A DNA stretch of 58,517 nucleotides from contig JAFWDJ010000001.1 of assembly GCA_017513095.1 (NCBI GenBank), positions 1 to 58,517 of the forward strand, written 5' to 3'. The DNA comes from Clostridia bacterium. GTDB lineage: Bacteria > Bacillota > Clostridia > Oscillospirales > RGIG577. Within the stretch, counting starts at the first letter, position 1, and every line of letters starts with the position of its first letter. The notes under the pieces were generated by a model. That model was not told where the DNA came from. It saw nothing but the letters and a program-made list of their open reading frames with translations, and did no database searches. Of the stretch, positions 1 through 58,517 are shown one piece after another. The position numbers and the translations under genes were made by a program.

Positions 1-63
1 AGTTGGTAGAGCAGGGGACTGAAAATCCCCGTGTCGGTGGTTCGATTCCGCCCGGAGGCACCA
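1..63 (+). tRNA. tRNA-Phe (GAA), 5' end outside window
   Basis: The anticodon stem GGGGA/TCCCC encloses a 7-base loop CTGAAAA with anticodon GAA. A T arm with TTCGATT loop, the acceptor 3' strand, discriminator A and an encoded CCA follow. The 5' acceptor strand and part of the D arm lie before base 1. First member of a tRNA cluster read left to right. Confidence 0.93.
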
Positions 64-68
64 TTTAT

Positions 69-144
69 GCGGATGTAGCTCATCTGGTAGAGCGCAACCT
101 TGCCAAGGTTGAGGTAGCGAGTTCGAGCCTCGTCATCCGCTCCA
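69..144 (+). tRNA. tRNA-Gly (GCC), copy 1
   Basis: Full cloverleaf: acceptor GCGGATG pairs with the 3' strand CATCCGC, the anticodon stem CAACC/GGTTG holds loop TTGCCAA (anticodon GCC), the T loop is TTCGAGC, and discriminator T precedes an encoded CCA. It is identical to the copy further on in the cluster. Only five bases separate it from tRNA-Phe, so the two are cotranscribed. Confidence 0.96.
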
Positions 145-148
145 AACT

Positions 149-175
149 TACGTCCTCGAAAGGACGTATTTTTTT
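149..175 (+). terminator. Rho-independent terminator after the first tRNA pair
   Basis: Perfect 8-bp stem TACGTCCT/AGGACGTA with a CGAA tetraloop, followed directly by seven T. It ends the tRNA-Phe/tRNA-Gly transcript. Confidence 0.9.
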
Positions 176-184
176 GAAAACCCC

Positions 185-213
185 TTGATTTGACGGCAGG
201 CATATGGTATCAT
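185..213 (+). promoter_or_regulatory. Sigma-A type promoter for tRNA-Cys/tRNA-Gly
   Basis: TTGATT, a 17-base spacer and TATCAT. It lies just after the preceding terminator, and the -10 ends 24 bases before the mature tRNA-Cys, so the second tRNA pair probably has its own transcript. Confidence 0.65.
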
Positions 214-237
214 ATTTCTTGCCTGAAAATGTAATAC

Positions 238-311
238 GGCGCCATAGCCAAGTGGTAAGGCATAGGTCTGCAAAACCTTGATCACCGGTTCAAATCCGGT
301 TGGCGCCTCCA
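238..311 (+). tRNA. tRNA-Cys (GCA)
   Basis: Acceptor GGCGCCA pairs with TGGCGCC, the anticodon loop CTGCAAA gives anticodon GCA, the T arm CCGGTTCAAATCCGG is perfect, and discriminator T is followed by an encoded CCA. Two bases separate it from the second tRNA-Gly. Confidence 0.95.
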
Positions 312-313
312 AT

Positions 314-389
314 GCGGATGTAGCTCATCTGGTAGAGCGCAACCTTGCCAAGGTTGAGGTAGCGAGTTCGAGCCTCGTCATCCGCTCCA
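314..389 (+). tRNA. tRNA-Gly (GCC), copy 2
   Basis: Base-for-base the same as the tRNA-Gly 245 bases upstream, with anticodon GCC and encoded CCA. Flanking sequences differ, so only the gene is duplicated or kept identical by gene conversion. Confidence 0.96.
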
Positions 390-423
390 AAAAAAGACCG
401 AATCGTTTGATTCGGTCTTTTTT
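390..423. terminator. Bidirectional terminator between tRNA-Gly and the zinc ribbon gene
   Basis: Stem AAAGACCGAATC/GATTCGGTCTTT with a GTTT loop, flanked by an A run on the left and a T run on the right. It can end both the tRNA transcript and the oppositely read operon whose last stop codon lies 15 bases away. Confidence 0.88.
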
Positions 424-437
424 GCTTTGTTTTGTTG

Positions 438-701
438 TTATCCTTCGCCGTTCCAGCGCTTTAAGTTGGGTAGAAAATCCCAAAGCATAAGGCTTGCTTC
501 GGCTACGTCCATGTTTTGATTTGCGGCGGCCACCATCGGCGCGCAAAGTGCTATCATTTCCTCCAGCGTAAGCTCGGACGTGAATTTTCCGTTCTGATAG
601 CAGTATATGCAGTAATCCTCGTTTAACGAGCCGTCCGCATTTATGCCGTAATCGGCTTCAATCTCAAATTCCATTCCGCAGCTCTGGCAATGTGTACTCA
701 T
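438..701 (-). CDS. small zinc ribbon protein
   Basis: An 87-residue cytosolic protein opening with MSTHCQSCGMEFE. Two CxxC knuckles (CQSC at residues 5-8 and CIYC about 25 residues later) frame an acidic loop with the NADGSLNEDYC segment typical of the putative zinc-ribbon family Pfam lists as Zn_ribbon_2; an EEMI helix follows. The ATG was chosen because AGGAGG sits at good distance before it; a longer reading upstream has no such site. It follows the large repeat protein by 44 bases on the same strand, so the two are probably cotranscribed. The family's biochemical role is not known to me. Confidence 0.85.
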   Translation of the reverse strand: MSTHCQSCGMEFEIEADYGINADGSLNEDYCIYCYQNGKFTSELTLEEMIALCAPMVAAANQNMDVAEASLMLWDFLPNLKRWNGEG

Positions 702-745
702 ATATATCCTCCTTTCGTTTTCACAATGTAAGCTTTCGTGTCCTC

Positions 746-3700
746 TTACTTTTTCACATAACGGGATGCGCAAAGAGGCGTCGAGTTTTCTTTATCGAGA
801 AGGAAAATCCGGCAGGAATAGCTTGCGGCGGGAATGTCTGCCGAATAAATGCCGTCATTTCCTTCGGGAATGCCTATATAAATCATTTTACCCTTCTTGT
901 CGTAGGCGGCAACCCACGCCTGCGCGCTGTCGCCCGCGTTCACTGTATGGAAGTTTACGCGGTCCTTTTCAAGCGTCACGTTCGTGATGGCCGCGCCGTC
1001 CATGGGTTCGCGCACGTCGGTGAGAAGCCCCTTCCAGCTGTCGCCGAAGAAACGCCAATCGCCGCGCTGATCCTGATAGAAGAGGGCGTATCTGTCGCTG
1101 TCGTCGCCGGCGATGCTTATAAGCACCTGCTTTATCTGCGGCGAGGTATCGCTTTCGGAAACAAAGGGATCATATACGCTTTGGCGCACCGTAACGGTAA
1201 TGGGCTGCGACGGAGTATAGCCGTTTTGAGGATCGGCGCCGCCAAGGTAGGCGTTTCCTATGTATCTGTATTTATCGTTTTGCATCATACGGTCGCGCAG
1301 AGCCGAAATCCACGGGTTATACTCGGAAAATGCGTAGCTTACGGGATGTCCGCCGCTGTCGGTCGCGCCGGGCTTGGGCGCGGCGGGATTTGTAAGGTAA
1401 TCAAGCATAGCGATGCAGGGCTCTGGGTCTTCGGGGCTCCAGGAGCGCAGCGCGAGGAAATAAAGCGCCATCGTCTTATAAGGGCTGTCAAGGCTGTATT
1501 GAACGATATCCTCGTAGCTTTCGGGTATGGTTGAGAAGGTAAATGTGTGCTCCTCTACGGTCACGTCAATCGGATTGTCGTATTCGTCGACGGCCTTCGC
1601 CGGGACATTTGTTACAGTCTCCGAAGGCTCATTCTGCACGTGCGCGGGCTCGTCGGCGCGGATAACCTCCGGCGGACGAACGACGTCGCCGCTCGGCGTC
1701 TTTACGTCGGTAAGCAGTCCCTTCCAATTATCGCCGAACACGCGCCAATCGCCGCGCTGGTCCTGATAGAACAGGGCGTAACGGTCGTTGTCGGCTCCCG
1801 GTATTGTAATCAGAACCTGATATATCGTCGGATCGGTGTCGTGCAGATCATTTGACCGGTACGGATTATATACGCTTTCTTTTACGGTGACCGTAAGAGG
1901 CATCGAGGGCGTATAATCGTTTGAGGGCATTGCGCCGTCGAGATAGGCGTTTCCTATGTAGCGGTATTTTTCGTTCTGACGCATACGGTCGCGGAGGAAC
2001 TCTATCCAGAACGGATACTCGGAAAACTTTTTGCTTAAATAGTGGCCGGTATTATCCTGCTTTCCGGAGCTTACGTCCGTATTCGTCAGGTAGTCGAGCA
2101 TTTTAAGACAGATTTCCGGATTTTTCGGCGTCCAGGTGCGATATGCCATTATAAGCAGCGCCATGGCCTTGTAGGGGCTGTCAAGCTTGTATTGTATGAT
2201 GTCCTCGTATGTTTCGGGTGCTTTGGTGAATGTAAAGGTGTGCTGCTTTACGGTGGTATCGATAATTATGGTGTTTCCGGCGTCGTCCGTGCCCACAGCT
2301 TTGGCGGGGATATCAAAGATGCTCTCTATAGGCTCCGTCTGGGGATTTGCATACGATTCGGGGCGTTCGGTCTCGGGCGGCATGAGAATGTCCATATCCG
2401 GCTTTTGAACGTCCGTAAGAAGTCCCTTCCAGCTGTCGCCGAAGAAACGCCAGTCGCCGCGCTGATCCCGGTACATAAGAGCGTACCTGTCGTTATCGGC
2501 GCCGTCGATGTGTATAAGAATCTGCTTAAGCTCGGGGCTTGTATCCGTTGCGGCGGTGTATGGGTCATATACGCTTTGGCGAAGCGTGACCGTTATCGGC
2601 TGCGACGGCGTATAGTCGTTTTTGGGAGCGGCGCCGCCAAGATAAGCATTGCCGATATAGCGGTATTTCGTATTCTGAAGCATACGGCCATTAAGAAAAT
2701 CACGCCAGTAGTTGTACTGCGAGAAGGGAACGGCCAGAGAGTGTCCCTCGGAATCGGTCTCGCCGGAGTCGACTCCCGTGCAGGTGAGATAATTAAGCAT
2801 CTCAAGGCAGTCGTCGGGGTTATCCAGCGTCCACGTGCGAAGTGCCATGAAGAAAAGGGCCATCGTTTTATAGGGGCTGTCCAGCCTGTAACGAATGAGC
2901 TCCTCATAGCTTGTCGGTACAGCTGAAAACGTAAAGGTTACTTGCTCGACCGTCGTATCAATAGACACGGGATTTCCGCTTTCATCAACACCGGCGGCTT
3001 TTGCGGGTATCATTACGCGCGTCTCCTGCGGCTCGTCATACGCTTCCGTATGCTGCGTCTCCGGCGGATAAAGCTCGTCGCTCGCGGCGGTTTTCACGTC
3101 GGCCAAAAGATTTTGCCAGCTTGTACGGAAGACCTTCCAGTTTCCGCTGTCATCCTGAAAGAACAGGCAGTAGCGCTCATTGTCGGCGCCGGGGAAGTAG
3201 ATAAGCACCTGCTTTTGCTCGGGCGCCCATTCGTTCGCCTGCGCATAAGGGTCGTAGACGCTCTGACGCAGCGTTATTGTTATCGGCTCGGAGGGCGTAT
3301 AGTCGTTTTCGGGAGCGGCTCCGCCGAGATACGCATTGCCTATATAGCGGTACTTATTATTTTGCATCATGCGGTCATGCAGGGCGGATATCCAGGGATT
3401 GTACTTTGAAAACGGACAATATTCGTCGTTTAAGGTCGCGCCCGTATCTGTAAGATAATCGAGCATTTCGAGGCATACGGACTCATCCTGCGGGTCCCAA
3501 GTTCGGTAGGCCAGGATGAGAAGCGCCATTGCCTTATACGGGCTGTCAAGCTTGTATTGCGACAGCTCCTGCGCGTTTTGCGGAACGGTGGAGAAGGTGA
3601 AGGTGTACTGCTCGACCGTCGTATCGATTACGTGACCTTGCTCGTCAAGCGCCTGCGCCGACACTTCGGTCACGGTAAGCTGCGGTTCTGTTTGCTGCTG

Positions 3701-3796
3701 TGCCGAAGGGGAGGCAAGCGCAAAAGAAGGCAGAAACAGAAAAACGAGCATAACACACAGGACAAAGCTTATAATCCGCAAAGTGATTCTTTTCAC
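746..3796 (-). CDS. secreted protein with four tandem ~230-residue modules
   Basis: A 1016-residue exported protein. Residues 1-28 form a signal peptide (KR, hydrophobic core, ALA/S). Four copies of one module follow, each beginning near TFTFS, then LDSPYKAMAL, a Leu/Tyr-rich helix with AYRTW, a CLEMLDYLT segment, DRMMQNxKYRYIGNAYLGGA, DYTPSxPITVTLRQSVYDPY and ending in GDWRFFGDSWKGLLTDV. A different ~80-residue C-terminal domain closes the protein. Proline/acidic linkers separate the modules. The module recalls the family I know as DUF6935, but that name is from memory. The start is GTG behind a run of seven G. No membrane anchor or sorting signal is present, so it is probably released or held by non-covalent contacts. 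Function unknown. Confidence 0.85.
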   Translation of the reverse strand: MKRITLRIISFVLCVMLVFLFLPSFALASPSAQQQTEPQLTVTEVSAQALDEQGHVIDTTVEQYTFTFSTVPQNAQELSQYKLDSPYKAMALLILAYRTWDPQDESVCLEMLDYLTDTGATLNDEYCPFSKYNPWISALHDRMMQNNKYRYIGNAYLGGAAPENDYTPSEPITITLRQSVYDPYAQANEWAPEQKQVLIYFPGADNERYCLFFQDDSGNWKVFRTSWQNLLADVKTAASDELYPPETQHTEAYDEPQETRVMIPAKAAGVDESGNPVSIDTTVEQVTFTFSAVPTSYEELIRYRLDSPYKTMALFFMALRTWTLDNPDDCLEMLNYLTCTGVDSGETDSEGHSLAVPFSQYNYWRDFLNGRMLQNTKYRYIGNAYLGGAAPKNDYTPSQPITVTLRQSVYDPYTAATDTSPELKQILIHIDGADNDRYALMYRDQRGDWRFFGDSWKGLLTDVQKPDMDILMPPETERPESYANPQTEPIESIFDIPAKAVGTDDAGNTIIIDTTVKQHTFTFTKAPETYEDIIQYKLDSPYKAMALLIMAYRTWTPKNPEICLKMLDYLTNTDVSSGKQDNTGHYLSKKFSEYPFWIEFLRDRMRQNEKYRYIGNAYLDGAMPSNDYTPSMPLTVTVKESVYNPYRSNDLHDTDPTIYQVLITIPGADNDRYALFYQDQRGDWRVFGDNWKGLLTDVKTPSGDVVRPPEVIRADEPAHVQNEPSETVTNVPAKAVDEYDNPIDVTVEEHTFTFSTIPESYEDIVQYSLDSPYKTMALYFLALRSWSPEDPEPCIAMLDYLTNPAAPKPGATDSGGHPVSYAFSEYNPWISALRDRMMQNDKYRYIGNAYLGGADPQNGYTPSQPITVTVRQSVYDPFVSESDTSPQIKQVLISIAGDDSDRYALFYQDQRGDWRFFGDSWKGLLTDVREPMDGAAITNVTLEKDRVNFHTVNAGDSAQAWVAAYDKKGKMIYIGIPEGNDGIYSADIPAASYSCRIFLLDKENSTPLCASRYVKK
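1020..3640 (-). repeat. four diverged ~690-bp coding repeats
   Basis: The segment encoding TTVEQ-TFTFS recurs near 3615, 2945, 2245 and 1555, a period of about 670-700 bp, and the module end GLLTDV recurs near 3100, 2410, 1700 and 1015. The copies differ at many codons, so this is an old internal duplication under protein-level constraint. Confidence 0.85.
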
Positions 3797-3912
3797 GACA
3801 GGTCCCCCCCCATAAAAACGTATTTGGTTTAAAGTCCGGCAGACCGGATGTTCTTATTTATCTTAATTATATCATATATTACTTAAAGAACAAGCGCCGC
3901 GGGAGGGAATTT

Positions 3913-4689
3913 ATGAAAAACAACAAAGGATTCTTTGTGATGCGACTTAACATTAATAAGAAAAAAACGCGTTTGTTTGCGCTGCTTGCGGCTGTGATTT
4001 TCGTATCGCTTATAGTCTTTAAGCCAAACGCCCCGCATCATGCAAGGGCCGCATCGGTCGATTTAGGGGAAAGGGAGGGAGCGAGGGCGGTTATAGTCGT
4101 CGACGCGGGTCACGGCGGCGTCGACGGGGGCGCTGTCTCATTAAATGGTACGCCGGAAAAGGATATAAATCTTTCGATAGCACTGAAACTTCGTTCGCTT
4201 TTGCTTTTAAATGGATTTGATGTTATAATGACAAGAGAAAGCGACGTTTCCATCCACGACGCCGACGTTGAGAACGGCACGATACGCGAAAAAAAGGTGT
4301 CAGATATCTCAAACAGAATTAAAATACTGAAAAACAGCCCCGACGCGATACTTATAAGCATACATCAGAATACTTTTTCGTCAGCGGACGCAAGCGGCTC
4401 TCAGGTGTTCTACGTTAAGAACGAGCAAAGCCGCCGCCTGGCAGAGATAATGCAGACGCATCTTGTGTGCGAGCTTTGCGAAAAGGGTAACCGCGCGCCA
4501 AAGGAGGCGTACGATACGATAAAGCTTATGAATTCCATTGAGAACACGGGCGTTTTGGTGGAGTGCGGCTTTCTTTCAAATCCCGACGACGAGGCGAAGC
4601 TTTTAAGCGAGGATTACCAACGGCGCATCGCGCGCTGTATCCTTAACGCGCTTGACGAATTTTTAATCGAAACCGAAAGTGAAGGATAA
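3913..4689 (+). CDS. cwlD: N-acetylmuramoyl-L-alanine amidase, CwlD type
   Basis: A 258-residue Amidase_3 family protein. Residues 20-37 are a membrane anchor or signal segment and the catalytic domain faces outward. Zinc ligands and catalytic residues are visible: H67 in DAGHGG, E82 in PEKDINLS, H151 in SIHQN and E217 in GVLVECGFLSN. In Bacillus, CwlD removes peptide side chains from muramic acid, the first step in making muramic-delta-lactam of the spore cortex. GGGAGGG seven bases before the ATG supports the start. It precedes a transporter pair on the same strand. Other Amidase_3 hydrolases are possible, but the length, the single domain and the sporulation setting fit CwlD. Confidence 0.85.
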   Translation: MKNNKGFFVMRLNINKKKTRLFALLAAVIFVSLIVFKPNAPHHARAASVDLGEREGARAVIVVDAGHGGVDGGAVSLNGTPEKDINLSIALKLRSLLLLNGFDVIMTRESDVSIHDADVENGTIREKKVSDISNRIKILKNSPDAILISIHQNTFSSADASGSQVFYVKNEQSRRLAEIMQTHLVCELCEKGNRAPKEAYDTIKLMNSIENTGVLVECGFLSNPDDEAKLLSEDYQRRIARCILNALDEFLIETESEG

Positions 4690-4697
4690 GCATAAAG

Positions 4698-5288
4698 ATG
4701 AACATAGCAAACAATAAGCTTCTTACGCTTTTTTTGGTCTTTTTCAAGGTGGGACTTTTTACGATAGGCGGCGGCCTTGCCATGCTGCCGCTTTACCGGC
4801 AGGAGTTCTCCGAAAAGCGCGACTGGCTTACCGATGAGGAAATGGTCGATATAATAGCAATGACGCAGTCTCTGCCCGGCGTTATGGCGATAAATTCCGC
4901 CGCCTTCGTGGGGTACAGGATAGCGAAGGTGCGCGGTGCGATAATCGCGGCTTTGGGCGCGATTCTTCCGTCGGTCATAATAATCCTTGCCGTGGGCGTC
5001 GTTTACGCGAGCGTATTCCGGAACGAATTTGTAGTAAGGGCCTTCAGAGGCGTGCAGTGCGCGCTCGCGGCGATGATTGTAGCCGCGGGCATAAAAATGA
5101 TAAAGAATACGATAAAATCGGTATTTGCCGCCGTAGTTGCTATCAGCGCCGGCGTATGGATCTTTTTTGACAGCACAGCGATAATATACGCGATTATCGC
5201 CGCCGCGGCAGCGGGCGGAATATACTTCGGGCTTAAACGAAAGGACAGGCCCGCCCCGAATAATAAGGACGGGGAGGCGGGCGCATGA
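4698..5288 (+). CDS. chromate transporter family protein, first half
   Basis: A 196-residue membrane protein of the CHR family (half-size form). It begins with FFKVGLFTIGGGLAMLPL, then SLPGVMAINSAAFVGYR, followed by about five more hydrophobic segments and a charged tail. In short-chain CHR systems two such halves, encoded side by side, form the transporter; the ATGA overlap with the next gene supports joint synthesis. The substrate need not be chromate: many Clostridia carry the pair without any known chromate resistance. Confidence 0.88.
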   Translation: MNIANNKLLTLFLVFFKVGLFTIGGGLAMLPLYRQEFSEKRDWLTDEEMVDIIAMTQSLPGVMAINSAAFVGYRIAKVRGAIIAALGAILPSVIIILAVGVVYASVFRNEFVVRAFRGVQCALAAMIVAAGIKMIKNTIKSVFAAVVAISAGVWIFFDSTAIIYAIIAAAAAGGIYFGLKRKDRPAPNNKDGEAGA

Positions 5289-5848
5289 GCGGGCTTTTGG
5301 AGCTTATAGCGGTATTTTTGAAAATCAGCATCTTTTCGTTCGGCGGCGGATACGTGATGATAGGATATATGCAAAACGAGTTCGTTTCGCGCGGCTGGAT
5401 TAGTGCGAACGATTTTGCCAACATCGTATCCATATCGCAGATGACGCCGGGGCCTATCGGCATAAACGCCGCAACCTTCGTGGGCTTTACGACCGAGGGG
5501 TATCTCGGCGCGGTATTGGCGTCGGTATCGGTCGCGCTTATACCGTTCATCCTTGTTTTGCTCGTATCGGTGTTTTACGATAAATATAAAAGCAACAAGG
5601 TCATACAGAATATTTTAAAGGGTATACGTCCGGCCTGCGTCGGGCTTATAATCATAGTGGGCGTGGGATTTTTTGAAACGGCCGCGATGAACGGCGGCGG
5701 ATTTAAGGAGTTTTTCGCCGGAGAGGCGTTTTTCGACATAAAGGCGCTGATACTTTTCGCAGTGTCGTTCGTTGTGCTGCTCAAAACCAAAATAAGCTCC
5801 ATCTGGGTGATGCTTGCGTCGCTCGCAGTGGGCGTCTTCTTGTTCTGA
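5285..5848 (+). CDS. chromate transporter family protein, second half
   Basis: A 187-residue partner of the preceding gene, starting inside its stop codon (ATGA). The halves are homologous: here FLKISIFSFGGGYVMIGYMQ and MTPGPIGINAATFVGF correspond to the FTIGGG and LPGVMAINSAAFVG motifs of the first. Hydrophobic segments continue to the end (LASLAVGVFLF). The two polypeptides are expected to sit in inverted orientation in the membrane. Confidence 0.88.
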   Translation: MSGLLELIAVFLKISIFSFGGGYVMIGYMQNEFVSRGWISANDFANIVSISQMTPGPIGINAATFVGFTTEGYLGAVLASVSVALIPFILVLLVSVFYDKYKSNKVIQNILKGIRPACVGLIIIVGVGFFETAAMNGGGFKEFFAGEAFFDIKALILFAVSFVVLLKTKISSIWVMLASLAVGVFLF

Positions 5849-5858
5849 GGTGTTTGTT

Positions 5859-7244
5859 ATGAAGGAAAAAACGGTATATATCTGTTCGGAATGCGGATTT
5901 GAAAGCCCGAAGTGGCTCGGAAAGTGTCCCGGATGCGGGAATTGGAGCACGCTTGAGGAAAGCATTGTAAATAAGCCTCTAAAGGCTGCAAAAGGCGCGT
6001 CCGGGCCGTCGTCCGGCGCGCGCGCGTCGGAGCCCGTGAGGATCGCTTCGCTCAAATCCGAAAGCGACGAGCGCCATAAAACGGGCATATCGGAATTTGA
6101 CCGCGTTTTGGGCGGCGGGCTCGTAACGGGCTCCGTCGTGCTTGTGGGCGGCGATCCCGGCATAGGAAAATCGACGATACTCATGCAGATATGCTTCAAT
6201 ATCTGCTCAGACCGGCGCGTGCTCTATATAACGGGCGAGGAGTCTCTGGCGCAGATAAGGATGCGCGCGGAGAGGCTTGCGGGAGAGAAGGTATCGGATT
6301 ACGACAATTTATTCGTGGACGCAAAGACCGACATTTCCGACGTGCTTGAATCAATAAGCCGCGTAAAGCCCGACGTGGTCGTGATAGATTCTATTCAGAC
6401 AATGTATAGAAGCGATATTTCCGGCGCTCCGGGCGGCGTCTCTCAGGTCAGAGAATGTGCGCTTGCCTTGATAAACCGCGCGAAATCCGAGGGAATAAGC
6501 GTATTTCTCGTGGGGCACGTTACAAAAGAGGGTTCGCTTGCCGGCCCGCGCGTGCTTGAACATATGGTCGACTGCGTGCTTTATTTTGAAGGCGAACAGC
6601 GCCACAATCACAGAGTACTGCGCGCCGTGAAGAACAGATACGGCTCCACGAATGAGATAGGCGTGTTTGAAATGGGCGAAAAAGGCCTCACAGAGGTCAA
6701 AAATCCGTCGATGCTGACGCTCAGCGGCAGGCCCGAAAACGCCGCGGGGGCCGCAATAACGTGCGCCATGGAGGGCTCAAGGCCGATACTGTCGGAGGTG
6801 CAGGCGCTTGCTACGCAGACGTCGTTCGCGGTGCCGCGCAGGATGTGTACGGGCTTTGATTATAACAGGGCGGCGCTTATAATAGCCGTTTTGGAAAAAC
6901 ACGCCGGCGTTTCGCTTAACAACCGCGACGTGTATATAAACGTCGTGGGCGGCATAAGGCTTTTGGAGCCCGCCGCGGATATGGCCGTGGCTCTGGCTAT
7001 TGCCTCAAGCGTCAAAAACACGCCTCTGGGCGACGATCTTATAGTTTTCGGGGAAATAGGCCTTTCGGGTGAAATACGCGCCGTAAACGCAATTTCGCAG
7101 CGCATATCGGAGGGCGTTAAGCTGGGATTTAAGCGCTTCATCGTACCTTATCAGAATAAGCTGCCGGACGCGTCGGCGTTCGGGGACGCGGAGATTTACA
7201 AGGCAAGGACGATAGCTCAGGCGCTGGCGCTTACTCTGAGGTAA
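5859..7244 (+). CDS. radA: DNA repair protein RadA
   Basis: A 461-residue protein with the full RadA architecture: an N-terminal C4 zinc ribbon (Cys 9, 12, 23, 26), a RecA-like ATPase with Walker A GGDPGIGKST at residues 97-106 and Walker B VVVIDS, the RadA-specific KNRYGS motif, and a C-terminal Lon-protease-like domain (NVVGGIRLLEPAADMAVALA) without protease function. RadA drives branch migration of recombination intermediates. The ATG of MKEKTVY was taken because the zinc ribbon starts there. It follows the transporter genes by 10 bases. Its last 14 bases overlap a small gene on the other strand. Confidence 0.95.
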   Translation: MKEKTVYICSECGFESPKWLGKCPGCGNWSTLEESIVNKPLKAAKGASGPSSGARASEPVRIASLKSESDERHKTGISEFDRVLGGGLVTGSVVLVGGDPGIGKSTILMQICFNICSDRRVLYITGEESLAQIRMRAERLAGEKVSDYDNLFVDAKTDISDVLESISRVKPDVVVIDSIQTMYRSDISGAPGGVSQVRECALALINRAKSEGISVFLVGHVTKEGSLAGPRVLEHMVDCVLYFEGEQRHNHRVLRAVKNRYGSTNEIGVFEMGEKGLTEVKNPSMLTLSGRPENAAGAAITCAMEGSRPILSEVQALATQTSFAVPRRMCTGFDYNRAALIIAVLEKHAGVSLNNRDVYINVVGGIRLLEPAADMAVALAIASSVKNTPLGDDLIVFGEIGLSGEIRAVNAISQRISEGVKLGFKRFIVPYQNKLPDASAFGDAEIYKARTIAQALALTLR

Positions 7245-7407
7245 GCTCCTCGGGACGCTCGGGCGGAGTGATTTTGCGTCTGTCGGGGCACATGATAAAA
7301 TAGATGCATTCGCGGTCGCCGCAGACGCGCGCGCCGTTTAAGCTTTCAAGCGTACAGCTTCCGTAAGTCTGATAAGCGCAGTTACGGCTGCATTTTATAA
7401 AGCCCAT
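7231..7407 (-). CDS. small cysteine-rich protein
   Basis: A 58-residue protein starting MGFIKCSRNCAYQ with an ATG preceded by GGAGGTC. Six cysteines (CSRNC, SC, VCGDREC, MCP) suggest metal binding or disulphides. A conserved-looking C-terminus ends PPERPEELTSE. The stop lies inside the 3' end of radA, so the two genes converge with a 14-base overlap. I recognise it only as one of the short Cys-rich proteins common in Clostridia; no function can be given. Confidence 0.7.
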   Translation of the reverse strand: MGFIKCSRNCAYQTYGSCTLESLNGARVCGDRECIYFIMCPDRRKITPPERPEELTSE

Positions 7408-7493
7408 AAGAAAAGACCTCCGAAAATTTTTTGCTTTCAAAAATATCTTGTGCACGTACACGTGTTTTATAAAAGAAATTTTTCGCAAAAGGC

Positions 7494-7522
7494 TTGACGG
7501 GGAAGCGGAAAAAATATATGAT
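7494..7522 (+). promoter_or_regulatory. Sigma-A promoter of the recombinase gene
   Basis: TTGACG, exactly 17 bases, TATGAT: one mismatch to consensus in each box. It lies about 50 bases before the recombinase start, with a perfect inverted repeat between. Confidence 0.85.
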
Positions 7523-7524
7523 GC

Positions 7525-7554
7525 AATTATACAAAATAAAAATTTTGTATAATT
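7525..7554. repeat. perfect 13-bp inverted repeat between promoter and RBS
   Basis: Left arm AATTATACAAAAT, 4-base spacer AAAA, right arm ATTTTGTATAATT, with no mismatch. It begins two bases after the -10 box, so the transcription start falls inside the left arm and the transcript cannot form the whole hairpin. That favours a DNA-level role: operator for a dimeric repressor, self-regulation by the recombinase, or a recombination site. Confidence 0.85.
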
Positions 7555-7570
7555 GAGGGGAGGCCAAAAA

Positions 7571-8611
7571 GTGAACGTAAATGCTGAAAATACCTTTGAT
7601 TTGCTTGAAGATTACATCGGATATATCACGGTCGTTAAGTCTTATTCGCCGAAGACCGTTTATGAATACAGACTTGATCTGACTCTCTTCTTTAAGTTCC
7701 TGAAAATGCGCTACGGTCTTGTCGACGCCGACGTCGAATTTGACGATATCGACATCACCGACGTTGACGCCGAATTTATAGGACGCATAAAAATCGAAGA
7801 CATCCAGCGCTTCGCAAAATACCTTGCAACCGAACGCGAGCACGTCATTCATTCAAAGACGCTCAAAGGAAATTCGTCGCGCGCGCTTTCAAGGCGGCTT
7901 TCGTGCATCAAGTCGTTTTTCAAATACCTTACGACCAAGCGCCATATATTGGATGAAAACCCCGCGGCCGGACTTGACCTTCCGAAGCACAAAAAATCGC
8001 TGCCGGTGCACCTTACGGTTAATGACAGCATGAAACTTCTGGAAAGCGTCGACGGCACGTTCAAGGAGCGCGACTACGCGATAATCACCCTATTCTTAAA
8101 CTGCGGCATGCGCCTTTCCGAACTTGTCGCGATTGACGTGTCCGACGTCAAGGACGACTCAATAATCATTACAGGCAAAGGAAACAAACAGCGCACGGCG
8201 TATCTCAACGAAGCATGCATAAACGCCTTGAACGACTATTATCCCAAGCGGCAGATACTTGCGGCGTCCGCGAAAAAACCTCACGACAGAGCCCTGTTTT
8301 TAAGCCGTCTTTCGCGCCGCATAAGCCCCAAGACCGTTCAGTGGATAGTTAAAAGCTATATCGAAAAAGCCGGCCTCGATTCGTCGAAATACTCCGTACA
8401 TAAGCTGCGTCACACGGCGGCGACGCTTATGTATCAATACGGCAACGTCGATCTTCGGACGCTGCAGACGCTTTTGGGTCACGAGCAGCTTTCCACGACC
8501 GAGATTTACACGCATGTTCACGAGGAAAGCTTAAAAAGCGCGGTAGATAAGAACCCGCTTGCCAAAGTAAAAAAGAAAGAAACAAAAAAGAAAGATGAAA
8601 ATGTGAAATAA
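7571..8611 (+). CDS. tyrosine recombinase, XerC/XerD type
   Basis: A 346-residue site-specific recombinase. The SAM-like N-terminal core-binding domain (residues 8-125) carries SYSPKTVYEYR. The catalytic domain shows all expected residues: R181 in CGMRLSELVA, K203 in GKGNK, H277 and R280 in HKLRH, H304 in LLGHEQLSTT and nucleophile Y313. GTG was chosen as start because GGGGAGG stands eight bases upstream; a TTG six codons earlier lies before that site. The Lys-rich tail is long. It could be the chromosome dimer resolvase of this organism, but the unusual inverted repeat upstream and a ~20-residue acidic insert after residue 50 leave other roles open. Confidence 0.9.
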   Translation: MNVNAENTFDLLEDYIGYITVVKSYSPKTVYEYRLDLTLFFKFLKMRYGLVDADVEFDDIDITDVDAEFIGRIKIEDIQRFAKYLATEREHVIHSKTLKGNSSRALSRRLSCIKSFFKYLTTKRHILDENPAAGLDLPKHKKSLPVHLTVNDSMKLLESVDGTFKERDYAIITLFLNCGMRLSELVAIDVSDVKDDSIIITGKGNKQRTAYLNEACINALNDYYPKRQILAASAKKPHDRALFLSRLSRRISPKTVQWIVKSYIEKAGLDSSKYSVHKLRHTAATLMYQYGNVDLRTLQTLLGHEQLSTTEIYTHVHEESLKSAVDKNPLAKVKKKETKKKDENVK

Positions 8612-8735
8612 TTAACGATAGCCGTGTAAAGCAAGAAAACGCCCGCAAAATCGTGATGCTTATTGCATTTTCCGCGGGTTTGGGGTTAAAAATCCTGGTT
8701 TTTCGGGCGCTCTTTCGGTAATTTGCGGCTCCGGA

Positions 8736-8775
8736 TAAAAAAATAAGACCTCCGTTCAAAAGATACGGAGGTCTT
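8736..8775 (-). terminator. terminator of the hydrolase operon
   Basis: Perfect 11-bp stem AAGACCTCCGT/ACGGAGGTCTT; on the minus strand it is followed by ATTTTTTTATCC. It stands 26 bases after the stop codon of the first hydrolase gene. A further imperfect GC-rich hairpin lies near 8645-8682. Confidence 0.88.
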
Positions 8776-8801
8776 CCCTGTTTTGTGAGATGATATGCCG
8801 T

Positions 8802-9665
8802 TTATTTGATGGGATATTTTGCTATATGCTCTTTTATAAGCTCGATGCACTCGTCCTCGTTTAATTCCATAAGCCAGTGCGTAGCGTTGAGCTCGTGGAA
8901 GGTGTACGGGCCCTTCATAAAGTCTGCGTTCTTCTCCGCTGCCGCGCGGCTTACGGCGATATCCTGATTGCCCCATACGAAGGTTACAGGAATATTTACC
9001 TCGGGCTTGTATTCCCAGTCGTTTTTTATCATAAGAAGCGCTCTGTACCAGTTTACTGCCGCGGTACGAGCCTCGGGCTGCGAGAATATCGTAAGATAAT
9101 CGTCGACGATCCTCTTATCGAAGCCTGCCCAATAGCCGCGAAGACGCTTATAATCGTCTGCCGCAAGCGAAGCCTCGGGCGCGTCGGGGGTCTGGAATTC
9201 TCTTATATAATGGCTTTTTGCGTGCTGCGTTTCGTCGTTTGCCATAGCCCAGAGGAACGCCGGATTATACGGGTTAGACATCGAGAAGAACGAATTTATC
9301 TTGTCTGCGTAAAGATTTACGAGCGCCCAACCGGTAGCTGCGCCCCAGTCGTGCGCTACAAGCTGGAATTTGCCCTTGCAGCCTACGGCCTCGGCAATTG
9401 CAGCCACGTCGTCCGCGATATATCTTACAACGTAATTCTCGTATCCCTTAGGACGCGCGCCGTCGGAGTAGCCGCGAAGATTGGGAGCTACGCAGCGGTA
9501 TCCCTTTTCGGCAAGCTGGACAATGAGCTTTTCCCAGACTATCGAGCTTTCCGGGAAGCCGTGAAGGCACATAACAAGCTCGCCGTCGTTGTCAAGTCCC
9601 GCGGTGCGGCATGTAAATTCAAAGCCGTTGGCCTTTATGATTTCTTTTTTCAGTGTGCTGCTCAT
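8802..9665 (-). CDS. alpha/beta hydrolase, epoxide hydrolase/dehalogenase-like (copy A)
   Basis: A 287-residue soluble alpha/beta hydrolase. It shows the oxyanion motif HGFPES, NLRGYSDGA, the nucleophile elbow HDWGAATGW (Asp nucleophile, so not a serine esterase), an acidic residue in WGNQD and the catalytic His in ATHWLM. The HGFP and HDWG motifs point to epoxide hydrolases or haloalkane/haloacetate dehalogenases. AAGGAGG precedes the ATG. The gene directly upstream on the same strand encodes a close paralogue. The substrate cannot be told from sequence. Confidence 0.88.
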   Translation of the reverse strand: MSSTLKKEIIKANGFEFTCRTAGLDNDGELVMCLHGFPESSIVWEKLIVQLAEKGYRCVAPNLRGYSDGARPKGYENYVVRYIADDVAAIAEAVGCKGKFQLVAHDWGAATGWALVNLYADKINSFFSMSNPYNPAFLWAMANDETQHAKSHYIREFQTPDAPEASLAADDYKRLRGYWAGFDKRIVDDYLTIFSQPEARTAAVNWYRALLMIKNDWEYKPEVNIPVTFVWGNQDIAVSRAAAEKNADFMKGPYTFHELNATHWLMELNEDECIELIKEHIAKYPIK

Positions 9666-9706
9666 GGGTATTTCCTCCTTGGATTATAAAGTTTCGTGTT
9701 TTGAAA

Positions 9707-9736
9707 TTATCCCCGCAGTGTTGACTGCGGGGATAA
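9707..9736 (-). terminator. stem-loop between the two hydrolase genes
   Basis: Perfect 13-bp stem TTATCCCCGCAGT/ACTGCGGGGATAA with a 4-base loop, 17 bases after the upstream gene's stop. The minus-strand tail is only TTTC, so termination may be partial, leaving the second gene expressed at a lower level. Confidence 0.5.
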
Positions 9737-9752
9737 AAATCTGTCCATAGTT

Positions 9753-10613
9753 TTATTTGATCGGGAACTTTGCGATATGCTCCATGATTATCTTGGAGCA
9801 TTCTTCCTCGTTGAACTGCATGAGCCAGTGGCCCGCGTTGAGCTCTACGAAATTGTAATAGCCCTTCATGAAGTCCTTAGTCTTTTCGGCGCCCGCTCTG
9901 CCGAGAGCGAGGTCGGTGTTGCCCCAGATGAACGTAACGGGAGCGTTTATTTCCTTGTACTCAAAGTCGTTCTCGATGGCGAACAGAGCTCTGTACCAGT
10001 TTACCGTTGCGGTACGTGCCTCGAGCTTTGAGAATATCGTAAGATAATCATCTATTACCTTCTGATCGAAGCCTGCCCAATAGCCGCGAAGACGCTTATA
10101 ATCATCGGCTGCGAGCGAAGCCTCGGGCGCGTCGGGAGCCTGGAATTCTCTTATGTAGTGGCTCTTCTTGTACTGCTCCTCGTCGTTTGCCAAAGCCCAC
10201 AAAAACGCCGGATTGTACGGAGTGGACATGGCAACGTAGGAATGAACGCGGTCGGGGTGGATATTGAGAGCAGCCCAGCCTACCGAACAGCCCCAGTCAT
10301 GGCCCACAAGGTGGAACTTGCCCTTGCAGCCTACCGCTTCGGCAAAGCCCACAACGTCGTCTGCCAAAGCGTGTACGGTATATGCCGCAAGCTCCTTCGG
10401 ACGCGCGCCGTCGGAATAGCCGCGCTGATTGGGCGCAAGGCAGCGATAGCCCTTTTCGGCCATCTTAACTATAAGATTCTCCCAAATTATCGAGCTTTCG
10501 GGGAAGCCGTGAAGGAAAATAACAAGCTCGCCGTCGTTGTCGAGACCTGCCGTGCGGCAAAGATACTCAAAACCGTTTGCTTTAATGATTTCTTTTTTTA
10601 ATGTGCTGCTCAT
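9753..10613 (-). CDS. alpha/beta hydrolase, epoxide hydrolase/dehalogenase-like (copy B)
   Basis: A 286-residue paralogue of the following gene; both open with MSSTLKKEIIKANGFE and share the cap-domain stretch from DAPEASLAAD through YWAGFD. Catalytic elements are HGFPES, HDWGCSVGW, WGNTD and AGHWLM. The copies differ mainly around the elbow (GCSVG against GAATG), in the segment after HPDRVHSYVAMS and near the C-terminus, where substrate choice could differ. AAGGAGG precedes the ATG. A tandem duplication is the simplest explanation. Confidence 0.88.
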   Translation of the reverse strand: MSSTLKKEIIKANGFEYLCRTAGLDNDGELVIFLHGFPESSIIWENLIVKMAEKGYRCLAPNQRGYSDGARPKELAAYTVHALADDVVGFAEAVGCKGKFHLVGHDWGCSVGWAALNIHPDRVHSYVAMSTPYNPAFLWALANDEEQYKKSHYIREFQAPDAPEASLAADDYKRLRGYWAGFDQKVIDDYLTIFSKLEARTATVNWYRALFAIENDFEYKEINAPVTFIWGNTDLALGRAGAEKTKDFMKGYYNFVELNAGHWLMQFNEEECSKIIMEHIAKFPIK

Positions 10614-10711
10614 GTTCTGTCCTCCTTAAATTATTATAATAATTCTAAGCATGATAATTATATACAAAATTATTCAACATTTCAAGGGGGATTTTCACAA
10701 AACGGCTAAAT

Positions 10712-11623
10712 TTAATTATCTGATTTGTCAATAATGGATTTTTCTTCATGCAGTTCATCTTCGGTCGGATTTTTGATGATAATATTCTGATAAGCGTAGG
10801 GTATCTCCACGCCCTCCGCGTCAAAGCGCTTTTTTATCTCATAGCGCATATCGCAGGCCGCGTTGTATCCCTCGCCGTACGTCTTTGTCCATATATACGC
10901 ACGCAGATCCACCGAGGACGCGCCGAAGTCTATCACTCGTACGACGACGCGCGGGACCTTTTTTGACATTTGCTCGGCCGTTCTTATGTCCCTGTAATCG
11001 GGATGCGCGCCTACGACCTCGGAAATAATCTTTATCGCCTTGTCGATATCCGCGTCGTAGCCGATGCCGACGTCGAGATATGTGCACGTGTTTTCGTCGG
11101 AATAATTGTAGTTTTCTATTATGGAGTTGCTCATAATGGAGTTGGGGATTATGAGCCTGTTGTTCTCGACCGTGCGTATAACGGTATGGCGCAGAGTGAT
11201 ATCCTCAACTATACCGGCAAGGTTTTTTGCCTCAATTCGCACTCTGTCGCCCACGGAAAACGGCTTGAAAACGGATATGAACATACCGTTTACGATATTG
11301 CTCATTGCCTCCTGCGCGGCAAAGCCCAAAACGAGCACGGCTATGCCGGAGCTTGCGAGCGCGGATATTGCAAACTGCTGAAGCGGCTTTATCTGCATTA
11401 CGATGCCGAATATGCCGAAAATAATTATTGCGGCGCGGATTATCTTTTCTAAAAAGATAATATGCGTCTTCGCTCTTTTGTTCTTGAGCTCGAGCCGGTT
11501 AAAGATATGGCGCACGACCTTATAAACTATTATCGTGGCAAGCGCGATAACTATTATGGCCAAAACGGTGCTTATTATTGGGTTGTGCTCAAGGTATTCC
11601 GATATCTGTGAAAAAATGTCCAT
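10712..11623 (-). CDS. mechanosensitive ion channel, MscS family
   Basis: A 303-residue inner-membrane protein with three membrane segments (about 18-38, 66-84, 88-112). The third has the MscS pore signature SGIAVLVLGFAAQEAMSNIVNGMFI, followed by the beta domain FKPFSVGDRVRIEAKNLAGIVEDITLRHTVI and the cytosolic alpha/beta cage. Such channels open under membrane tension and release osmolytes on hypo-osmotic shock. It begins 14 bases after the permease gene, with AAGAGGAA before the ATG, and probably shares its promoter. Confidence 0.93.
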   Translation of the reverse strand: MDIFSQISEYLEHNPIISTVLAIIVIALATIIVYKVVRHIFNRLELKNKRAKTHIIFLEKIIRAAIIIFGIFGIVMQIKPLQQFAISALASSGIAVLVLGFAAQEAMSNIVNGMFISVFKPFSVGDRVRIEAKNLAGIVEDITLRHTVIRTVENNRLIIPNSIMSNSIIENYNYSDENTCTYLDVGIGYDADIDKAIKIISEVVGAHPDYRDIRTAEQMSKKVPRVVVRVIDFGASSVDLRAYIWTKTYGEGYNAACDMRYEIKKRFDAEGVEIPYAYQNIIIKNPTEDELHEEKSIIDKSDN

Positions 11624-11636
11624 TTAAGCGTTCCTC

Positions 11637-12818
11637 TTAATTGTTCCTGCTTTCCGAATTTGTTTCGGAAGCGGTATTCTTATTGTCCCCTTCCCCCGCT
11701 GCCTCGGGAGAATCGCTTAAATTATGCTCCTTTAACACGCTCTCCTTAAAGCCGTCGAAAAGTCCCGCCTTGTACATATTGATAAGAAGTATCAGCGCGA
11801 TCGGGAAAATTATCATGCCGATAACGCCGAAGGTTTTAAGGCCGGCATACATACTGAGAAGCGTAAGCAGCGGATGAAGACCTATCTGAGAGCTTACTAT
11901 CTTGGGCTCTATAATCTGGCGCACCGTAAACAGTATTGCGTACATGGCGAGAAGCGACACGCCAAGCCTGTAATTCTGCATGGCGATATTGATAAGCCCC
12001 CACGGCAGAAGTACGGTGCCTACGCCGAATACGGGCAGCATATCGATAAAGGCTATCACGAGCGCAAGTATTACGACGTAGTTTAAACGCAGTATCGAAA
12101 AGCCGATGACAAGCTCGGTAAAAACTATGACGTACATTATAAGCTGGGCACGAACGTATCCCCAGATGGCGGAAACGAAGCTTCGCTTGGCCGTGACAAT
12201 GGCGGTGTGTATCTTTTCGGGCAGCGCGTGCTTGAGCCATTTGCTTATCATGTCGCGGTCTACGCTTAAAAAGAAGGTGGCGATAATGGTGAAGAATATA
12301 AAAATTATCGCGGAAGGCACGCTTATCACAATGGTGCCGACTCCCGACAGCGCCTTTATGACAAGCTGCTGCAGATTTGCCATGTCGAGTGATACGTTGT
12401 TTATAAAGCCGTTTATCGTTTCAACAACGTCGGGAGGCAGATTTGCAAGCAGCTCGTTGAGCTGAGCGGGTATGTTTTTAACAAAAGCGATGATATCGTT
12501 TGCGTAAGTCGGTATGAGCAGGATAAGATGCGATATTTCCGTTACTATTTTTGTTATTAAAATCGTGATGAGCGCGCCCGCTATAAGCAGCACGATTATT
12601 GCCGATACAGCCTGGGATACCTTTAAGGGCACCTTAAGCCTCTTGTTAAGAAGCCTCGACAGCGGCTTTGATATTGACGAAAATATGTACGCGATTATGA
12701 ACGGAAGAAGCCATAAAAGTATCTTCGGAGCCAAATAGTATACGAAAAGCAACGCCGCTATGAAAAGCAGCAAATAAACAAGGAACATTATGAAGTTTAC
12801 TTGTCTTTTTGAGAACAT
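11637..12818 (-). CDS. AI-2E family permease, YtvI-like
   Basis: A 393-residue polytopic membrane protein of the AI-2E transporter family: two N-terminal segments, a long extracytoplasmic region (residues ~95-150), then about five more segments with FIDMLPVFGVGTVLLPW and the family hallmark IEPKIVSSQIGLHPL. The closest form I know is the sporulation protein YtvI of Bacillus, which fits the spore-forming host, but the family also has general members. The hydrophilic tail is Asn/Glu-rich. The cotranscribed downstream gene encodes MscS. Confidence 0.85.
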   Translation of the reverse strand: MFSKRQVNFIMFLVYLLLFIAALLFVYYLAPKILLWLLPFIIAYIFSSISKPLSRLLNKRLKVPLKVSQAVSAIIVLLIAGALITILITKIVTEISHLILLIPTYANDIIAFVKNIPAQLNELLANLPPDVVETINGFINNVSLDMANLQQLVIKALSGVGTIVISVPSAIIFIFFTIIATFFLSVDRDMISKWLKHALPEKIHTAIVTAKRSFVSAIWGYVRAQLIMYVIVFTELVIGFSILRLNYVVILALVIAFIDMLPVFGVGTVLLPWGLINIAMQNYRLGVSLLAMYAILFTVRQIIEPKIVSSQIGLHPLLTLLSMYAGLKTFGVIGMIIFPIALILLINMYKAGLFDGFKESVLKEHNLSDSPEAAGEGDNKNTASETNSESRNN

Positions 12819-12875
12819 CGCTTGTTATCCGTTTCCGTTTGTATTTGAATTCTTTACTTTTCGGCTTATATCTTA

Positions 12876-12904
12876 ATTCTAATGTATAATAAAATCCTTG
12901 TCAA
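12876..12904 (-). promoter_or_regulatory. Sigma-A promoter for the permease-mscS operon
   Basis: Minus strand reads TTGACA, 17 bases, TAGAAT (6/6 and 5/6 matches). It lies about 60 bases before the permease start. The strong sigma-A match argues against purely mother-cell control. Confidence 0.8.
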
Positions 12905-13026
12905 TAAATTTCCAAATTTAAACAATAAATTTTTACTTATATCACGCCGGAATTTAAAAATAATTTGACGCGGCGCGCGCCATAATAAGCATATAAAAAC
13001 TTCGCGGCGCAAATTCGGGTGATTTT

Positions 13027-13731
13027 ATGGTAATAAGTCTTGTAAGGACTGTAATACTTTATATTCTCATAATCGCGGCACTCAGGCTTACGGGCAAGCG
13101 CCAGCTTGGCGAGCTTCAGCCCTCGGAGCTCGTGCTTTCTATAATGATCTCGGACCTTGCGTGCGTTCCGATGGCGAATACGGGCATCCCCCTGCTCGGG
13201 GGCATAATCCCGATGGTAGCCATAGTTTCCATGGAAATAATACTGTCGTTCATAATCTTAAAAAGCAATAAGGCACGGCGCTTTATAACGGGACAGCCCA
13301 GCATAATAATAAGCAAGGGCGTTGTAAATCAGCGTGAAATGGCGCGCCTTCGCATAAACATAGACGATCTCATGGAGGAGCTGCGGCAGAAGAACATAGT
13401 TTCCATAGAGGAAGTAAACTACGCAATACTTGAGACGACGGGAAAGCTTTCCGTGTTCCCGAGAAACGACCTTTACACGGTGCAGAGAAGCGACCTCAAT
13501 ATCGGCGTGGAAAAATACACTTCAATGCCCAGCCCGATAATCGCGGACGGAGAGCTTGACAGGCACAACTTAAAAAAGCTGGGATTTAACGAGGCGTGGC
13601 TAAAACGCACGCTTAAAAATAACGGCATCGCGTCACTTGGGGGCGTTTTATATATGACGGCCGATGAAAACGGGAAGGTATTTATCATAAAACGCGACAG
13701 ATCGGGAGGAAACGAAAATGAAAGCGCTTAG
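13027..13731 (+). CDS. DUF421 membrane protein (YetF/YdfS type)
   Basis: A 234-residue protein with three N-terminal membrane segments within residues 1-82, then a cytosolic alpha/beta domain with the family signature (TGKRQLGELQPSELVLSIMISDLA; later RLRINIDDLMEELRQKNI and EVNYAILETTGKLSVF). The family is widespread in spore formers, and some members are linked to spore or stress functions, but no biochemical role is settled. Its 3' end overlaps the DUF4363 gene by 14 bases, a common pairing. Confidence 0.9.
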   Translation: MVISLVRTVILYILIIAALRLTGKRQLGELQPSELVLSIMISDLACVPMANTGIPLLGGIIPMVAIVSMEIILSFIILKSNKARRFITGQPSIIISKGVVNQREMARLRINIDDLMEELRQKNIVSIEEVNYAILETTGKLSVFPRNDLYTVQRSDLNIGVEKYTSMPSPIIADGELDRHNLKKLGFNEAWLKRTLKNNGIASLGGVLYMTADENGKVFIIKRDRSGGNENESA

Positions 13732-14098
13732 CATCGGCATCGCAATGCTTATAGGCATAATGGCCGTTATATGGTACGGCGTATCTTATCTTCAAAGCTA
13801 CGCGGCCGATATCGAATGCGCGCTTGACGGCGTCTGCAGCGCTTATGACGCGGGAGATAAGCAGGCTGCGCTTGAAATGATAGGCGCACTTAAAGAAAGA
13901 GCCGACGGCGCACACGACATACTTTGCATGATGATAGATCACGCGCAGGTGGCGGAGGCGGACGCGTCCGTTTTACGCCTTGAGGAGCTTTGCATGGCCG
14001 ACGACGCGAAGGCCTTTCATACGGAATGCCGCATACTTGCCGCGCGGGTCAGAAATATGTATTTAAGCGAAAAGCTGAGCCTTGCAAACGTGCTGTAA
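13718..14098 (+). CDS. DUF4363-like protein
   Basis: A 126-residue protein with one N-terminal membrane anchor (residues 4-22) and a helical outer part. Length, topology and position directly after DUF421 fit the DUF4363 family, which is usually its neighbour. The RBS (GGGAGG) lies within the end of the upstream gene. Function unknown; a membrane partner of the DUF421 protein is plausible. Confidence 0.78.
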   Translation: MKALSIGIAMLIGIMAVIWYGVSYLQSYAADIECALDGVCSAYDAGDKQAALEMIGALKERADGAHDILCMMIDHAQVAEADASVLRLEELCMADDAKAFHTECRILAARVRNMYLSEKLSLANVL

Positions 14099-14103
14099 GA
14101 TAA

Positions 14104-14142
14104 AAAACAGGCTGATAAGACGTCGTCTTATCGGCCTGTTTT
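14104..14142. terminator. bidirectional terminator
   Basis: A 17-18-bp stem with one G-T wobble and a 3-base loop; the outer stem AAAACAGG/CCTGTTTT supplies T runs on both strands. It separates the DUF421/DUF4363 operon from the convergent nrdR gene. Confidence 0.9.
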
Positions 14143-14153
14143 GGGCTTATTGA

Positions 14154-14612
14154 TTATTTCTTGCTGTTTAGAATATTAAGAAGCTCACGCATGAACGTGT
14201 CGATATCCTTGAACTCCTTATATACGGAGGCGAAGCGCACATAGGCAACGTCGTCGATCTCCTTTAGCCTTTCCATTACAAGCTCGCCTATCTGCTTTGA
14301 GGTAACTTCTTTTTCCATGGAATTGTAAAGCTCGGCCTCTATGTCGTTTGCTATGCCCTCGAGCGTTGAAATGGATATGGGGCGCTTCTGACATGCATGA
14401 AGAAGACCGGTGAGCAGCTTCTGCTTGTCAAACGCCTCGCGCGATTTGTTTTTCTTTATGACCATAAGAGGAATGCGTTCGACCGTTTCATAAGTTGTAA
14501 AGCGCTTGCCGCACTTTAAGCATTCGCGCCTGCGCCGTATGCTTACGCTTTCGTCGGTGGGTCTGCTGTCTATAACTTTACTTTCGTAATACGAGCAATA
14601 TGGACATCTCAT
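14154..14612 (-). CDS. nrdR: transcriptional repressor NrdR
   Basis: A 152-residue regulator, the usual family length. It opens with the zinc ribbon MRCPYC-(x)[14 protein letters not shown] and continues with the ATP-cone domain ([40 protein letters not shown]). NrdR binds ATP/dATP and represses ribonucleotide reductase genes through NrdR boxes. The start is the ATG of MRCPYC, nine bases after AGGGG; an upstream TTG would add six residues not seen in the family. No reductase gene is in this window. Confidence 0.95.
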
Positions 14613-14724
14613 GGCAATGTTCCCCTTCAATTAGTTAATAATTATAAAATTATTATACCAACTTTGAAGAAGCGTTTCAACATAAAAACCGAAAAAAATA
14701 CAAAATATAGTGTGCTTTTTTTGA

Positions 14725-15027
14725 CTATTCGGAAATATGGTCGTAAACTATGTCGTAAAGCGTGCACGGGGTCACAAGTCCTTCGCAGAGCTTTCCCATA
14801 AGTCGGTCTATGTCTTCCCTGCTCTCGCATATCCCCTCAATTCTTTGCGACTCGGATTTTAGGTCTGAAAAGGGATACATCATCTCAATCTCGCATCCGT
14901 AAGCGGCCGCAGGAAAACCGTCGGACGAATTTTGTCTTGTGCCGATTATAACGTAGTAGTTAAGTACAGCCCGGCGCCCTTCGTCCGTATTGAGTGCGCG
15001 GCTTGAATATTTTATTCGTTTATACAT
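14725..15027 (-). CDS. small DUF6514-like protein
   Basis: A 100-residue soluble protein. It shows a YYVIIGTRQ strand, YGCEIEMM, an SxRxEGICESREDIDRLMGKLCEG segment and the C-terminal TLYDIVYDHI. This order recalls the small clostridial family I know as DUF6514. The ATG was preferred over a TTG three codons earlier because AGGGGAG lies eight bases before it. No function can be offered. Confidence 0.65.
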   Translation of the reverse strand: MYKRIKYSSRALNTDEGRRAVLNYYVIIGTRQNSSDGFPAAAYGCEIEMMYPFSDLKSESQRIEGICESREDIDRLMGKLCEGLVTPCTLYDIVYDHISE

Positions 15028-15478
15028 TCGGATCAACTCCCCTTTTTGTTTTTCGAGTGTAATTTTAACAAGAAGCCGCAGAAAAACAAGGGGTCATTTA
15101 TCGCATAATCCGCCAAAAAACTACACGTGCTTTTTATAATGAAGATAACGTGTGCGCTTTCTGTTATGTCAACGCTTTCTTATTGGAAATATGGGTTTTT
15201 CCGTCGAAAAAAGCAGATAAGTTTTTCGTAAGAACATGAGTAAAAAAGATTTTGTGAATGGCAAAAAAGAGGTCAGAATTGTCGATTGTCGAGCGTCAGC
15301 GTATGTTATACGGTAGAGAAGGCAATCGGCAATAGACGAAAACGCCGTAACCATTACGGTTACGGCGCAAAAGTTGGTTTGGAACAGTATGCCGAAATAA
15401 TTGCCTGGACAAATCTATGCACGCTGTTTTTTTACTTTTTAATAATTCATTTTCGTCGGTCTGGCCCTTTTTTGCAAT
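15028..15478. other. 450-bp intergenic stretch
   Basis: No reading frame here has a ribosome site or recognisable protein. AT-rich runs alternate with GC-rich patches. Apart from the hairpin at 15343-15367 I see no RNA gene or riboswitch. It is the longest gene-free stretch in the housekeeping part of the window. Confidence 0.6.
15343..15367 (-). terminator. hairpin downstream of secDF
   Basis: Perfect 10-bp stem CGCCGTAACC/GGTTACGGCG with a 5-base loop. On the minus strand TTTTCG follows, a weak T tract. It is about 110 bases after the secF stop codon. Confidence 0.6.
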
Positions 15479-16420
15479 TCACGCCTTTGCCCGCTTTGCT
15501 TTTGCCTTTACAGTGGGAGTCGAGCTTTTTCCGCTCTTGCTTTTGTTTTCAAGCATGAACCAGAAGTTGCCCGAAAGGAATACGGACGAATACGTGCCGC
15601 AGATGATGCCTATAACTATGGGCAGCGCGAAGTTCCTTATGGAATCAACGCCCATTATGCAAAGGAGCAGCACCATTACAAAGGTAGTCAGCGAGGTGAG
15701 TATCGAGCGGTTCATCGTCTGCCAGATGCTCGTGTTTACGACGTTCGCGAAGTTGTCGCGGGACATTGTCTTCTTGTTTTCGCGCACTCTGTCGAAGAGG
15801 ACAATCGTCGCGTTGATCGAGTAACCGACTATGGTGAGTATCGCCGCGATAAACGAGGTGTTTATCGGGATCGCGAACAGTATATAGAAGGTCAGAACGA
15901 CGAGCACGTCGTGCACGAGGCAGATTATCGCGGAAAGGCCCGATTTAAAGCTGAATCGTATCGTAATGTATATGAGCATTAAAACGACCGCGACTATGAC
16001 CGATATGAGAGCCGCACGGCTCATATCGGCGCCGACCGAGGGCGATACGTTGTCGACCGAGTAGCGGTCAGCCACGGTAAGCCCGAATTCGGCCGCGATG
16101 GCGTCGAACGCCGCGTCACGCGTTTCGCTGGAGAGCTCCTTCGACTTTATGATGATCTCCTGACGCTCGCTGCCGGTTATCTGGATGCTGGAGGCAGCCT
16201 CGCCCGTCACGTCGATCATTATATCGTTGAGCTTTGATATATCCTGATCGGTTATTTCCTTATGGAGGTTATACTGCTGGGTAGTACCGCCGGTGAAGTC
16301 GATATCGAGATTAAATCCGCGAACGAAAAATCCGATAAGACCGGCTACTATTATTACAAGTGAGATGATAAGAAAAACCTTTCTTTTTCCTACTATATCA
16401 ATAAGTATTTTTGTATCCAT
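15479..16420 (-). CDS. secF: protein translocase subunit SecF
   Basis: A 313-residue membrane protein: first segment at residues 13-33, NLDIDFTGGTTQQY (the SecD/F D1-type motif), an extracytoplasmic P1 domain, then five membrane segments with VGYSINATIVLFDRVREN near the end. SecDF uses the ion gradient to pull exported proteins outward after SecA/SecYEG. It begins 14 bases after secD. The Lys-rich tail (TVKAKAKRAKA) is cytosolic. Confidence 0.95.
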   Translation of the reverse strand: MDTKILIDIVGKRKVFLIISLVIIVAGLIGFFVRGFNLDIDFTGGTTQQYNLHKEITDQDISKLNDIMIDVTGEAASSIQITGSERQEIIIKSKELSSETRDAAFDAIAAEFGLTVADRYSVDNVSPSVGADMSRAALISVIVAVVLMLIYITIRFSFKSGLSAIICLVHDVLVVLTFYILFAIPINTSFIAAILTIVGYSINATIVLFDRVRENKKTMSRDNFANVVNTSIWQTMNRSILTSLTTFVMVLLLCIMGVDSIRNFALPIVIGIICGTYSSVFLSGNFWFMLENKSKSGKSSTPTVKAKAKRAKA

Positions 16421-16434
16421 TCTAAATCCCTCCT

Positions 16435-17712
16435 TTAGGCGCCGTAGAGCTTATGATTTGTAACGCCAAAGCCGACCATGCACTTGAGAAGTATTCTGGT
16501 GACGATAAGTGCGGTTATAAGCGATACGATAACGCCGACGAAGAGCGTTATTGCAAATCCCTGAATGGAGCCCGTACCGAACTGCCAAAGCACGAAGGCT
16601 GCGATAAGCGTCGTGATGTTCGCGTCCAAAATAGCCTTGAACGCGCGCTTGAATCCGCTTTCAACGGAAGCCTTTACGGATTTGCCGTAGCGTATCTCTT
16701 CCTTGACGCGCTCGAATATGATGACGTTTGCGTCGACCGCCATACCTATCGAAAGGATAATGCCCGCGATGCTGGGGAGCGAAAGATTGAATCGGAATAC
16801 CGTTATTATTATTCCCACTATCGATACGTACGCAACAAGCGCGATAACGGACATAAGTCCCTGCAGACGGTAGAAAACAACCATGATCACCGCAACGAGG
16901 ATAAGACCGATAAGGCCAGCCCAGAGGCTCGTTTCAAGGGCGCGCTCACCGAGCTGCGGGCCTACGGAACGAAGCTCAACGTCCTTTAACGCGAACGGAA
17001 GCTGTCCGGCCGTGATTATATCGGCAAGCCAGGTCGTCTCCTCAGCCGTAAAGGTGGGGCTTTCGATTATGCAGGATTCGGAGTCTATGCGGTAAGAAAC
17101 GGAAGCCGAGCTTACCACCTCGCCGTCCATGAGGATCGCGATAATATTCTGTCCCTGCGGGAGCTTCGATATTCTGTCGGTCTCCTGAGCAAAGGTCTTT
17201 GCAGCCTCCTGCGTAAAGGTAAGCTGAACGTAATACTGGCTCGAACCGTTCTGCTGCGTCTGGCCGTACTGCGATTTTGCCGATACGACGTCGGAGCCCG
17301 TTAAGAATACGTTGCCCTGATAGTCGCAGAATACGAGCTGAGCCGTGGAGCCGAGCTTCTGTACAGCCTCCTCGGGATCGTCTATCGACGGTATCTCGAT
17401 GCGTACGCGTCTGTCGCCCACCTTGGTGATGTCCGCTTCGTAGAGGCCGAGCGAATTAAGACGCTGGCGCATCATGCTGACAACGGAATCCATCGAGGTC
17501 GACAGCTCGTCCGGGCTTATGCTGTCTTCAATCTGCGCCTCATACGTTATAACGGAGCCGCCGACAAGGTCGAGACCTTTGCGCACGCCGTTTTCGGTGT
17601 CAAAGACGCTGGGTATCATGAAATTGCCGATGTAAACGCCTGCAAGAGCAATATAAGTGATTATTGCAATGATTATAAGCGTTACAATAAACTTAGGAAG
17701 GGTTTTTCCCAT
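16435..17712 (-). CDS. secD: protein translocase subunit SecD
   Basis: A 425-residue partner of SecF. Segment 1 is at residues 8-30, then GVRKGLDLVGGSVITYEAQ, a P1 domain with MRQRLNSLGLYEADIT and RVRIEIPSI, and five C-terminal segments carrying LSIGMAVDANVIIFERVKEE. It is shorter than the Escherichia coli form, as usual in Firmicutes. AGGAGG lies before the ATG. Confidence 0.95.
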   Translation of the reverse strand: MGKTLPKFIVTLIIIAIITYIALAGVYIGNFMIPSVFDTENGVRKGLDLVGGSVITYEAQIEDSISPDELSTSMDSVVSMMRQRLNSLGLYEADITKVGDRRVRIEIPSIDDPEEAVQKLGSTAQLVFCDYQGNVFLTGSDVVSAKSQYGQTQQNGSSQYYVQLTFTQEAAKTFAQETDRISKLPQGQNIIAILMDGEVVSSASVSYRIDSESCIIESPTFTAEETTWLADIITAGQLPFALKDVELRSVGPQLGERALETSLWAGLIGLILVAVIMVVFYRLQGLMSVIALVAYVSIVGIIITVFRFNLSLPSIAGIILSIGMAVDANVIIFERVKEEIRYGKSVKASVESGFKRAFKAILDANITTLIAAFVLWQFGTGSIQGFAITLFVGVIVSLITALIVTRILLKCMVGFGVTNHKLYGA

Positions 17713-17815
17713 ACATTATGCCTCCTTATTAACATACAAATTAAATTATATAACCAAAAGCCGTATTTAGTCAATAAATTAGCGACAAAATATTTGAAAT
17801 ATTTTCATTTGATTA

Positions 17816-19246
17816 TTATACGCTGAGCTCAACCTTAAGCCCGAGCTGATCGCCGTATTTTTTAAGGATGGGAGATACGACCTCGTCGAGGAACTCAAGC
17901 GTCTGATTTGCGGCGCGTCCCGTGTAATCGGCGGGATCAAGCATAGTCTCTATCTCCTCTTTCGTAAGGCCGAACGCCGGGTCAGAAACGATGCGGTCGA
18001 TAAGGTCGTTTTCGCCGCCGTTCTCCTTTACGTTCTTGCCTGCCGCTATGGAATGCACCCTGAGTCTTTCATGGAGCTCCTGGCGGTCGCCGCCCTTTTT
18101 AACGGCGTTCATCATTATGTTTTCGCTTATCATGAACGGAAGCTCGGCCATGATGTGGCGTCTTATCATTTTTTCGTATACTACCATGCCGCGCGTTATG
18201 TCTATGTATATATTGAGTATCGCATCGACTGCCAAAAATGCCTCCGCAACGGAGATGCGCTTGTTCGCGGAATCGTCAAGCGTTCTTTCAAACCACTGCG
18301 TAGCCGACGTAACGGCGGGATTTAAGGAGTCGATTATAACGTAGCGTGCAAGCGAGCCTATGCGTTCGCTTCTCATGGGATTGCGTTTATAAGGCATCGC
18401 GGACGAGCCTATCTGATGCGCCTCGAACGGCTCCTCTATTTCCTTTAAGTGAGAAAGCAGACGAAGGTCGTTTGAGAACTTATACGCGCTCTGAGCAATG
18501 CCGGCGAGGACGTTTAAGACGCGGGAGTCGAATTTGCGCGAATACGTCTGCCCCGAAACGGGAACGCACTCGGAAAATCCCATCTCTGCGGCGATAAGCT
18601 TTTCAAGCTTCTTGACCTTTTCCTCGTCTCCCTCGAAAAGCTCCATAAAGCTCGCCTGAGTGCCCGTGGTGCCCTTGGAGCCGAGAAGCTTAAGACGCGA
18701 CGATATGTATTCAAGGTCCTCAAGGTCCTGCGTAAGCTCGTATATCCAGAGAGACGCCCTCTTTCCTACCGTCGTAAGCTGCGCCGGCTGGAAGTGAGTA
18801 AAGCCGAGCGTGGGCGTTTTTGCATATTTTCTTGCAAATTCGGAAAGCTGCGCTATAACGTTTACGAGCTTTTTCTGAATGAGCGAAAGCCCCTCCCTCA
18901 TAAGGATGACGTCGGTATTGTCGCCGACGTAGCACGAGGTCGCGCCGAGGTGGATTATGCCCTTCGCGTTCGGACACAGAAGTCCGTAGGCGTATACGTG
19001 CGCCATAACGTCGTGGCGCACTTCCTTTTCGCGCTTTCTCGCCTCTTCGAGATTGAGCTCGTCCCTGTGCGCTTCAAGCTCCGCTATCTGCTCGGGCGTT
19101 ATCGGAAGGCCGAGCTGCATTTCGGCGCGCGCCAGCGCTATCCACAGTCTGCGCCACGTTTTGAATTTCTTGTCCTCCGAAAAGATATACTGCATTTCGG
19201 CGCTTGCATATCTTGAGCTTAAAGGACTCTTATACGATGTACTCAT
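17816..19246 (-). CDS. purB: adenylosuccinate lyase
   Basis: A 476-residue fumarase/aspartase superfamily enzyme. It carries TSCYVGDNTD, GTTGTQASF and the signature SSAMPYKRNPMRSE with the catalytic flexible loop. It splits SAICAR and adenylosuccinate in purine synthesis. The length matches the longer clostridial/eukaryotic-type PurB rather than the ~430-residue Bacillus form. GAGGTG precedes the ATG. It has its own promoter and a hairpin-bearing leader. Confidence 0.94.
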   Translation of the reverse strand: MSTSYKSPLSSRYASAEMQYIFSEDKKFKTWRRLWIALARAEMQLGLPITPEQIAELEAHRDELNLEEARKREKEVRHDVMAHVYAYGLLCPNAKGIIHLGATSCYVGDNTDVILMREGLSLIQKKLVNVIAQLSEFARKYAKTPTLGFTHFQPAQLTTVGKRASLWIYELTQDLEDLEYISSRLKLLGSKGTTGTQASFMELFEGDEEKVKKLEKLIAAEMGFSECVPVSGQTYSRKFDSRVLNVLAGIAQSAYKFSNDLRLLSHLKEIEEPFEAHQIGSSAMPYKRNPMRSERIGSLARYVIIDSLNPAVTSATQWFERTLDDSANKRISVAEAFLAVDAILNIYIDITRGMVVYEKMIRRHIMAELPFMISENIMMNAVKKGGDRQELHERLRVHSIAAGKNVKENGGENDLIDRIVSDPAFGLTKEEIETMLDPADYTGRAANQTLEFLDEVVSPILKKYGDQLGLKVELSV

Positions 19247-19268
19247 TTTGCACCTCTATAAATAAAAT

Positions 19269-19294
19269 ACAGGCGCGGGAAATGCGCGCCCTGT
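19269..19294 (-). promoter_or_regulatory. hairpin in the purB leader
   Basis: On the minus strand ACAGG-CGCG pairs with CGCG-CCTGT across a short loop, with one bulged G, followed by ATTTTATTTA. It lies between the purB promoter and its ribosome site. It could be an attenuator-like terminator or a 5'-end stabiliser. Confidence 0.55.
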
Positions 19295-19316
19295 TTTTAA
19301 TTTTCAGCCAAAGTAA

Positions 19317-19345
19317 ATTTTAATACGAACTGCGGTCAATGTCAA
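19317..19345 (-). promoter_or_regulatory. Sigma-A promoter of purB
   Basis: Minus strand TTGACA, exactly 17 bases, TAAAAT (6/6 and 5/6). The predicted start lies about 60 bases before purB. No purine riboswitch aptamer is visible between promoter and gene. Confidence 0.85.
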
Positions 19346-19397
19346 ATAAAAATACAGGTATTTCGCAACCTTTCGGCACTTTTCAAACAATAATCAA

Positions 19398-19434
19398 GCA
19401 GATGCAAAACGGGATACCGCCGTTATGCATCTGC
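19398..19434 (-). terminator. terminator after the aminotransferase gene
   Basis: Stem GCAGATGCA/TGCATCTGC, extended inward by AACGG/CCGTT-like pairing; the minus-strand tail is TTGATTATTG, so the T tract is broken. It stands about 20 bases beyond the stop codon. Confidence 0.65.
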
Positions 19435-19455
19435 GCCGATATTTAAGACTTTTTC

Positions 19456-20661
19456 TCAGTCCTCGACCTCGCCGAGAAATGCTTCGAGACGGTCGAGACC
19501 TTTTACGATATTCTCCATGGAAGTCGCGTAGGACCATCTTACGTAATCGCCCGCGCCGAAGCTTTCGCAGGGTACGAGCGAGAGCTTGAAGTTGTCAAGC
19601 AGTATTTCACAGAGCGACGTTGCACTGTCAATCACGCGGCCCTTGTACTTTTTCGGGAAGAGCTTCGACACGTTCATCATAACGTAAAACGCGCCCATCG
19701 GCTTGCGGCAGTGAACGTAGGGCAAAGTGTTTATCCTGTCCACCATATAATTGCGCCGCTTTTCAAACTCCTTCTTCATGCGTTCGGCTGAGCCGTCGTC
19801 CGCGGAAAGCGCCGCAAGCGCCGCGTACTGCGCTATCGTGTTGGGATTGGACGTCGAATGGCTCTGATAATTGCTCATGAGGGCGGCTATTTCATGGTTG
19901 CTTGCCGTGTAGCCGATGCGCCAGCCCGTCATGGCGTACGTCTTTGATACGCCGTTTACAACTATCGTAAGATCCTTTATGTCCTCGCCCAGCGCCGCAA
20001 TGCTCATATGCTCCTTACCGTCGTAGATAAGCTTTTCGTATATTTCGTCGGATATTACGTATATGCCGTTTTTAACGCAGATATCGGCGATGACTTTAAG
20101 GAATTCGTTCGATATCATCATGCCGGTGGGGTTGTTGGGGTTGGTTATTATTATAGCCTTCGTTTTTTCGGATAACGCGTCCTCTATCTGCTTCTTCGTT
20201 ATCTGAAAATCGTCCTCTTCCCTGCCCTCCAAAATGACGGGATATCCGCCCGCCATCTGTATAAGCTCATAATAGCTCACCCAAAACGGCCCGGGAAGGA
20301 TGACCTCGTCTCCGGGATTTAAAAGCACGCTCAAACTGTTGTAAAGCGACTGCTTTGCACCGCTCGATATAATGATCTGCGAGGGCTCGTACGTTAAGTT
20401 GTTGTCCTTTTTTAATTTATTGCAAACCGCCACTTTAAGGTCGTATATGCCGGAAGCGGGCGTATACTTCGTCTTGCCTTCCTTTATTGCCTTGCAAGCG
20501 GCGGATTTAATGTACTCGGGAGTGTCAAAATCGGGTTCGCCCGCGGCGAAACCGACAACGTCTATACCCTCGGAGAGCATACGCTTGAATTTCGCGTCGA
20601 TTTTTAAAGTTGCGGAAGGATGTATCCTTGACGCTCTCCGTGATAAGGGCCTTTTGTTCAT
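19456..20661 (-). CDS. pyridoxal-phosphate aminotransferase, aspartate aminotransferase Ib type
   Basis: A 401-residue fold-type I enzyme. It has GEPDFDTPEYIK, YTPASGIYDLK, ISSGAKQSL, the NPNNPTG motif, the PLP lysine in VNGVSKTYAMTGWRIGY and the carboxylate-binding Arg in VRWSYA. Family Ib members use aspartate or related amino acids with 2-oxoglutarate, some with broader range. The ATG of MNKRPLS is taken since GAGGTG precedes it; the TTG six codons upstream lies in that site. Confidence 0.88.
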   Translation of the reverse strand: MNKRPLSRRASRIHPSATLKIDAKFKRMLSEGIDVVGFAAGEPDFDTPEYIKSAACKAIKEGKTKYTPASGIYDLKVAVCNKLKKDNNLTYEPSQIIISSGAKQSLYNSLSVLLNPGDEVILPGPFWVSYYELIQMAGGYPVILEGREEDDFQITKKQIEDALSEKTKAIIITNPNNPTGMMISNEFLKVIADICVKNGIYVISDEIYEKLIYDGKEHMSIAALGEDIKDLTIVVNGVSKTYAMTGWRIGYTASNHEIAALMSNYQSHSTSNPNTIAQYAALAALSADDGSAERMKKEFEKRRNYMVDRINTLPYVHCRKPMGAFYVMMNVSKLFPKKYKGRVIDSATSLCEILLDNFKLSLVPCESFGAGDYVRWSYATSMENIVKGLDRLEAFLGEVED

Positions 20662-20837
20662 CTGGCTGTCACCTCTCAAAAATTACCAAAAGCGCATCCG
20701 GCGCTGATTTTAAGATATTATATACTACTTCTTGCAAAATATCAATAAAAAAGGCGCAAAAATAATAATAATATGCAACTTCACGATAAACGTTATTCAT
20801 TTTGGCGGTAATTATGTCAATTATAATATATGAACAA

Positions 20838-20868
20838 ACAGACGGCGCATAAAAGGCGCACCGTCTGT
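20838..20868 (-). terminator. terminator after dpaB
   Basis: Stem ACAGACGG/CCGTCTGT continued by CGC/GCG with a 2-base bulge; the minus-strand tail is TTTGTTCATAT. It lies 18 bases after the dpaB stop. Confidence 0.7.
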
Positions 20869-20885
20869 ATTATTATGGGGAGTTT

Positions 20886-21476
20886 TCAGAGCAGCACCGG
20901 CTGTATCTGCCTGCCCGAGAGAGCCATATTTACCGCTTCGGGAAGCTTTGAAAAATCCGAAACAAGCGACGTTTCCTTCAAAACGGGATCGTCCTGCCCG
21001 AACGGAACGAAGTATACGTTTTTCGTGTTCATTAGGACGCCTATGTTTTTAAGATTGGCCGACAGCGCGTCGTTCGTCGACGGCGCGATTATGACGGGAC
21101 GCCTGTTTCTAAGCTGCGCCTTTGCCGCCATTGTAACGGAGGTGTCCGTGACGCCGCAGGAAAGCTTTGCAAGCGTATTCCCGGTGCACGGCGCGACAAC
21201 AAGCGCGTCGAGAAGCTTTTTAGGTCCAATGGGCTCCGCTTCGGAAACGGTGTGTATCACCTTCCTGCCGCAGGCCTCCTCAAGCCTTTTTACGTGATCC
21301 GCGGCGCTTCCGAACCGCGTGTCGGTCGAATACGCGCTCTCTGACATTATGGGTACGACGGAGCATCCCGCGGACAAGAGCCCCGAAAGCCCAGTAAAGG
21401 CCTTTTGGAAGGTGCAGTATGAGCCGCACATTGCAAAGCCTATCGTGAGATTGTTAAGTCGGATATCGTCATTCAT
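20886..21476 (-). CDS. dpaB: dipicolinate synthase subunit B
   Basis: A 196-residue flavoprotein-fold protein, homologous to SpoVFB. It opens NLTIGFAMCGSYCTFQKAF and has VAPCTGNTLAKLSCGVTDTSVTMAAKAQLRNRRPV and STNDALSANLKNIGVLMNTKNVYFVPFGQDDP. With DpaA it makes dipicolinic acid in the mother cell, the calcium chelator of the spore core. Its start overlaps the end of dpaA by eight bases. Confidence 0.94.
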   Translation of the reverse strand: MNDDIRLNNLTIGFAMCGSYCTFQKAFTGLSGLLSAGCSVVPIMSESAYSTDTRFGSAADHVKRLEEACGRKVIHTVSEAEPIGPKKLLDALVVAPCTGNTLAKLSCGVTDTSVTMAAKAQLRNRRPVIIAPSTNDALSANLKNIGVLMNTKNVYFVPFGQDDPVLKETSLVSDFSKLPEAVNMALSGRQIQPVLL

Positions 21477-22356
21477 TTTCCCTTATCATCTCCGTTTCAT
21501 CAAGCATATTTTCGATAGTTGAAAGTATAATGCGCCCGGCGGAGGCCGGAGCCGTTTTTCCGGGCAGAGAAAGCGCGTGTATTGCTTTTATCCCCATGCT
21601 ATTTGCGGCGGCGAGGTCTATTCCGCCCGGAACGGAGGCAAGATCTATCATAACGCAGCCGTTTTTTACATGGGAGATAAGCTTTTTGTCGAATATCATA
21701 TGGGGTACCGTGTTTATTATAATGTCGAAATCGAGCTCGCAGTAATAAAGCTCGCCCGTTTTGAGCGCCTTCATGCCGTTTGCCGCAATCCACGAGAGGT
21801 CCTCGGGCTTTCTCGCGCTGACGCTCACGCGCGCGCCCAGAAGATGAAGACGCCGCGACAGCGCTTTTCCTATTCTGCCGTAGCCGCATACGAGGATGCG
21901 GCTGCCCGCGATGGTTATGTCCGTATTCGCTATGGCGGCCGCGAGTGCGCCCTCGGCAGTCGGAACCGCGTTCATTACGGCGAACTCTTCCCTGCTTATA
22001 TAGTCGTATACCGTAAAACCGCGTACCTCGGCGGTTTTTATAAAGTCATCGCCAAGTCTGCCGCCGAAAAGCCTTGCACTTTTCGGTATGACGCGCAAAA
22101 GCGCCTCGGGCGAAATGATTTCGTCGGAGAACGGAGCGTTCAGCGCGCCGTTTATAAATGCGGGAAGCGGCAGTATCACAATATCGGCGGGGTAAAGCGC
22201 ATCCCTGCACACTGGAAAAGACACGTGGCGCCCGAGAAGCGGGCATTTTTCAAACGCACATAATACCGTATCGTTATTCTGTGACAAAAGCTGTTCATAT
22301 ACGGAGAATTGGCGCATGTCTCCGCCTACTACCGCAGCCGATTTGTTTCTGATCAT
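21469..22356 (-). CDS. dpaA: dipicolinate synthase subunit A
   Basis: A 295-residue protein, homologous to SpoVFA. The N-terminal domain has VVGGDMRQ and VILPLPAFINGALNAPFS; the NAD(P)-binding domain carries ILVCGYGRIGKALSRRL and VMIDLASVPGGIDLAAA. It works on the condensation product of DapA (dihydrodipicolinate or its hydroxylated precursor). CGGAGG lies eight bases before the ATG. A close match to a sigma-K promoter stands upstream. Confidence 0.94.
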   Translation of the reverse strand: MIRNKSAAVVGGDMRQFSVYEQLLSQNNDTVLCAFEKCPLLGRHVSFPVCRDALYPADIVILPLPAFINGALNAPFSDEIISPEALLRVIPKSARLFGGRLGDDFIKTAEVRGFTVYDYISREEFAVMNAVPTAEGALAAAIANTDITIAGSRILVCGYGRIGKALSRRLHLLGARVSVSARKPEDLSWIAANGMKALKTGELYYCELDFDIIINTVPHMIFDKKLISHVKNGCVMIDLASVPGGIDLAAANSMGIKAIHALSLPGKTAPASAGRIILSTIENMLDETEMIRENE

Positions 22357-22387
22357 GGTTTACCTCCGGACAGTTAAGACTGCACGA

Positions 22388-22415
22388 TATAATATGTTAA
22401 TCAGAGGCTTAATGT
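22388..22415 (-). promoter_or_regulatory. Sigma-K type promoter of dpaAB
   Basis: Minus strand shows AC, 17 bases, CATATTATA, matching the sigma-K consensus (AC ... CATANNNTA). In Bacillus subtilis the spoVF operon is read by sigma-K in the mother cell. The -10 lies about 30 bases before the dpaA start. Confidence 0.75.
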
Positions 22416-22536
22416 GTAAACCGGCTTTTAAATGTAAAAAGAAGGTGAGAAAATAAAATAACAGTAAACTTGAATAATAATAAATTAGTCTGCAGAAAAA
22501 ATATGTATAATTTTAAGAATAATATGTTAAAAAGCA

Positions 22537-22565
22537 TTGATTTTAAATGCAGAATATGGTATTCT
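22537..22565 (+). promoter_or_regulatory. candidate Sigma-A promoter of the MFS gene
   Basis: TTGATT, 17 bases, TATTCT, in an AT-rich region about 30 bases before the start codon. The -10 box matches only four of six. Confidence 0.5.
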
Positions 22566-22596
22566 AACTTTAATAAAAAATTTAGGGGGGTACCTT

Positions 22597-23901
22597 ATGG
22601 CACAGGAACAACCGGTAAAAAAGAACAGGTATTGTTGGGTAATCTTTATTATCGCGTGCCTTGCAGGTCTTTGCGGCGTTGGTCTTATAAGCAATACTTA
22701 TGGTATGTTTATGGGTCCGATAGCGGATGACCTCGGGGTAGCAAAGTCGTCGGTATCATTGCTTATGACTATCGCATCGTGGAGTACGGTCGCATTTTAC
22801 TTCCTGGGAGGCAAGGCCTTCGCAAAATGGGGCGTTCGCCGCGTAGCTACTATCGCGGGCTTTATTCTTGCGGTAGGTCTGCTCTTATACTCTTTCAGTT
22901 CGCAGCTTTGGCATTTTTATCTTGTAGCGGTGCTCTGCGGAGGCACGAGCGCATTTGCGGCGTTAAACGTTGTACCGATACTTATAAACAACTGGTTCGT
23001 AAAGCACAGAGCGCTTGTTATGGGTATCGCAATGATGATGACCGGTATCGGCGGCGCCATATACAATCCGCTGTTCGCAAACATCATCACCAACTACGGC
23101 TGGAGAATGGGCTACAGAGTAGCGGCAATTATCGCTCTTCTCTTCCCCATAGTAGGCGGTATCTTTATGAGAACGAAGCCTTCCGAGATAGGCCTTCAGC
23201 CCTACGGCATGGAGGATTCGGAGGAAATGAAGGCCTTAAAGGGTCAGGTCGACATCAAGGAATTCCCCGGAATCCCGAAAAAATATGCGTATAAGTCGGC
23301 CGCATTATGGCTTGCGTTTATTACAATAATGTTTACGGGCTTCTCCTCGGGCTTCAATCAGCACTGGGTAAACTGCGGCGTAACGTACGGCTACACGCTT
23401 GTTGAGGCGTCGTTCCTCGCTACGGCGGCCCTTATATCCGCGGCTATATTCAAGGTTATCGGCGGCTTCTTAAACGACAGCAAGCTTGGTCCGAGAAACA
23501 CGCACATAGTGTTCTGCCTTGCGGGCATAGTATCCATGATAATGCTCATGGTACATCACAACGGCGCAAATCATTCGCTTATGATGATAGCTGTATGCTC
23601 CGTTATCTACGGCATGAACCTCTCGCTTATGACGATGCAGGGTCCCGTAATCATACGTAATATATTCGGTATGAGAGACTACGGCGTTATTTATCCCATA
23701 GTAAACATGGGTATGTCGATAGGCACGGGCCTTACTTATTCGCTCAATGCGGTACTCCTTGAATCGGTAGGCTCCTACATGGGCTCCTACGTATTCAACA
23801 GCGTAGTTATCGCGGTATCGCTCATCATGTGCATTGCAACGTTCGCAGCGGGCAAAAAGGCGAAAGAAAAGTACTGGAGAGAAGTCGGCGAAGCGCTTTA
23901 A
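22597..23901 (+). CDS. MFS transporter, oxalate/formate or monocarboxylate type
   Basis: A 434-residue protein with twelve membrane segments. The first half has DLGVAKSSVSLLMTIASW, the loop motif KWGVRRVATIAGF and NVVPILINNWFVKHRALVMGIAMMMTGIGG, typical of the OFA/monocarboxylate branch. The second half shows FGMRDYGVIYPIVNMGMSIG. The likely substrate is a small organic anion, which the sequence does not fix. The ATG behind AGGGGGG is preferred over an in-frame codon 60 bases upstream. Single-gene unit with own promoter and terminator. Confidence 0.85.
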   Translation: MAQEQPVKKNRYCWVIFIIACLAGLCGVGLISNTYGMFMGPIADDLGVAKSSVSLLMTIASWSTVAFYFLGGKAFAKWGVRRVATIAGFILAVGLLLYSFSSQLWHFYLVAVLCGGTSAFAALNVVPILINNWFVKHRALVMGIAMMMTGIGGAIYNPLFANIITNYGWRMGYRVAAIIALLFPIVGGIFMRTKPSEIGLQPYGMEDSEEMKALKGQVDIKEFPGIPKKYAYKSAALWLAFITIMFTGFSSGFNQHWVNCGVTYGYTLVEASFLATAALISAAIFKVIGGFLNDSKLGPRNTHIVFCLAGIVSMIMLMVHHNGANHSLMMIAVCSVIYGMNLSLMTMQGPVIIRNIFGMRDYGVIYPIVNMGMSIGTGLTYSLNAVLLESVGSYMGSYVFNSVVIAVSLIMCIATFAAGKKAKEKYWREVGEAL

Positions 23902-23927
23902 TCCTTTGCGGCGTGAAAAATCAGACG

Positions 23928-23963
23928 AAAAAGACGGTCGGCAGATCTGCCGGCCGTCTTTTT
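23928..23963. terminator. bidirectional terminator between MFS and glycosyltransferase genes
   Basis: Nearly perfect long stem AAAAAGACGG-CGGCAGA/TCTGCCG-CCGTCTTTTT with one T/G wobble; T runs on both strands. It serves both convergent genes. Confidence 0.92.
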
Positions 23964-23971
23964 GTATGTCC

Positions 23972-25141
23972 TTACTCTTCTGTTTCAGCCGCTTCAATTT
24001 CTTTTTGCGGCTCCTCTTTTGTTTCATCTTTCGTTTCTTCCAGGTCCATTATAAATTTGCACAGGTCATATGTAGCGTTGGGCTTTCCCATAAGCCTTAT
24101 GTTTTCGCGCATGCGCTCTATCCTGTTCGGCGTTTCAAAAATGTAAAACAGCGCCTCGTCTATGCCGAAGGTATCGGATACCTTGAGAGCAAGACCGTTG
24201 TTTAAGAAGAACTCGGTATTTCTGTCCTCCTGCCCCGGTATCGGGTTTACTATTATCATGGGAAGCTCCTTTGCCATGGCCTCAGACGAGGTAAGGCCTC
24301 CGGGCTTCGTGATTATGCAGTCGGCGGCGTCCATCATCACCTCGACGTTGTTTGCGTAGCCGTGAAGATACACGGGCTTGCTTAGCTCCATGCGCTTTAT
24401 CTTTCGGTAAGAGCGTTTGTTTGACCCGCAGACGACTATGATCTGAAGGTCGATATCGAGACGGTCTATTTTTTTAAGATGCTTGCCTATATTGCCGTAA
24501 CCCATCGAGCCGCTCATAAGAAGCACTGTGTTCTTGTTTTCGTCCATGCCGAGTATGCGGCGCGCCTCTTTCTTGTCTATCTTCTTTGAGAATTTGGGAT
24601 GTATCGGTATCCCCGTATGCATGAATTTGCTTGCGTCCATTCCCCTTACGCGTGCGGCGTAGTCGATTAAAAAGCTGGGGGTAACGAACCAGTCGCCGCA
24701 GTCCACCTCCTGCCAGAAGGGATGGATGGTAAAGTCGGTGATAATCGAAATTACCGTTGCATTCGTTTTGCCTTCTTTTTTGAGCAGATTTGCGATTATT
24801 GCGGAAAATACGTGCGTGCAAACGATAACGTCGGGATTGTAGTCGGTTATGAAATCGTATATGCGCACGGACAGTATTTTATTCACAATATAAGTGGGCG
24901 AAAAATCGGGCTGTTTTTCCTGAAGCTCGGCCATGCGGTACGCGGAGCCGTAAAAGTGCGGCGTAAGTCCCGTGGACATGAGATATATAAGGTTAACGGC
25001 TTCTCCAAGCGCCGTGTTTATGTATTCGTATGAGTCTATCATTTCGGCCGCAGCGCCCATGGAAACGAGCATATTGCATATTGCCTTGCCTGTGGCGTTA
25101 TGTCCCTGGCCTGCGGTATTAGACATTACAAGAACTTTCAT
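23972..25141 (-). CDS. processive diacylglycerol glycosyltransferase-like (UgtP/MGDG synthase family)
   Basis: A 389-residue GT28-type enzyme. The MGDG-synthase N-domain begins VLVMSNTAGQGHNATGKAI, and the C-domain has LLMSGSMGYGNIGKHL, YANNVEVMMDAADCIITKPGGLTSSEA and PIPGQEDRN, the nucleotide-sugar site. It probably adds glucose or galactose to diacylglycerol at the inner membrane face to form glycolipids or teichoic acid anchors. The last ~25 residues are Glu/Lys-rich and not part of the fold. Confidence 0.87.
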   Translation of the reverse strand: MKVLVMSNTAGQGHNATGKAICNMLVSMGAAAEMIDSYEYINTALGEAVNLIYLMSTGLTPHFYGSAYRMAELQEKQPDFSPTYIVNKILSVRIYDFITDYNPDVIVCTHVFSAIIANLLKKEGKTNATVISIITDFTIHPFWQEVDCGDWFVTPSFLIDYAARVRGMDASKFMHTGIPIHPKFSKKIDKKEARRILGMDENKNTVLLMSGSMGYGNIGKHLKKIDRLDIDLQIIVVCGSNKRSYRKIKRMELSKPVYLHGYANNVEVMMDAADCIITKPGGLTSSEAMAKELPMIIVNPIPGQEDRNTEFFLNNGLALKVSDTFGIDEALFYIFETPNRIERMRENIRLMGKPNATYDLCKFIMDLEETKDETKEEPQKEIEAAETEE

Positions 25142-25242
25142 TTTAAACCTCCGTAAAACCTTATCCGTGAAAAATTCTTAAATGCAGTTATATTATATTT
25201 TATACTAAGCGCCTGATTTAGTAAATAGACAAATTTTGAATT

Positions 25243-25536
25243 TTATCCGTCCCGCTTTCGCGTTCGCAGCGTATTTTTCGCGTGTACGATATTCTTTGTG
25301 TCTATAAGTATCACGTCCTCCCCTATCGTTTTGATGTCGCCCCACGGTATAACGTAATCCTCCGCACGGCCGAAAAGCCCGAAAAATCTGCGCGCGCCCA
25401 ATACGACGAACGAAACGGCGCGCCCCTCCATGGATTCAAAATTAACGTCGTGCAGATATCCGAGCTTATAGCCGTCGCTTATATTTACAACATCCTTTGC
25501 CCTAAGCTCGGTCACACTCAGATATGATTCAGTCAT
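25243..25536 (-). CDS. YlmC/YmxH family PRC-barrel protein
   Basis: A 97-residue single PRC-barrel domain (ELRAKDVVNISDGYKLGYLHDVNFES, then GRAEDYVIPWGDIKTIGEDVILI). In spore formers this short form commonly follows sigG and is annotated as a YlmC/YmxH sporulation protein; its biochemical role is unclear. It starts 35 bases after sigG behind GGAGG. Confidence 0.9.
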   Translation of the reverse strand: MTESYLSVTELRAKDVVNISDGYKLGYLHDVNFESMEGRAVSFVVLGARRFFGLFGRAEDYVIPWGDIKTIGEDVILIDTKNIVHAKNTLRTRKRDG

Positions 25537-25571
25537 TGTTATTCCTCCGTTAAATCATCATTGCATGCATT

Positions 25572-26342
25572 CTATATATTTTTCTTTACATGATTAAGGG
25601 CACTCTTTTCGAGGCGGCTCACCTGGGCCTGCGAAATCCCTATATCGGCGGCCACCTCCATTTGAGTGCGTCCCTCGAAAAACCTGAGTTTTAATATTTC
25701 GCGTTCTCTCTTGCCGAGTCTTTCCATGGCTTCGCGAAGAGCAATGTGCTCAAGCCATACCTCGTCTGAATTCTTATCGTCCTTGAGCTGATCCATTACA
25801 TATATCGTATCGCCTCCGTCGGAATATACCGGCTCATACAGCGAAACGGGATCGCATATGGCTTCGAGCGCGAAAACGACGTCCTCCTTATTCTGCCCCA
25901 TTTCACGCGCTATTTCCTCAACGCTCGGCTCCTTTTGATCGCGGTTTATCATCTGCTCTCTTATGCCGAGCGCCTTATACGCCACGTCGCGCATCGAACG
26001 CGATACGCGTATAGAGTTGTTGTCACGAAGATATCGGCGTATTTCGCCGATAATCATCGGCACGGCGTATGTCGAGAACAGCACGCCGTGGCTTGTGTCA
26101 AAATTGTCTATCGCCTTGATAAGGCCGATGCAGCCGACCTGAAAAAGGTCGTCCGCGGCCTCTCCTCTGTTGTAGAACCTCTGTATTATACTGAGTACGA
26201 GCCTCAGGTTTCCGTTTATGAACTCTTCTCTGGCGTTTTTGTCTCCTTGTTTTATGCGTTCCATGAGCGCGGCTTTTTCCTCGTTTGAAAGCACCCGAAG
26301 CTTTGACGTGTTTACGCCGCAGATATCAACCTTGTTTATCAT
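25572..26342 (-). CDS. sigG: forespore sigma factor SigG
   Basis: A 256-residue sigma-70 family factor. It begins NKVDICGVNTSKLRVL, the conserved SigG N-terminus used for anti-sigma contact, followed by region 2 (DDLFQVGCIGLIKAIDNFD, FSTYAVPMIIGEIRRYLRD), region 3, and region 4 HTH (GRTQMEVAADIGISQAQVSRLEKSAL). It directs late forespore genes. It follows sigE by 67 bases; that gap holds a sigma-F type promoter and a hairpin over the ribosome site. Confidence 0.96.
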   Translation of the reverse strand: MINKVDICGVNTSKLRVLSNEEKAALMERIKQGDKNAREEFINGNLRLVLSIIQRFYNRGEAADDLFQVGCIGLIKAIDNFDTSHGVLFSTYAVPMIIGEIRRYLRDNNSIRVSRSMRDVAYKALGIREQMINRDQKEPSVEEIAREMGQNKEDVVFALEAICDPVSLYEPVYSDGGDTIYVMDQLKDDKNSDEVWLEHIALREAMERLGKREREILKLRFFEGRTQMEVAADIGISQAQVSRLEKSALNHVKKNI

Positions 26343-26346
26343 AATT

Positions 26347-26359
26347 GTGCCTCCGGCAC
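26347..26359 (-). promoter_or_regulatory. hairpin covering the sigG ribosome binding site
   Basis: Minus strand GTGCC GGA GGCAC: the Shine-Dalgarno GGAGG forms the loop and part of the right arm. A leader hairpin that hides the sigG ribosome site is known in Bacillus subtilis; this one is only 5 bp but GC-rich. Confidence 0.5.
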
Positions 26360-26386
26360 GATAATTTCCAATTATTTGGATAATCT

Positions 26387-26415
26387 CATTATTGCCGAAA
26401 GCGTTTTTTTTATAC
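26387..26415 (-). promoter_or_regulatory. candidate sigma-F promoter of sigG
   Basis: Minus strand GTATA, 14 bases, GGCAATAATG, matching the sigma-F boxes (GYATA; GGNNANANTR) with a spacer about one base short. The -35 box overlaps the sigE stop codon. It would give sigG a forespore transcript separate from spoIIGA-sigE. Confidence 0.6.
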
Positions 26416-27111
26416 CAGTTTGGCTATTTCCTTTTTAAGCCTCTGTATTATTTTCTTTTCAAGGCGCGAAATGTAGGACTGCGATATGCCGAGCGCGTCC
26501 GCGACGTCCTTTTGAGTTTTTTCCTCGCCGCCCTCGAGCCCGAAACGCAGCTTCACTATCTTTTTTTCCCTGGGCGAAAGCTTTTCGATAACGCCGAGAA
26601 GAACGCGGCGGTCTGCGTCGGCCTCAAGCTCTCTTAGCACTATATCGCCCGAGGTGCCCAAGATGTCCGAGAGCAGAAGCTCGTTTCCGTCCCAGTCGAC
26701 GTTGAGCGGCTCGTCGAGCGATATTTCCTGATTTTTGTGTGCGTTTTTTCTTAGGAACATGAGTATCTCGTTTTCGACGCAGCGCGACGCGTAAGTGGCA
26801 AGCTTAATGTTCTTGTCGGGGTTAAATGTGTTTATCGCCTTTATAAGGCCTATCGTACCCGTTGAGATGAGGTCTTCAACGCCCATGCCCGTATTCTCAA
26901 ATTTTCTCGCTATGTAAACGACGAGCCGCAGGTTATGCTCAATAAGTATTTTTCGCGCGCGCTCGGGCTCCGTCTTTAGCATCTCTATCGCGTCGTTCTC
27001 CTCAGAAACGGATAAAGGCGGAGGAAGCGAAACGCTTCCTCCGATGTAGAATACCGCTTCGCGTCTTAAATCTTTTATCCAAAGTGAGATCCTGTTTATT
27101 GTCTTTATCAC
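26410..27111 (-). CDS. sigE: mother-cell sigma factor, pro-SigE
   Basis: A 233-residue sigma-70 family factor made as a precursor. The N-terminal pro-sequence includes an amphipathic helix ([13 protein letters not shown]) and the FYIGG cleavage region near residues 20-25. Region 2 carries [19 protein letters not shown] and [15 protein letters not shown]; region 4 carries [27 protein letters not shown] start, overlapping the spoIIGA stop by four bases (GTGA), so the precursor and its protease are translationally coupled. Confidence 0.96.
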
Positions 27112-28013
27112 GTTTTTTCCGCCTCCCGATCGCCGCGTTCAAACGCGGAAGGGTTTACAAGCGCATTTATACTGCCGTCTTGGCTTATGCGGTCTCTGCT
27201 TACCGCAACGAGTACTTTTGTATCTTTAACTTCGCCTTTATTTATATAATATGTCGCCTCATCCGCAAAAAATGCCGGAATAAGCGCCTCTTTTGCGCCG
27301 AGCGACGTATAAGGTAAAAACAGCACGCCGAAGGACGGCTCCCCGCAGCACTCATCAGAAAGCGCGGCCGAGTCGCTTGCGTCAAGCATATCCGAAAGAG
27401 CCGAAAGCTCGCATATTATGACCGGCTTTTGTTCGACGGGGCTTTTAAGCATATTGCCCGTGTCGCTCAAGGCGCGAAGCATACAGCTTTTGCCCCCGAA
27501 TGAAAGGCGTATATCGACGACGCTGTCTTTTATGCGGGCGCGGCTTTTGAATATATAAAGCGCGTAATTCAATAAAACGTAGGACACGGCGCAAAACAGA
27601 AGCAATATGGGCAGCGACAGCTTTAAATAAAAAACGCCGTTGCTTTGGATCACCGTGTTTTTCGAGCCCAGGGGCGTGAAATAATAGAGCGCGAACGCCG
27701 CGCCGCCGAACAAAAAGTTCACGGCCAAATACGCCGCGGTGCATCGCAAAAGTCTGTTTATATTCTTAAAGCCGAACGCGGCTACGACTATCGAAACGGC
27801 GAATACGAATTTAAGGCCCATCCACGCGAGCGTCGAAAACGACGGAAAAAACATGCATACGGAGTATATGCCGCCCAGAGCAGAGGCTGCGGCGGCGCGC
27901 CCGTGCGGGACGTGAAGGGACATAAGACGCGCGGTACACAGTATCAAAGCGCAGTTAATAATAAAGTTAGTCAAAAACAGTATGTCTATATATACGACTT
28001 GTATTTCCGCCAT
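27108..28013 (-). CDS. spoIIGA: pro-sigma-E processing peptidase SpoIIGA
   Basis: A 301-residue protein with five membrane segments in residues 1-155 and a C-terminal cytosolic aspartic protease domain. The active-site triplet is D184-T185-G186 in ALSDTGNML. After activation by forespore-made SpoIIR it cleaves pro-SigE. The conserved [12 protein letters not shown] follows. Its ATG has AAGGG seven bases upstream. Operon order spoIIGA-sigE-sigG is the classical one. Confidence 0.94.
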
Positions 28014-28057
28014 ATAGAGTCCCTTCCCGCCGAAAGCATAATTTTTGCGACGCTATT

Positions 28058-28090
28058 ATTTTACAGTAAGTCTTCCGTAAAAAATGTCAT
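28058..28090 (-). promoter_or_regulatory. candidate spoIIGA promoter with wide spacer
   Basis: Minus strand ATGACA, 21 bases, TAAAAT. The Bacillus subtilis spoIIG promoter also has an over-long spacer (22 bases) and needs Spo0A. I do not see an exact Spo0A box next to it. Confidence 0.45.
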
Positions 28091-28116
28091 ACGATGATAT
28101 ATGCGGGAAACGGAGA

Positions 28117-28150
28117 ATAAATAATAAAAGGACGGGCAAAACGCCCGTCC
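28117..28150 (-). terminator. terminator after the Gx transporter gene
   Basis: Perfect 8-bp stem GGACGGGC/GCCCGTCC with a 5-base loop; the minus-strand tail is TTTTATTATTTATT. It lies 12 bases beyond the stop and insulates spoIIGA. Confidence 0.93.
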
Positions 28151-28161
28151 GGGTCTGAACA

Positions 28162-28692
28162 TTATTTGCTTAATTTCAATTTCGTGAACTTCGCGATCCG
28201 GGGATACGTATGAAGGCCGACAAAGCCTATAACGAAGCCCGTTACAAGCGAGACTATAAGGAGAATTGGGAGATAAAATATATACGAAGGGCTCATAAGG
28301 AGCAAAATGACCATGATTACCTGTCCCAAATTGTGACACGCGGCCCCGAATATGCTTATGCCTATCTGCGACACGTTTTCTTTAAGGACGTATTTTATAA
28401 AGTACATCGCAAGAACGCTCAGTATGCCGCCCGAAAGCGAAATGAGGAACACAGTCACGCCTCCGCTGTACATCGACGAGATAAAACAGCGCAAAAATAC
28501 AACGCACAGCGCCTTCGGCAGCGAAAAATACATGACCAAAAACAGCGTCACGAGATTGGCGACGCCTATCTTGAATCCGGGAAGCGGTATGGGTATTAGA
28601 AGCGACAGCATGTTGTCGAATAAGGACAGCACAAGCGCAAGCGTGGTAAGTATCGCAAGGATCGCTATATCGTAAGCTTTTATTCTTTCCAT
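28162..28692 (-). CDS. Gx transporter family protein (heptaprenyl diphosphate synthase component I-like)
   Basis: A 176-residue membrane protein with five to six segments. PLPGFKIGVANLVTLFLVMYF, RCFISSMYSGG and FGAACHNLGQV are the family signature (Pfam Hpre_diP_synt_I). Despite that name it looks like an ECF-type substrate-binding membrane protein, not an enzyme. It follows a NusG_II-domain gene by nine bases, a conserved clostridial pair. Confidence 0.87.
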   Translation of the reverse strand: MERIKAYDIAILAILTTLALVLSLFDNMLSLLIPIPLPGFKIGVANLVTLFLVMYFSLPKALCVVFLRCFISSMYSGGVTVFLISLSGGILSVLAMYFIKYVLKENVSQIGISIFGAACHNLGQVIMVILLLMSPSYIFYLPILLIVSLVTGFVIGFVGLHTYPRIAKFTKLKLSK

Positions 28693-28701
28693 GACGCCCC
28701 C

Positions 28702-29070
28702 CTATCCCGCAAGCGCGTCGATATCGCTGCCGCCCGATACTATCGAGATGCTTACGCGGTTCGGAAGGCAGGCCGCAAAATTATGGCGCGGCGAAAGCAC
28801 GCCCGACTTTACGCAGTCGCAGTCGGGACAGTCGGCATAAACGAAAGCCGCGGACCCGTCTTTGACTTCGATTATGTTTTTATACTTTCCGTTTATTTCG
28901 ATGGTCTCGGTGTAACTTACGTCTGAAAGATCTATGCGGCGGTATTCCCTGCCGTCAACGGTTATGATAAGCGTATGAGACACGGAGTCGTTCGACGCGG
29001 GCACGATATATATGAGCGCCGCGCATACTATAAGAGCTATTATGATTATTATGTCGCCGCGCTTCAACAA
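28702..29070 (-). CDS. NusG domain II-containing protein
   Basis: A 122-residue exported or anchored protein: hydrophobic segment at residues 7-24, then a small beta-domain of the NusG_II type with CPDCDCVKSGVLSPRHNFAACLPNRVSISI. The CxxCxC and the later Cys may bind a cofactor or metal. The start is TTG behind GGAGG. It is not a transcription factor; the domain name only reflects fold similarity. Probably works with the neighbouring Gx membrane protein. Confidence 0.85.
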   Translation of the reverse strand: MLKRGDIIIIIALIVCAALIYIVPASNDSVSHTLIITVDGREYRRIDLSDVSYTETIEINGKYKNIIEVKDGSAAFVYADCPDCDCVKSGVLSPRHNFAACLPNRVSISIVSGGSDIDALAG

Positions 29071-29149
29071 GGCTTATACCTCCATGCGAAAGAGATAAGG
29101 GTCAACATTCGATAGTTTAATTTATTATATTACCCTTTGCCCCGCCCGG

Positions 29150-29998
29150 TCAACATGAAAAAATCAGCGCGCAGACAATGCCGAAAAGCCCCAAAAGCAG
29201 CATGGCGCAGATAAAGCCGATTTTCGGCCATATTTCGGCTTCTTCTTTCGGCTCTTCCCGCAAAGATGCGTTTTTCAGGGCGCCTGTTATGCCGCGAAAT
29301 ATATCTTCGGCGTGCGCGCCAAAGGATAACGGCGGCGTACAGCCGTCAAGGTACGCTTCGGCTCTTTTGATATCGTCCGAAAGCGTGGTTAAAGCCTCCT
29401 CGTCGGGCTTTAGCATATCTTTGAGCATATCGCGAAACGCGCCGCCGCGAAGCAGCATGGCCGCAGCCCATCGCTTTTTTTCTGCGCCGAACGCCCGCCT
29501 TGCGCCGTCCGTTATCATACCGAGGGCGCATTCCGCGTCTTCGCCGTAATTTATAAATGAAGGTGAAGCGTAAAGAAGCGAAGCGGCATATGTGCGTATA
29601 AAGTCAAGTATGTAAAGCGTCCCCTGCACCGTTAAATCATATGACGCCGCCCCGATACACAGGGCGTCGGCGAATGCGCCCGAATCGAAGACGGCGCCCG
29701 ACGCGGCGTCCGAAATAATCACCGTGCGCGGGCAGTACTCCATCGTTTCAAGAAGGAGCCGCGCGGAGTCGTCAAAGGCGTCGGGATAAAAGAATACGGC
29801 GGCAAGGTCGCATTCATCCGAAAAAAGCATCCGGCGTGCGATGCGGCCTTCGCGGCTTTCCTCGTATAACGAGCGAAGCTTCGGCAAAAGCTCAAAACGG
29901 CAGTTCCTGTCGCAGAGGCGGCGCACGGCCTTTTTTATGCAGGTGTAAGAATCGCTTTTTACGGGCGGGGACAGAATTTTTATTTTAAGCGCAGACAT
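29150..29998 (-). CDS. hypothetical protein with C-terminal membrane anchor
   Basis: A 282-residue protein I do not recognise. The N-terminal two thirds look soluble and alpha/beta (LKIKILSP, CDLAAVFFYPDAF, RTVIISDAASGAV), recalling a response-regulator or Rossmann-like core. Residues ~258-280 are a hydrophobic tail anchor ending FSC. GGAGG precedes the ATG at good spacing and codon use matches its neighbours, so it is a real gene. It stands alone between the NusG_II gene and GtrA. Confidence 0.65.
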   Translation of the reverse strand: MSALKIKILSPPVKSDSYTCIKKAVRRLCDRNCRFELLPKLRSLYEESREGRIARRMLFSDECDLAAVFFYPDAFDDSARLLLETMEYCPRTVIISDAASGAVFDSGAFADALCIGAASYDLTVQGTLYILDFIRTYAASLLYASPSFINYGEDAECALGMITDGARRAFGAEKKRWAAAMLLRGGAFRDMLKDMLKPDEEALTTLSDDIKRAEAYLDGCTPPLSFGAHAEDIFRGITGALKNASLREEPKEEAEIWPKIGFICAMLLLGLFGIVCALIFSC

Positions 29999-30062
29999 AA
30001 AAATCCTCCGGTCAGCGTTATATCGGATATCACTCCAATATATGACTGCCGAAGGATAATTG

Positions 30063-30629
30063 TTAATCCGTCGTATCTGCGTCCGTGTTCTCGGATGCGG
30101 CGGGAAGCTCTGCGGCCTTTATCGCCCTTATCTCTTCAAGGCTTATGCCGAGGCGCCTTGCTTCTTTTTTAAGGAGCCGCTGCTCCTTCATTCGCGTAAG
30201 AACAAGCTTCATGATATTTTCGTCCTCGCCCTTGAATATGATAAGGCGGCTGCCGAGATAATTCACCGTAAAAACGATGGGGCCCGCGAGCAGCTTTGCA
30301 AGCAGCTCGTTAAGACCGAGTATGTCGCTGAAAAGATATATGCCCAAGAGGCTTATCCCCATGGTGATGATGTTAAGTATATAGAACATCACCATCTTTT
30401 TGCTCAAAAGCTTTTCGCGGCTCCTGAAAGTGAAGCGGCTGTTTAAAATGTAGCTGTTGAGCGTTGCCGTCATAAAGGCCGCGACCTGGCACACGTAAGT
30501 ATTCAAATGAAATACGTAAAGGCAGAGCACAAAGACGAGTACGTCGACAACGGAATTCGACAGGCCGACCATGCAGAATCTTAAGAATTTTCTTACCTCG
30601 TCTTCGCTCAGTCCGAAGGGTCTTATCAT
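30063..30629 (-). CDS. GtrA family membrane protein
   Basis: A 188-residue protein with four membrane segments (residues ~18-135) typical of GtrA: LRFCMVGLSNSVVDVLVFVL, ATLNSYILNSRFTFRS and VFTVNYLGSRLIIF. GtrA-like proteins are thought to help flip polyprenyl-linked sugars. The tail (LGISLEEIRAIKAAELPAA) is cytosolic and longer than usual. Its ATG overlaps the stop of the upstream gene (TAATG). Confidence 0.88.
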   Translation of the reverse strand: MIRPFGLSEDEVRKFLRFCMVGLSNSVVDVLVFVLCLYVFHLNTYVCQVAAFMTATLNSYILNSRFTFRSREKLLSKKMVMFYILNIITMGISLLGIYLFSDILGLNELLAKLLAGPIVFTVNYLGSRLIIFKGEDENIMKLVLTRMKEQRLLKKEARRLGISLEEIRAIKAAELPAASENTDADTTD

Positions 30630-32332
30630 TATTTCACCTCAAAGCCGCTGTAGTACGAAAATGTCCTCGGCGCTTCGTCTTCGTTAATAAGTGATATCGA
30701 AGGATCCTGATAATTCCACCTTAAAACCTCGGCATAAAGGACGTCGCCGTCGTAAAGCGAGAAGTTTTCGTTATATGCGACGGCCTCGAGTCTGTGAAGC
30801 CGGAAATCATCGTCCATGTAGTAATATGCGTCCACTTCGTCGACGTCAAAGTCGGGATACATTTTTAATATAGGTCCTTCGTGCAGCGGATATATATCGG
30901 GCGCGTCGAGACTGTCTGAAACGGCGTAAAGAGCGCCCTTGTATGCCCAGTCGCTCGACGTGATATTGTTTATGTGTTCGTTGTATTTAACGGCCGTATC
31001 AACGTACGCGCTGCGCGTATTTAAAACGACCACGGTATCTATGCTCTCGCTTTCTGCGTCGCGGCTGAGTGTCTCCCACGTATTTTCGGCTATCGTGCGG
31101 TCAATACGTCCCACGAGAAGATAGTCGCCAAGCTCGGCCGTGTTTGCGATGAGAAAGCAGACGCAGAGCGCCGATATCGCGGCTGCTCTCACGTATTTGT
31201 CGTAAAGCAGCCACTTGAATACAAGGTCCGAAAGAAGCGCCATGCCCAAAACGGACGGAAAGACGTTTCTCATGCTGATCCACGGATTTTGCAAGAACGC
31301 GAACATGAATATCGGAAGGAATATAAGGATAAACGCAAGCAGCACGACCCAGTAATTGCGACGCTTATCCCCGCCCGTCCTTTTTTCCTTCGCTGCGTGA
31401 AAAAAGGTGACGAAAAACACAGCGACTGCCGCAAGTAAAACGAGCACCGCAAATAAAACGCTCTTGTCGTTTATAATTATATTCACGCCCTTTTCGAGGT
31501 CATAAAGCGCCGTGTCGCGGTTAAGCTCGAAAATCAGGTAGAATATTTTTTTGAACGCCGCGCTTAAATGGCGCGACAATTCGTCGGCCGGAGCCGAAAA
31601 ATCTATAATATTCATGCGCCCCGTATATATCGAGGCACGGTCACCCAAAAGATAAAAGCAGGCCAGGGCCGCCGACGGAAGCACGACGACAAGCCAAAAA
31701 ACGACGCGCTTTTTGTTTGCGATAAGCAGCGTACAGCCCAAAATGAACGCGACTATGGCAATCTGCTCGTAAAACGCCATCGAGGCGAAAAGAAGCAGCG
31801 TACCGAGTGCGTACCCCGCCGCCTTTTTCGGCATGTCTTTTTCGTCGAAGCCGAACTGCAGTAAATTGAGCGCGGCGCCGAGAAAGCACATCGGCACGAC
31901 TATGCGCGAGGAGGCGGACAGCCAGTTTACTGCTTCGCTTGTCACGGGAAGAAGGCCGTATATAAACAAAAACACCGGTGTGACCCCGAAATGCCGCGAA
32001 AATATGCGGTATATAAGTATTCCCGACAATGTAAAAAGCGCCGTTATGATAAGATTTGCAAGCCACATGCAGTCCCAGAATCGTGACCAGAAGTATATGT
32101 CGAATATGGCCGCAAGAGGTCGCCCGGACAAAAGGCCCATTTTTGTTATAACGTCGGCAAACGGGTCGCCATACAGCGTATACGTATGGTACTGTATAAA
32201 ATCATCCAGTACGGGATTATAAAGATAACCATAGTATCCGCCCTTTAAAAGCATTACAAGGGCGAATACCGTGTATACGATGCGGTCGGGTATATCATAA
32301 AGAGCTGCGGTTATACGGGAAAGCCTGTCCAT
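30629..32332 (-). CDS. large polytopic membrane protein, GT-C glycosyltransferase-like
   Basis: A 567-residue protein with about eleven to twelve membrane segments and an outward C-terminal domain of ~150 residues. An Asp pair (PVLDDFIQYHTYTLYG) sits in the first outer loop, where GT-C glycosyltransferases keep their catalytic acid. Coupling to GtrA supports a role in transferring lipid-linked sugar to a surface polymer or protein. No cytosolic GtrB-type transferase is adjacent. No closer family can be named. Confidence 0.7.
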   Translation of the reverse strand: MDRLSRITAALYDIPDRIVYTVFALVMLLKGGYYGYLYNPVLDDFIQYHTYTLYGDPFADVITKMGLLSGRPLAAIFDIYFWSRFWDCMWLANLIITALFTLSGILIYRIFSRHFGVTPVFLFIYGLLPVTSEAVNWLSASSRIVVPMCFLGAALNLLQFGFDEKDMPKKAAGYALGTLLLFASMAFYEQIAIVAFILGCTLLIANKKRVVFWLVVVLPSAALACFYLLGDRASIYTGRMNIIDFSAPADELSRHLSAAFKKIFYLIFELNRDTALYDLEKGVNIIINDKSVLFAVLVLLAAVAVFFVTFFHAAKEKRTGGDKRRNYWVVLLAFILIFLPIFMFAFLQNPWISMRNVFPSVLGMALLSDLVFKWLLYDKYVRAAAISALCVCFLIANTAELGDYLLVGRIDRTIAENTWETLSRDAESESIDTVVVLNTRSAYVDTAVKYNEHINNITSSDWAYKGALYAVSDSLDAPDIYPLHEGPILKMYPDFDVDEVDAYYYMDDDFRLHRLEAVAYNENFSLYDGDVLYAEVLRWNYQDPSISLINEDEAPRTFSYYSGFEVK

Positions 32333-32335
32333 CGT

Positions 32336-33004
32336 TTATTTCGCGCCGAGGCGCGCTCTTTCGCAGAGCAGGGAAACGTTTTCGGTGATATGCTCAAACC
32401 CGCCTCTGAAAGCGGCCGTACCGGCAACGCAGACTTCTGCGCCCGCTTTTGTTATCTCGGCTATATTGTCGGCGGTCACGCCTCCGTCAACGGCTATGAG
32501 TATATCTTTTTTGCTTTCGTTTATCATCTCTTTTAAGTCTTTTATCTTTTTCAAAGCCTGCGATATGAACGCCTGGCCGCCGAAGCCGGGATTTACAGAC
32601 ATGATAAGCACCATGTCGAGGTCGTCGAGTACGTTCTCAACAGCCGAAAGCGGCGTTGAGGGATTGAGAGCCGCGCCCGCCTTTTTCCCCCGCTCTCTTA
32701 TTCTTGCAAGCGCGCGCTGAAGATGAACGGTGCTTTCGGTATGTACGGTCAGTATATCTGAGCCCGCGTCGCAGAATGCGTCTATATAACGTTCGGGCCT
32801 GTCTATCATTAAATGCACGTCGAGCGTAAGATCGGTAGTGCCGCGAAGCGCGCGGACAACGGGAACGCCTATCGTTATATTCGGCACGAATATGCCGTCC
32901 ATAACGTCGACGTGGAGGTATTTGACTCCTGCCTCTTTCAGAATATCAACGTCGCGTGCAAGGTTTACAAAATCGGCTGATAAAAGCGAGGGTGAAAGTA
33001 TCAT
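32336..33004 (-). CDS. rpe: ribulose-phosphate 3-epimerase
   Basis: A 222-residue TIM-barrel enzyme. Hallmarks are SPSLLSADF, HVDVMDGIFVPN (metal ligands and catalytic Asp), DVHLMIDRPERYI, MSVNPGFGGQ and VDGGVTADN. It interconverts ribulose 5-phosphate and xylulose 5-phosphate in the pentose phosphate pathway. The next gene starts three bases beyond its stop. Confidence 0.95.
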   Translation of the reverse strand: MILSPSLLSADFVNLARDVDILKEAGVKYLHVDVMDGIFVPNITIGVPVVRALRGTTDLTLDVHLMIDRPERYIDAFCDAGSDILTVHTESTVHLQRALARIRERGKKAGAALNPSTPLSAVENVLDDLDMVLIMSVNPGFGGQAFISQALKKIKDLKEMINESKKDILIAVDGGVTADNIAEITKAGAEVCVAGTAAFRGGFEHITENVSLLCERARLGAK

Positions 33005-33076
33005 TGCCTTGTGCTCCTTTAAAAAGATTATATAACAAAATATAATTATATCGCATTTTTTTAAAGTTGTATATAT

Positions 33077-34282
33077 TTAAGTACGTTTTTGTTTCGTAAT
33101 TTGTTTGATGGCCTGCTTCGGGATCTCTCCGGCGCGTATCAGAGTGGCTTTTGTTATGACGGGGCCGGTTATCTCATATATGAGCGTGGAGCAAAGTATG
33201 ACCGCGCGGATCATTTCGCCGTACTGCGGGGCTGCGGTCTGTGCGACGAGCGAAAGACCTATCGCCACACCCTCCTGCGGGACGAGCGCGGGCCCTATGT
33301 ATTTCTGCACGGACTTGGGCGCATTCATAATCCTCGCACCCGTATACGCGCCCAAGAACTTTCCCACGACTCTCAAAAGGACGTAAAGTATCCCGACTAT
33401 GCCTATCGACGGCAGTACGGATATGTTGAGCTCCGCGCCCGACACAACGAAGAATACGAGGAATATGGGCGGGGTCACGCGGTCGCATATTTTCATTATG
33501 CTTACCTGGTCCTTTGAAAGGTTTACAAAGAACGCTCCCATGGCCATGCAGGTAAGAAGCGGCGACGCACCTATGAGATTTGCCACCGATACGGTCAAAA
33601 GAACGAAGCCCGCGATTATAATAAGGCGGTTCGAGTCTTTTTTGAAAAAGCGAAGCGGCAGGCAGAATACGGCTCCGAGCAGCGCGCCGACAAGAAGAGA
33701 TACGCCTATCTCATAAACCGGCTGAAGCAGCGTGGCCGCCGAGAGCACGCCGCCCGTTATCGTCTTTGCAACGGCCACGGCTATGCCGAAGAGCATGAGC
33801 GCGGCCGCGTCGTCTATCGCGACGACGCTTAGAAGCATATCGGTCACGGGCCCCTTGGCCTGGTACTGCTTTATTACCATTATCGTCGAAGCGGGAGCGG
33901 TCGCCGCGGCTATCGACGAAAGCACGATGGCGAACGCAGGGTCGCACCCTATCGCCAAAAGCCCCGCGCAGACTACGATAACGGCAAAAAGCGCCTCAAG
34001 CACGGCTATAACGATGGGCGTCGCGCCCACGCGCTTAAAGTAGCTTAACTTAAATTCGCTGCCGATGGAGAATGCGATGAATCCGAGCGCGATATCGGAT
34101 ACCAGATCGAGCTTGCCCACGATATCGGGAGGTATTATCCTCAGCACGTAGGGCCCGAGCAAAAGTCCCGCAAGTATGTATCCCGTGACGTTGGGCAGCT
34201 TCACCTGCTTTACGAGACGTCCGCAGAGAAGCCCCGCAATCAAGACGAGCGCGACGTAAAATAATAAATTCAAGTCCTGCAT
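33077..34282 (-). CDS. cation:proton antiporter, CPA2 type
   Basis: A 401-residue membrane protein with about twelve segments and the Na+/H+ exchanger domain: LPNVTGYILAGLLLGPYVL, IALGFIAFSIGSEF, ATAPASTIMVIKQYQAKGPVTD and the ion-binding AIDDAA. No KTN/TrkA regulatory domain follows, so it is the short form. The ATG of MQDLN, nine bases after AAGGGG, is preferred to a TTG eight codons upstream. Confidence 0.9.
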   Translation of the reverse strand: MQDLNLLFYVALVLIAGLLCGRLVKQVKLPNVTGYILAGLLLGPYVLRIIPPDIVGKLDLVSDIALGFIAFSIGSEFKLSYFKRVGATPIVIAVLEALFAVIVVCAGLLAIGCDPAFAIVLSSIAAATAPASTIMVIKQYQAKGPVTDMLLSVVAIDDAAALMLFGIAVAVAKTITGGVLSAATLLQPVYEIGVSLLVGALLGAVFCLPLRFFKKDSNRLIIIAGFVLLTVSVANLIGASPLLTCMAMGAFFVNLSKDQVSIMKICDRVTPPIFLVFFVVSGAELNISVLPSIGIVGILYVLLRVVGKFLGAYTGARIMNAPKSVQKYIGPALVPQEGVAIGLSLVAQTAAPQYGEMIRAVILCSTLIYEITGPVITKATLIRAGEIPKQAIKQITKQKRT

Positions 34283-34329
34283 ATTAACATTCCCCTTATA
34301 CACCAAAAAAATGACGGGAAATCCGCCAT

Positions 34330-34845
34330 TTATCTCCTATTGAACTTCGGCCGTATCTTATACATATAGACGGTGACAAGCCTTGTCATAGCTATATCAT
34401 AAAGCAAAAACAGCCCGTTTGCAATAATTATGAATATTACCGCCATCATATTTGTAAGAGTGAGGTTATCAAAAAACAGCGATTTGAAGAAAATCATGCA
34501 AACGGCGGCCGCCGCGTTAAAAACGGCGAATTTTATCACGTACTCGACGCTTCGCCTCTTTAACTGCTCCGTCAGGCTCTTTACGAACGGATAATAGCCC
34601 AAAAAGAGCGCGAACATGATAAGCGGCGCCCTTATCGGGATGATAAGAAAGCCCAGCACGGTTACGGCCGCGTACATTATAAGCATCCACTTACGCCCGA
34701 GCTCTATTGCGCCCGCGAACATTACCATGCTTGCTATCACTACGAGACATAAGTCAAGTACGTTTGACAGATTTGCAAAAAAAAGCAATATAAGCGCAAA
34801 CGCGGCAAGTATGCCGCCCAGCGCTGTTTTTCTTGCGTTGCTCAT
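34330..34845 (-). CDS. hypothetical membrane protein, ECF-S-like
   Basis: A 171-residue protein with five hydrophobic segments. It opens MSNARKTALGGILAAFALIL, a start typical of ECF transporter substrate-binding (S) proteins, but no vitamin-specific motif is visible. It lies between the antiporter and a DnaJ-type gene on the same strand. The assignment is tentative. Confidence 0.6.
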   Translation of the reverse strand: MSNARKTALGGILAAFALILLFFANLSNVLDLCLVVIASMVMFAGAIELGRKWMLIMYAAVTVLGFLIIPIRAPLIMFALFLGYYPFVKSLTEQLKRRSVEYVIKFAVFNAAAAVCMIFFKSLFFDNLTLTNMMAVIFIIIANGLFLLYDIAMTRLVTVYMYKIRPKFNRR

Positions 34846-34881
34846 ATAATCACTCTTTTTTATAAGTATGACGCGCCGGGA

Positions 34882-35559
34882 CTAAAAACAGTCGCAAAGG
34901 CAGTCGAGACACATAATGCCCGCGCATATTTCGCAGAAGCCGCAGTCATTCACCGGAGCGCCGCCGCCCGTGCGGAACATGCCCCCCGCGTTATTCATAT
35001 TCTCTATGGCCGACCTGTATTCCGCGTTCCCCGGCTCCATCTGATACGCGCGCGCGTAATTCTCGCGCGCAAGGTCGTACATGCCGCGGCGGTGGTATAT
35101 ATGCCCCATAAGATAATACCACTCGGCGCTTCTTTCGTTTACCGAATTGAGCGCGCGGTACGCGTCGTCGAGGCGTCCCATAGATATAAGCATGCGTATC
35201 TCGGCGTAATCTGTGCCGCCATAGCCCGAGCTGCCGTAGCCGGGGCTGCCGTAGCCGGAGCTGCCGTAGCCGGGGCTGCCGTAGCCGGAGCTGCCGTAGC
35301 CTGAGCCGGAACCGCCGTAGCCCGAGCTGCCGTACGAGCGCGACGAGGACCGTGACTGCGAGCCGTAGCCCGAGGCGCGCTCCTTCGTTATCGTGTCGTA
35401 GGCCTCGTTTATCTCCTTCATCTTTTCCTGCGCAAGGTCGGAAAGCGGATTGTTAGCGTATTTATCGGGATGATACTTTCGTGCAAGATCACGATAGGCC
35501 TGTTTTATTTTTTCGTCGCTGTCGTCCGGCGAAACGCCTAAAACTTTATAAGGGTCCAT
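34882..35559 (-). CDS. DnaJ-domain protein with Gly/Tyr/Ser linker, TPR and Cys-rich tail
   Basis: A 225-residue protein. The J domain (residues 1-63) has YKVLGVSPDDSDEKIKQAYR and the HPD triad (KYHPDKY), so it should stimulate an Hsp70 ATPase. Residues ~66-115 are a GYGSS/GYGSP repeat linker. Residues ~118-190 form TPR-like helices (GRLDDAYRALN, MYDLARENYARAYQMEPGN). The tail holds seven cysteines in NDCGFCEICAGIMCLDCLCDCF-type clusters. AAGGAGAG supports the ATG; a TTG one codon earlier is less likely. The cotranscribed upstream gene encodes a DUF5685 protein, a regular clostridial pairing. Confidence 0.85.
   Translation of the reverse strand: MDPYKVLGVSPDDSDEKIKQAYRDLARKYHPDKYANNPLSDLAQEKMKEINEAYDTITKERASGYGSQSRSSSRSYGSSGYGGSGSGYGSSGYGSPGYGSSGYGSPGYGSSGYGGTDYAEIRMLISMGRLDDAYRALNSVNERSAEWYYLMGHIYHRRGMYDLARENYARAYQMEPGNAEYRSAIENMNNAGGMFRTGGGAPVNDCGFCEICAGIMCLDCLCDCF
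35228..35318 (-). repeat. 30-bp coding repeats in the DnaJ-like gene
   Basis: About three copies of a 30-base unit encoding GYGSSGYGSP, nearly identical at the DNA level. They make the flexible linker and are prone to slippage. Not a CRISPR array: there are no spacers and the frame is kept. Confidence 0.85.
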
Positions 35560-35591
35560 CAAGTCTCTCCTTTAAGTCGGATAAGGGGCGT

Positions 35592-36494
35592 TTATCCCCC
35601 GCGCTCCGTCTTCTTTTTATACTCCTCGGGATAAAGGACCGAAAACTGTTTGCCTGCAAGTCCCATGTTCACGATGTTTTGAAGTACCGCGTCTTCTCTC
35701 GCACAGAAGTCGAGCGATATCGAAAGGTTGTATATGCACTGCGCGAGCGTATAATCGACGTCGCCGCGTATCCTTTCGGAAAACGCCGCCGCGTCCTCAT
35801 CGTCCTTCTTTTCGTATCTGTATACGAGCGGGTTAAAGCCGCCGCTCTCAAGGTCCTCCGCTATATCGTTGTACGCGTCCATTATATAAATCCAGCGGCC
35901 GATGTTCTTCCCTATCTCATAGGCCACTCTCGCGCGCGTCCTGTCCTCTATCCCTGCGGCGCAAACGTCGGCGAGCATGAGAAAAAAGGTCGCCGCGGCC
36001 TCGTCCATATTGGGCGAGCGGGCATCCTCGAGCGCACAAAGCTCATCCATCGCGCGCGCGATGCGCGCGTCCGTCTCCCCGGCGTTTTTCGCGGCGCGCC
36101 TGTGCGAGGGCGCCATTAAAAGCGAAAGAAGCCGCGCGGGAATGTTCTTCGGGAATTTTTTGTCGCGCACGTCGTCCTTTATTTTATGCCAGACGAGCAG
36201 AACGCTTGCGTCGGCGCAGTAATCTATGTATTTCGAGTGACAGTAATGCACCTTTTTAAAGGGATTCATAACGCAGCGCCCCGCCGTCACCCGCACGTCT
36301 TCCGCTCCCGCCGCAGCCATCTGCGAAAGCGCCAGAAAGACGCTGTCATAGCTTAAAAAAAACCGCGAAATACATCCGCAGCGCGCGCCCATCTGCTTAC
36401 AAACACCACAGTAAACGGATTTATAATACTCGTATTCTTTTACTTTAAGCTCGGGCTTATGCGGTAAAACATATCCGAACAATTCCGGCCACAT
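35592..36494 (-). CDS. DUF5685 family protein
   Basis: A 300-residue mainly helical protein opening FGYVLPHKPELKVKEYEYYKSVYCGVCKQMGARCG, the family signature with a CxxC, then RFFLSYDSVFLAL, a second Cys pair region (RCVMNPF-CHSKYIDYCAD) and DAYNDIAEDLESGGFNPL. The acidic DAYND and Asp-rich helices resemble those of polyprenyl synthase-like or metal-binding folds, but the function is unknown. Its neighbour is the DnaJ-like gene. Confidence 0.85.
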   Translation of the reverse strand: MWPELFGYVLPHKPELKVKEYEYYKSVYCGVCKQMGARCGCISRFFLSYDSVFLALSQMAAAGAEDVRVTAGRCVMNPFKKVHYCHSKYIDYCADASVLLVWHKIKDDVRDKKFPKNIPARLLSLLMAPSHRRAAKNAGETDARIARAMDELCALEDARSPNMDEAAATFFLMLADVCAAGIEDRTRARVAYEIGKNIGRWIYIMDAYNDIAEDLESGGFNPLVYRYEKKDDEDAAAFSERIRGDVDYTLAQCIYNLSISLDFCAREDAVLQNIVNMGLAGKQFSVLYPEEYKKKTERGG

Positions 36495-36859
36495 CCATTT
36501 ACAGATTGATAGAGATTAAAAAAATCTCTCTTTCATAGTAAACCAAAACCGCCCCGTTTTCAATAATAATCATATAAATTAACACTAAGTTTATAATTTT
36601 GTAAAGATGTGCCGAAATCGATCGTTTGAACCGTAGCAAAATAATTCGTTAAGGGCTTTAGGGGTTGTGGAATAGTCGATTGTGGGACTTGATGTCGTCG
36701 AGAAACATAACCCTATCAGGCTAATTAGATAGATTTTTATATTAGTATTAGCTTAGAATTATAAACAATAAAAAGGTATAATTACAATTTAAAAGTTGTT
36801 CTCAGATAAAAAACTGAGAACAACTTGAAATAATTCTTGTTTTCGAAAAGAAGCGTTGA
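36495..36859. other. 365-bp AT-rich intergenic stretch
   Basis: Between the DUF5685 start and the broken lipoprotein gene. Apart from a terminator at its left-hand gene end I see no gene, RNA or promoter of good quality. It belongs to a segment clearly richer in A and T than both flanks. Confidence 0.6.
36790..36826 (-). terminator. terminator after the lipoprotein gene
   Basis: Perfect 13-bp stem AAGTTGTTCTCAG/CTGAGAACAACTT with an 8-base loop; the minus-strand tail is TTAAATTG after the stem's own TT. It lies about 34 bases beyond the stop. Confidence 0.82.
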
Positions 36860-37669
36860 CTAGTCAAGTTTTGTAAGTGCTTCTACAATATTTGCTTCCA
36901 TCTCCTTCTGCTGTGTGGCAGTTAATGAATCCGATGTTCGAATTAAACAAGTGCCAATTACTTTATGAGATCCAGATGCAAATACGGTTCCGTCAAATGT
37001 GGCAAGATACATTTCTCTTGATATAGCTTCTTCTGCGGTACTATATACTTCAACACTGCCGCCACCAGTTGTTCCTGCCTCAATTATGTCATTATCAAGA
37101 TAGGTATGATCTACAAGAGGACTAGAGAAATACACTTGAGCGGTATATCCGCCTTGCTTATGCAAATTCCCATTAGGATCATGATCTTCAGTCGCTGCTG
37201 CAATTCCGTTAATATTTGGCACTTCCTCCAGACACTTTATAACATATGCTTCTGAAGGTGAAGTAACGAGTTCACATTTTTTTATACTTGTCTCTAGAGC
37301 AACAGAAGCCTCGTTAAGAATTTGAGCTTGTTCTACATAGCTGATAGTTTTTAATTCTTATGTAGCAGCAGTAAACTCGTCAACGCCCTTTAGTTTTTCA
37401 GGGATTTGAAACTCAATTGCAGATGCGTCGGCGATTACAGTTTGAAGCGCAGGTTTCAGTTCGGGATCCAAAGCAGGTCTTTCATCGTCGACGATAGCTT
37501 GCGCTTTATTAATACTATCATTAACAGTTTCCAATTCACTCTGAATTCGAGTCGCTTCTGTGTTAAATGCTTCTTCTGCTGCAACTTCTTCTTCCGATTT
37601 TGAACATCCCGTAAAAATAATTCCTGCTGAAATCATAAACACTAGTAATATAAGTATTATTCTTCTCAT
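36860..37669 (-). pseudogene. EbhA-like lipoprotein interrupted by one in-frame TAA
   Basis: The frame starts at an ATG behind AGGAGG and encodes a lipoprotein signal (MRRIILILLVFMISAGIIFTGC, lipobox FTGC), then a helical region (IQSELETVNDSINKAQAIV). After DEFTAAT a TAA codon (37360-37358) stops it at residue 103. The same frame then runs on without shift for 165 codons (ELKTISYVEQAQILNEA ... QGGYTAQVYFSS ... SGSHKVIGTCLIRTSDSLTATQQKEMEANIVEAL) to a second TAA. Both parts together match a ~270-residue lipoprotein family I recall as EbhA-like. A single G to T change in a GAA codon would explain the stop. Restart at an internal GTG (37222) or a sequencing error cannot be excluded. Confidence 0.75.
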
Positions 37670-37746
37670 GAGATCCTCCTTGTTTACTTTAGCATAATAT
37701 ATTATATATAATAAAATATTTTGTAGATATTTGTCATGCTTTGGCA

Positions 37747-37772
37747 TATCGGCGCACAAAAGTGCGCCGATA
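37747..37772. terminator. stem-loop between MerR gene and lipoprotein gene
   Basis: Perfect 11-bp stem TATCGGCGCAC/GTGCGCCGATA with an AAAA loop, about 30 bases after the MerR-type gene's stop. Neither strand has a good T tract, so termination is uncertain. Confidence 0.5.
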
Positions 37773-37803
37773 AATCACGTGAGTATTCTTCTGCCGCCGG
37801 GGA

Positions 37804-38646
37804 TCACCGCCCGTAAAATGCGGCTATCGCTTCTTTCAGGTACTCCGAAAAGCCTTCGCCGTATTTTTTGTCGGCGGCAGCCCTTACGGGTCCGTCCGCG
37901 TGGGAGCGGGCAAGACTCATCATCATTTCCTTTTCGTCCTTCGGCTGAAGAAGCTGTTTTAAAACGAATCCGTATTCCCCGATCAGCGCGCGGATCTCAA
38001 AGCTGTCAACGTCGAGGCCGCGTTTTTCATTCAGACGTTCGAGGACGCCGTCTATGCGCTTTTGACAGCTTTTTTCGATTTCCTCGGCCAATCCTTTATT
38101 CGACGCATCGGAAAACGCGTCCTTGTCGCCGTACCATTCGACTATCTTTGCGAGCTGCTTTTGGACCTTATTTGAGCCCGCCGCTTTAATATAATGTTCG
38201 CGCCATTTTTCCCGCGACCCGAACTCCCGTAAGGCCGCTTCCTTCATCGCGTCGGGCATGTGTTCAAACAACACGTCAAAAAGCCCGGCCGTATTTTCCC
38301 TGTCGAAAACCGTAAAGTCCATTTCTGCTCCTTTCAATGCGGCGTCGATGCTGTCGATCAATCGCTCAAGGCGTTCCTTTTCCTCCTGCAGCATCTTTTT
38401 TTGCATTCTCAAAATATTATTTTTGTCAAGAGCAGGGTCGTTTATGATTTTCTTTATCAGATCGAGGTGAATGCCCATCTGACGAAAATAAAGTATCTGA
38501 CGCAGCTTTTCCAAAGCGCTCTCGTCGTACAGCCTGTATCCCGCTTCGCTTTTTTCGGTCGGTGCGAATAACCCTATTTCGTCATAGTATCTGAGTGTCC
38601 GTGCACTGACGCCCGTCAAGTGCGACATTTCCTTTACAGTCATCAT
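37804..38646 (-). CDS. MerR family regulator with TipAS-type effector domain
   Basis: A 280-residue regulator. The N-terminal winged HTH (MTVKEMSHLTGVSARTLRYYDEIGLFAP, then GYRLYDESALEKLRQILYFRQMGI) is classic MerR, followed by a long coiled coil (MQKKMLQEEKERLERLIDSIDAAL) and a C-terminal TipAS antibiotic-binding-like domain (FGSREKWREHYIKAA, VEWYGDKDAF, YGEGFSEYLKEAI). Such regulators bind thiopeptides or other drugs and activate efflux. The ATG of MMTVKE is seven bases after GGAGGAG. No transport gene is adjacent in this orientation. Confidence 0.88.
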   Translation of the reverse strand: MMTVKEMSHLTGVSARTLRYYDEIGLFAPTEKSEAGYRLYDESALEKLRQILYFRQMGIHLDLIKKIINDPALDKNNILRMQKKMLQEEKERLERLIDSIDAALKGAEMDFTVFDRENTAGLFDVLFEHMPDAMKEAALREFGSREKWREHYIKAAGSNKVQKQLAKIVEWYGDKDAFSDASNKGLAEEIEKSCQKRIDGVLERLNEKRGLDVDSFEIRALIGEYGFVLKQLLQPKDEKEMMMSLARSHADGPVRAAADKKYGEGFSEYLKEAIAAFYGR

Positions 38647-38715
38647 ATCGAAACTCCTCCCGTCTCCCGACGACAATACTATAAGGCTTTACGCCGCGTT
38701 AAGGTCAATAGCAAA

Positions 38716-41544
38716 TCACGATTTTTTTAATCTTTTTTTAAGATACTGCCCCGTGTACGACTCCTCGCAGAGCGCGACCTCCTCGGGCGTGCCCGACGCG
38801 ACCACCGTTCCACCGCGGTCGCCTCCCTCTGGCCCCATGTCGATGATATGATCGGCCGTTTTTATAACGTCGAGGTTGTGCTCGATGACTATAACGGTAT
38901 TGCCCGCGTCCGCGAACGCGTTAAGTACGTTTATAAGTCGGTGTACGTCGTAGGTGTGAAGGCCCGTCGTGGGCTCGTCGAGGATGTATACAGTGCTCCC
39001 CGTACTCTTCTTTGAAAGCTCCGTCGCAAGCTTTACGCGCTGCGCCTCGCCGCCCGAAAGCGTCGTCGAGGGCTGGCCGAGCTTTATATAGTCAAGTCCG
39101 ACGTCGGAGAGCGTCTTGATCTTTCGCCGAATGCGCGGAACGCTGTCGAAGAACTCCATCGCCTCCGCAACAGTCATGTTCAGCACGTCGTTTATGTTTT
39201 TGCCCTTGTATTTTACCTCGAGCGTCTCGCGGTTATAGCGCTTGCCCTTGCAGACCTCGCAGTCGACGTATACGTCGGGCAAAAAGTGCATCTCTATCTT
39301 TATAATGCCGTCGCCCGTGCAGGCCTCGCAGCGGCCGCCCTTTATGTTGAACGAAAAGCGTCCCGACGAATAGCCGCGAAGCTTCGCTTCATTCGTCTGC
39401 GCGAATATGTTTCGTATATCCGTGAAAACGCCCGTATACGTCGCGGGATTTGAGCGCGGCGTGCGCCCTATGGGCGACTGGTCGATGTTTATCACCTTGT
39501 CTATGTTTTCAATGCCGAGGATGGCGTCGCAGTCGCCGCCTCTCGATTTTGCGCCGTTCACCTTTGCGGCAAGCGTTTTGTAGAGCACCTCGTTTATAAG
39601 CGACGACTTGCCGGAGCCCGAAACGCCCGTGACACATACGAATTTGCCCAATGGTATATCCACGTCGATATTTTTAAGGTTGTTCTGACGCGCGCCCTTT
39701 ACGGTAAGCTTTTTGCCGCTTCCGGCACGTCTCTTTTCGGGCACGGGGATAGCCTTTCGCCCCGACAGGTACTGACCCGTTATGGAATCCTCCGCGGCCA
39801 TTATATCCTCCGGCGTGCCCTGCGCCACGATATAGCCGCCGTGGACGCCCGCGCCGGGGCCTACGTCGATTATATGGTCGGCTGAGCGCATCGTGTCCTC
39901 GTCGTGCTCCACGACGATAAGCGTGTTGCCGAGGTCGCGAAGCGACTTCAAGGCGGCAAGCAGCTTGTCGTTGTCGCGCTGGTGAAGGCCGATGCTCGGC
40001 TCGTCGAGGATATAAAGAACGCCCATGAGCGACGAGCCTATCTGCGTCGCGAGGCGTATGCGCTGGCTCTCGCCGCCCGAAAGCGTGCCCGACGAGCGCG
40101 AAAGCGTGAGATACTCAAGCCCCACGTTCTTAAGAAAGCCGAGGCGCGCGGTTATCTCCTTTAAGATAAGGCGCGCTATGTCGCGCTCCTTTTTATTGAG
40201 TGAAAGATGCTCTATAAAATCGAGCTCGTCGGTTATCGACATGTCGCAGAACTGCGCGATGTTCGCATCTCCCACCGTAACGGCCAGCACCTCGTCCTTT
40301 AATCGCTTTCCGTGGCAGTCAGGGCATAAGTTGTTGCCCATCGACGACTCTATCTCGGCGCGCATCCAGTTGCTGCTCGTCTCCTTGTAGCGGCGCTCCA
40401 GGTTGTTTACGATGCCCTCGAACGCGCTCTCGTACGTGCCGGAGCCGTAGGCCCTTTTATAGCTTATTTTAAGGCGCCTGCCTCCCGTGCCGTATAAAAG
40501 CACGTCGAGCGCCTCTTTCGGAAGGTCTTTTACCGGCGTGTCGAGCGTAAAGCCGTATTCCTTCGCAAGGGCGTTGTAATACATTGCGGCTACGGTGGTG
40601 CCGTCGAAAACGGACCAGCCGCTCGCGTGGATCGCGCCCTCGTTTATGCTTTTCGTTTTGTCGGGGATTATAAGGTCGGGATCGACCTTCATAAGGATGC
40701 CGAGTCCCCCGCACGTCGGGCACGCGCCGAACGGGCTGTTGAACGAGAAGCTGCGCGGCGCGAAGTCCTCGATGCTTATCTGGCAGTCGGGACAGGCGTA
40801 ATTCTGCGAAAAGATAACGTCCTCGTCGCCTATCTGCGCCATCATCGTGCCCTCGGCAAGCGAAAGCGCCGTCTCCGACGAATCGGTGAGCCGCTTCTGT
40901 ATGCCGCTTTTAATAATCAGTCTGTCTATAACTATCTCTATCGAGTGTTTTTTCGTTTTTTCAAGCTCTATCGTATCGTTTACGTCGTATACTATGCCGT
41001 CGACGCGGACGCGCACGAAGCCTTTTTTCTTCGCGTCGGCGAGGGTCTTTTTATGCTCGCCCTTCTTTTGGCGCACGACGGGCGCCATTATCATTATCTT
41101 CGTGCCCTCGGGATAATCCATTATGGAGTCGACTATCTGGTCTATCGACTGCTGCGATATCGGCTTGTGGCACTTGGGACAGTGCGGTATGCCGATGTTC
41201 GCGTACAAAAGACGAAGATAGTCGTAGATTTCCGTGACCGTGCCCACGGTGGAGCGCGGATTCTTCGACGTAGTCTTCTGGTCTATCGATACCGCGGGCG
41301 AAAGCCCCTCAATTGATTCGACGTCGGGCTTTTTCATCTGCCCCAAAAACTGGCGCGCATAGGCGGAAAGCGACTCGACGTAACGCCGCTGTCCCTCCGC
41401 AAATATCGTATCAAACGCAAGCGAGGACTTTCCTGAGCCGGAAAGTCCCGTAAGCACTACAAGCTTGTCGCGCGGTATGGATACGTCTATATTCTTTAAG
41501 TTATTCTCGTTGGCGCCCTTTATCGTTATAAAATCCTTTGACAT
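38716..41544 (-). CDS. uvrA: excinuclease ABC subunit A
   Basis: A 942-residue protein of normal length with two ABC modules. Walker A motifs are [12 protein letters not shown] near residue 32 and [12 protein letters not shown] near residue 640; ABC signatures LSGGESQR and LSGGEAQR; zinc modules CPxC-(x)n-CPTC and CEACTGDG...CEVCKGKRY. It scans for DNA lesions together with UvrB in nucleotide excision repair. It follows uvrB by 12 bases behind GGAGG. Confidence 0.97.
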
Positions 41545-41556
41545 GTATGCCTCCGA

Positions 41557-43515
41557 TCACTTGCCTGCCTGAAGCTCCTTTATTTTGTCGCGAAGCTGGG
41601 CCGCGTATTCAAACTCCAGCATACGCGCCGCCTCGCGCATATCGGCGGAGAGCTTTCTTATAAGCTCCTCGCGCTCGCGGCGGTTCATCTTCTTCGCGGA
41701 CGAAAGAACGTCCTCCTTACGCGATATCTGAAGTATTTCGCTTACGCCCTTCTTTATCGTTTTGGGCGTTATATTGTTTGCCTTGTTGTACTCGCTTTGT
41801 ATGCGTCTGCGCCTGTTCGTTTCGTCTATCGCGACGCGCATCGAATCCGTTACAGTGTCAGCGTACATTATGACCTTGCCCGACGCGTTGCGCGCGGCGC
41901 GGCCTATCGTCTGTATGAGCGACGTTTCGGAGCGCAGAAAGCCCTGCTTGTCGGCGTCGAGTATGGCGACGAGCGAGCATTCGGGTATGTCAAGGCCTTC
42001 TCTTAAAAGGTTTATGCCCACGAGCACGTCAAACTCACCCAAACGAAGATCGCGCACTATCTCCATGCGCTCTATCGTGTCGATGTCGGAGTGAAGATAG
42101 CGCACCCTGATGCCGTCCTGCTCCAGGTATTCCGTAAGGTCCTCCGCCATCTTCTTTGTAAGCGTAGTCACAAGTACGCGCTCGTCCTTTGCGGCGCGTA
42201 TGCTTATCTCGTTTTTTAGGTCGTCTATCTGGCCGTCCACGGGGCGCACGTCAATTTCGGGGTCCAAAAGCCCCGTGGGGCGTATTATCTGCTCCGCAAT
42301 ATTCACCGAGCGGCTTCGCTCGTATTCGGCGGGAGTGGCGCTGCAGTATATTATCTGATTCGTCATGCCTTCAAATTCCCTGAAATTAAGCGGTCTGTTG
42401 TCGAGCGCTGACGGAAGCCTGAAGCCGTATTCGACAAGGCGCTCCTTTCGGGAGCGGTCGCCCTCGTACATGCCGCGCACCTGCGGTATAGTAACGTGCG
42501 ACTCGTCTATGAACATGAGATAATCCTTCGGAAAATAGTCGAGCAGCGTATACGGCCTTGAGCCTGGCGGTCTGCCGTTTAAATAGCGCGAATAATTCTC
42601 AATGCCCTTGCAGAAGCCTGTCTCACGAAGCATCTCGCAGTCGTAGCGTGTGCGCTCGCGTATGCGCTGCGCCTCGATGAGCCGCCCGCGTCCCTCGAAG
42701 TATTTTACGCGCTCCTCCATGTCGGCCTCGATCTGCTCGACGGCCGCGTTTAGCTTGTCCTTCGTAGTAACGTAATGCGACGCGGGATATATCGAAACGT
42801 GCTCCAGCGTGGCCTTTACCTCGCCCGTAAGGACGTGTATTTCACAAATACGGTCTATCTCATCACCGAAGAATTCAACGCGCACAGCCAATTCCTGCGC
42901 GTTTGAGAGAAAGATTTCTACGACGTCTCCCCTCACGCGGAACTTGTTTCTCACGAAGTTAAGATCGTTTCGCTCGTAATGTATCGAAACGAGCCGCCTA
43001 AGCAGCGCGTCCCGCTCCATTGTCATGCCGGGACGCAGAGAGATGACGAGGTTTTTGTAGTCGATGGGGTCGCCGATGTTGTAAATGCACGACACGCTGC
43101 TTACTATAACGACGTCGCGCCGCTCAAAGAGCGCGGACGTGGCCGAGTGGCGCAGTCGGTCTATCTCGTCGTTTATCTGCGAGTCCTTCTCGATATACGT
43201 GTCCGTCGAAGGGATATAAGCCTCCGGCTGATAATAGTCGTAATAGCTTACGAAGTATTCGACGGCGTTTGATTTGAATATCTCCTTAAACTCGCTGCAA
43301 AGCTGGGCCGCGAGCGTTTTATTGTGAGCGAGCACAATGGTCGGCCTGCCGACTTTGGCGATGATATTGGCCATCGTGAACGTCTTGCCCGAGCCCGTAA
43401 CGCCGTAGAGCACCTGCTCGCGCGCGCCCGAAAGCACGCCGTTCGAGAGCGTTTCGATGGCCTTCGGCTGGTCGCCCGTCGGCTTATATGTGCTGTCAAT
43501 TCTGAATTTTCCCAT
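41557..43515 (-). CDS. uvrB: excinuclease ABC subunit B
   Basis: A 652-residue helicase-like protein. Walker A is [13 protein letters not shown]; the damage-probing beta-hairpin region is [25 protein letters not shown]; motif II is MFIDESH; the C-terminal UVR domain ([16 protein letters not shown]) binds UvrC. The ribosome site is weak (GGTGAAG). UvrC is not in the window. Confidence 0.97.
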
Positions 43516-43529
43516 CGGACTTCACCAAA

Positions 43530-44204
43530 TTACAGATTATACGCGCGTCTGCTCTGAAAGAGACTTACAAAGTCGCCGTCCGCTACTATGATGTGATCGA
43601 GCAGGTCAACGGAGATGCTTTTTAGTACCTCCTGTATCCTTCTCGTGGTTATTACGTCCTGTTCGCTGGGCAGAGCCAGCCCGTCGGGATGATTATGCGC
43701 TAAAACCACCGCCGACGCCTTTGAAAGTATCACCGTTTCGACAAGCTTTCGTATATTTATATCCACCGAGTTGAAGTTGCCCTCAAAGAGGTCGTAAGTG
43801 GCGATAAGCTTGCCCTTCGAATCAATAGCCATCATTCGCACGATTTCGTTCTTTTCGCCCATATACGAGTGAACGAGATACTTCGCGGCGTCGGACAACT
43901 CGTTTATTATCGTGCCGGGCTTCGTTTTTACGTCCATATACCGCCTGTAAAGCGGCAGAAGCATCGTAATAAGCGCGGCGGAATTCTCAGTTATGCCGTT
44001 GACCGTTATAAGATCGTCAAATTCGGCTTCGAGAACGTTCGCGATGTTGCCGTATTTGCTTAACAGCTCATGCGCAATGGGATTTGTATCGCGTCTCGGC
44101 ACGGAGTAAAACAAAAGCAGCTCCAATATATTTATCTCAGAAAAATGATCAAGCCCTTCCTTTTTAAAGCGGGCTTTCATTCGCTCGCGGTGACCTTCAT
44201 GCAT
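43530..44204 (-). CDS. radC: RadC family JAMM-domain protein
   Basis: A 224-residue protein: N-terminal helix-hairpin-helix part (HGHRERMKARF-like start, then PRRDTNPIAHELLSKYG) and the MPN/JAMM domain with AHNHPDGLALPSEQD, whose two His and Asp/Glu make up a metal site. The old name (DNA repair) is not supported by later work on other bacteria; the function is open. The ATG was placed at MHEGHRE, since longer starts would run into pyrE. Confidence 0.9.
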   Translation of the reverse strand: MHEGHRERMKARFKKEGLDHFSEINILELLLFYSVPRRDTNPIAHELLSKYGNIANVLEAEFDDLITVNGITENSAALITMLLPLYRRYMDVKTKPGTIINELSDAAKYLVHSYMGEKNEIVRMMAIDSKGKLIATYDLFEGNFNSVDINIRKLVETVILSKASAVVLAHNHPDGLALPSEQDVITTRRIQEVLKSISVDLLDHIIVADGDFVSLFQSRRAYNL

Positions 44205-44224
44205 AATCTTCGCCTCTGCGCGTT

Positions 44225-44809
44225 TTATTTTGTGGGTAACTTCTTGCTGCCGGGCTTTACAATCGGCATACCTGCCTTGCAAAGCGGGCATTCGTCGGCT
44301 TCGAACGCCTCTATCTCGATTGAAAGCACGGATTTGAACGGCACGCCGAAGTCGATCTTGCCGCCGGTGCGGTCTGCGATGGCGCCTACGCCCGCAACAA
44401 CGCCGCCCGCGTCGCGCACTATTTTCATGACTTCCTTTACGGAGCCGCCCGTCGTTACAACGTCCTCGACTACAAGCACGCGCTGCCCCTTCTCAATCGT
44501 AAAGCCGCGTCTTAACGTCATAACGCCGTCAACGCGCTCCGCAAAGAAATTGGGAACGTCCAGATGCCTTGAAACCTCGTACGCCATCTGTATCGCGCCG
44601 AGCGCGGGGCCTATTACAAGGTCGATTTTATCGTCGATGAACTGATCCGCCAGGTCGCTGCAGAACAGCTCGGCGTATTTCGTGTTCTGGAAAATCTTCG
44701 CGCACTGCAGATATCTTGCGCTGTGCTTGCCCGATGTGAGCAGAAAATGTCCTTCCCACAGCGAACCCACTTCTCTCATAAGCTCCAAAGCCTTTTCCTT
44801 GCTCAGCAT
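44225..44809 (-). CDS. pyrE: orotate phosphoribosyltransferase
   Basis: A 194-residue type I phosphoribosyltransferase with the PRPP loop VLVVEDVVTTGGS and SGKHSARYLQCAKIF near the N-terminus. It joins orotate and PRPP to OMP in pyrimidine synthesis. The C-terminal CPLCKAGMPIVKPGSKK, with a CxxC, is common in the longer clostridial PyrE. GGAGGG precedes the ATG. It heads the pyrE-radC-uvrB-uvrA run. Confidence 0.95.
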   Translation of the reverse strand: MLSKEKALELMREVGSLWEGHFLLTSGKHSARYLQCAKIFQNTKYAELFCSDLADQFIDDKIDLVIGPALGAIQMAYEVSRHLDVPNFFAERVDGVMTLRRGFTIEKGQRVLVVEDVVTTGGSVKEVMKIVRDAGGVVAGVGAIADRTGGKIDFGVPFKSVLSIEIEAFEADECPLCKAGMPIVKPGSKKLPTK

Positions 44810-44969
44810 ATATATCCCTCCGTATGTTTTATAATTAAATGCTTATATATTCAGTATAACAGAACAATAAAGGCAGTTCAACATAAAAAATATGCGCCGT
44901 TTTGCCGGAATAAAGACAAGACGCGCGTTTATGTGGTATTATATAATAAACTAAAACGGAGGCGCGCGC

Positions 44970-45920
44970 ATGAGAAAAGCGGTCATAAACAAAAACGACG
45001 CGGGACAGCGTCTCGATAAATTCCTGTTTAAATATTTAAAGGGCGTTCCGGCCTCGCTTTTATACAGATATATCCGCACGAAGCGCATTAAAGTGAACGG
45101 CAAACGCTGCGATATATCGTATAAGCTTATAGAAGGCGACGTTTTGGAGCTTTATATAAACGACGAGCTCTTCTCTAACGAGCATAAAGCGATACGTAAG
45201 GACGCGGAAAACACGCCGCCCGATATCGTATACGAGGACGATAACATACTGCTTGTAAATAAGCCCTCGGGCGTTATAGTGCACGAAAGCGACGCGGACA
45301 ATAACGCGACGCTTATCGACTCAATATGTGCCTATTTATATAAAAAGGGCGAATACGACCCCGAAAGCGAGCAGAGCTTTGCGCCTGCGCTGTGCAACCG
45401 TCTTGACAGGAATACGAGCGGCATTGTAATATGCGCAAAGAACGCCGAGGCGCTCAGGATAATGAACGAAAAGATAAAACAGCGCGAGATCGAAAAGTAT
45501 TATCTCTGCGCGGCGGCGGGAATTTTCAAGAAAAAGAGCGATACGCTTAAAGCGTATCTTATAAAGGACGAAAAAACTAATACCGTGAAGGTCTACGACC
45601 GCCCGAAAAGCGGCGCCAAAACGATAATAACGAAATACCGCGTATTAAAGGAAAAGGACGATATGTCGCTTTTGGAGGTGCACCTTATAACGGGACGCAC
45701 GCATCAGATAAGGGCGCATCTTTCGCATATAGGCCATCCGGTGATCGGCGACGGCAAATACGGTATCGGCGAGCTGAACAGAAGGCTTGGATATAATCAT
45801 CAGCTTTTATGCTCATACAAGCTCGCGTTCGGATTTTCAAAAAACGCCGACGCGCTCGATTATCTTAACGGCCGAGAATTTGAAGTTAAGGACGTCCCCT
45901 TTTTGAAGCTGTTTAAATAA
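44970..45920 (+). CDS. RluA family pseudouridine synthase
   Basis: A 316-residue enzyme. An S4 RNA-binding domain (residues ~12-70: GQRLDKFLFKYLKGVPASLLYRYIRTKRIKVNG) leads the catalytic domain with the aspartate in CNRLDRNTSGIV and LITGRTHQIRAHLSHIGHPVIGDGKYG. It modifies uridines in 23S rRNA or tRNA; RluC and RluD types cannot be separated by eye. CGGAGG lies seven bases before the ATG. It is a single-gene unit running against its neighbours. Confidence 0.92.
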   Translation: MRKAVINKNDAGQRLDKFLFKYLKGVPASLLYRYIRTKRIKVNGKRCDISYKLIEGDVLELYINDELFSNEHKAIRKDAENTPPDIVYEDDNILLVNKPSGVIVHESDADNNATLIDSICAYLYKKGEYDPESEQSFAPALCNRLDRNTSGIVICAKNAEALRIMNEKIKQREIEKYYLCAAAGIFKKKSDTLKAYLIKDEKTNTVKVYDRPKSGAKTIITKYRVLKEKDDMSLLEVHLITGRTHQIRAHLSHIGHPVIGDGKYGIGELNRRLGYNHQLLCSYKLAFGFSKNADALDYLNGREFEVKDVPFLKLFK

Positions 45921-45946
45921 CAGCTGTCTCCCCTTTTTTATAGATA

Positions 45947-45979
45947 AAAACGGCGCGAACCTCGGGTTCGCGCCGTTTT
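45947..45979. terminator. bidirectional terminator between pseudouridine synthase and pilus operon
   Basis: Perfect 15-bp stem AAAACGGCGCGAACC/GGTTCGCGCCGTTTT with a TCG loop and T runs on both strands. It closes the pilus operon 13 bases after the sortase stop. Confidence 0.95.
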
Positions 45980-45992
45980 GATTATTTATATC

Positions 45993-47720
45993 TTATTGTC
46001 TGCCCGCCGGAGTTTTTTCCTTCTCCGGTGCGTTAATGTCTTTCTCTGTATATTCAAGCTTCTTTCTGTAACGGATAAATATCACGTCTACAAGCCAGCA
46101 GCCTAACAGGAAGAGAATCATGAGGGGCGTCCATTTGTCGATGAGCACCATGGGAAGCCGCATATCCTCAGTGAGGATAAAGGCTATAAGTGCCACAACC
46201 GAAACGACTGCCTCCATTACGAGGCCCGATCTGAACCGCCTTAAGAACTCCTTGACCTGATACATGAGCTTCTCCTGAATTTCGCTCGGCTCTTTCGATT
46301 CGGGAACTATGAGTCTGCGTTCGATAAGCTCGGAGAGCAGGCTGTTGTACTGGTTCATCATCTTGCCGCGCGAGAACTTCGAACGGAGTCTGTGAACCGG
46401 AAGGAACAGATATATCGTAAGGATAAGGCAGATAAGATTTACAAGCGCCCATGCTCTGTCGCCTCGTCCGCCGGCAGGAGTCAGGAATTCGAACGGCTTC
46501 TTCGGATTGGAAGAACCGTCGTCGCCTACGTGCTCGCTTCCGTCGGGTATGTCGTCGATGCCCGAAGTGTCGACCTTGTCTATGTGGCTTCCGCCGGGAG
46601 GCGGAATTTCGCCGCCGCCGGGAGGCGTGTCGCCGTCGTGATCACCGATGATGCCGCCGGGATTCGTACCGCCGCCGGGATTCGTACCGTCATCGGGCTT
46701 GGTGCCATCATCGGGATTTTCGCCATCATCGGGCTTGGTGCCGTCATCGGGCTTGGTGCCGTCATCGGGATTTTCGCCGTCATCGGGTTTCGTGCCGTCG
46801 TCGGGATTTTCGCCGTCGTCGGGCTTCGTGCCGTCATCGGGCTTCGTGCCGTCATCGGGATTTTCGCCATCGTCGGGCTTCGTGCCGTCATCGATATCGT
46901 CGGGCGGATCGTACGGATCAAGGTCTTCCGGAGGAAGCTTTCCTCCCGCTCCGGGATCAGCGGCCGTCATAGGCGTAAGCTTGCCGAAGAGCACGAGTCT
47001 GCCGCTCGTAAAGTAGCTGTCGCAGGTAGACAGTGCGAGTATCTTCTCCGCGGAAGCGGCCGAGACCTCGTCATACTGAATTGCGTGCTTCTGTATGTAT
47101 TCCATCGTTTTGTCCAAATGATGGTTCGCACCGGATATGCTGTATACCGAATCCTCGTAGGCGTCCGTCATAGCGCAGGCGAAAACCTCGAACTCGTATA
47201 TCTGTGTCGGCGTTATGAAAATACCTTCCCTGTGCCTGTCAAAGAACGTCTTCTCAACAAACTTGTCGATGTCGCCGAACATGGCGCCGTTGTCCATATG
47301 GTGACCGTAAAGAAGATTGTACGAGTCTTCAACCTCGCGGTTGTTTTCCGTTGCCATATATATAGCGCCGGAAAGACTGTTTTCTCCGAAAACGTCCTTG
47401 CTTACATATTCCAGATCGTCCTCACCCTGCACAACCGGGTAGTCGATATGCGTATCGTAAACGGTTATCCAGCCGACGACGTCCTCATTTATCGCCATTA
47501 GCTCTTCAAATCCTGGCCCGTTCTCTTCTATAACGGGCCTGTATTGCATAAGGTCCCAGGCGTTTAGCGCCTTCTGCTCCTCATAAAAGGAGTAGTACAG
47601 CGAATATCCGCTGTATATGATTACGGAACCGGCGACAAGATAGGACAAAACCGTTACGGCTGTGGTTCCGGCATGGGCAAGAGCCGTAAGAATGGCCAAA
47701 ACTTGTGCTTTTGTTATCAT
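45993..47720 (-). CDS. class B pilus sortase with repeat linker and C-terminal membrane module
   Basis: A 575-residue transpeptidase. An N-terminal membrane segment (residues ~18-40) is followed by the sortase barrel (~75-250): TVYDTHIDYPVVQGEDDLEY, catalytic H140 in YGHHMDNGAMFGDI, C233 in LSTCDSYF and R241. The layout resembles class B sortases such as those of FctA-type pili. Beyond the barrel come ~13 DDGTKP/DDGENP hexapeptides (277-355), a Gly/Pro stretch, then three hydrophobic segments (about 423-442, 499-517, 530-550) around a charged ~55-residue helix-forming part. Class B sortases usually end after the barrel, so this tail is unusual. It should join pilins by their ISPTG signals. 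Last gene of the pilus operon; RBS AGGAGG. Confidence 0.9.
   Translation of the reverse strand: MITKAQVLAILTALAHAGTTAVTVLSYLVAGSVIIYSGYSLYYSFYEEQKALNAWDLMQYRPVIEENGPGFEELMAINEDVVGWITVYDTHIDYPVVQGEDDLEYVSKDVFGENSLSGAIYMATENNREVEDSYNLLYGHHMDNGAMFGDIDKFVEKTFFDRHREGIFITPTQIYEFEVFACAMTDAYEDSVYSISGANHHLDKTMEYIQKHAIQYDEVSAASAEKILALSTCDSYFTSGRLVLFGKLTPMTAADPGAGGKLPPEDLDPYDPPDDIDDGTKPDDGENPDDGTKPDDGTKPDDGENPDDGTKPDDGENPDDGTKPDDGTKPDDGENPDDGTKPDDGTNPGGGTNPGGIIGDHDGDTPPGGGEIPPPGGSHIDKVDTSGIDDIPDGSEHVGDDGSSNPKKPFEFLTPAGGRGDRAWALVNLICLILTIYLFLPVHRLRSKFSRGKMMNQYNSLLSELIERRLIVPESKEPSEIQEKLMYQVKEFLRRFRSGLVMEAVVSVVALIAFILTEDMRLPMVLIDKWTPLMILFLLGCWLVDVIFIRYRKKLEYTEKDINAPEKEKTPAGRQ
46660..46892 (-). repeat. 18-bp tandem coding repeats in the sortase linker
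   Basis: About thirteen units encoding DDG(T/E)(K/N)P in a higher-order pattern of two unit types. Some units are identical at DNA level (gtgccgtcatcgggcttg type), a sign of recent slippage or recombination. They keep the frame and form an acidic rod, probably spanning part of the cell wall. Confidence 0.9.
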
Positions 47721-47732
47721 CGCTCGGCCTCC

Positions 47733-48335
47733 TTAGAGGTTGTTGCGCCGCAGCACGGAAATGACGGTGCCCGCGATCTCGCTTTTCGATACGGGGCCGA
47801 AGAATCGGCTGTCAACTCCGCCCTGGCGGTGATCCGCAAGCACGAAGCATTCGTCCGGGCCTAATTTAAGGGGATACTCGACAAATCCCTCATAGCGCGG
47901 CGTTGATGAGAAAATATTCGACTCAATCATCGTGTTTCCGTTGACTACAAGGTTCTCACCGTCGGTTATTTCAACCGTATCGCCCTCTTTGGCAACTACT
48001 CTGCCTACGTATCTTACGTTGTCCTTCGTGAATACTATGACGTCCTGAGCCCTTACGTCCTTATCGAGTCGATAGAACAGTAAGAGGTCACCACCGTCGA
48101 TGCGGGGATACATATCCCCGCTCGGCATGGTGGCGAATCCTACAATGAAGAAAAACAGGACCCATATCAAAAATATGAAGATAAGCGCGCGAAAACCGAA
48201 TATATGGATGTCGCGCATATTGCGCTCAGCCCGCTTGAGCTGTTTTCTTTTTTTGCGCAGATCATCCGCTCCGGGCTCATTATCAGTATCGGCCTCGTTC
48301 GGACGGTCATTAACTTTTACTTCTTCAGCTTTCAT
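47733..48335 (-). CDS. sipA: SipA-like pilus assembly protein (signal peptidase I fold, catalytic dyad lost)
   Basis: A 200-residue S26-family protein: charged N-terminus, one membrane segment (residues ~47-67) and an outer domain with RYVGRVVAKEGDTVEI and VLADHRQGGVDSRFFGPV, the signal peptidase boxes. Aligned with Bacillus SipS (GDSMYPT and YVKRIIG), the nucleophile Ser is D74 (SGDMYP) and the general-base Lys is G111 (YVGRVV). The same Asp/Gly exchange is what I recall for SipA of Streptococcus pyogenes FCT pili, needed for polymerisation but without peptidase activity. It lies between pilin and sortase with short gaps, as in FCT/PI-2 loci. A nearby S72 could act in an altered geometry, so lack of activity is an inference. 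Confidence 0.88.
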   Translation of the reverse strand: MKAEEVKVNDRPNEADTDNEPGADDLRKKRKQLKRAERNMRDIHIFGFRALIFIFLIWVLFFFIVGFATMPSGDMYPRIDGGDLLLFYRLDKDVRAQDVIVFTKDNVRYVGRVVAKEGDTVEITDGENLVVNGNTMIESNIFSSTPRYEGFVEYPLKLGPDECFVLADHRQGGVDSRFFGPVSKSEIAGTVISVLRRNNL

Positions 48336-48359
48336 AACGCTTCTCCAAAATAGTTGTTT

Positions 48360-49748
48360 TTACTCTTCCTCAACCCTAACGCGGCGGAATCTTCTTGCAC
48401 CGATGATAAGGGCTACAGCTACTCCGAGAGTAAGAAGGTACGGTGCGAAGTAGAGCACAACGCCCGTAGGGGAAATCTCATCAAGGGTGTTGGTAATGTA
48501 GATGGATAACTTGGAATCGCTGAAAGTCTGGTCATCGGTAGCGCTGGAGGTGCCGTTGCTTGCTACAGACTCTTCGGGAAGCAGTTCAACATTGTTAGCG
48601 TCACTGGAATCCGCTAAAGAATTTGCCTGTACCATGTAAGTGTTGGGCGTGTTGTTTGTTTCGGTAAGAGATATGGTGGTATTGGTATCGTCAGCGCCGG
48701 CTTTGATGCCAATGGGAACACCGGTAAAATCAATCGTACCGGAGTCTTTAATCGTTCCGCTTATAGCAGTATTTGTCATTTCAATATAGCTATACTCGGT
48801 ACCGTCAACGGTAGTATTTGTGATATCGTCTGCGGCTATAGTAGCATCGCTCAGATCAACATCAACCTTAATGTTGTCAGTGAGACCCGTTCCCTTTGTA
48901 AAGGTCATGGTAAGCGGGAAGTAATTGGTCTTGTCCGCAATAGCACCTTTAACATCCTTTTCGATATGAAGATTCTGCGTCGTATAAACGTCTACGTTTG
49001 CGGGATCTTCGCCCTGGCTAAGGTCGGAAGTGTTAACAAAACCTGCGGACTTTTTAGCTAAATCCGTAGTTGTGTTATTATAATCGAAATCCTGATCAAA
49101 ATCATCGGATTCGAAAAGAACAAAGCCGTAGATCTCTTTTTCTCCGTCTGCGTCAAAGCGAACGTAAACGTCGAGATATCTCGTGTCGCTATACGTAGCC
49201 GCCTGAGCTACGCCTACCTCTGCCCTCGTTTTTGAAGTGTTTTTTACACTCTCGGTTATCTTATAGCGATAAATGCCTGCTCCGGGGAATTCGGTAGGAT
49301 CGAAGGTGAAGGTTGCGTACTTTATGCAAGCCGTGCCGTCGCCGTCAGCGGTTGCATTCGCGAAATTAGCGTCGGAAAACTCAACATCAACAGATTGAGA
49401 AGATAAAGCAGCATTAACACCTTCCTGAACGGTAGCGGTAATATCATAGGTGTCGCCCAGGTCTCTACCTAATATCGTTGCCGCCGGATGCGCTTCAGTA
49501 AACGTAACCTTTTCAATAGAATAGTTATAGGTGATATTGGGTTCGCGAACATCGGTGTCCTCAGCATTGATAAATACAATCTGCTTTGCGATGCCTATTG
49601 TGGTAATAGCGTTAGTCGTGTCTTCAACGCCGTTGTAATTGTTCCAGGCATCATCAGTGTTAGCGGCTAAACCAATCGCGCCGAAAGCGATGATGAACAG
49701 AACCGAAAGCACCAAAGCAATTAGCCTTTTGGAAAGTTTTGTTTTCAT
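48360..49748 (-). CDS. major pilin, FctA-like, with ISPTG sorting signal
   Basis: A 462-residue surface protein. Signal peptide 1-28. Two immunoglobulin-like domains can be assigned with intramolecular isopeptide triads typical of pilin linkage domains: K55 (IAKQIV), E166 (YRYKITESV), N239 (GFVNT) and K264 (HIEKDVKG), E363 (LTETNN), N420 (YITNTLDE). The C-terminus has the sorting signal ISPTG (425-429), a hydrophobic stretch and RRFRRVR. Thr/Asp/Asn-rich composition. Strong AAAGGAAA-type ribosome site. Its small size next to the giant first gene makes it the probable shaft subunit. Confidence 0.88.
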   Translation of the reverse strand: MKTKLSKRLIALVLSVLFIIAFGAIGLAANTDDAWNNYNGVEDTTNAITTIGIAKQIVFINAEDTDVREPNITYNYSIEKVTFTEAHPAATILGRDLGDTYDITATVQEGVNAALSSQSVDVEFSDANFANATADGDGTACIKYATFTFDPTEFPGAGIYRYKITESVKNTSKTRAEVGVAQAATYSDTRYLDVYVRFDADGEKEIYGFVLFESDDFDQDFDYNNTTTDLAKKSAGFVNTSDLSQGEDPANVDVYTTQNLHIEKDVKGAIADKTNYFPLTMTFTKGTGLTDNIKVDVDLSDATIAADDITNTTVDGTEYSYIEMTNTAISGTIKDSGTIDFTGVPIGIKAGADDTNTTISLTETNNTPNTYMVQANSLADSSDANNVELLPEESVASNGTSSATDDQTFSDSKLSIYITNTLDEISPTGVVLYFAPYLLTLGVAVALIIGARRFRRVRVEEE

Positions 49749-49892
49749 GGTTCGTTTCCTTTCTTTAATAAATTTGCAGTGTTAATACGTTTGCTCCGTT
49801 ACGGAGGTTCCCGGTACTGCGCCGGGTTGGGCGGAGGCTTATCTCGCGCCGGGTAATGCCTTGTAGTTCTTATATGTACTCTCACACGGCGC
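49749..49892 (-). promoter_or_regulatory. structured spacer between surface protein and pilin genes
   Basis: The 144-base gap contains stem-loops CTCCG/CGGAG (49794-49806) and CCCGG/CCGGG (49810-49826) and two ACCCGGCGC direct repeats. None has a T tract. It may be an RNA processing or stabilising site that raises pilin output over the upstream gene; no clear second promoter is visible. Confidence 0.4.
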
Positions 49893-52800
49893 TCACCTCC
49901 TCTGCCTGTGCTTTCTGCGGCGGAGTACCGCAGGCACAAGGCATATAGTTAATATCGCCGCACCGCATATGAACAGAGCCATATACGGTTTGTGATCGAT
50001 GTTGACCCCCGTCGGGGAAATGGGAGCATATGTATTCGTAAACAGGAGGGTAATTTTTTCTACCGTCTGATCGGCTGTAAACTCCCTGGTTCGCGTTTCG
50101 GATGTGGTAGAGCTGCTGCCGATAGTCGTCTTTAGCGTTGTTTTGTAAAACAGCTCGGCAGTTTCGGTTATCGTAAACTTGGTGCCGTAAGGAATCACTA
50201 AATTCCTGGTGACTGTTTTGCCTTTGCCGGGCGACAGCGTGAATGTCGCCTTGCCGTCGGCGTCGGTGACTATATTGTTCGCGCTGTTTGAAGCGTCGGT
50301 GTATATAGCGTATCCGGAAACTGGAGTCGTGCCGTCAATAATCTCGGCGGTAAATGTAAACGTGCCGCCTTTATTTACCGCTTTCTTCTGTACCGGAACC
50401 TCTATGGTCTTTCTCGTATTGGTGAATACTATGGTGCCGTCGGCAGTGACCGATACGGGGCACACGGAGTCTTCAACTGCGCTTCCGCCGTTCACCTGAT
50501 ACGACGTGTCATAAGGGACTGCCGCGTCTTCGGTGACGATAAGTACCGCGTTGAGCGGAACGACGAGCTCCTTGCTTGTGTTATGGTTGAGGGCGAAGCT
50601 CAATACGCCGTTGGTAAAGCCGCCGCCGTTGTATTCCCAGGCTGTAATGCCGTCGGGCCTATACAGCTTCGCGGTAAAGTTGAATTGCGCGGTTCCGTTT
50701 GTATCAGCCGTAGTACCGTTCGCAACTACTTTGCTTACGGTAATGCTGGCCGTTCCGAACGACCTGTTCGGTATCACTATGGTGTAAGACGGAGTTGCTC
50801 CGTTTACGGTCTCGAGTTCTACGCCCGAGGGCGCGGAGTCGATGCTTACGACACCCGTATCGCTTATGGTGAACTTGACGTCGCTTTCAAGCGGCCTGTA
50901 GCCGTCGGGCGTATCTCTCTCGTAGAGGTAATACGTTCCCGCTGACAAAGTGCCGTTTGAAAAGGCTTCGGTTATTTCCGGTAAAGTACCGGCAGCGGTC
51001 GTAACGAGGTCTTCGAATCCGGTTATAGGACGGAAGTCCTTCTGCGGCTGGCCGCCCGAACCCATAACCTGAGCGTACAGCGCAAAGTGAACGCCCGGCA
51101 GCGGGTCGCCGTCCTTCGTATAAGCCGTCTTTTTAATTATGAAGCTGGCCGGCTTGTTTTTAATTGCGATAAGTGCCATTCTGTCGGCCGAGTCGGTATC
51201 GTCGAGCAAATGGTACCCGGAATTATCCGAATCGCCCGTTACGGTGACGGTCGTGCCGCTTCGGGATATAGTAACGGGTGTCGGCATTGCCAGATAACCC
51301 GTGGGCGACTCGATCTCGGTGAGCGTATACGTTTCATTCTCTCTCAGATAAGCGGTTGTGACAAATCCGTCGTCGTCCGAGGTATATGTCGCCGCGCCCG
51401 CGTTGTTGCCGCTTCCGTCAGTCAGCGTAAATACTGCTCCGGCGAGCGGCGAGCCGTCCCAGTCGGTCTTGTAAATGTCTATGCCGGCGCGTTTGTTCGT
51501 CATCTTATCGACGCGCACGTTCGCGCCCGGCAAGATGGCGCCCTTCTGGTAGCTTACCTTATATGTGAAGGTCGAACTTGACGCGTCGCCGTACTGCTTT
51601 CCTGCAAAAGAGTTCGTATCGCCCGGGTCGACGATAGACATGGAGTCGTAATGCGTAACGACGTCGGTGCTGTCGTCGACGGTGGGATTTGTAAGCTTTA
51701 CCTCGCGGACAACGTAATTATCGAAGGATACGCCTCCCAGCGTGTAGAAGAACCAGTAAACCGAATCGTTGTCCGTCGTAAGTCTGCGGACGGTGCCGTC
51801 CTTCAATGTGGTCGCGCCGCCGCTTTGCGTGAATACCGCGAAGTACGCGGGGTCGCGCTGCTCCATATAATCCTTATCGGTCCACACCTTGTTTACACGC
51901 AGGCCCCAGCCCTTTAAGTTGTTTACGGAAATATTGTAAGTCGTGCGCGGAGCTATTGCGTCGGTCGGAGGAGCTTGGTTTGCGGTCTCTACGCCGTCAA
52001 CGACGTATTTCTGCAGCGTATAACCGTCGGGTATCTCGTCGGCGCGTTCCAGGTATTTATACTGCGTGCCCGGCAGCACCTGGCGGATCTCTACGCTGTA
52101 GTCAACGGGTATATCGCCTATTGAACCGTTCTGAGACGTAACGAAGGTCGCGGCTTTCTTCGCGGAGGGCGTAAGGCTTTCGAAGTTCGTGGCGCCGAGA
52201 GAAACGAATTTTCCCGCGGCCTCATTCCATGCACAGTAATGCCCATCCTCGTCAAGCACGTGGTATTTATACATATTTGCCGGCGGCAGATCGTCCGAGT
52301 CTTCGTTCTCCGTGCCGAGGTAGAGACGGAAGCTGAAGGTCGTATCGTTGGCGTCACGGTGAATTGGCGTCGTGCCGTTCTCCTCAAAGAGAAGCTTTTT
52401 AAATCTCAGCGTACTTAGTGACGTCGGGTCTACGTTGTTTACGAAGGTCACGCGGGTACGCGTCAATACCTTGTCGTAATCGATCTTGAAATCCTTTCGT
52501 GACGAGCTCGCGGAAGCCGGAGTTCCGTTTATCGTCAGACCGTTTACCTCAACGGACGTGTATACCTCTGGATCTACGCAGCACTCTTTTATGCTGTAAT
52601 CTATAGCTTCGTTGGGGAAGCTTATCTCGGCCGTCTCCCCCGGCCTCAGTATGTATACGTGCTGATATGTAGTACCGTCCCTGCCGGTAAATCTTTCATG
52701 ATATTTAACGCTGCGGTTGGTATCCTTATATACGACTTTTATGCCGTTCGGGTTGTCGGGAACAAGAAGGTTTTCAACGTCGCTGTCGCTCAGTTTATAG

Positions 52801-55800
52801 TAAATCTGATAAGGATAATCGGCTATGCACGATTCTACGTTGTCTATACCCGCTATCTGCTTGGTAAGCAGTACGTTGCCCGGCTTTACGGAAGCGAGAT
52901 TGAAGCGCATATGAAGGTTGGATGCGCCCGCACCGCGCTCCATATAGAATATCTTCATTGTGTGAGTCGTATATTCTTTGAAGATGGTGCTGCCGTCGTC
53001 AAAATACTGACTCAGGAAAGCTGCGATCTCTGACTCCGACGCAGTGGGATTGCGCTTCAGATAATTCTGCCTGAAGAGCTGGCGTATAGTGAAGTACTTG
53101 CCGTTTACGTATACGTCGCCCGTGCGGTAGTTTACGCTGCCGGCAACGGCACTGTGAATACCTCCGAGGTCGATAAGAAGCTCGCCGTCAACGTAGAGCC
53201 AGAAATCGTCGTCACCGGTGAATTCGTAGATTATATCATGGCCCCAGGCGTCAAGACCGTTCGGAGTCTGCGTGAAGCTTGCTTCTATTTCAACGCCGAA
53301 GTAGTAGTCGGTCTCACCCTCGACAAGGCGAAGCTTTTCGCCCTTTCTCGGGTCGCTGTCTGGAAGCTCGACAACAAGCGCGTCGTAAAGGTTTTCCGGG
53401 TTGAGAGTCGAGTATTCGTCTGACAGCCCATTAAAGGGCAGGAACTGACCGTGCTTCAGAGATTCTCTGTCAAGTGTTCCGCGCGCGGTGGCAAGCTCGT
53501 TATATACGGTAAAGTTCGAAGTGAGGTTTCCGTTTTCATCTCTCAGCGTGGCGAAGTTCTGCGTACTGTCGAACTCGTAGTAACCGCTGGAGTAGTATGT
53601 GTTTTCAATGAACAGATGGTTTACCTCGGTCGCGCCGGCAAACAAAGTACCAAGGGAGGTGCCGGGAGCAGGTTTAGCTTTGGGAAATTGCGTCGTGGGA
53701 TATCCGTCGGCTCCGAGATCTGTCGAAAGCAGGCCCTGTACCAATTTCGTACCTAAACCGCCGCTGTTGTCACCGAGGAAATTGCTTTCATCGAGACGAT
53801 CATCGAAGTTCTTTACCTTCATCGTGATGCCGTACTGGGTATGGTCAATGGTGGATACGGTAGTGGGCTCGTCGACTAATACCGTGGGCTTCATTATCGC
53901 GAAGTAGAACGGTGCGGCATCCTCCATATCGCAGGAGACAATACTTCCGTTCAGCGGCTTAATTCCTGCGTACGAATAATATCCTTTGTCCCATGCAAGG
54001 ATGGACGAATAATAGTAACCGTAGCGGCGGCCGTTTAGGTGTATGCCGAGCGTATTGGGAGACAAAATCTGTCCACTGGCAACCTGCGGGGCCAGGTATT
54101 GGCCCGAATACGTATTTTGCAGCTCGTAATAGTAGTTTGGCGTGCCGTCACCGTAGTGATATTCTGTGAATGCCCATTTCGCCGTATTTACCGTACTGCC
54201 TACCCACTGTATCATGTCGCCGCTTTCGTAGCAGCGTATAAGACTGCCGTCCGAGCTTATGGCGTAGAATTCGTATTTCAGCTTTTGTTCGTTCCATACG
54301 CGCGTATAGATTACGACCTCGGTCTGATCGGGCACCTTGGTAACGTCGGAAATATCGACCTTCTCGGCGCTGTATATGGTGAAGTCCTCGTCATGAAGAA
54401 GCTGTGACTTCGTTACGAGCGTAAGCCACGAATACGCTGCGCCGTCAGTGGAGCTTACGAATCCGTTGACAATATTGCCCGCCATCAGCGTAACGGCGTA
54501 GCCGCCGACGCTGAGCCTGTATTTGCCCTGATATGCACCCGTTCCGCCGTCGACCTGGATAAGCGAATTGATGGGATGGGGCGCGGAGGCCAAAACGAGG
54601 TTCTTTCCATCCAGGGTAAGATACTTGGTCTCGCCGCCTACCTGAGCGGTCACATAATAGTAGTTTTCACCCTGAGTATGGAACGTCCAGTCGGTAAGGT
54701 CCGAATCCTGCGCGACAAGAAGATCGCCCGTGTTGTCAAGCACGTCGGGGCGCACCAGAAGCTCGGAAGCAACGAGACGATTCTGTGTGCCGACCGGCTT
54801 ATCGAGAGCCATAAGGCCGGCAGCCTTTACGCTCTCCTCATGGTAAGCGATGCCGAAGGTCTTGCCGTCAAGTTCATAATACTCATCGGGCACCGAGATC
54901 GAAGACGCGTACGTTATCGTTATCTGGCAGTTCGCGTTGTTGGAGTTATCCGGATAAAAACGCATGCCCTTGCCGCTTCCGGAGTATTGGAACCACTTGT
55001 TCTGGTTCTCAATTTTAATATAGAAGAGATTTGTAGCGGCCTGGCTGATTTCAAACACATTGGCGTTGGCGGAATTAGTGGTAAGACCGGCGTCGTTTGA
55101 GCTTACGTTATAAAGATAATTCTTCGTTCCGCTGAGGTACGTATATATAAGATATTTGTTGGCCGAAACGTCAACGGCCTCAAAATACCAGCGGCTCGCG
55201 TTCATTATATCCGAAGTTTCGGCAAAGCACTTGCCGGTGTTATTAAACGTGTTCGTACAATAGTTGCCGTTGCTGCGCGAGAAGAAAAATCCGTGAGTAT
55301 CGCTGTAATTCTGCTGTAATTCCGCAGGATCATGAACGATCTCTATGTTCTGATTGGTCGGAGGGTCCTTGGCAGCGACGAGCACGTATACGGAGAAGCT
55401 GTCCGTGGTGAACGAAACGATCTCGTCCTCAACGGAGGGCTCCATTGAGTATACGGTAAAGGAAGCGGGACCCTCGGAGGTTTCAAGGACAGCATTAGAG
55501 ACTACTTCGTCGCCGGAGCCGGTTTTGTCGTCGGTTATTGCTATTGAGCCATCGTCGAACGTCGAATCCTTCACGTCGCCTTTTGCGCCGTCGTCGGACT
55601 TGGAATCCTTCGCGCCGCCTTTTGAGCCATCGTCGAACGTCGAATCCTTCACGTCGCCTTTTGCGCCGTCGTCGGACTTAGAATCCTTCGCGCCGCCTTT
55701 TGCGCCGTCGTCGGACTTAGAATCCTTCACGTCGCCTTTTATGCCTGAATCATCGTCCGCTTGTGAGTCGGAGCCGATATCCGTGATGACATCCTCGCCG

Positions 55801-57395
55801 GTAGCGAAGGCCGCCGCGGAATCGGCGTCTGCGGCCGATCTTGTGTCGTCAATATCGTTGTTTTCTTCCTCGTCCCTGACGAAGTGGTAAACGCCGACCT
55901 TTTCGTCTTCGCCAAGCTCAACGTCGAGGAGGCGTATGGATACGTTTACTTCGCCGCTGGGCTCGTAAACTATGCTTTCATCCTTTTCATCTACTATTTT
56001 TATATCGAAGACTTTCGTAAACAGTACGTTTTCCGCATCGAAGCCGGAAGCGGTGATCGATTCGCTTACATACATGTCGTAGTCGATGTCGGCGGGTATG
56101 TACTCCTGTACCCAAAGCATCGTGCCTTCCATGGGTATGCCGGAATCCGCGGTATACGTTACCTCGATTTCGTACGTCTCGCCGTCGCTCGTGGTGATGG
56201 TGCAGTCAAGCGACGAAAGAGTTATTATATATAATGAAAGATTATCCGATTCAAAGGAGATCATACCGTCCTCTGCGGCGGCATCTCTCACCTTCAGGCG
56301 CGTTCCTTTTTCGCTTATACGCCAAACCTCAAGAAGCGCGCCTCTTTCAAGCGCGTCCGCTATGGCTTCGCTCTCGATGTCGATGCGTATAACGTCTTCG
56401 GGCTCGAATTCCTCGCCGTCTGCAAACAGAGCAATATCGTAAGCGCACAGGACGTCGTCTCCGTACAGGGCAAGCTCCTCGTCGCCGAGGACAATCGCCT
56501 GAGCCTCAACGCCGCTCGGAAGAACGCCCGAAAGCGTAACGCAGGTCGTATCGTCGGAAAGCTCTACCTTCTGCTGATGCGGTCCCGGGAAAATCCAGCG
56601 GAACAGCTCCGCAAGAACGGACCTGAAGAAGCCCTTGAGCGTAGTAGTCTCTTCTGAGGACTTTTTATCGTTGTCGGAAATCACCGGAAGATCGTTATCG
56701 GAGGTCAGGACCTTGTTGCCGCTATCGTTTTCTTCGTTATTATTATCTTCTATAATATTATTGTCATTATTATCTTCACCGTTCGGATTTGCTTCTTCAC
56801 CGGACGAGGGGTCGTTTTCGCCTTCGCCGTCTTCGCCTTCGGCGGGATTATTTTGCTGAGCGTCTTCCCCGCTCTCGTTATCGTCGCCGGAGGTCTGATT
56901 TTCTGTCAAGGAGTTATCCTTGTCATTGTTTTCGTCACCTGAATTGTCGCCGTTGTCGCCGGAAGTGTTTTTGTCGGAAGCATCGTTTCCGCCGTCCCCC
57001 GCGTTTTCGGATGAATCTCCGTCGCTTGCGTCACCGCCCGCGTTATCCGAATCATCGGACGCCGCGTTGTCATTGCTGCCCGAGGAGTCGCCAAAATCGC
57101 CGGAATCGCCCGTTTCGGGCGCGCCGGCGGAAGCGGCATTGTCGTTCGTGCCGCTGCTTGTATTATCGCCTGTATCGTTTACGGATGATGAAGCTTCCGA
57201 GGAGGAGCCGCTGTTGTCAGCGCCGCCGCCCGATGAGGAATCGCTGCCTGAAGAGGCATCGGACGATACGTAGGACGATGACCCGGCGTCGGAAGCGTCG
57301 TTGTCGGTTGCAAGGGACGTAAAGGCCGTGCTTGCAGACATGATTATCATAACAAGCGCCAGCAGTAAGCCTAACGTACGGCGTATTTTCCTCAT
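49893..57395 (-). CDS. giant fibro-slime / Cna-B surface protein, likely pilus tip adhesin, ISPTG signal
   Basis: A 2500-residue exported protein. Signal peptide 1-29; Ser/Gly/Asp/Asn-rich low-complexity stalk (~30-245); a beta-rich region (~270-545); an acidic/basic repeat (~550-640, units like DDGAKGGAKDSKS); a Tyr/Trp-rich region with repeated YYY and KYLTLDGK elements, perhaps lectin-like (~685-1170); a fibro-slime domain (~1180-1500) with GDDDFWLYVDGELLIDLGGIHS and HTMKIFYMERGAGASNLHMRF; then about six Cna-B/SpaA-type domains (starts near 1658, 1831, 1968, 2081, 2218, 2331) with KxD/E-type lysines and closing FTN motifs. The C-terminus carries ISPTG (2459-2463), a hydrophobic segment and RRRKHRQRR. 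AGGAGGTG precedes the ATG. First gene of the pilus operon; the shared ISPTG signal with the pilin implies the same sortase. Confidence 0.88.
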   Translation of the reverse strand: MRKIRRTLGLLLALVMIIMSASTAFTSLATDNDASDAGSSSYVSSDASSGSDSSSGGGADNSGSSSEASSSVNDTGDNTSSGTNDNAASAGAPETGDSGDFGDSSGSNDNAASDDSDNAGGDASDGDSSENAGDGGNDASDKNTSGDNGDNSGDENNDKDNSLTENQTSGDDNESGEDAQQNNPAEGEDGEGENDPSSGEEANPNGEDNNDNNIIEDNNNEENDSGNKVLTSDNDLPVISDNDKKSSEETTTLKGFFRSVLAELFRWIFPGPHQQKVELSDDTTCVTLSGVLPSGVEAQAIVLGDEELALYGDDVLCAYDIALFADGEEFEPEDVIRIDIESEAIADALERGALLEVWRISEKGTRLKVRDAAAEDGMISFESDNLSLYIITLSSLDCTITTSDGETYEIEVTYTADSGIPMEGTMLWVQEYIPADIDYDMYVSESITASGFDAENVLFTKVFDIKIVDEKDESIVYEPSGEVNVSIRLLDVELGEDEKVGVYHFVRDEEENNDIDDTRSAADADSAAAFATGEDVITDIGSDSQADDDSGIKGDVKDSKSDDGAKGGAKDSKSDDGAKGDVKDSTFDDGSKGGAKDSKSDDGAKGDVKDSTFDDGSIAITDDKTGSGDEVVSNAVLETSEGPASFTVYSMEPSVEDEIVSFTTDSFSVYVLVAAKDPPTNQNIEIVHDPAELQQNYSDTHGFFFSRSNGNYCTNTFNNTGKCFAETSDIMNASRWYFEAVDVSANKYLIYTYLSGTKNYLYNVSSNDAGLTTNSANANVFEISQAATNLFYIKIENQNKWFQYSGSGKGMRFYPDNSNNANCQITITYASSISVPDEYYELDGKTFGIAYHEESVKAAGLMALDKPVGTQNRLVASELLVRPDVLDNTGDLLVAQDSDLTDWTFHTQGENYYYVTAQVGGETKYLTLDGKNLVLASAPHPINSLIQVDGGTGAYQGKYRLSVGGYAVTLMAGNIVNGFVSSTDGAAYSWLTLVTKSQLLHDEDFTIYSAEKVDISDVTKVPDQTEVVIYTRVWNEQKLKYEFYAISSDGSLIRCYESGDMIQWVGSTVNTAKWAFTEYHYGDGTPNYYYELQNTYSGQYLAPQVASGQILSPNTLGIHLNGRRYGYYYSSILAWDKGYYSYAGIKPLNGSIVSCDMEDAAPFYFAIMKPTVLVDEPTTVSTIDHTQYGITMKVKNFDDRLDESNFLGDNSGGLGTKLVQGLLSTDLGADGYPTTQFPKAKPAPGTSLGTLFAGATEVNHLFIENTYYSSGYYEFDSTQNFATLRDENGNLTSNFTVYNELATARGTLDRESLKHGQFLPFNGLSDEYSTLNPENLYDALVVELPDSDPRKGEKLRLVEGETDYYFGVEIEASFTQTPNGLDAWGHDIIYEFTGDDDFWLYVDGELLIDLGGIHSAVAGSVNYRTGDVYVNGKYFTIRQLFRQNYLKRNPTASESEIAAFLSQYFDDGSTIFKEYTTHTMKIFYMERGAGASNLHMRFNLASVKPGNVLLTKQIAGIDNVESCIADYPYQIYYKLSDSDVENLLVPDNPNGIKVVYKDTNRSVKYHERFTGRDGTTYQHVYILRPGETAEISFPNEAIDYSIKECCVDPEVYTSVEVNGLTINGTPASASSSRKDFKIDYDKVLTRTRVTFVNNVDPTSLSTLRFKKLLFEENGTTPIHRDANDTTFSFRLYLGTENEDSDDLPPANMYKYHVLDEDGHYCAWNEAAGKFVSLGATNFESLTPSAKKAATFVTSQNGSIGDIPVDYSVEIRQVLPGTQYKYLERADEIPDGYTLQKYVVDGVETANQAPPTDAIAPRTTYNISVNNLKGWGLRVNKVWTDKDYMEQRDPAYFAVFTQSGGATTLKDGTVRRLTTDNDSVYWFFYTLGGVSFDNYVVREVKLTNPTVDDSTDVVTHYDSMSIVDPGDTNSFAGKQYGDASSSTFTYKVSYQKGAILPGANVRVDKMTNKRAGIDIYKTDWDGSPLAGAVFTLTDGSGNNAGAATYTSDDDGFVTTAYLRENETYTLTEIESPTGYLAMPTPVTISRSGTTVTVTGDSDNSGYHLLDDTDSADRMALIAIKNKPASFIIKKTAYTKDGDPLPGVHFALYAQVMGSGGQPQKDFRPITGFEDLVTTAAGTLPEITEAFSNGTLSAGTYYLYERDTPDGYRPLESDVKFTISDTGVVSIDSAPSGVELETVNGATPSYTIVIPNRSFGTASITVSKVVANGTTADTNGTAQFNFTAKLYRPDGITAWEYNGGGFTNGVLSFALNHNTSKELVVPLNAVLIVTEDAAVPYDTSYQVNGGSAVEDSVCPVSVTADGTIVFTNTRKTIEVPVQKKAVNKGGTFTFTAEIIDGTTPVSGYAIYTDASNSANNIVTDADGKATFTLSPGKGKTVTRNLVIPYGTKFTITETAELFYKTTLKTTIGSSSTTSETRTREFTADQTVEKITLLFTNTYAPISPTGVNIDHKPYMALFICGAAILTICLVPAVLRRRKHRQRR

Positions 57396-57481
57396 TTAGC
57401 TTCACCTCCTTTTGTTTTTGGTCATTATGCCTATTATTACGGTTGTTATGTCGTCATAAATAGTCATAAATTCACACGTTA

Positions 57482-57510
57482 ATTTTATCACTAACAATCT
57501 CAAATTGCAA
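57482..57510 (-). promoter_or_regulatory. Sigma-A promoter of the pilus operon
   Basis: Minus strand TTGCAA, exactly 17 bases, TAAAAT with GTGA just before the -10. The predicted start near 57475 gives an ~80-base leader that holds two direct repeats TTTATGAC ten bases apart (57453-57470). Confidence 0.75.
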
Positions 57511-57520
57511 TACCTATGGC

Positions 57521-57560
57521 AAAAAAAAGACAAACCTCAAAAAAATTTTGCGGTTTGTCT
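57521..57560 (-). terminator. terminator downstream of the tRNA-Leu remnant
   Basis: Stem AGACAAACC/GGTTTGTCT; on the minus strand eight T follow. It is the original terminator of the tRNA-Leu gene and now shields the pilus promoter from element transcription. Confidence 0.9.
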
Positions 57561-57569
57561 CTTTTCGTT

Positions 57570-57624
57570 TGGTGCCGGTAGCCGGGGTCGAACCGGCACG
57601 GTATCGCTACCACCGGATTTTGAG
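57570..57624 (-). other. tRNA-Leu (CAA) 3' fragment: probable attachment site
   Basis: Minus strand reads from an anticodon loop CTCAAAA (anticodon CAA) through the 3' anticodon strand TCCGG, the Leu-type variable arm (TGGTAGCGATACC), T arm GCCGGTTCGACCCCGGC, and acceptor strand to CCA. The matching 5' half (D arm, CCGGA, acceptor 5' strand) is absent: bases beyond 57624 do not pair. Such 3' remnants mark one end of elements that integrate into tRNA genes. By orientation the chromosome lies to the left and the element to the right; the intact tRNA-Leu should stand at the element's other end, outside the window. Confidence 0.88.
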
Positions 57625-57918
57625 GGAGTAACGTCTTTTGGAAGTTAAGGGAAGATAAAGGAAACGAAAAACGGCTCAGGAGGTCGAAAAGAGGATCGAA
57701 AATCCAGTCATATCAACAAGAATCGGCTCTTGCCTTCATTTTTGAATCCGGTGCGGAATTTTTCCGCGCAAAAAGCCGAAAAACCGGGATTTGGCGATTA
57801 TTTGGAGGTCGATTGGAGGTCGGTCGGAGGTCGATTCTGCCAAAAACGCCCCAGCAGAACTACATAGCATGCGCGTTCATCTGCCATCGACAATCTATTT
57901 TTTCAGGAGATGAACACC
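57625..57918. other. non-coding left end of the integrated element
   Basis: About 290 bases without a gene between the tRNA-Leu remnant and the first excisionase-like gene. It holds four GGAGGTCG repeats, three of them in a phased array, and purine-rich sequence. This is where arm-type integrase or excisionase sites are expected. Confidence 0.65.
57804..57836 (+). repeat. three 11-bp direct repeats GGAGGTCGNTN
   Basis: GGAGGTCGATT, GGAGGTCGGTC and GGAGGTCGATT begin at 57804, 57815 and 57826, exactly one helical turn apart; a lone GGAGGTCG lies at 57679. Phased repeats beside an attachment site suggest binding sites for an excisionase or integrase arm domain. Confidence 0.75.
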
Positions 57919-58185
57919 ATGACAAAACGAGAATTAAAAAAGCTGTTCCGGGATTACCCGGACCTTGTCAGGCTGCCGGAGCTGTGCGCCATGATGGGCG
58001 GAATCGGAGAATCGACCGCCCGAAAGCTGCTGCGCGAGGGTCACATCCGATCCATCATGGTCCGCTCGACCTATTACATCCCCAAGACCTGCATCATTGA
58101 TTACCTGCTCAGCAGTCATTACAAAAGATACAGGCAGAAGCTGAAGCATGTGATTCCGGAAGGTTCGAAGGGGGTGTCGAAATGA
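57919..58185 (+). CDS. excisionase-like helix-turn-helix protein 1
   Basis: An 88-residue DNA-binding protein: charged N-terminus, then a MerR/Xis-like winged helix (LPELCAMMGGIGESTARKLLREGHIRSIMVRSTYYIPK) and a short basic tail. AGGAG nine bases upstream supports the second ATG; the first ATG touches the ribosome site. It overlaps the next gene by four bases (ATGA). Its place beside an attachment site argues for a directionality factor or early regulator of the element. Confidence 0.8.
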   Translation: MTKRELKKLFRDYPDLVRLPELCAMMGGIGESTARKLLREGHIRSIMVRSTYYIPKTCIIDYLLSSHYKRYRQKLKHVIPEGSKGVSK

Positions 58186-58517
58186 AGCGCAAAACTCTCC
58201 CAAAAGAACCAGAGTGCAAGGACGGATGGGATCAGATCCTTGAAGCGTTGAGCAAGGAGTGGAAGATCTCTCAAAAGGACGCCTTCCATTATGCGCTTCG
58301 GGACTTCCCGGAAGTGATGAGCATTGAGCAGGTCGGTAAGGCATTGCAGGTGAGCACAAAAACCGTATATAAGTATATCAACGACGGTCAGCTTGAATGC
58401 CTGAAGGTCGGACGAGCCTATCGTGTTCCGAAGGTTTGCCTTTTTGCCTACCTGTTCAAAAACGCTCAGGGTTCGAAAAAGACAGGTACTGATCCGAGGA
58501 GGAAGAAATCGAAATGA
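58182..58517 (+). CDS. excisionase-like helix-turn-helix protein 2
   Basis: A 111-residue protein with the excisionase-family HTH (MSIEQVGKALQVSTKTVYKYINDGQLECLKVGRAYRVPKVCLFAYL) after an N-terminal helical part, and a basic tail (KKTGTDPRRKKSK). The stop codon is the last three bases of the window, so the gene is complete. Its HTH resembles that of the previous gene, hinting at an old duplication. The integrase is expected further right. Confidence 0.82.
   Translation: MKRKTLPKEPECKDGWDQILEALSKEWKISQKDAFHYALRDFPEVMSIEQVGKALQVSTKTVYKYINDGQLECLKVGRAYRVPKVCLFAYLFKNAQGSKKTGTDPRRKKSK

What the first reader, a model, noticed from the sequence alone, without database searches (positions are those of the whole stretch)
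45993..57395. Complete sortase-assembled pilus operon of FCT/PI-2 type in a spore-forming Clostridium-like genome
Four adjacent genes on one strand, with one promoter and one strong terminator: a giant surface protein, an FctA-like pilin, a SipA-like protein and a class B sortase. Both surface proteins carry the same ISPTG signal, not LPXTG. The gene set equals that of streptococcal FCT and PI-2 pili, but the tip protein and sortase are built differently, so this may be a distinct gut-type pilus.
Basis: partly seen in the sequence, partly recalled or inferred. Interest (0 to 1): 0.75.

Follow-up and report, generated by a model that had tools for sequence, protein, structure and literature searches.

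The report
Gut-bacterial pilus operon with membrane-fused sortase
Four neighbouring genes in a gut-type Clostridia genome very probably build a hair-like adhesive fibre of the kind known from streptococci, but in a variant lineage whose assembly enzyme carries an extra membrane domain and whose tip protein is predicted to carry three sugar-binding-type folds.

Summary
45993-57395 holds four minus-strand genes: a 2500-aa surface protein, a 462-aa pilin, a 200-aa SipA-like protein and a 575-aa class B sortase. Both surface proteins end in ISPTGV, the only two such sorting signals in the genome.

The pilus reading is well supported. The pilin model matches the S. pyogenes major pilin (Z 19.6) and PitB (Z 15.7). 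The SipA lacks the Ser-Lys dyad. The sortase's best solved relative is the pilus sortase Spy0129. An invariant lysine (K233) aligns within one residue of Spy0128's linking Lys161.

About 30 relatives, many from ruminant guts, define a distinct lineage. Its sortase carries a C-terminal three-helix FILTED membrane domain (29 of 30; clade support 94/85). The window and most complete relatives have pilin-SipA-sortase order. No FctB-like base pilin was found. The window genome has no class A sortase. The window's tip head models as three beta-trefoils. At the same site a congener has 55 bp instead of 11.65 kb, so the operon is patchy.

SipA/class-B-sortase pili are already known from streptococci and C. 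perfringens, so this is a new variant of a known kind. Assembly, adhesion and anchoring are inferred, not shown.

The parts
49893..57395 (-). Tip/adhesin surface protein, 2500 aa, ISPTG sorting signal at its C-terminus
   Evidence: head region 44-49% identical to tip proteins near or beside six other SipA-type pilus loci
53889..55325 (-). Three tandem predicted beta-trefoil domains (tip aa about 691-831, 836-997, 1007-1169), lectin-like head
   Evidence: AlphaFold2 model, pLDDT about 75 here; Foldseek and VIA-align matches to trefoil proteins, Z up to 14.6, rmsd 2.4-3.0 A per domain; very weak RicinB_lectin_2 match
53037..53306 (-). Fibro-slime / PA14-like domain of the tip protein (aa 1364-1453)
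   Evidence: TIGR02148 48 bits, cut-off 45; PF07691
51231..51482 (-). SpaA prealbumin-like (CnaB) stalk domain of the tip protein, best of two matches (aa 1972-2055)
   Evidence: PF17802 97 bits
50005..50021 (-). ISPTGV sorting signal of the tip protein
48360..49748 (-). Major (shaft) pilin, FctA/PitB fold, two Ig-like domains; predicted acceptor lysine K233
48460..48476 (-). ISPTGV sorting signal of the major pilin
47733..48335 (-). SipA-like protein: signal-peptidase fold with Ser to Asp (D74) and Lys to Gly (G111)
   Evidence: PF10502; PDB 4n31 SipA E 1.6e-18
45993..47720 (-). Class B sortase fused to a C-terminal FILTED membrane domain, 575 aa
   Evidence: TIGR03064 and NF052597 both over cut-off; 3psq E 2.5e-45
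46065..46451 (-). FILTED domain (aa 424-552), three predicted membrane helices at the C-terminus of the sortase
   Evidence: hydropathy
46658..46893 (-). 18-bp tandem repeat, about 13 copies, encoding the PDDGTKPDDGEN linker between sortase and FILTED
   Evidence: sequence
45947..45979 (.). Perfect 15-bp terminator-like hairpin between convergent rluA and the pilus operon
57482..57510 (-). Promoter-like sequence upstream of the operon (consensus match only)

Best explanation
This is a SipA-dependent, class-B-sortase pilus operon of the FctA/PitB kind, in a variant lineage found mainly in rumen and gut Clostridia. Proposed working: the tip protein and the 462-aa pilin are secreted and held in the membrane by their ISPTG signals. 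The class B sortase cuts ISPT|G and joins the threonine to lysine K233 of the next pilin, adding subunits under the lectin-like tip. The catalytically dead signal-peptidase homologue SipA acts as assembly factor. The sortase is held in the membrane at both ends: an N-terminal helix, and the three-helix FILTED domain joined through a repeat linker. With no FctB-like base pilin and no class A sortase, the shaft is attached either by the same sortase or by staying membrane-bound; this last step is the least certain. Shown here: gene content, homology, predicted fold, conservation of the lysine, loss of the SipA dyad, FILTED fusion. Inferred: polymerisation, the K233-T428 bond, tip placement, topology, adhesion, anchoring.
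For: Pilin: profile matches to GAS T-antigen pilins (E 5.6e-23 to 1.5e-44), Spy0128 (E 6.4e-17) and PitB (E 5.6e-10 to 2e-9). AlphaFold2 model (pLDDT 78) aligns with 3gle at Z 19.6 over 273 residues (rmsd 6.1 A) and with PitB 4s3l at Z 15.7. K233 is invariant in 21 of 21 pilins and aligns within one residue of Spy0128 Lys161. SipA: best hit 4n31 SipA, E 1.6e-18; Ser to Asp and Lys to Gly in the window; none of the 59 family members that cover the Lys position keeps a Lys. Sortase: best solved hit 3psq Spy0129, E 2.5e-45; His-His, LSTC and Arg present. Lineage: 30-row clade, 29 with FILTED, 94/85; the FILTED domain occurs just once in the genome in 18 of 21 relatives. Only two ISPTGV sorting signals in the genome, both here. 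Sortase and SipA are experimentally required for such pili in S. pyogenes, and FctA is their shaft (PMC3019223, PMC4049620).
Against: No expression, polymer or microscopy data exist. Pilin sequence identity to streptococcal pilins is only 15-24% in the structural alignments. The first-domain isopeptide triad is uncertain (E166 is Glu in 12 of 21 and Asp in 8; D253 would replace the usual Asn). The tip model is of moderate confidence (mean pLDDT 59.9 overall). Tip genes are not next to the pilin gene in all relatives. How the fibre is anchored is unknown.
Confidence: 0.85

Rival explanations
1. Wall-anchored display without polymerisation: the class B sortase attaches the two ISPTG proteins singly to peptidoglycan, like S. 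aureus or B. anthracis SrtB, and no fibre is made.
For: Most studied class B sortases anchor proteins to the wall (PMC3019223); no polymer has been shown here.
Against: Pilin fold and invariant acceptor-position lysine, a dead SipA and the Spy0129-like sortase separated from SrtB of B. anthracis and L. monocytogenes at 96/84. The signal is an xxPTG type, not NPQTN.
Confidence: 0.08
2. An FCT-3-like pilus whose base pilin and wall attachment are supplied from elsewhere in the genome, for example the LPQTG protein and class C sortase on contig C26; the FILTED tail is then only an extra membrane anchor. (This shares the pilus reading with the best explanation and differs in the anchoring step.)
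For: Class C sortase beside an LPQTG protein on C26; FCT pili use FctB and SrtA at the base (PMC7900414).
Against: No class A sortase was found, and the C26 sortase is class C. No FctB-like gene was seen beside the lineage's sortases. One relative (L087, G447) has no other sortase detected at all, although its completeness is unknown.
Confidence: 0.3
3. The operon is a decaying or silent acquired island.
For: Absent at the same site in a congener.
Against: All four frames are intact and the catalytic residues, signals and K233 are kept.
Confidence: 0.06

Closest known systems
Streptococcus pyogenes FCT-2/FCT-3 pilus (Cpa, SipA, FctA, class B SrtC, FctB)
   Same: Class B pilus sortase (Spy0129), SipA with Asp/Gly in place of Ser/Lys, two-domain FctA-fold pilin, xxPTG signals, acceptor lysine in the same place
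   Different: No FctB, no SrtA in the genome, sipA after the pilin gene, sortase with FILTED membrane tail, tip with three predicted beta-trefoils and a fibro-slime/PA14-like domain instead of Cpa's architecture
Streptococcus pneumoniae/oralis PI-2 pilus (PitA, SipA, PitB, SrtG1, SrtG2)
   Same: Second surface protein, SipA, PitB-fold shaft pilin and sortase, no base pilin
   Different: One sortase only, gene order, FILTED fusion, tip architecture (PitA is annotated as a von Willebrand factor A protein)
Clostridium perfringens VR-10B pilus (CnaA, FimA, FimB, signal peptidase, class B sortase; PMC8088525)
   Same: Class-B-sortase pilus with a signal-peptidase gene in a Clostridia member, shown by electron microscopy to form fibres
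   Different: Has a putative base pilin FimB; the FILTED tail and SipA residues were not compared here because that locus was not fetched
SipA-pilin-sortase operons of Anaerococcus, Enterococcus timonensis and other Clostridia in this scan (L114, L117, L121, L122, L125, L071)
   Same: Large surface protein, SipA-like protein, shaft pilin, class B sortase
   Different: SipA before the pilin gene, sortase without FILTED, in several a small extra protein with a sorting-signal-like end follows the sortase

Membership tests
SipA-dependent class-B-sortase pili (FctA/PitB type) | Class B sortase related to pilus sortase Spy0129, catalytic His/Cys/Arg kept | tested here: met
SipA-dependent class-B-sortase pili (FctA/PitB type) | SipA: signal-peptidase fold without the Ser-Lys dyad | tested here: met
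   compare PMC4049620
SipA-dependent class-B-sortase pili (FctA/PitB type) | Two-domain FctA/PitB-fold shaft pilin | tested here: met
SipA-dependent class-B-sortase pili (FctA/PitB type) | xxPTG-type sorting signal on shaft and tip proteins | tested here: met
   ISPTG on both; [IV]SPTG in 17 of 21 pilins
SipA-dependent class-B-sortase pili (FctA/PitB type) | Acceptor lysine at the Lys161 position of Spy0128 | tested here: met
   K233 invariant, aligned within one residue; the bond itself not tested
SipA-dependent class-B-sortase pili (FctA/PitB type) | Internal Lys-Asn isopeptide bonds | tested here: inconclusive
   Domain 2: K264 19/21, E363 21/21, N420 20/21. Domain 1: K55 20/21, E166 12/21, D253 19/21. 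No coordinates at hand for geometry
SipA-dependent class-B-sortase pili (FctA/PitB type) | Covalent pilin polymers on the cell | not testable with these tools
   needs the organism or a heterologous host
S. pyogenes FCT-2/3/4 locus in the strict sense | Base pilin FctB and order cpa-sipA-fctA-srtC-fctB | tested here: not met
   Four genes only, sipA after the pilin gene, rluA follows
Wall-anchoring SrtB (S. aureus, B. anthracis type) | NPQTN-type substrate signal | tested here: not met
   ISPTG; sortase outside the B. anthracis/L. monocytogenes group

The most novel reading that the evidence does not exclude
In this lineage the pilus sortase is also the pilus base: the FILTED membrane domain replaces base pilin and housekeeping sortase, so that fibres are built and held at the membrane by one doubly anchored enzyme.
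Probability: 0.15. Interest if true: 0.65.

Novelty: new variant of a known kind. Interest (0 to 1): 0.42.

Why it matters
SipA-dependent class-B-sortase pili are best known from streptococcal pathogens, and why they use this sortase and a dead signal peptidase is an open question (PMC7900414). A large, diverse set from uncultured gut Clostridia gives the comparative material to answer it: which residues of pilin, SipA and sortase stay together, and what a membrane-fused sortase does when base pilin and housekeeping sortase are missing. The predicted trefoil tip also suggests sugar binding, perhaps to plant fibre or mucin, as an adhesion route in the rumen.

Tried and rejected
Single-protein PDB search with the pilin found nothing; the profile of 21 pilins did. 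Pfam and NCBIfam give only sub-threshold matches to the pilin. An active signal peptidase was considered for SipA and rejected on the missing dyad. A thioester adhesin like Cpa was considered for the tip; no such family matched and the head modelled as beta-trefoils, but absence of a thioester domain elsewhere in the 2500 aa is not shown. Foldseek matches of the trefoils to botulinum HA33, fascin and ryanodine receptor are a shared fold only and are not read as function. Rfam found no group I intron or other RNA to explain the tRNA 3' fragment upstream. Paper searches for FILTED, and for rumen or gut Clostridia pili of this type, gave no description of this variant; the library lacks most subscription journals. 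PDB 4y4q could not be identified further.

Full report
What is there. Window 45993-57395 holds four minus-strand genes: a 2500-aa surface protein, a 462-aa pilin, a 200-aa SipA-like protein and a 575-aa class B sortase, with gaps of 144, 24 and 12 bp. Family searches give Fibro_Slime and SpaA for the first, only sub-threshold matches for the second, Peptidase_S26 for the third, and class B sortase plus FILTED for the fourth. Both surface proteins end in ISPTGV; a genome-wide pattern search finds no other sorting signal of this form. A perfect 15-bp hairpin separates the operon from convergent rluA.

Sortase. The best solved relative is 3psq, the S. pyogenes pilus sortase Spy0129 (E 2.5e-45), ahead of the wall-anchoring SrtB enzymes. 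The catalytic His, Cys and Arg are present. In a tree of 64 sortase domains the FILTED-bearing sortases form one group of 30 rows, 29 with FILTED, supported 94/85. The exception, L099, keeps the sortase domain but has other sequence in place of FILTED. All SipA-linked sortases but one long-branched row of unsure place (L126) lie away from the B. anthracis and L. monocytogenes SrtB pair, which is held in a 96/84 group with two other sortases. Spy0129 lacks a C-terminal membrane anchor (PMC3019223), so the FILTED tail is a real difference. By hydropathy the window's sortase has an N-terminal helix and three C-terminal helices. The linker varies from about 24 to 344 residues across the family by a crude count, a few of the larger values being inflated by partial sortase matches. 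In 18 of 21 genomes checked FILTED occurs just once; one (G454, L099) has none and two (G445, G459) have more.

SipA. The best PDB match is SipA itself (4n31, E 1.6e-18). At the signal-peptidase Ser and Lys positions the window has Asp and Gly, as in S. pyogenes (PMC4049620). Among 60 aligned family members none has Lys at the second position (one lacks that stretch); the FILTED-lineage members all have Asp at the first.

Pilin. A profile of 21 pilins matches GAS T-antigen pilins, Spy0128 and PitB. The AlphaFold2 model (mean pLDDT 78) aligns with Spy0128 at Z 19.6 over 273 residues, rmsd 6.1 A, and with PitB at Z 15.7, rmsd 10.8 A; the large rmsd presumably reflects the arrangement of the two domains. 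K233 is invariant (21 of 21) and lies within one residue of Lys161 in the profile alignment, on the low-confidence loop before the last strand of domain 1. K264, E363 and N420 fit an isopeptide triad in domain 2. In domain 1, K55, E166 and D253 are candidates; D253 stands 11 residues before K264, as Asn168 stands before Lys179 in Spy0128. These residue assignments are my inference.

Tip. Residues 690-1560 are 44-49% identical to proteins at six other loci. The model, of moderate confidence, shows three successive beta-trefoils; single trefoils match solved trefoil proteins at Z 13.7-14.6, rmsd 2.4-3.0 A. A fibro-slime/PA14-like domain and SpaA domains follow. A sugar-binding adhesin is a reasonable guess, not a result.

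Lineage and setting. One scan of 84,980 species genomes with two SipA peptide patterns gave 50 loci, a lower bound. Those of the FILTED lineage come largely from ruminant-gut assemblies by their titles. In the window and in most relatives with a complete locus the order is pilin-SipA-sortase; a Ruminococcus group has SipA-sortase first with tip or pilin after. No FctB-like gene was found beside these sortases by the screen used. The window genome (97.7% complete) has two sortases in all, this one and a class C enzyme on contig C26.

Island. In the same-genus genome G001 the orthologous rluA (84% identical) lies 55 bp from a tRNA-Leu 3' fragment that in the window lies 11.65 kb away, with the pilus operon between. 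No SipA orthologue was found in G001 or G002; their hits are at the level of ordinary signal peptidases. The operon is thus an acquired or lost block at this site.

Comparison with what is known. The kind is known: S. pyogenes FCT-2/3/4, pneumococcal PI-2 (five genes, no base pilin; PMC3086225) and, in Clostridia, the C. [quoted passage not shown] What appears new is the variant: FILTED-fused sortase, changed gene order, absence of base pilin and class A sortase, and trefoil tip. In E. faecalis, pili without SrtA stay in the membrane (PMC11326707), which makes membrane attachment a fair possibility here. I found no paper describing the variant, in a library that is far from complete.

Limits. 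Everything about assembly, cross-links, topology, attachment and adhesion is inference. The genome is a draft in 45 contigs. Tree bootstraps had not fully settled.

Noticed in passing
window 57570-57624 (minus strand): A 3' fragment of a tRNA-Leu gene (anticodon loop to CCA) with a terminator after it, not called by ARAGORN. It is conserved but for one base in G001, beside the same kind of HTH genes, and may be an integration-site remnant. No second copy was found in the genome with up to 2 mismatches, and Rfam shows no intron.
   Followed up: partly
window 57910-58185 and 58182-58517 (plus strand): Two adjacent small HTH_17 genes, excisionase-like, at the contig end next to the tRNA fragment; a similar pair (read as one frame) lies at the same place in G001 (L150 2083-2673).
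   Followed up: partly
L001 (G000 contig C26, 501-875 and flank): The only other sortase of the genome, class C, next to a protein with an LPQTG sorting signal cut off by the end of the fetched stretch.
   Followed up: partly
L099 10599-12449: A sortase inside the FILTED clade whose C-terminus has a proline/threonine-rich linker and other domains in place of FILTED.
   Followed up: no
L102 8564-20420: Two SipA-pilus gene sets side by side, one with a FILTED sortase and one without, followed by a trefoil-type tip protein.
   Followed up: no
Linkers of short-linker FILTED sortases, e.g. L088 10525-11712: A recurrent GH motif (such as AVGH, ATGH) just before the FILTED domain, absent from the window's long linker.
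   Followed up: no
window 55544-55740: A 39/78-bp tandem repeat in the tip gene, encoding KDSKSDDGAKGG-like repeats before the trefoil head.
   Followed up: no
window 746-3796 (minus strand): 1016-aa ORF with four matches to DUF6935, family of unknown function.
   Followed up: no
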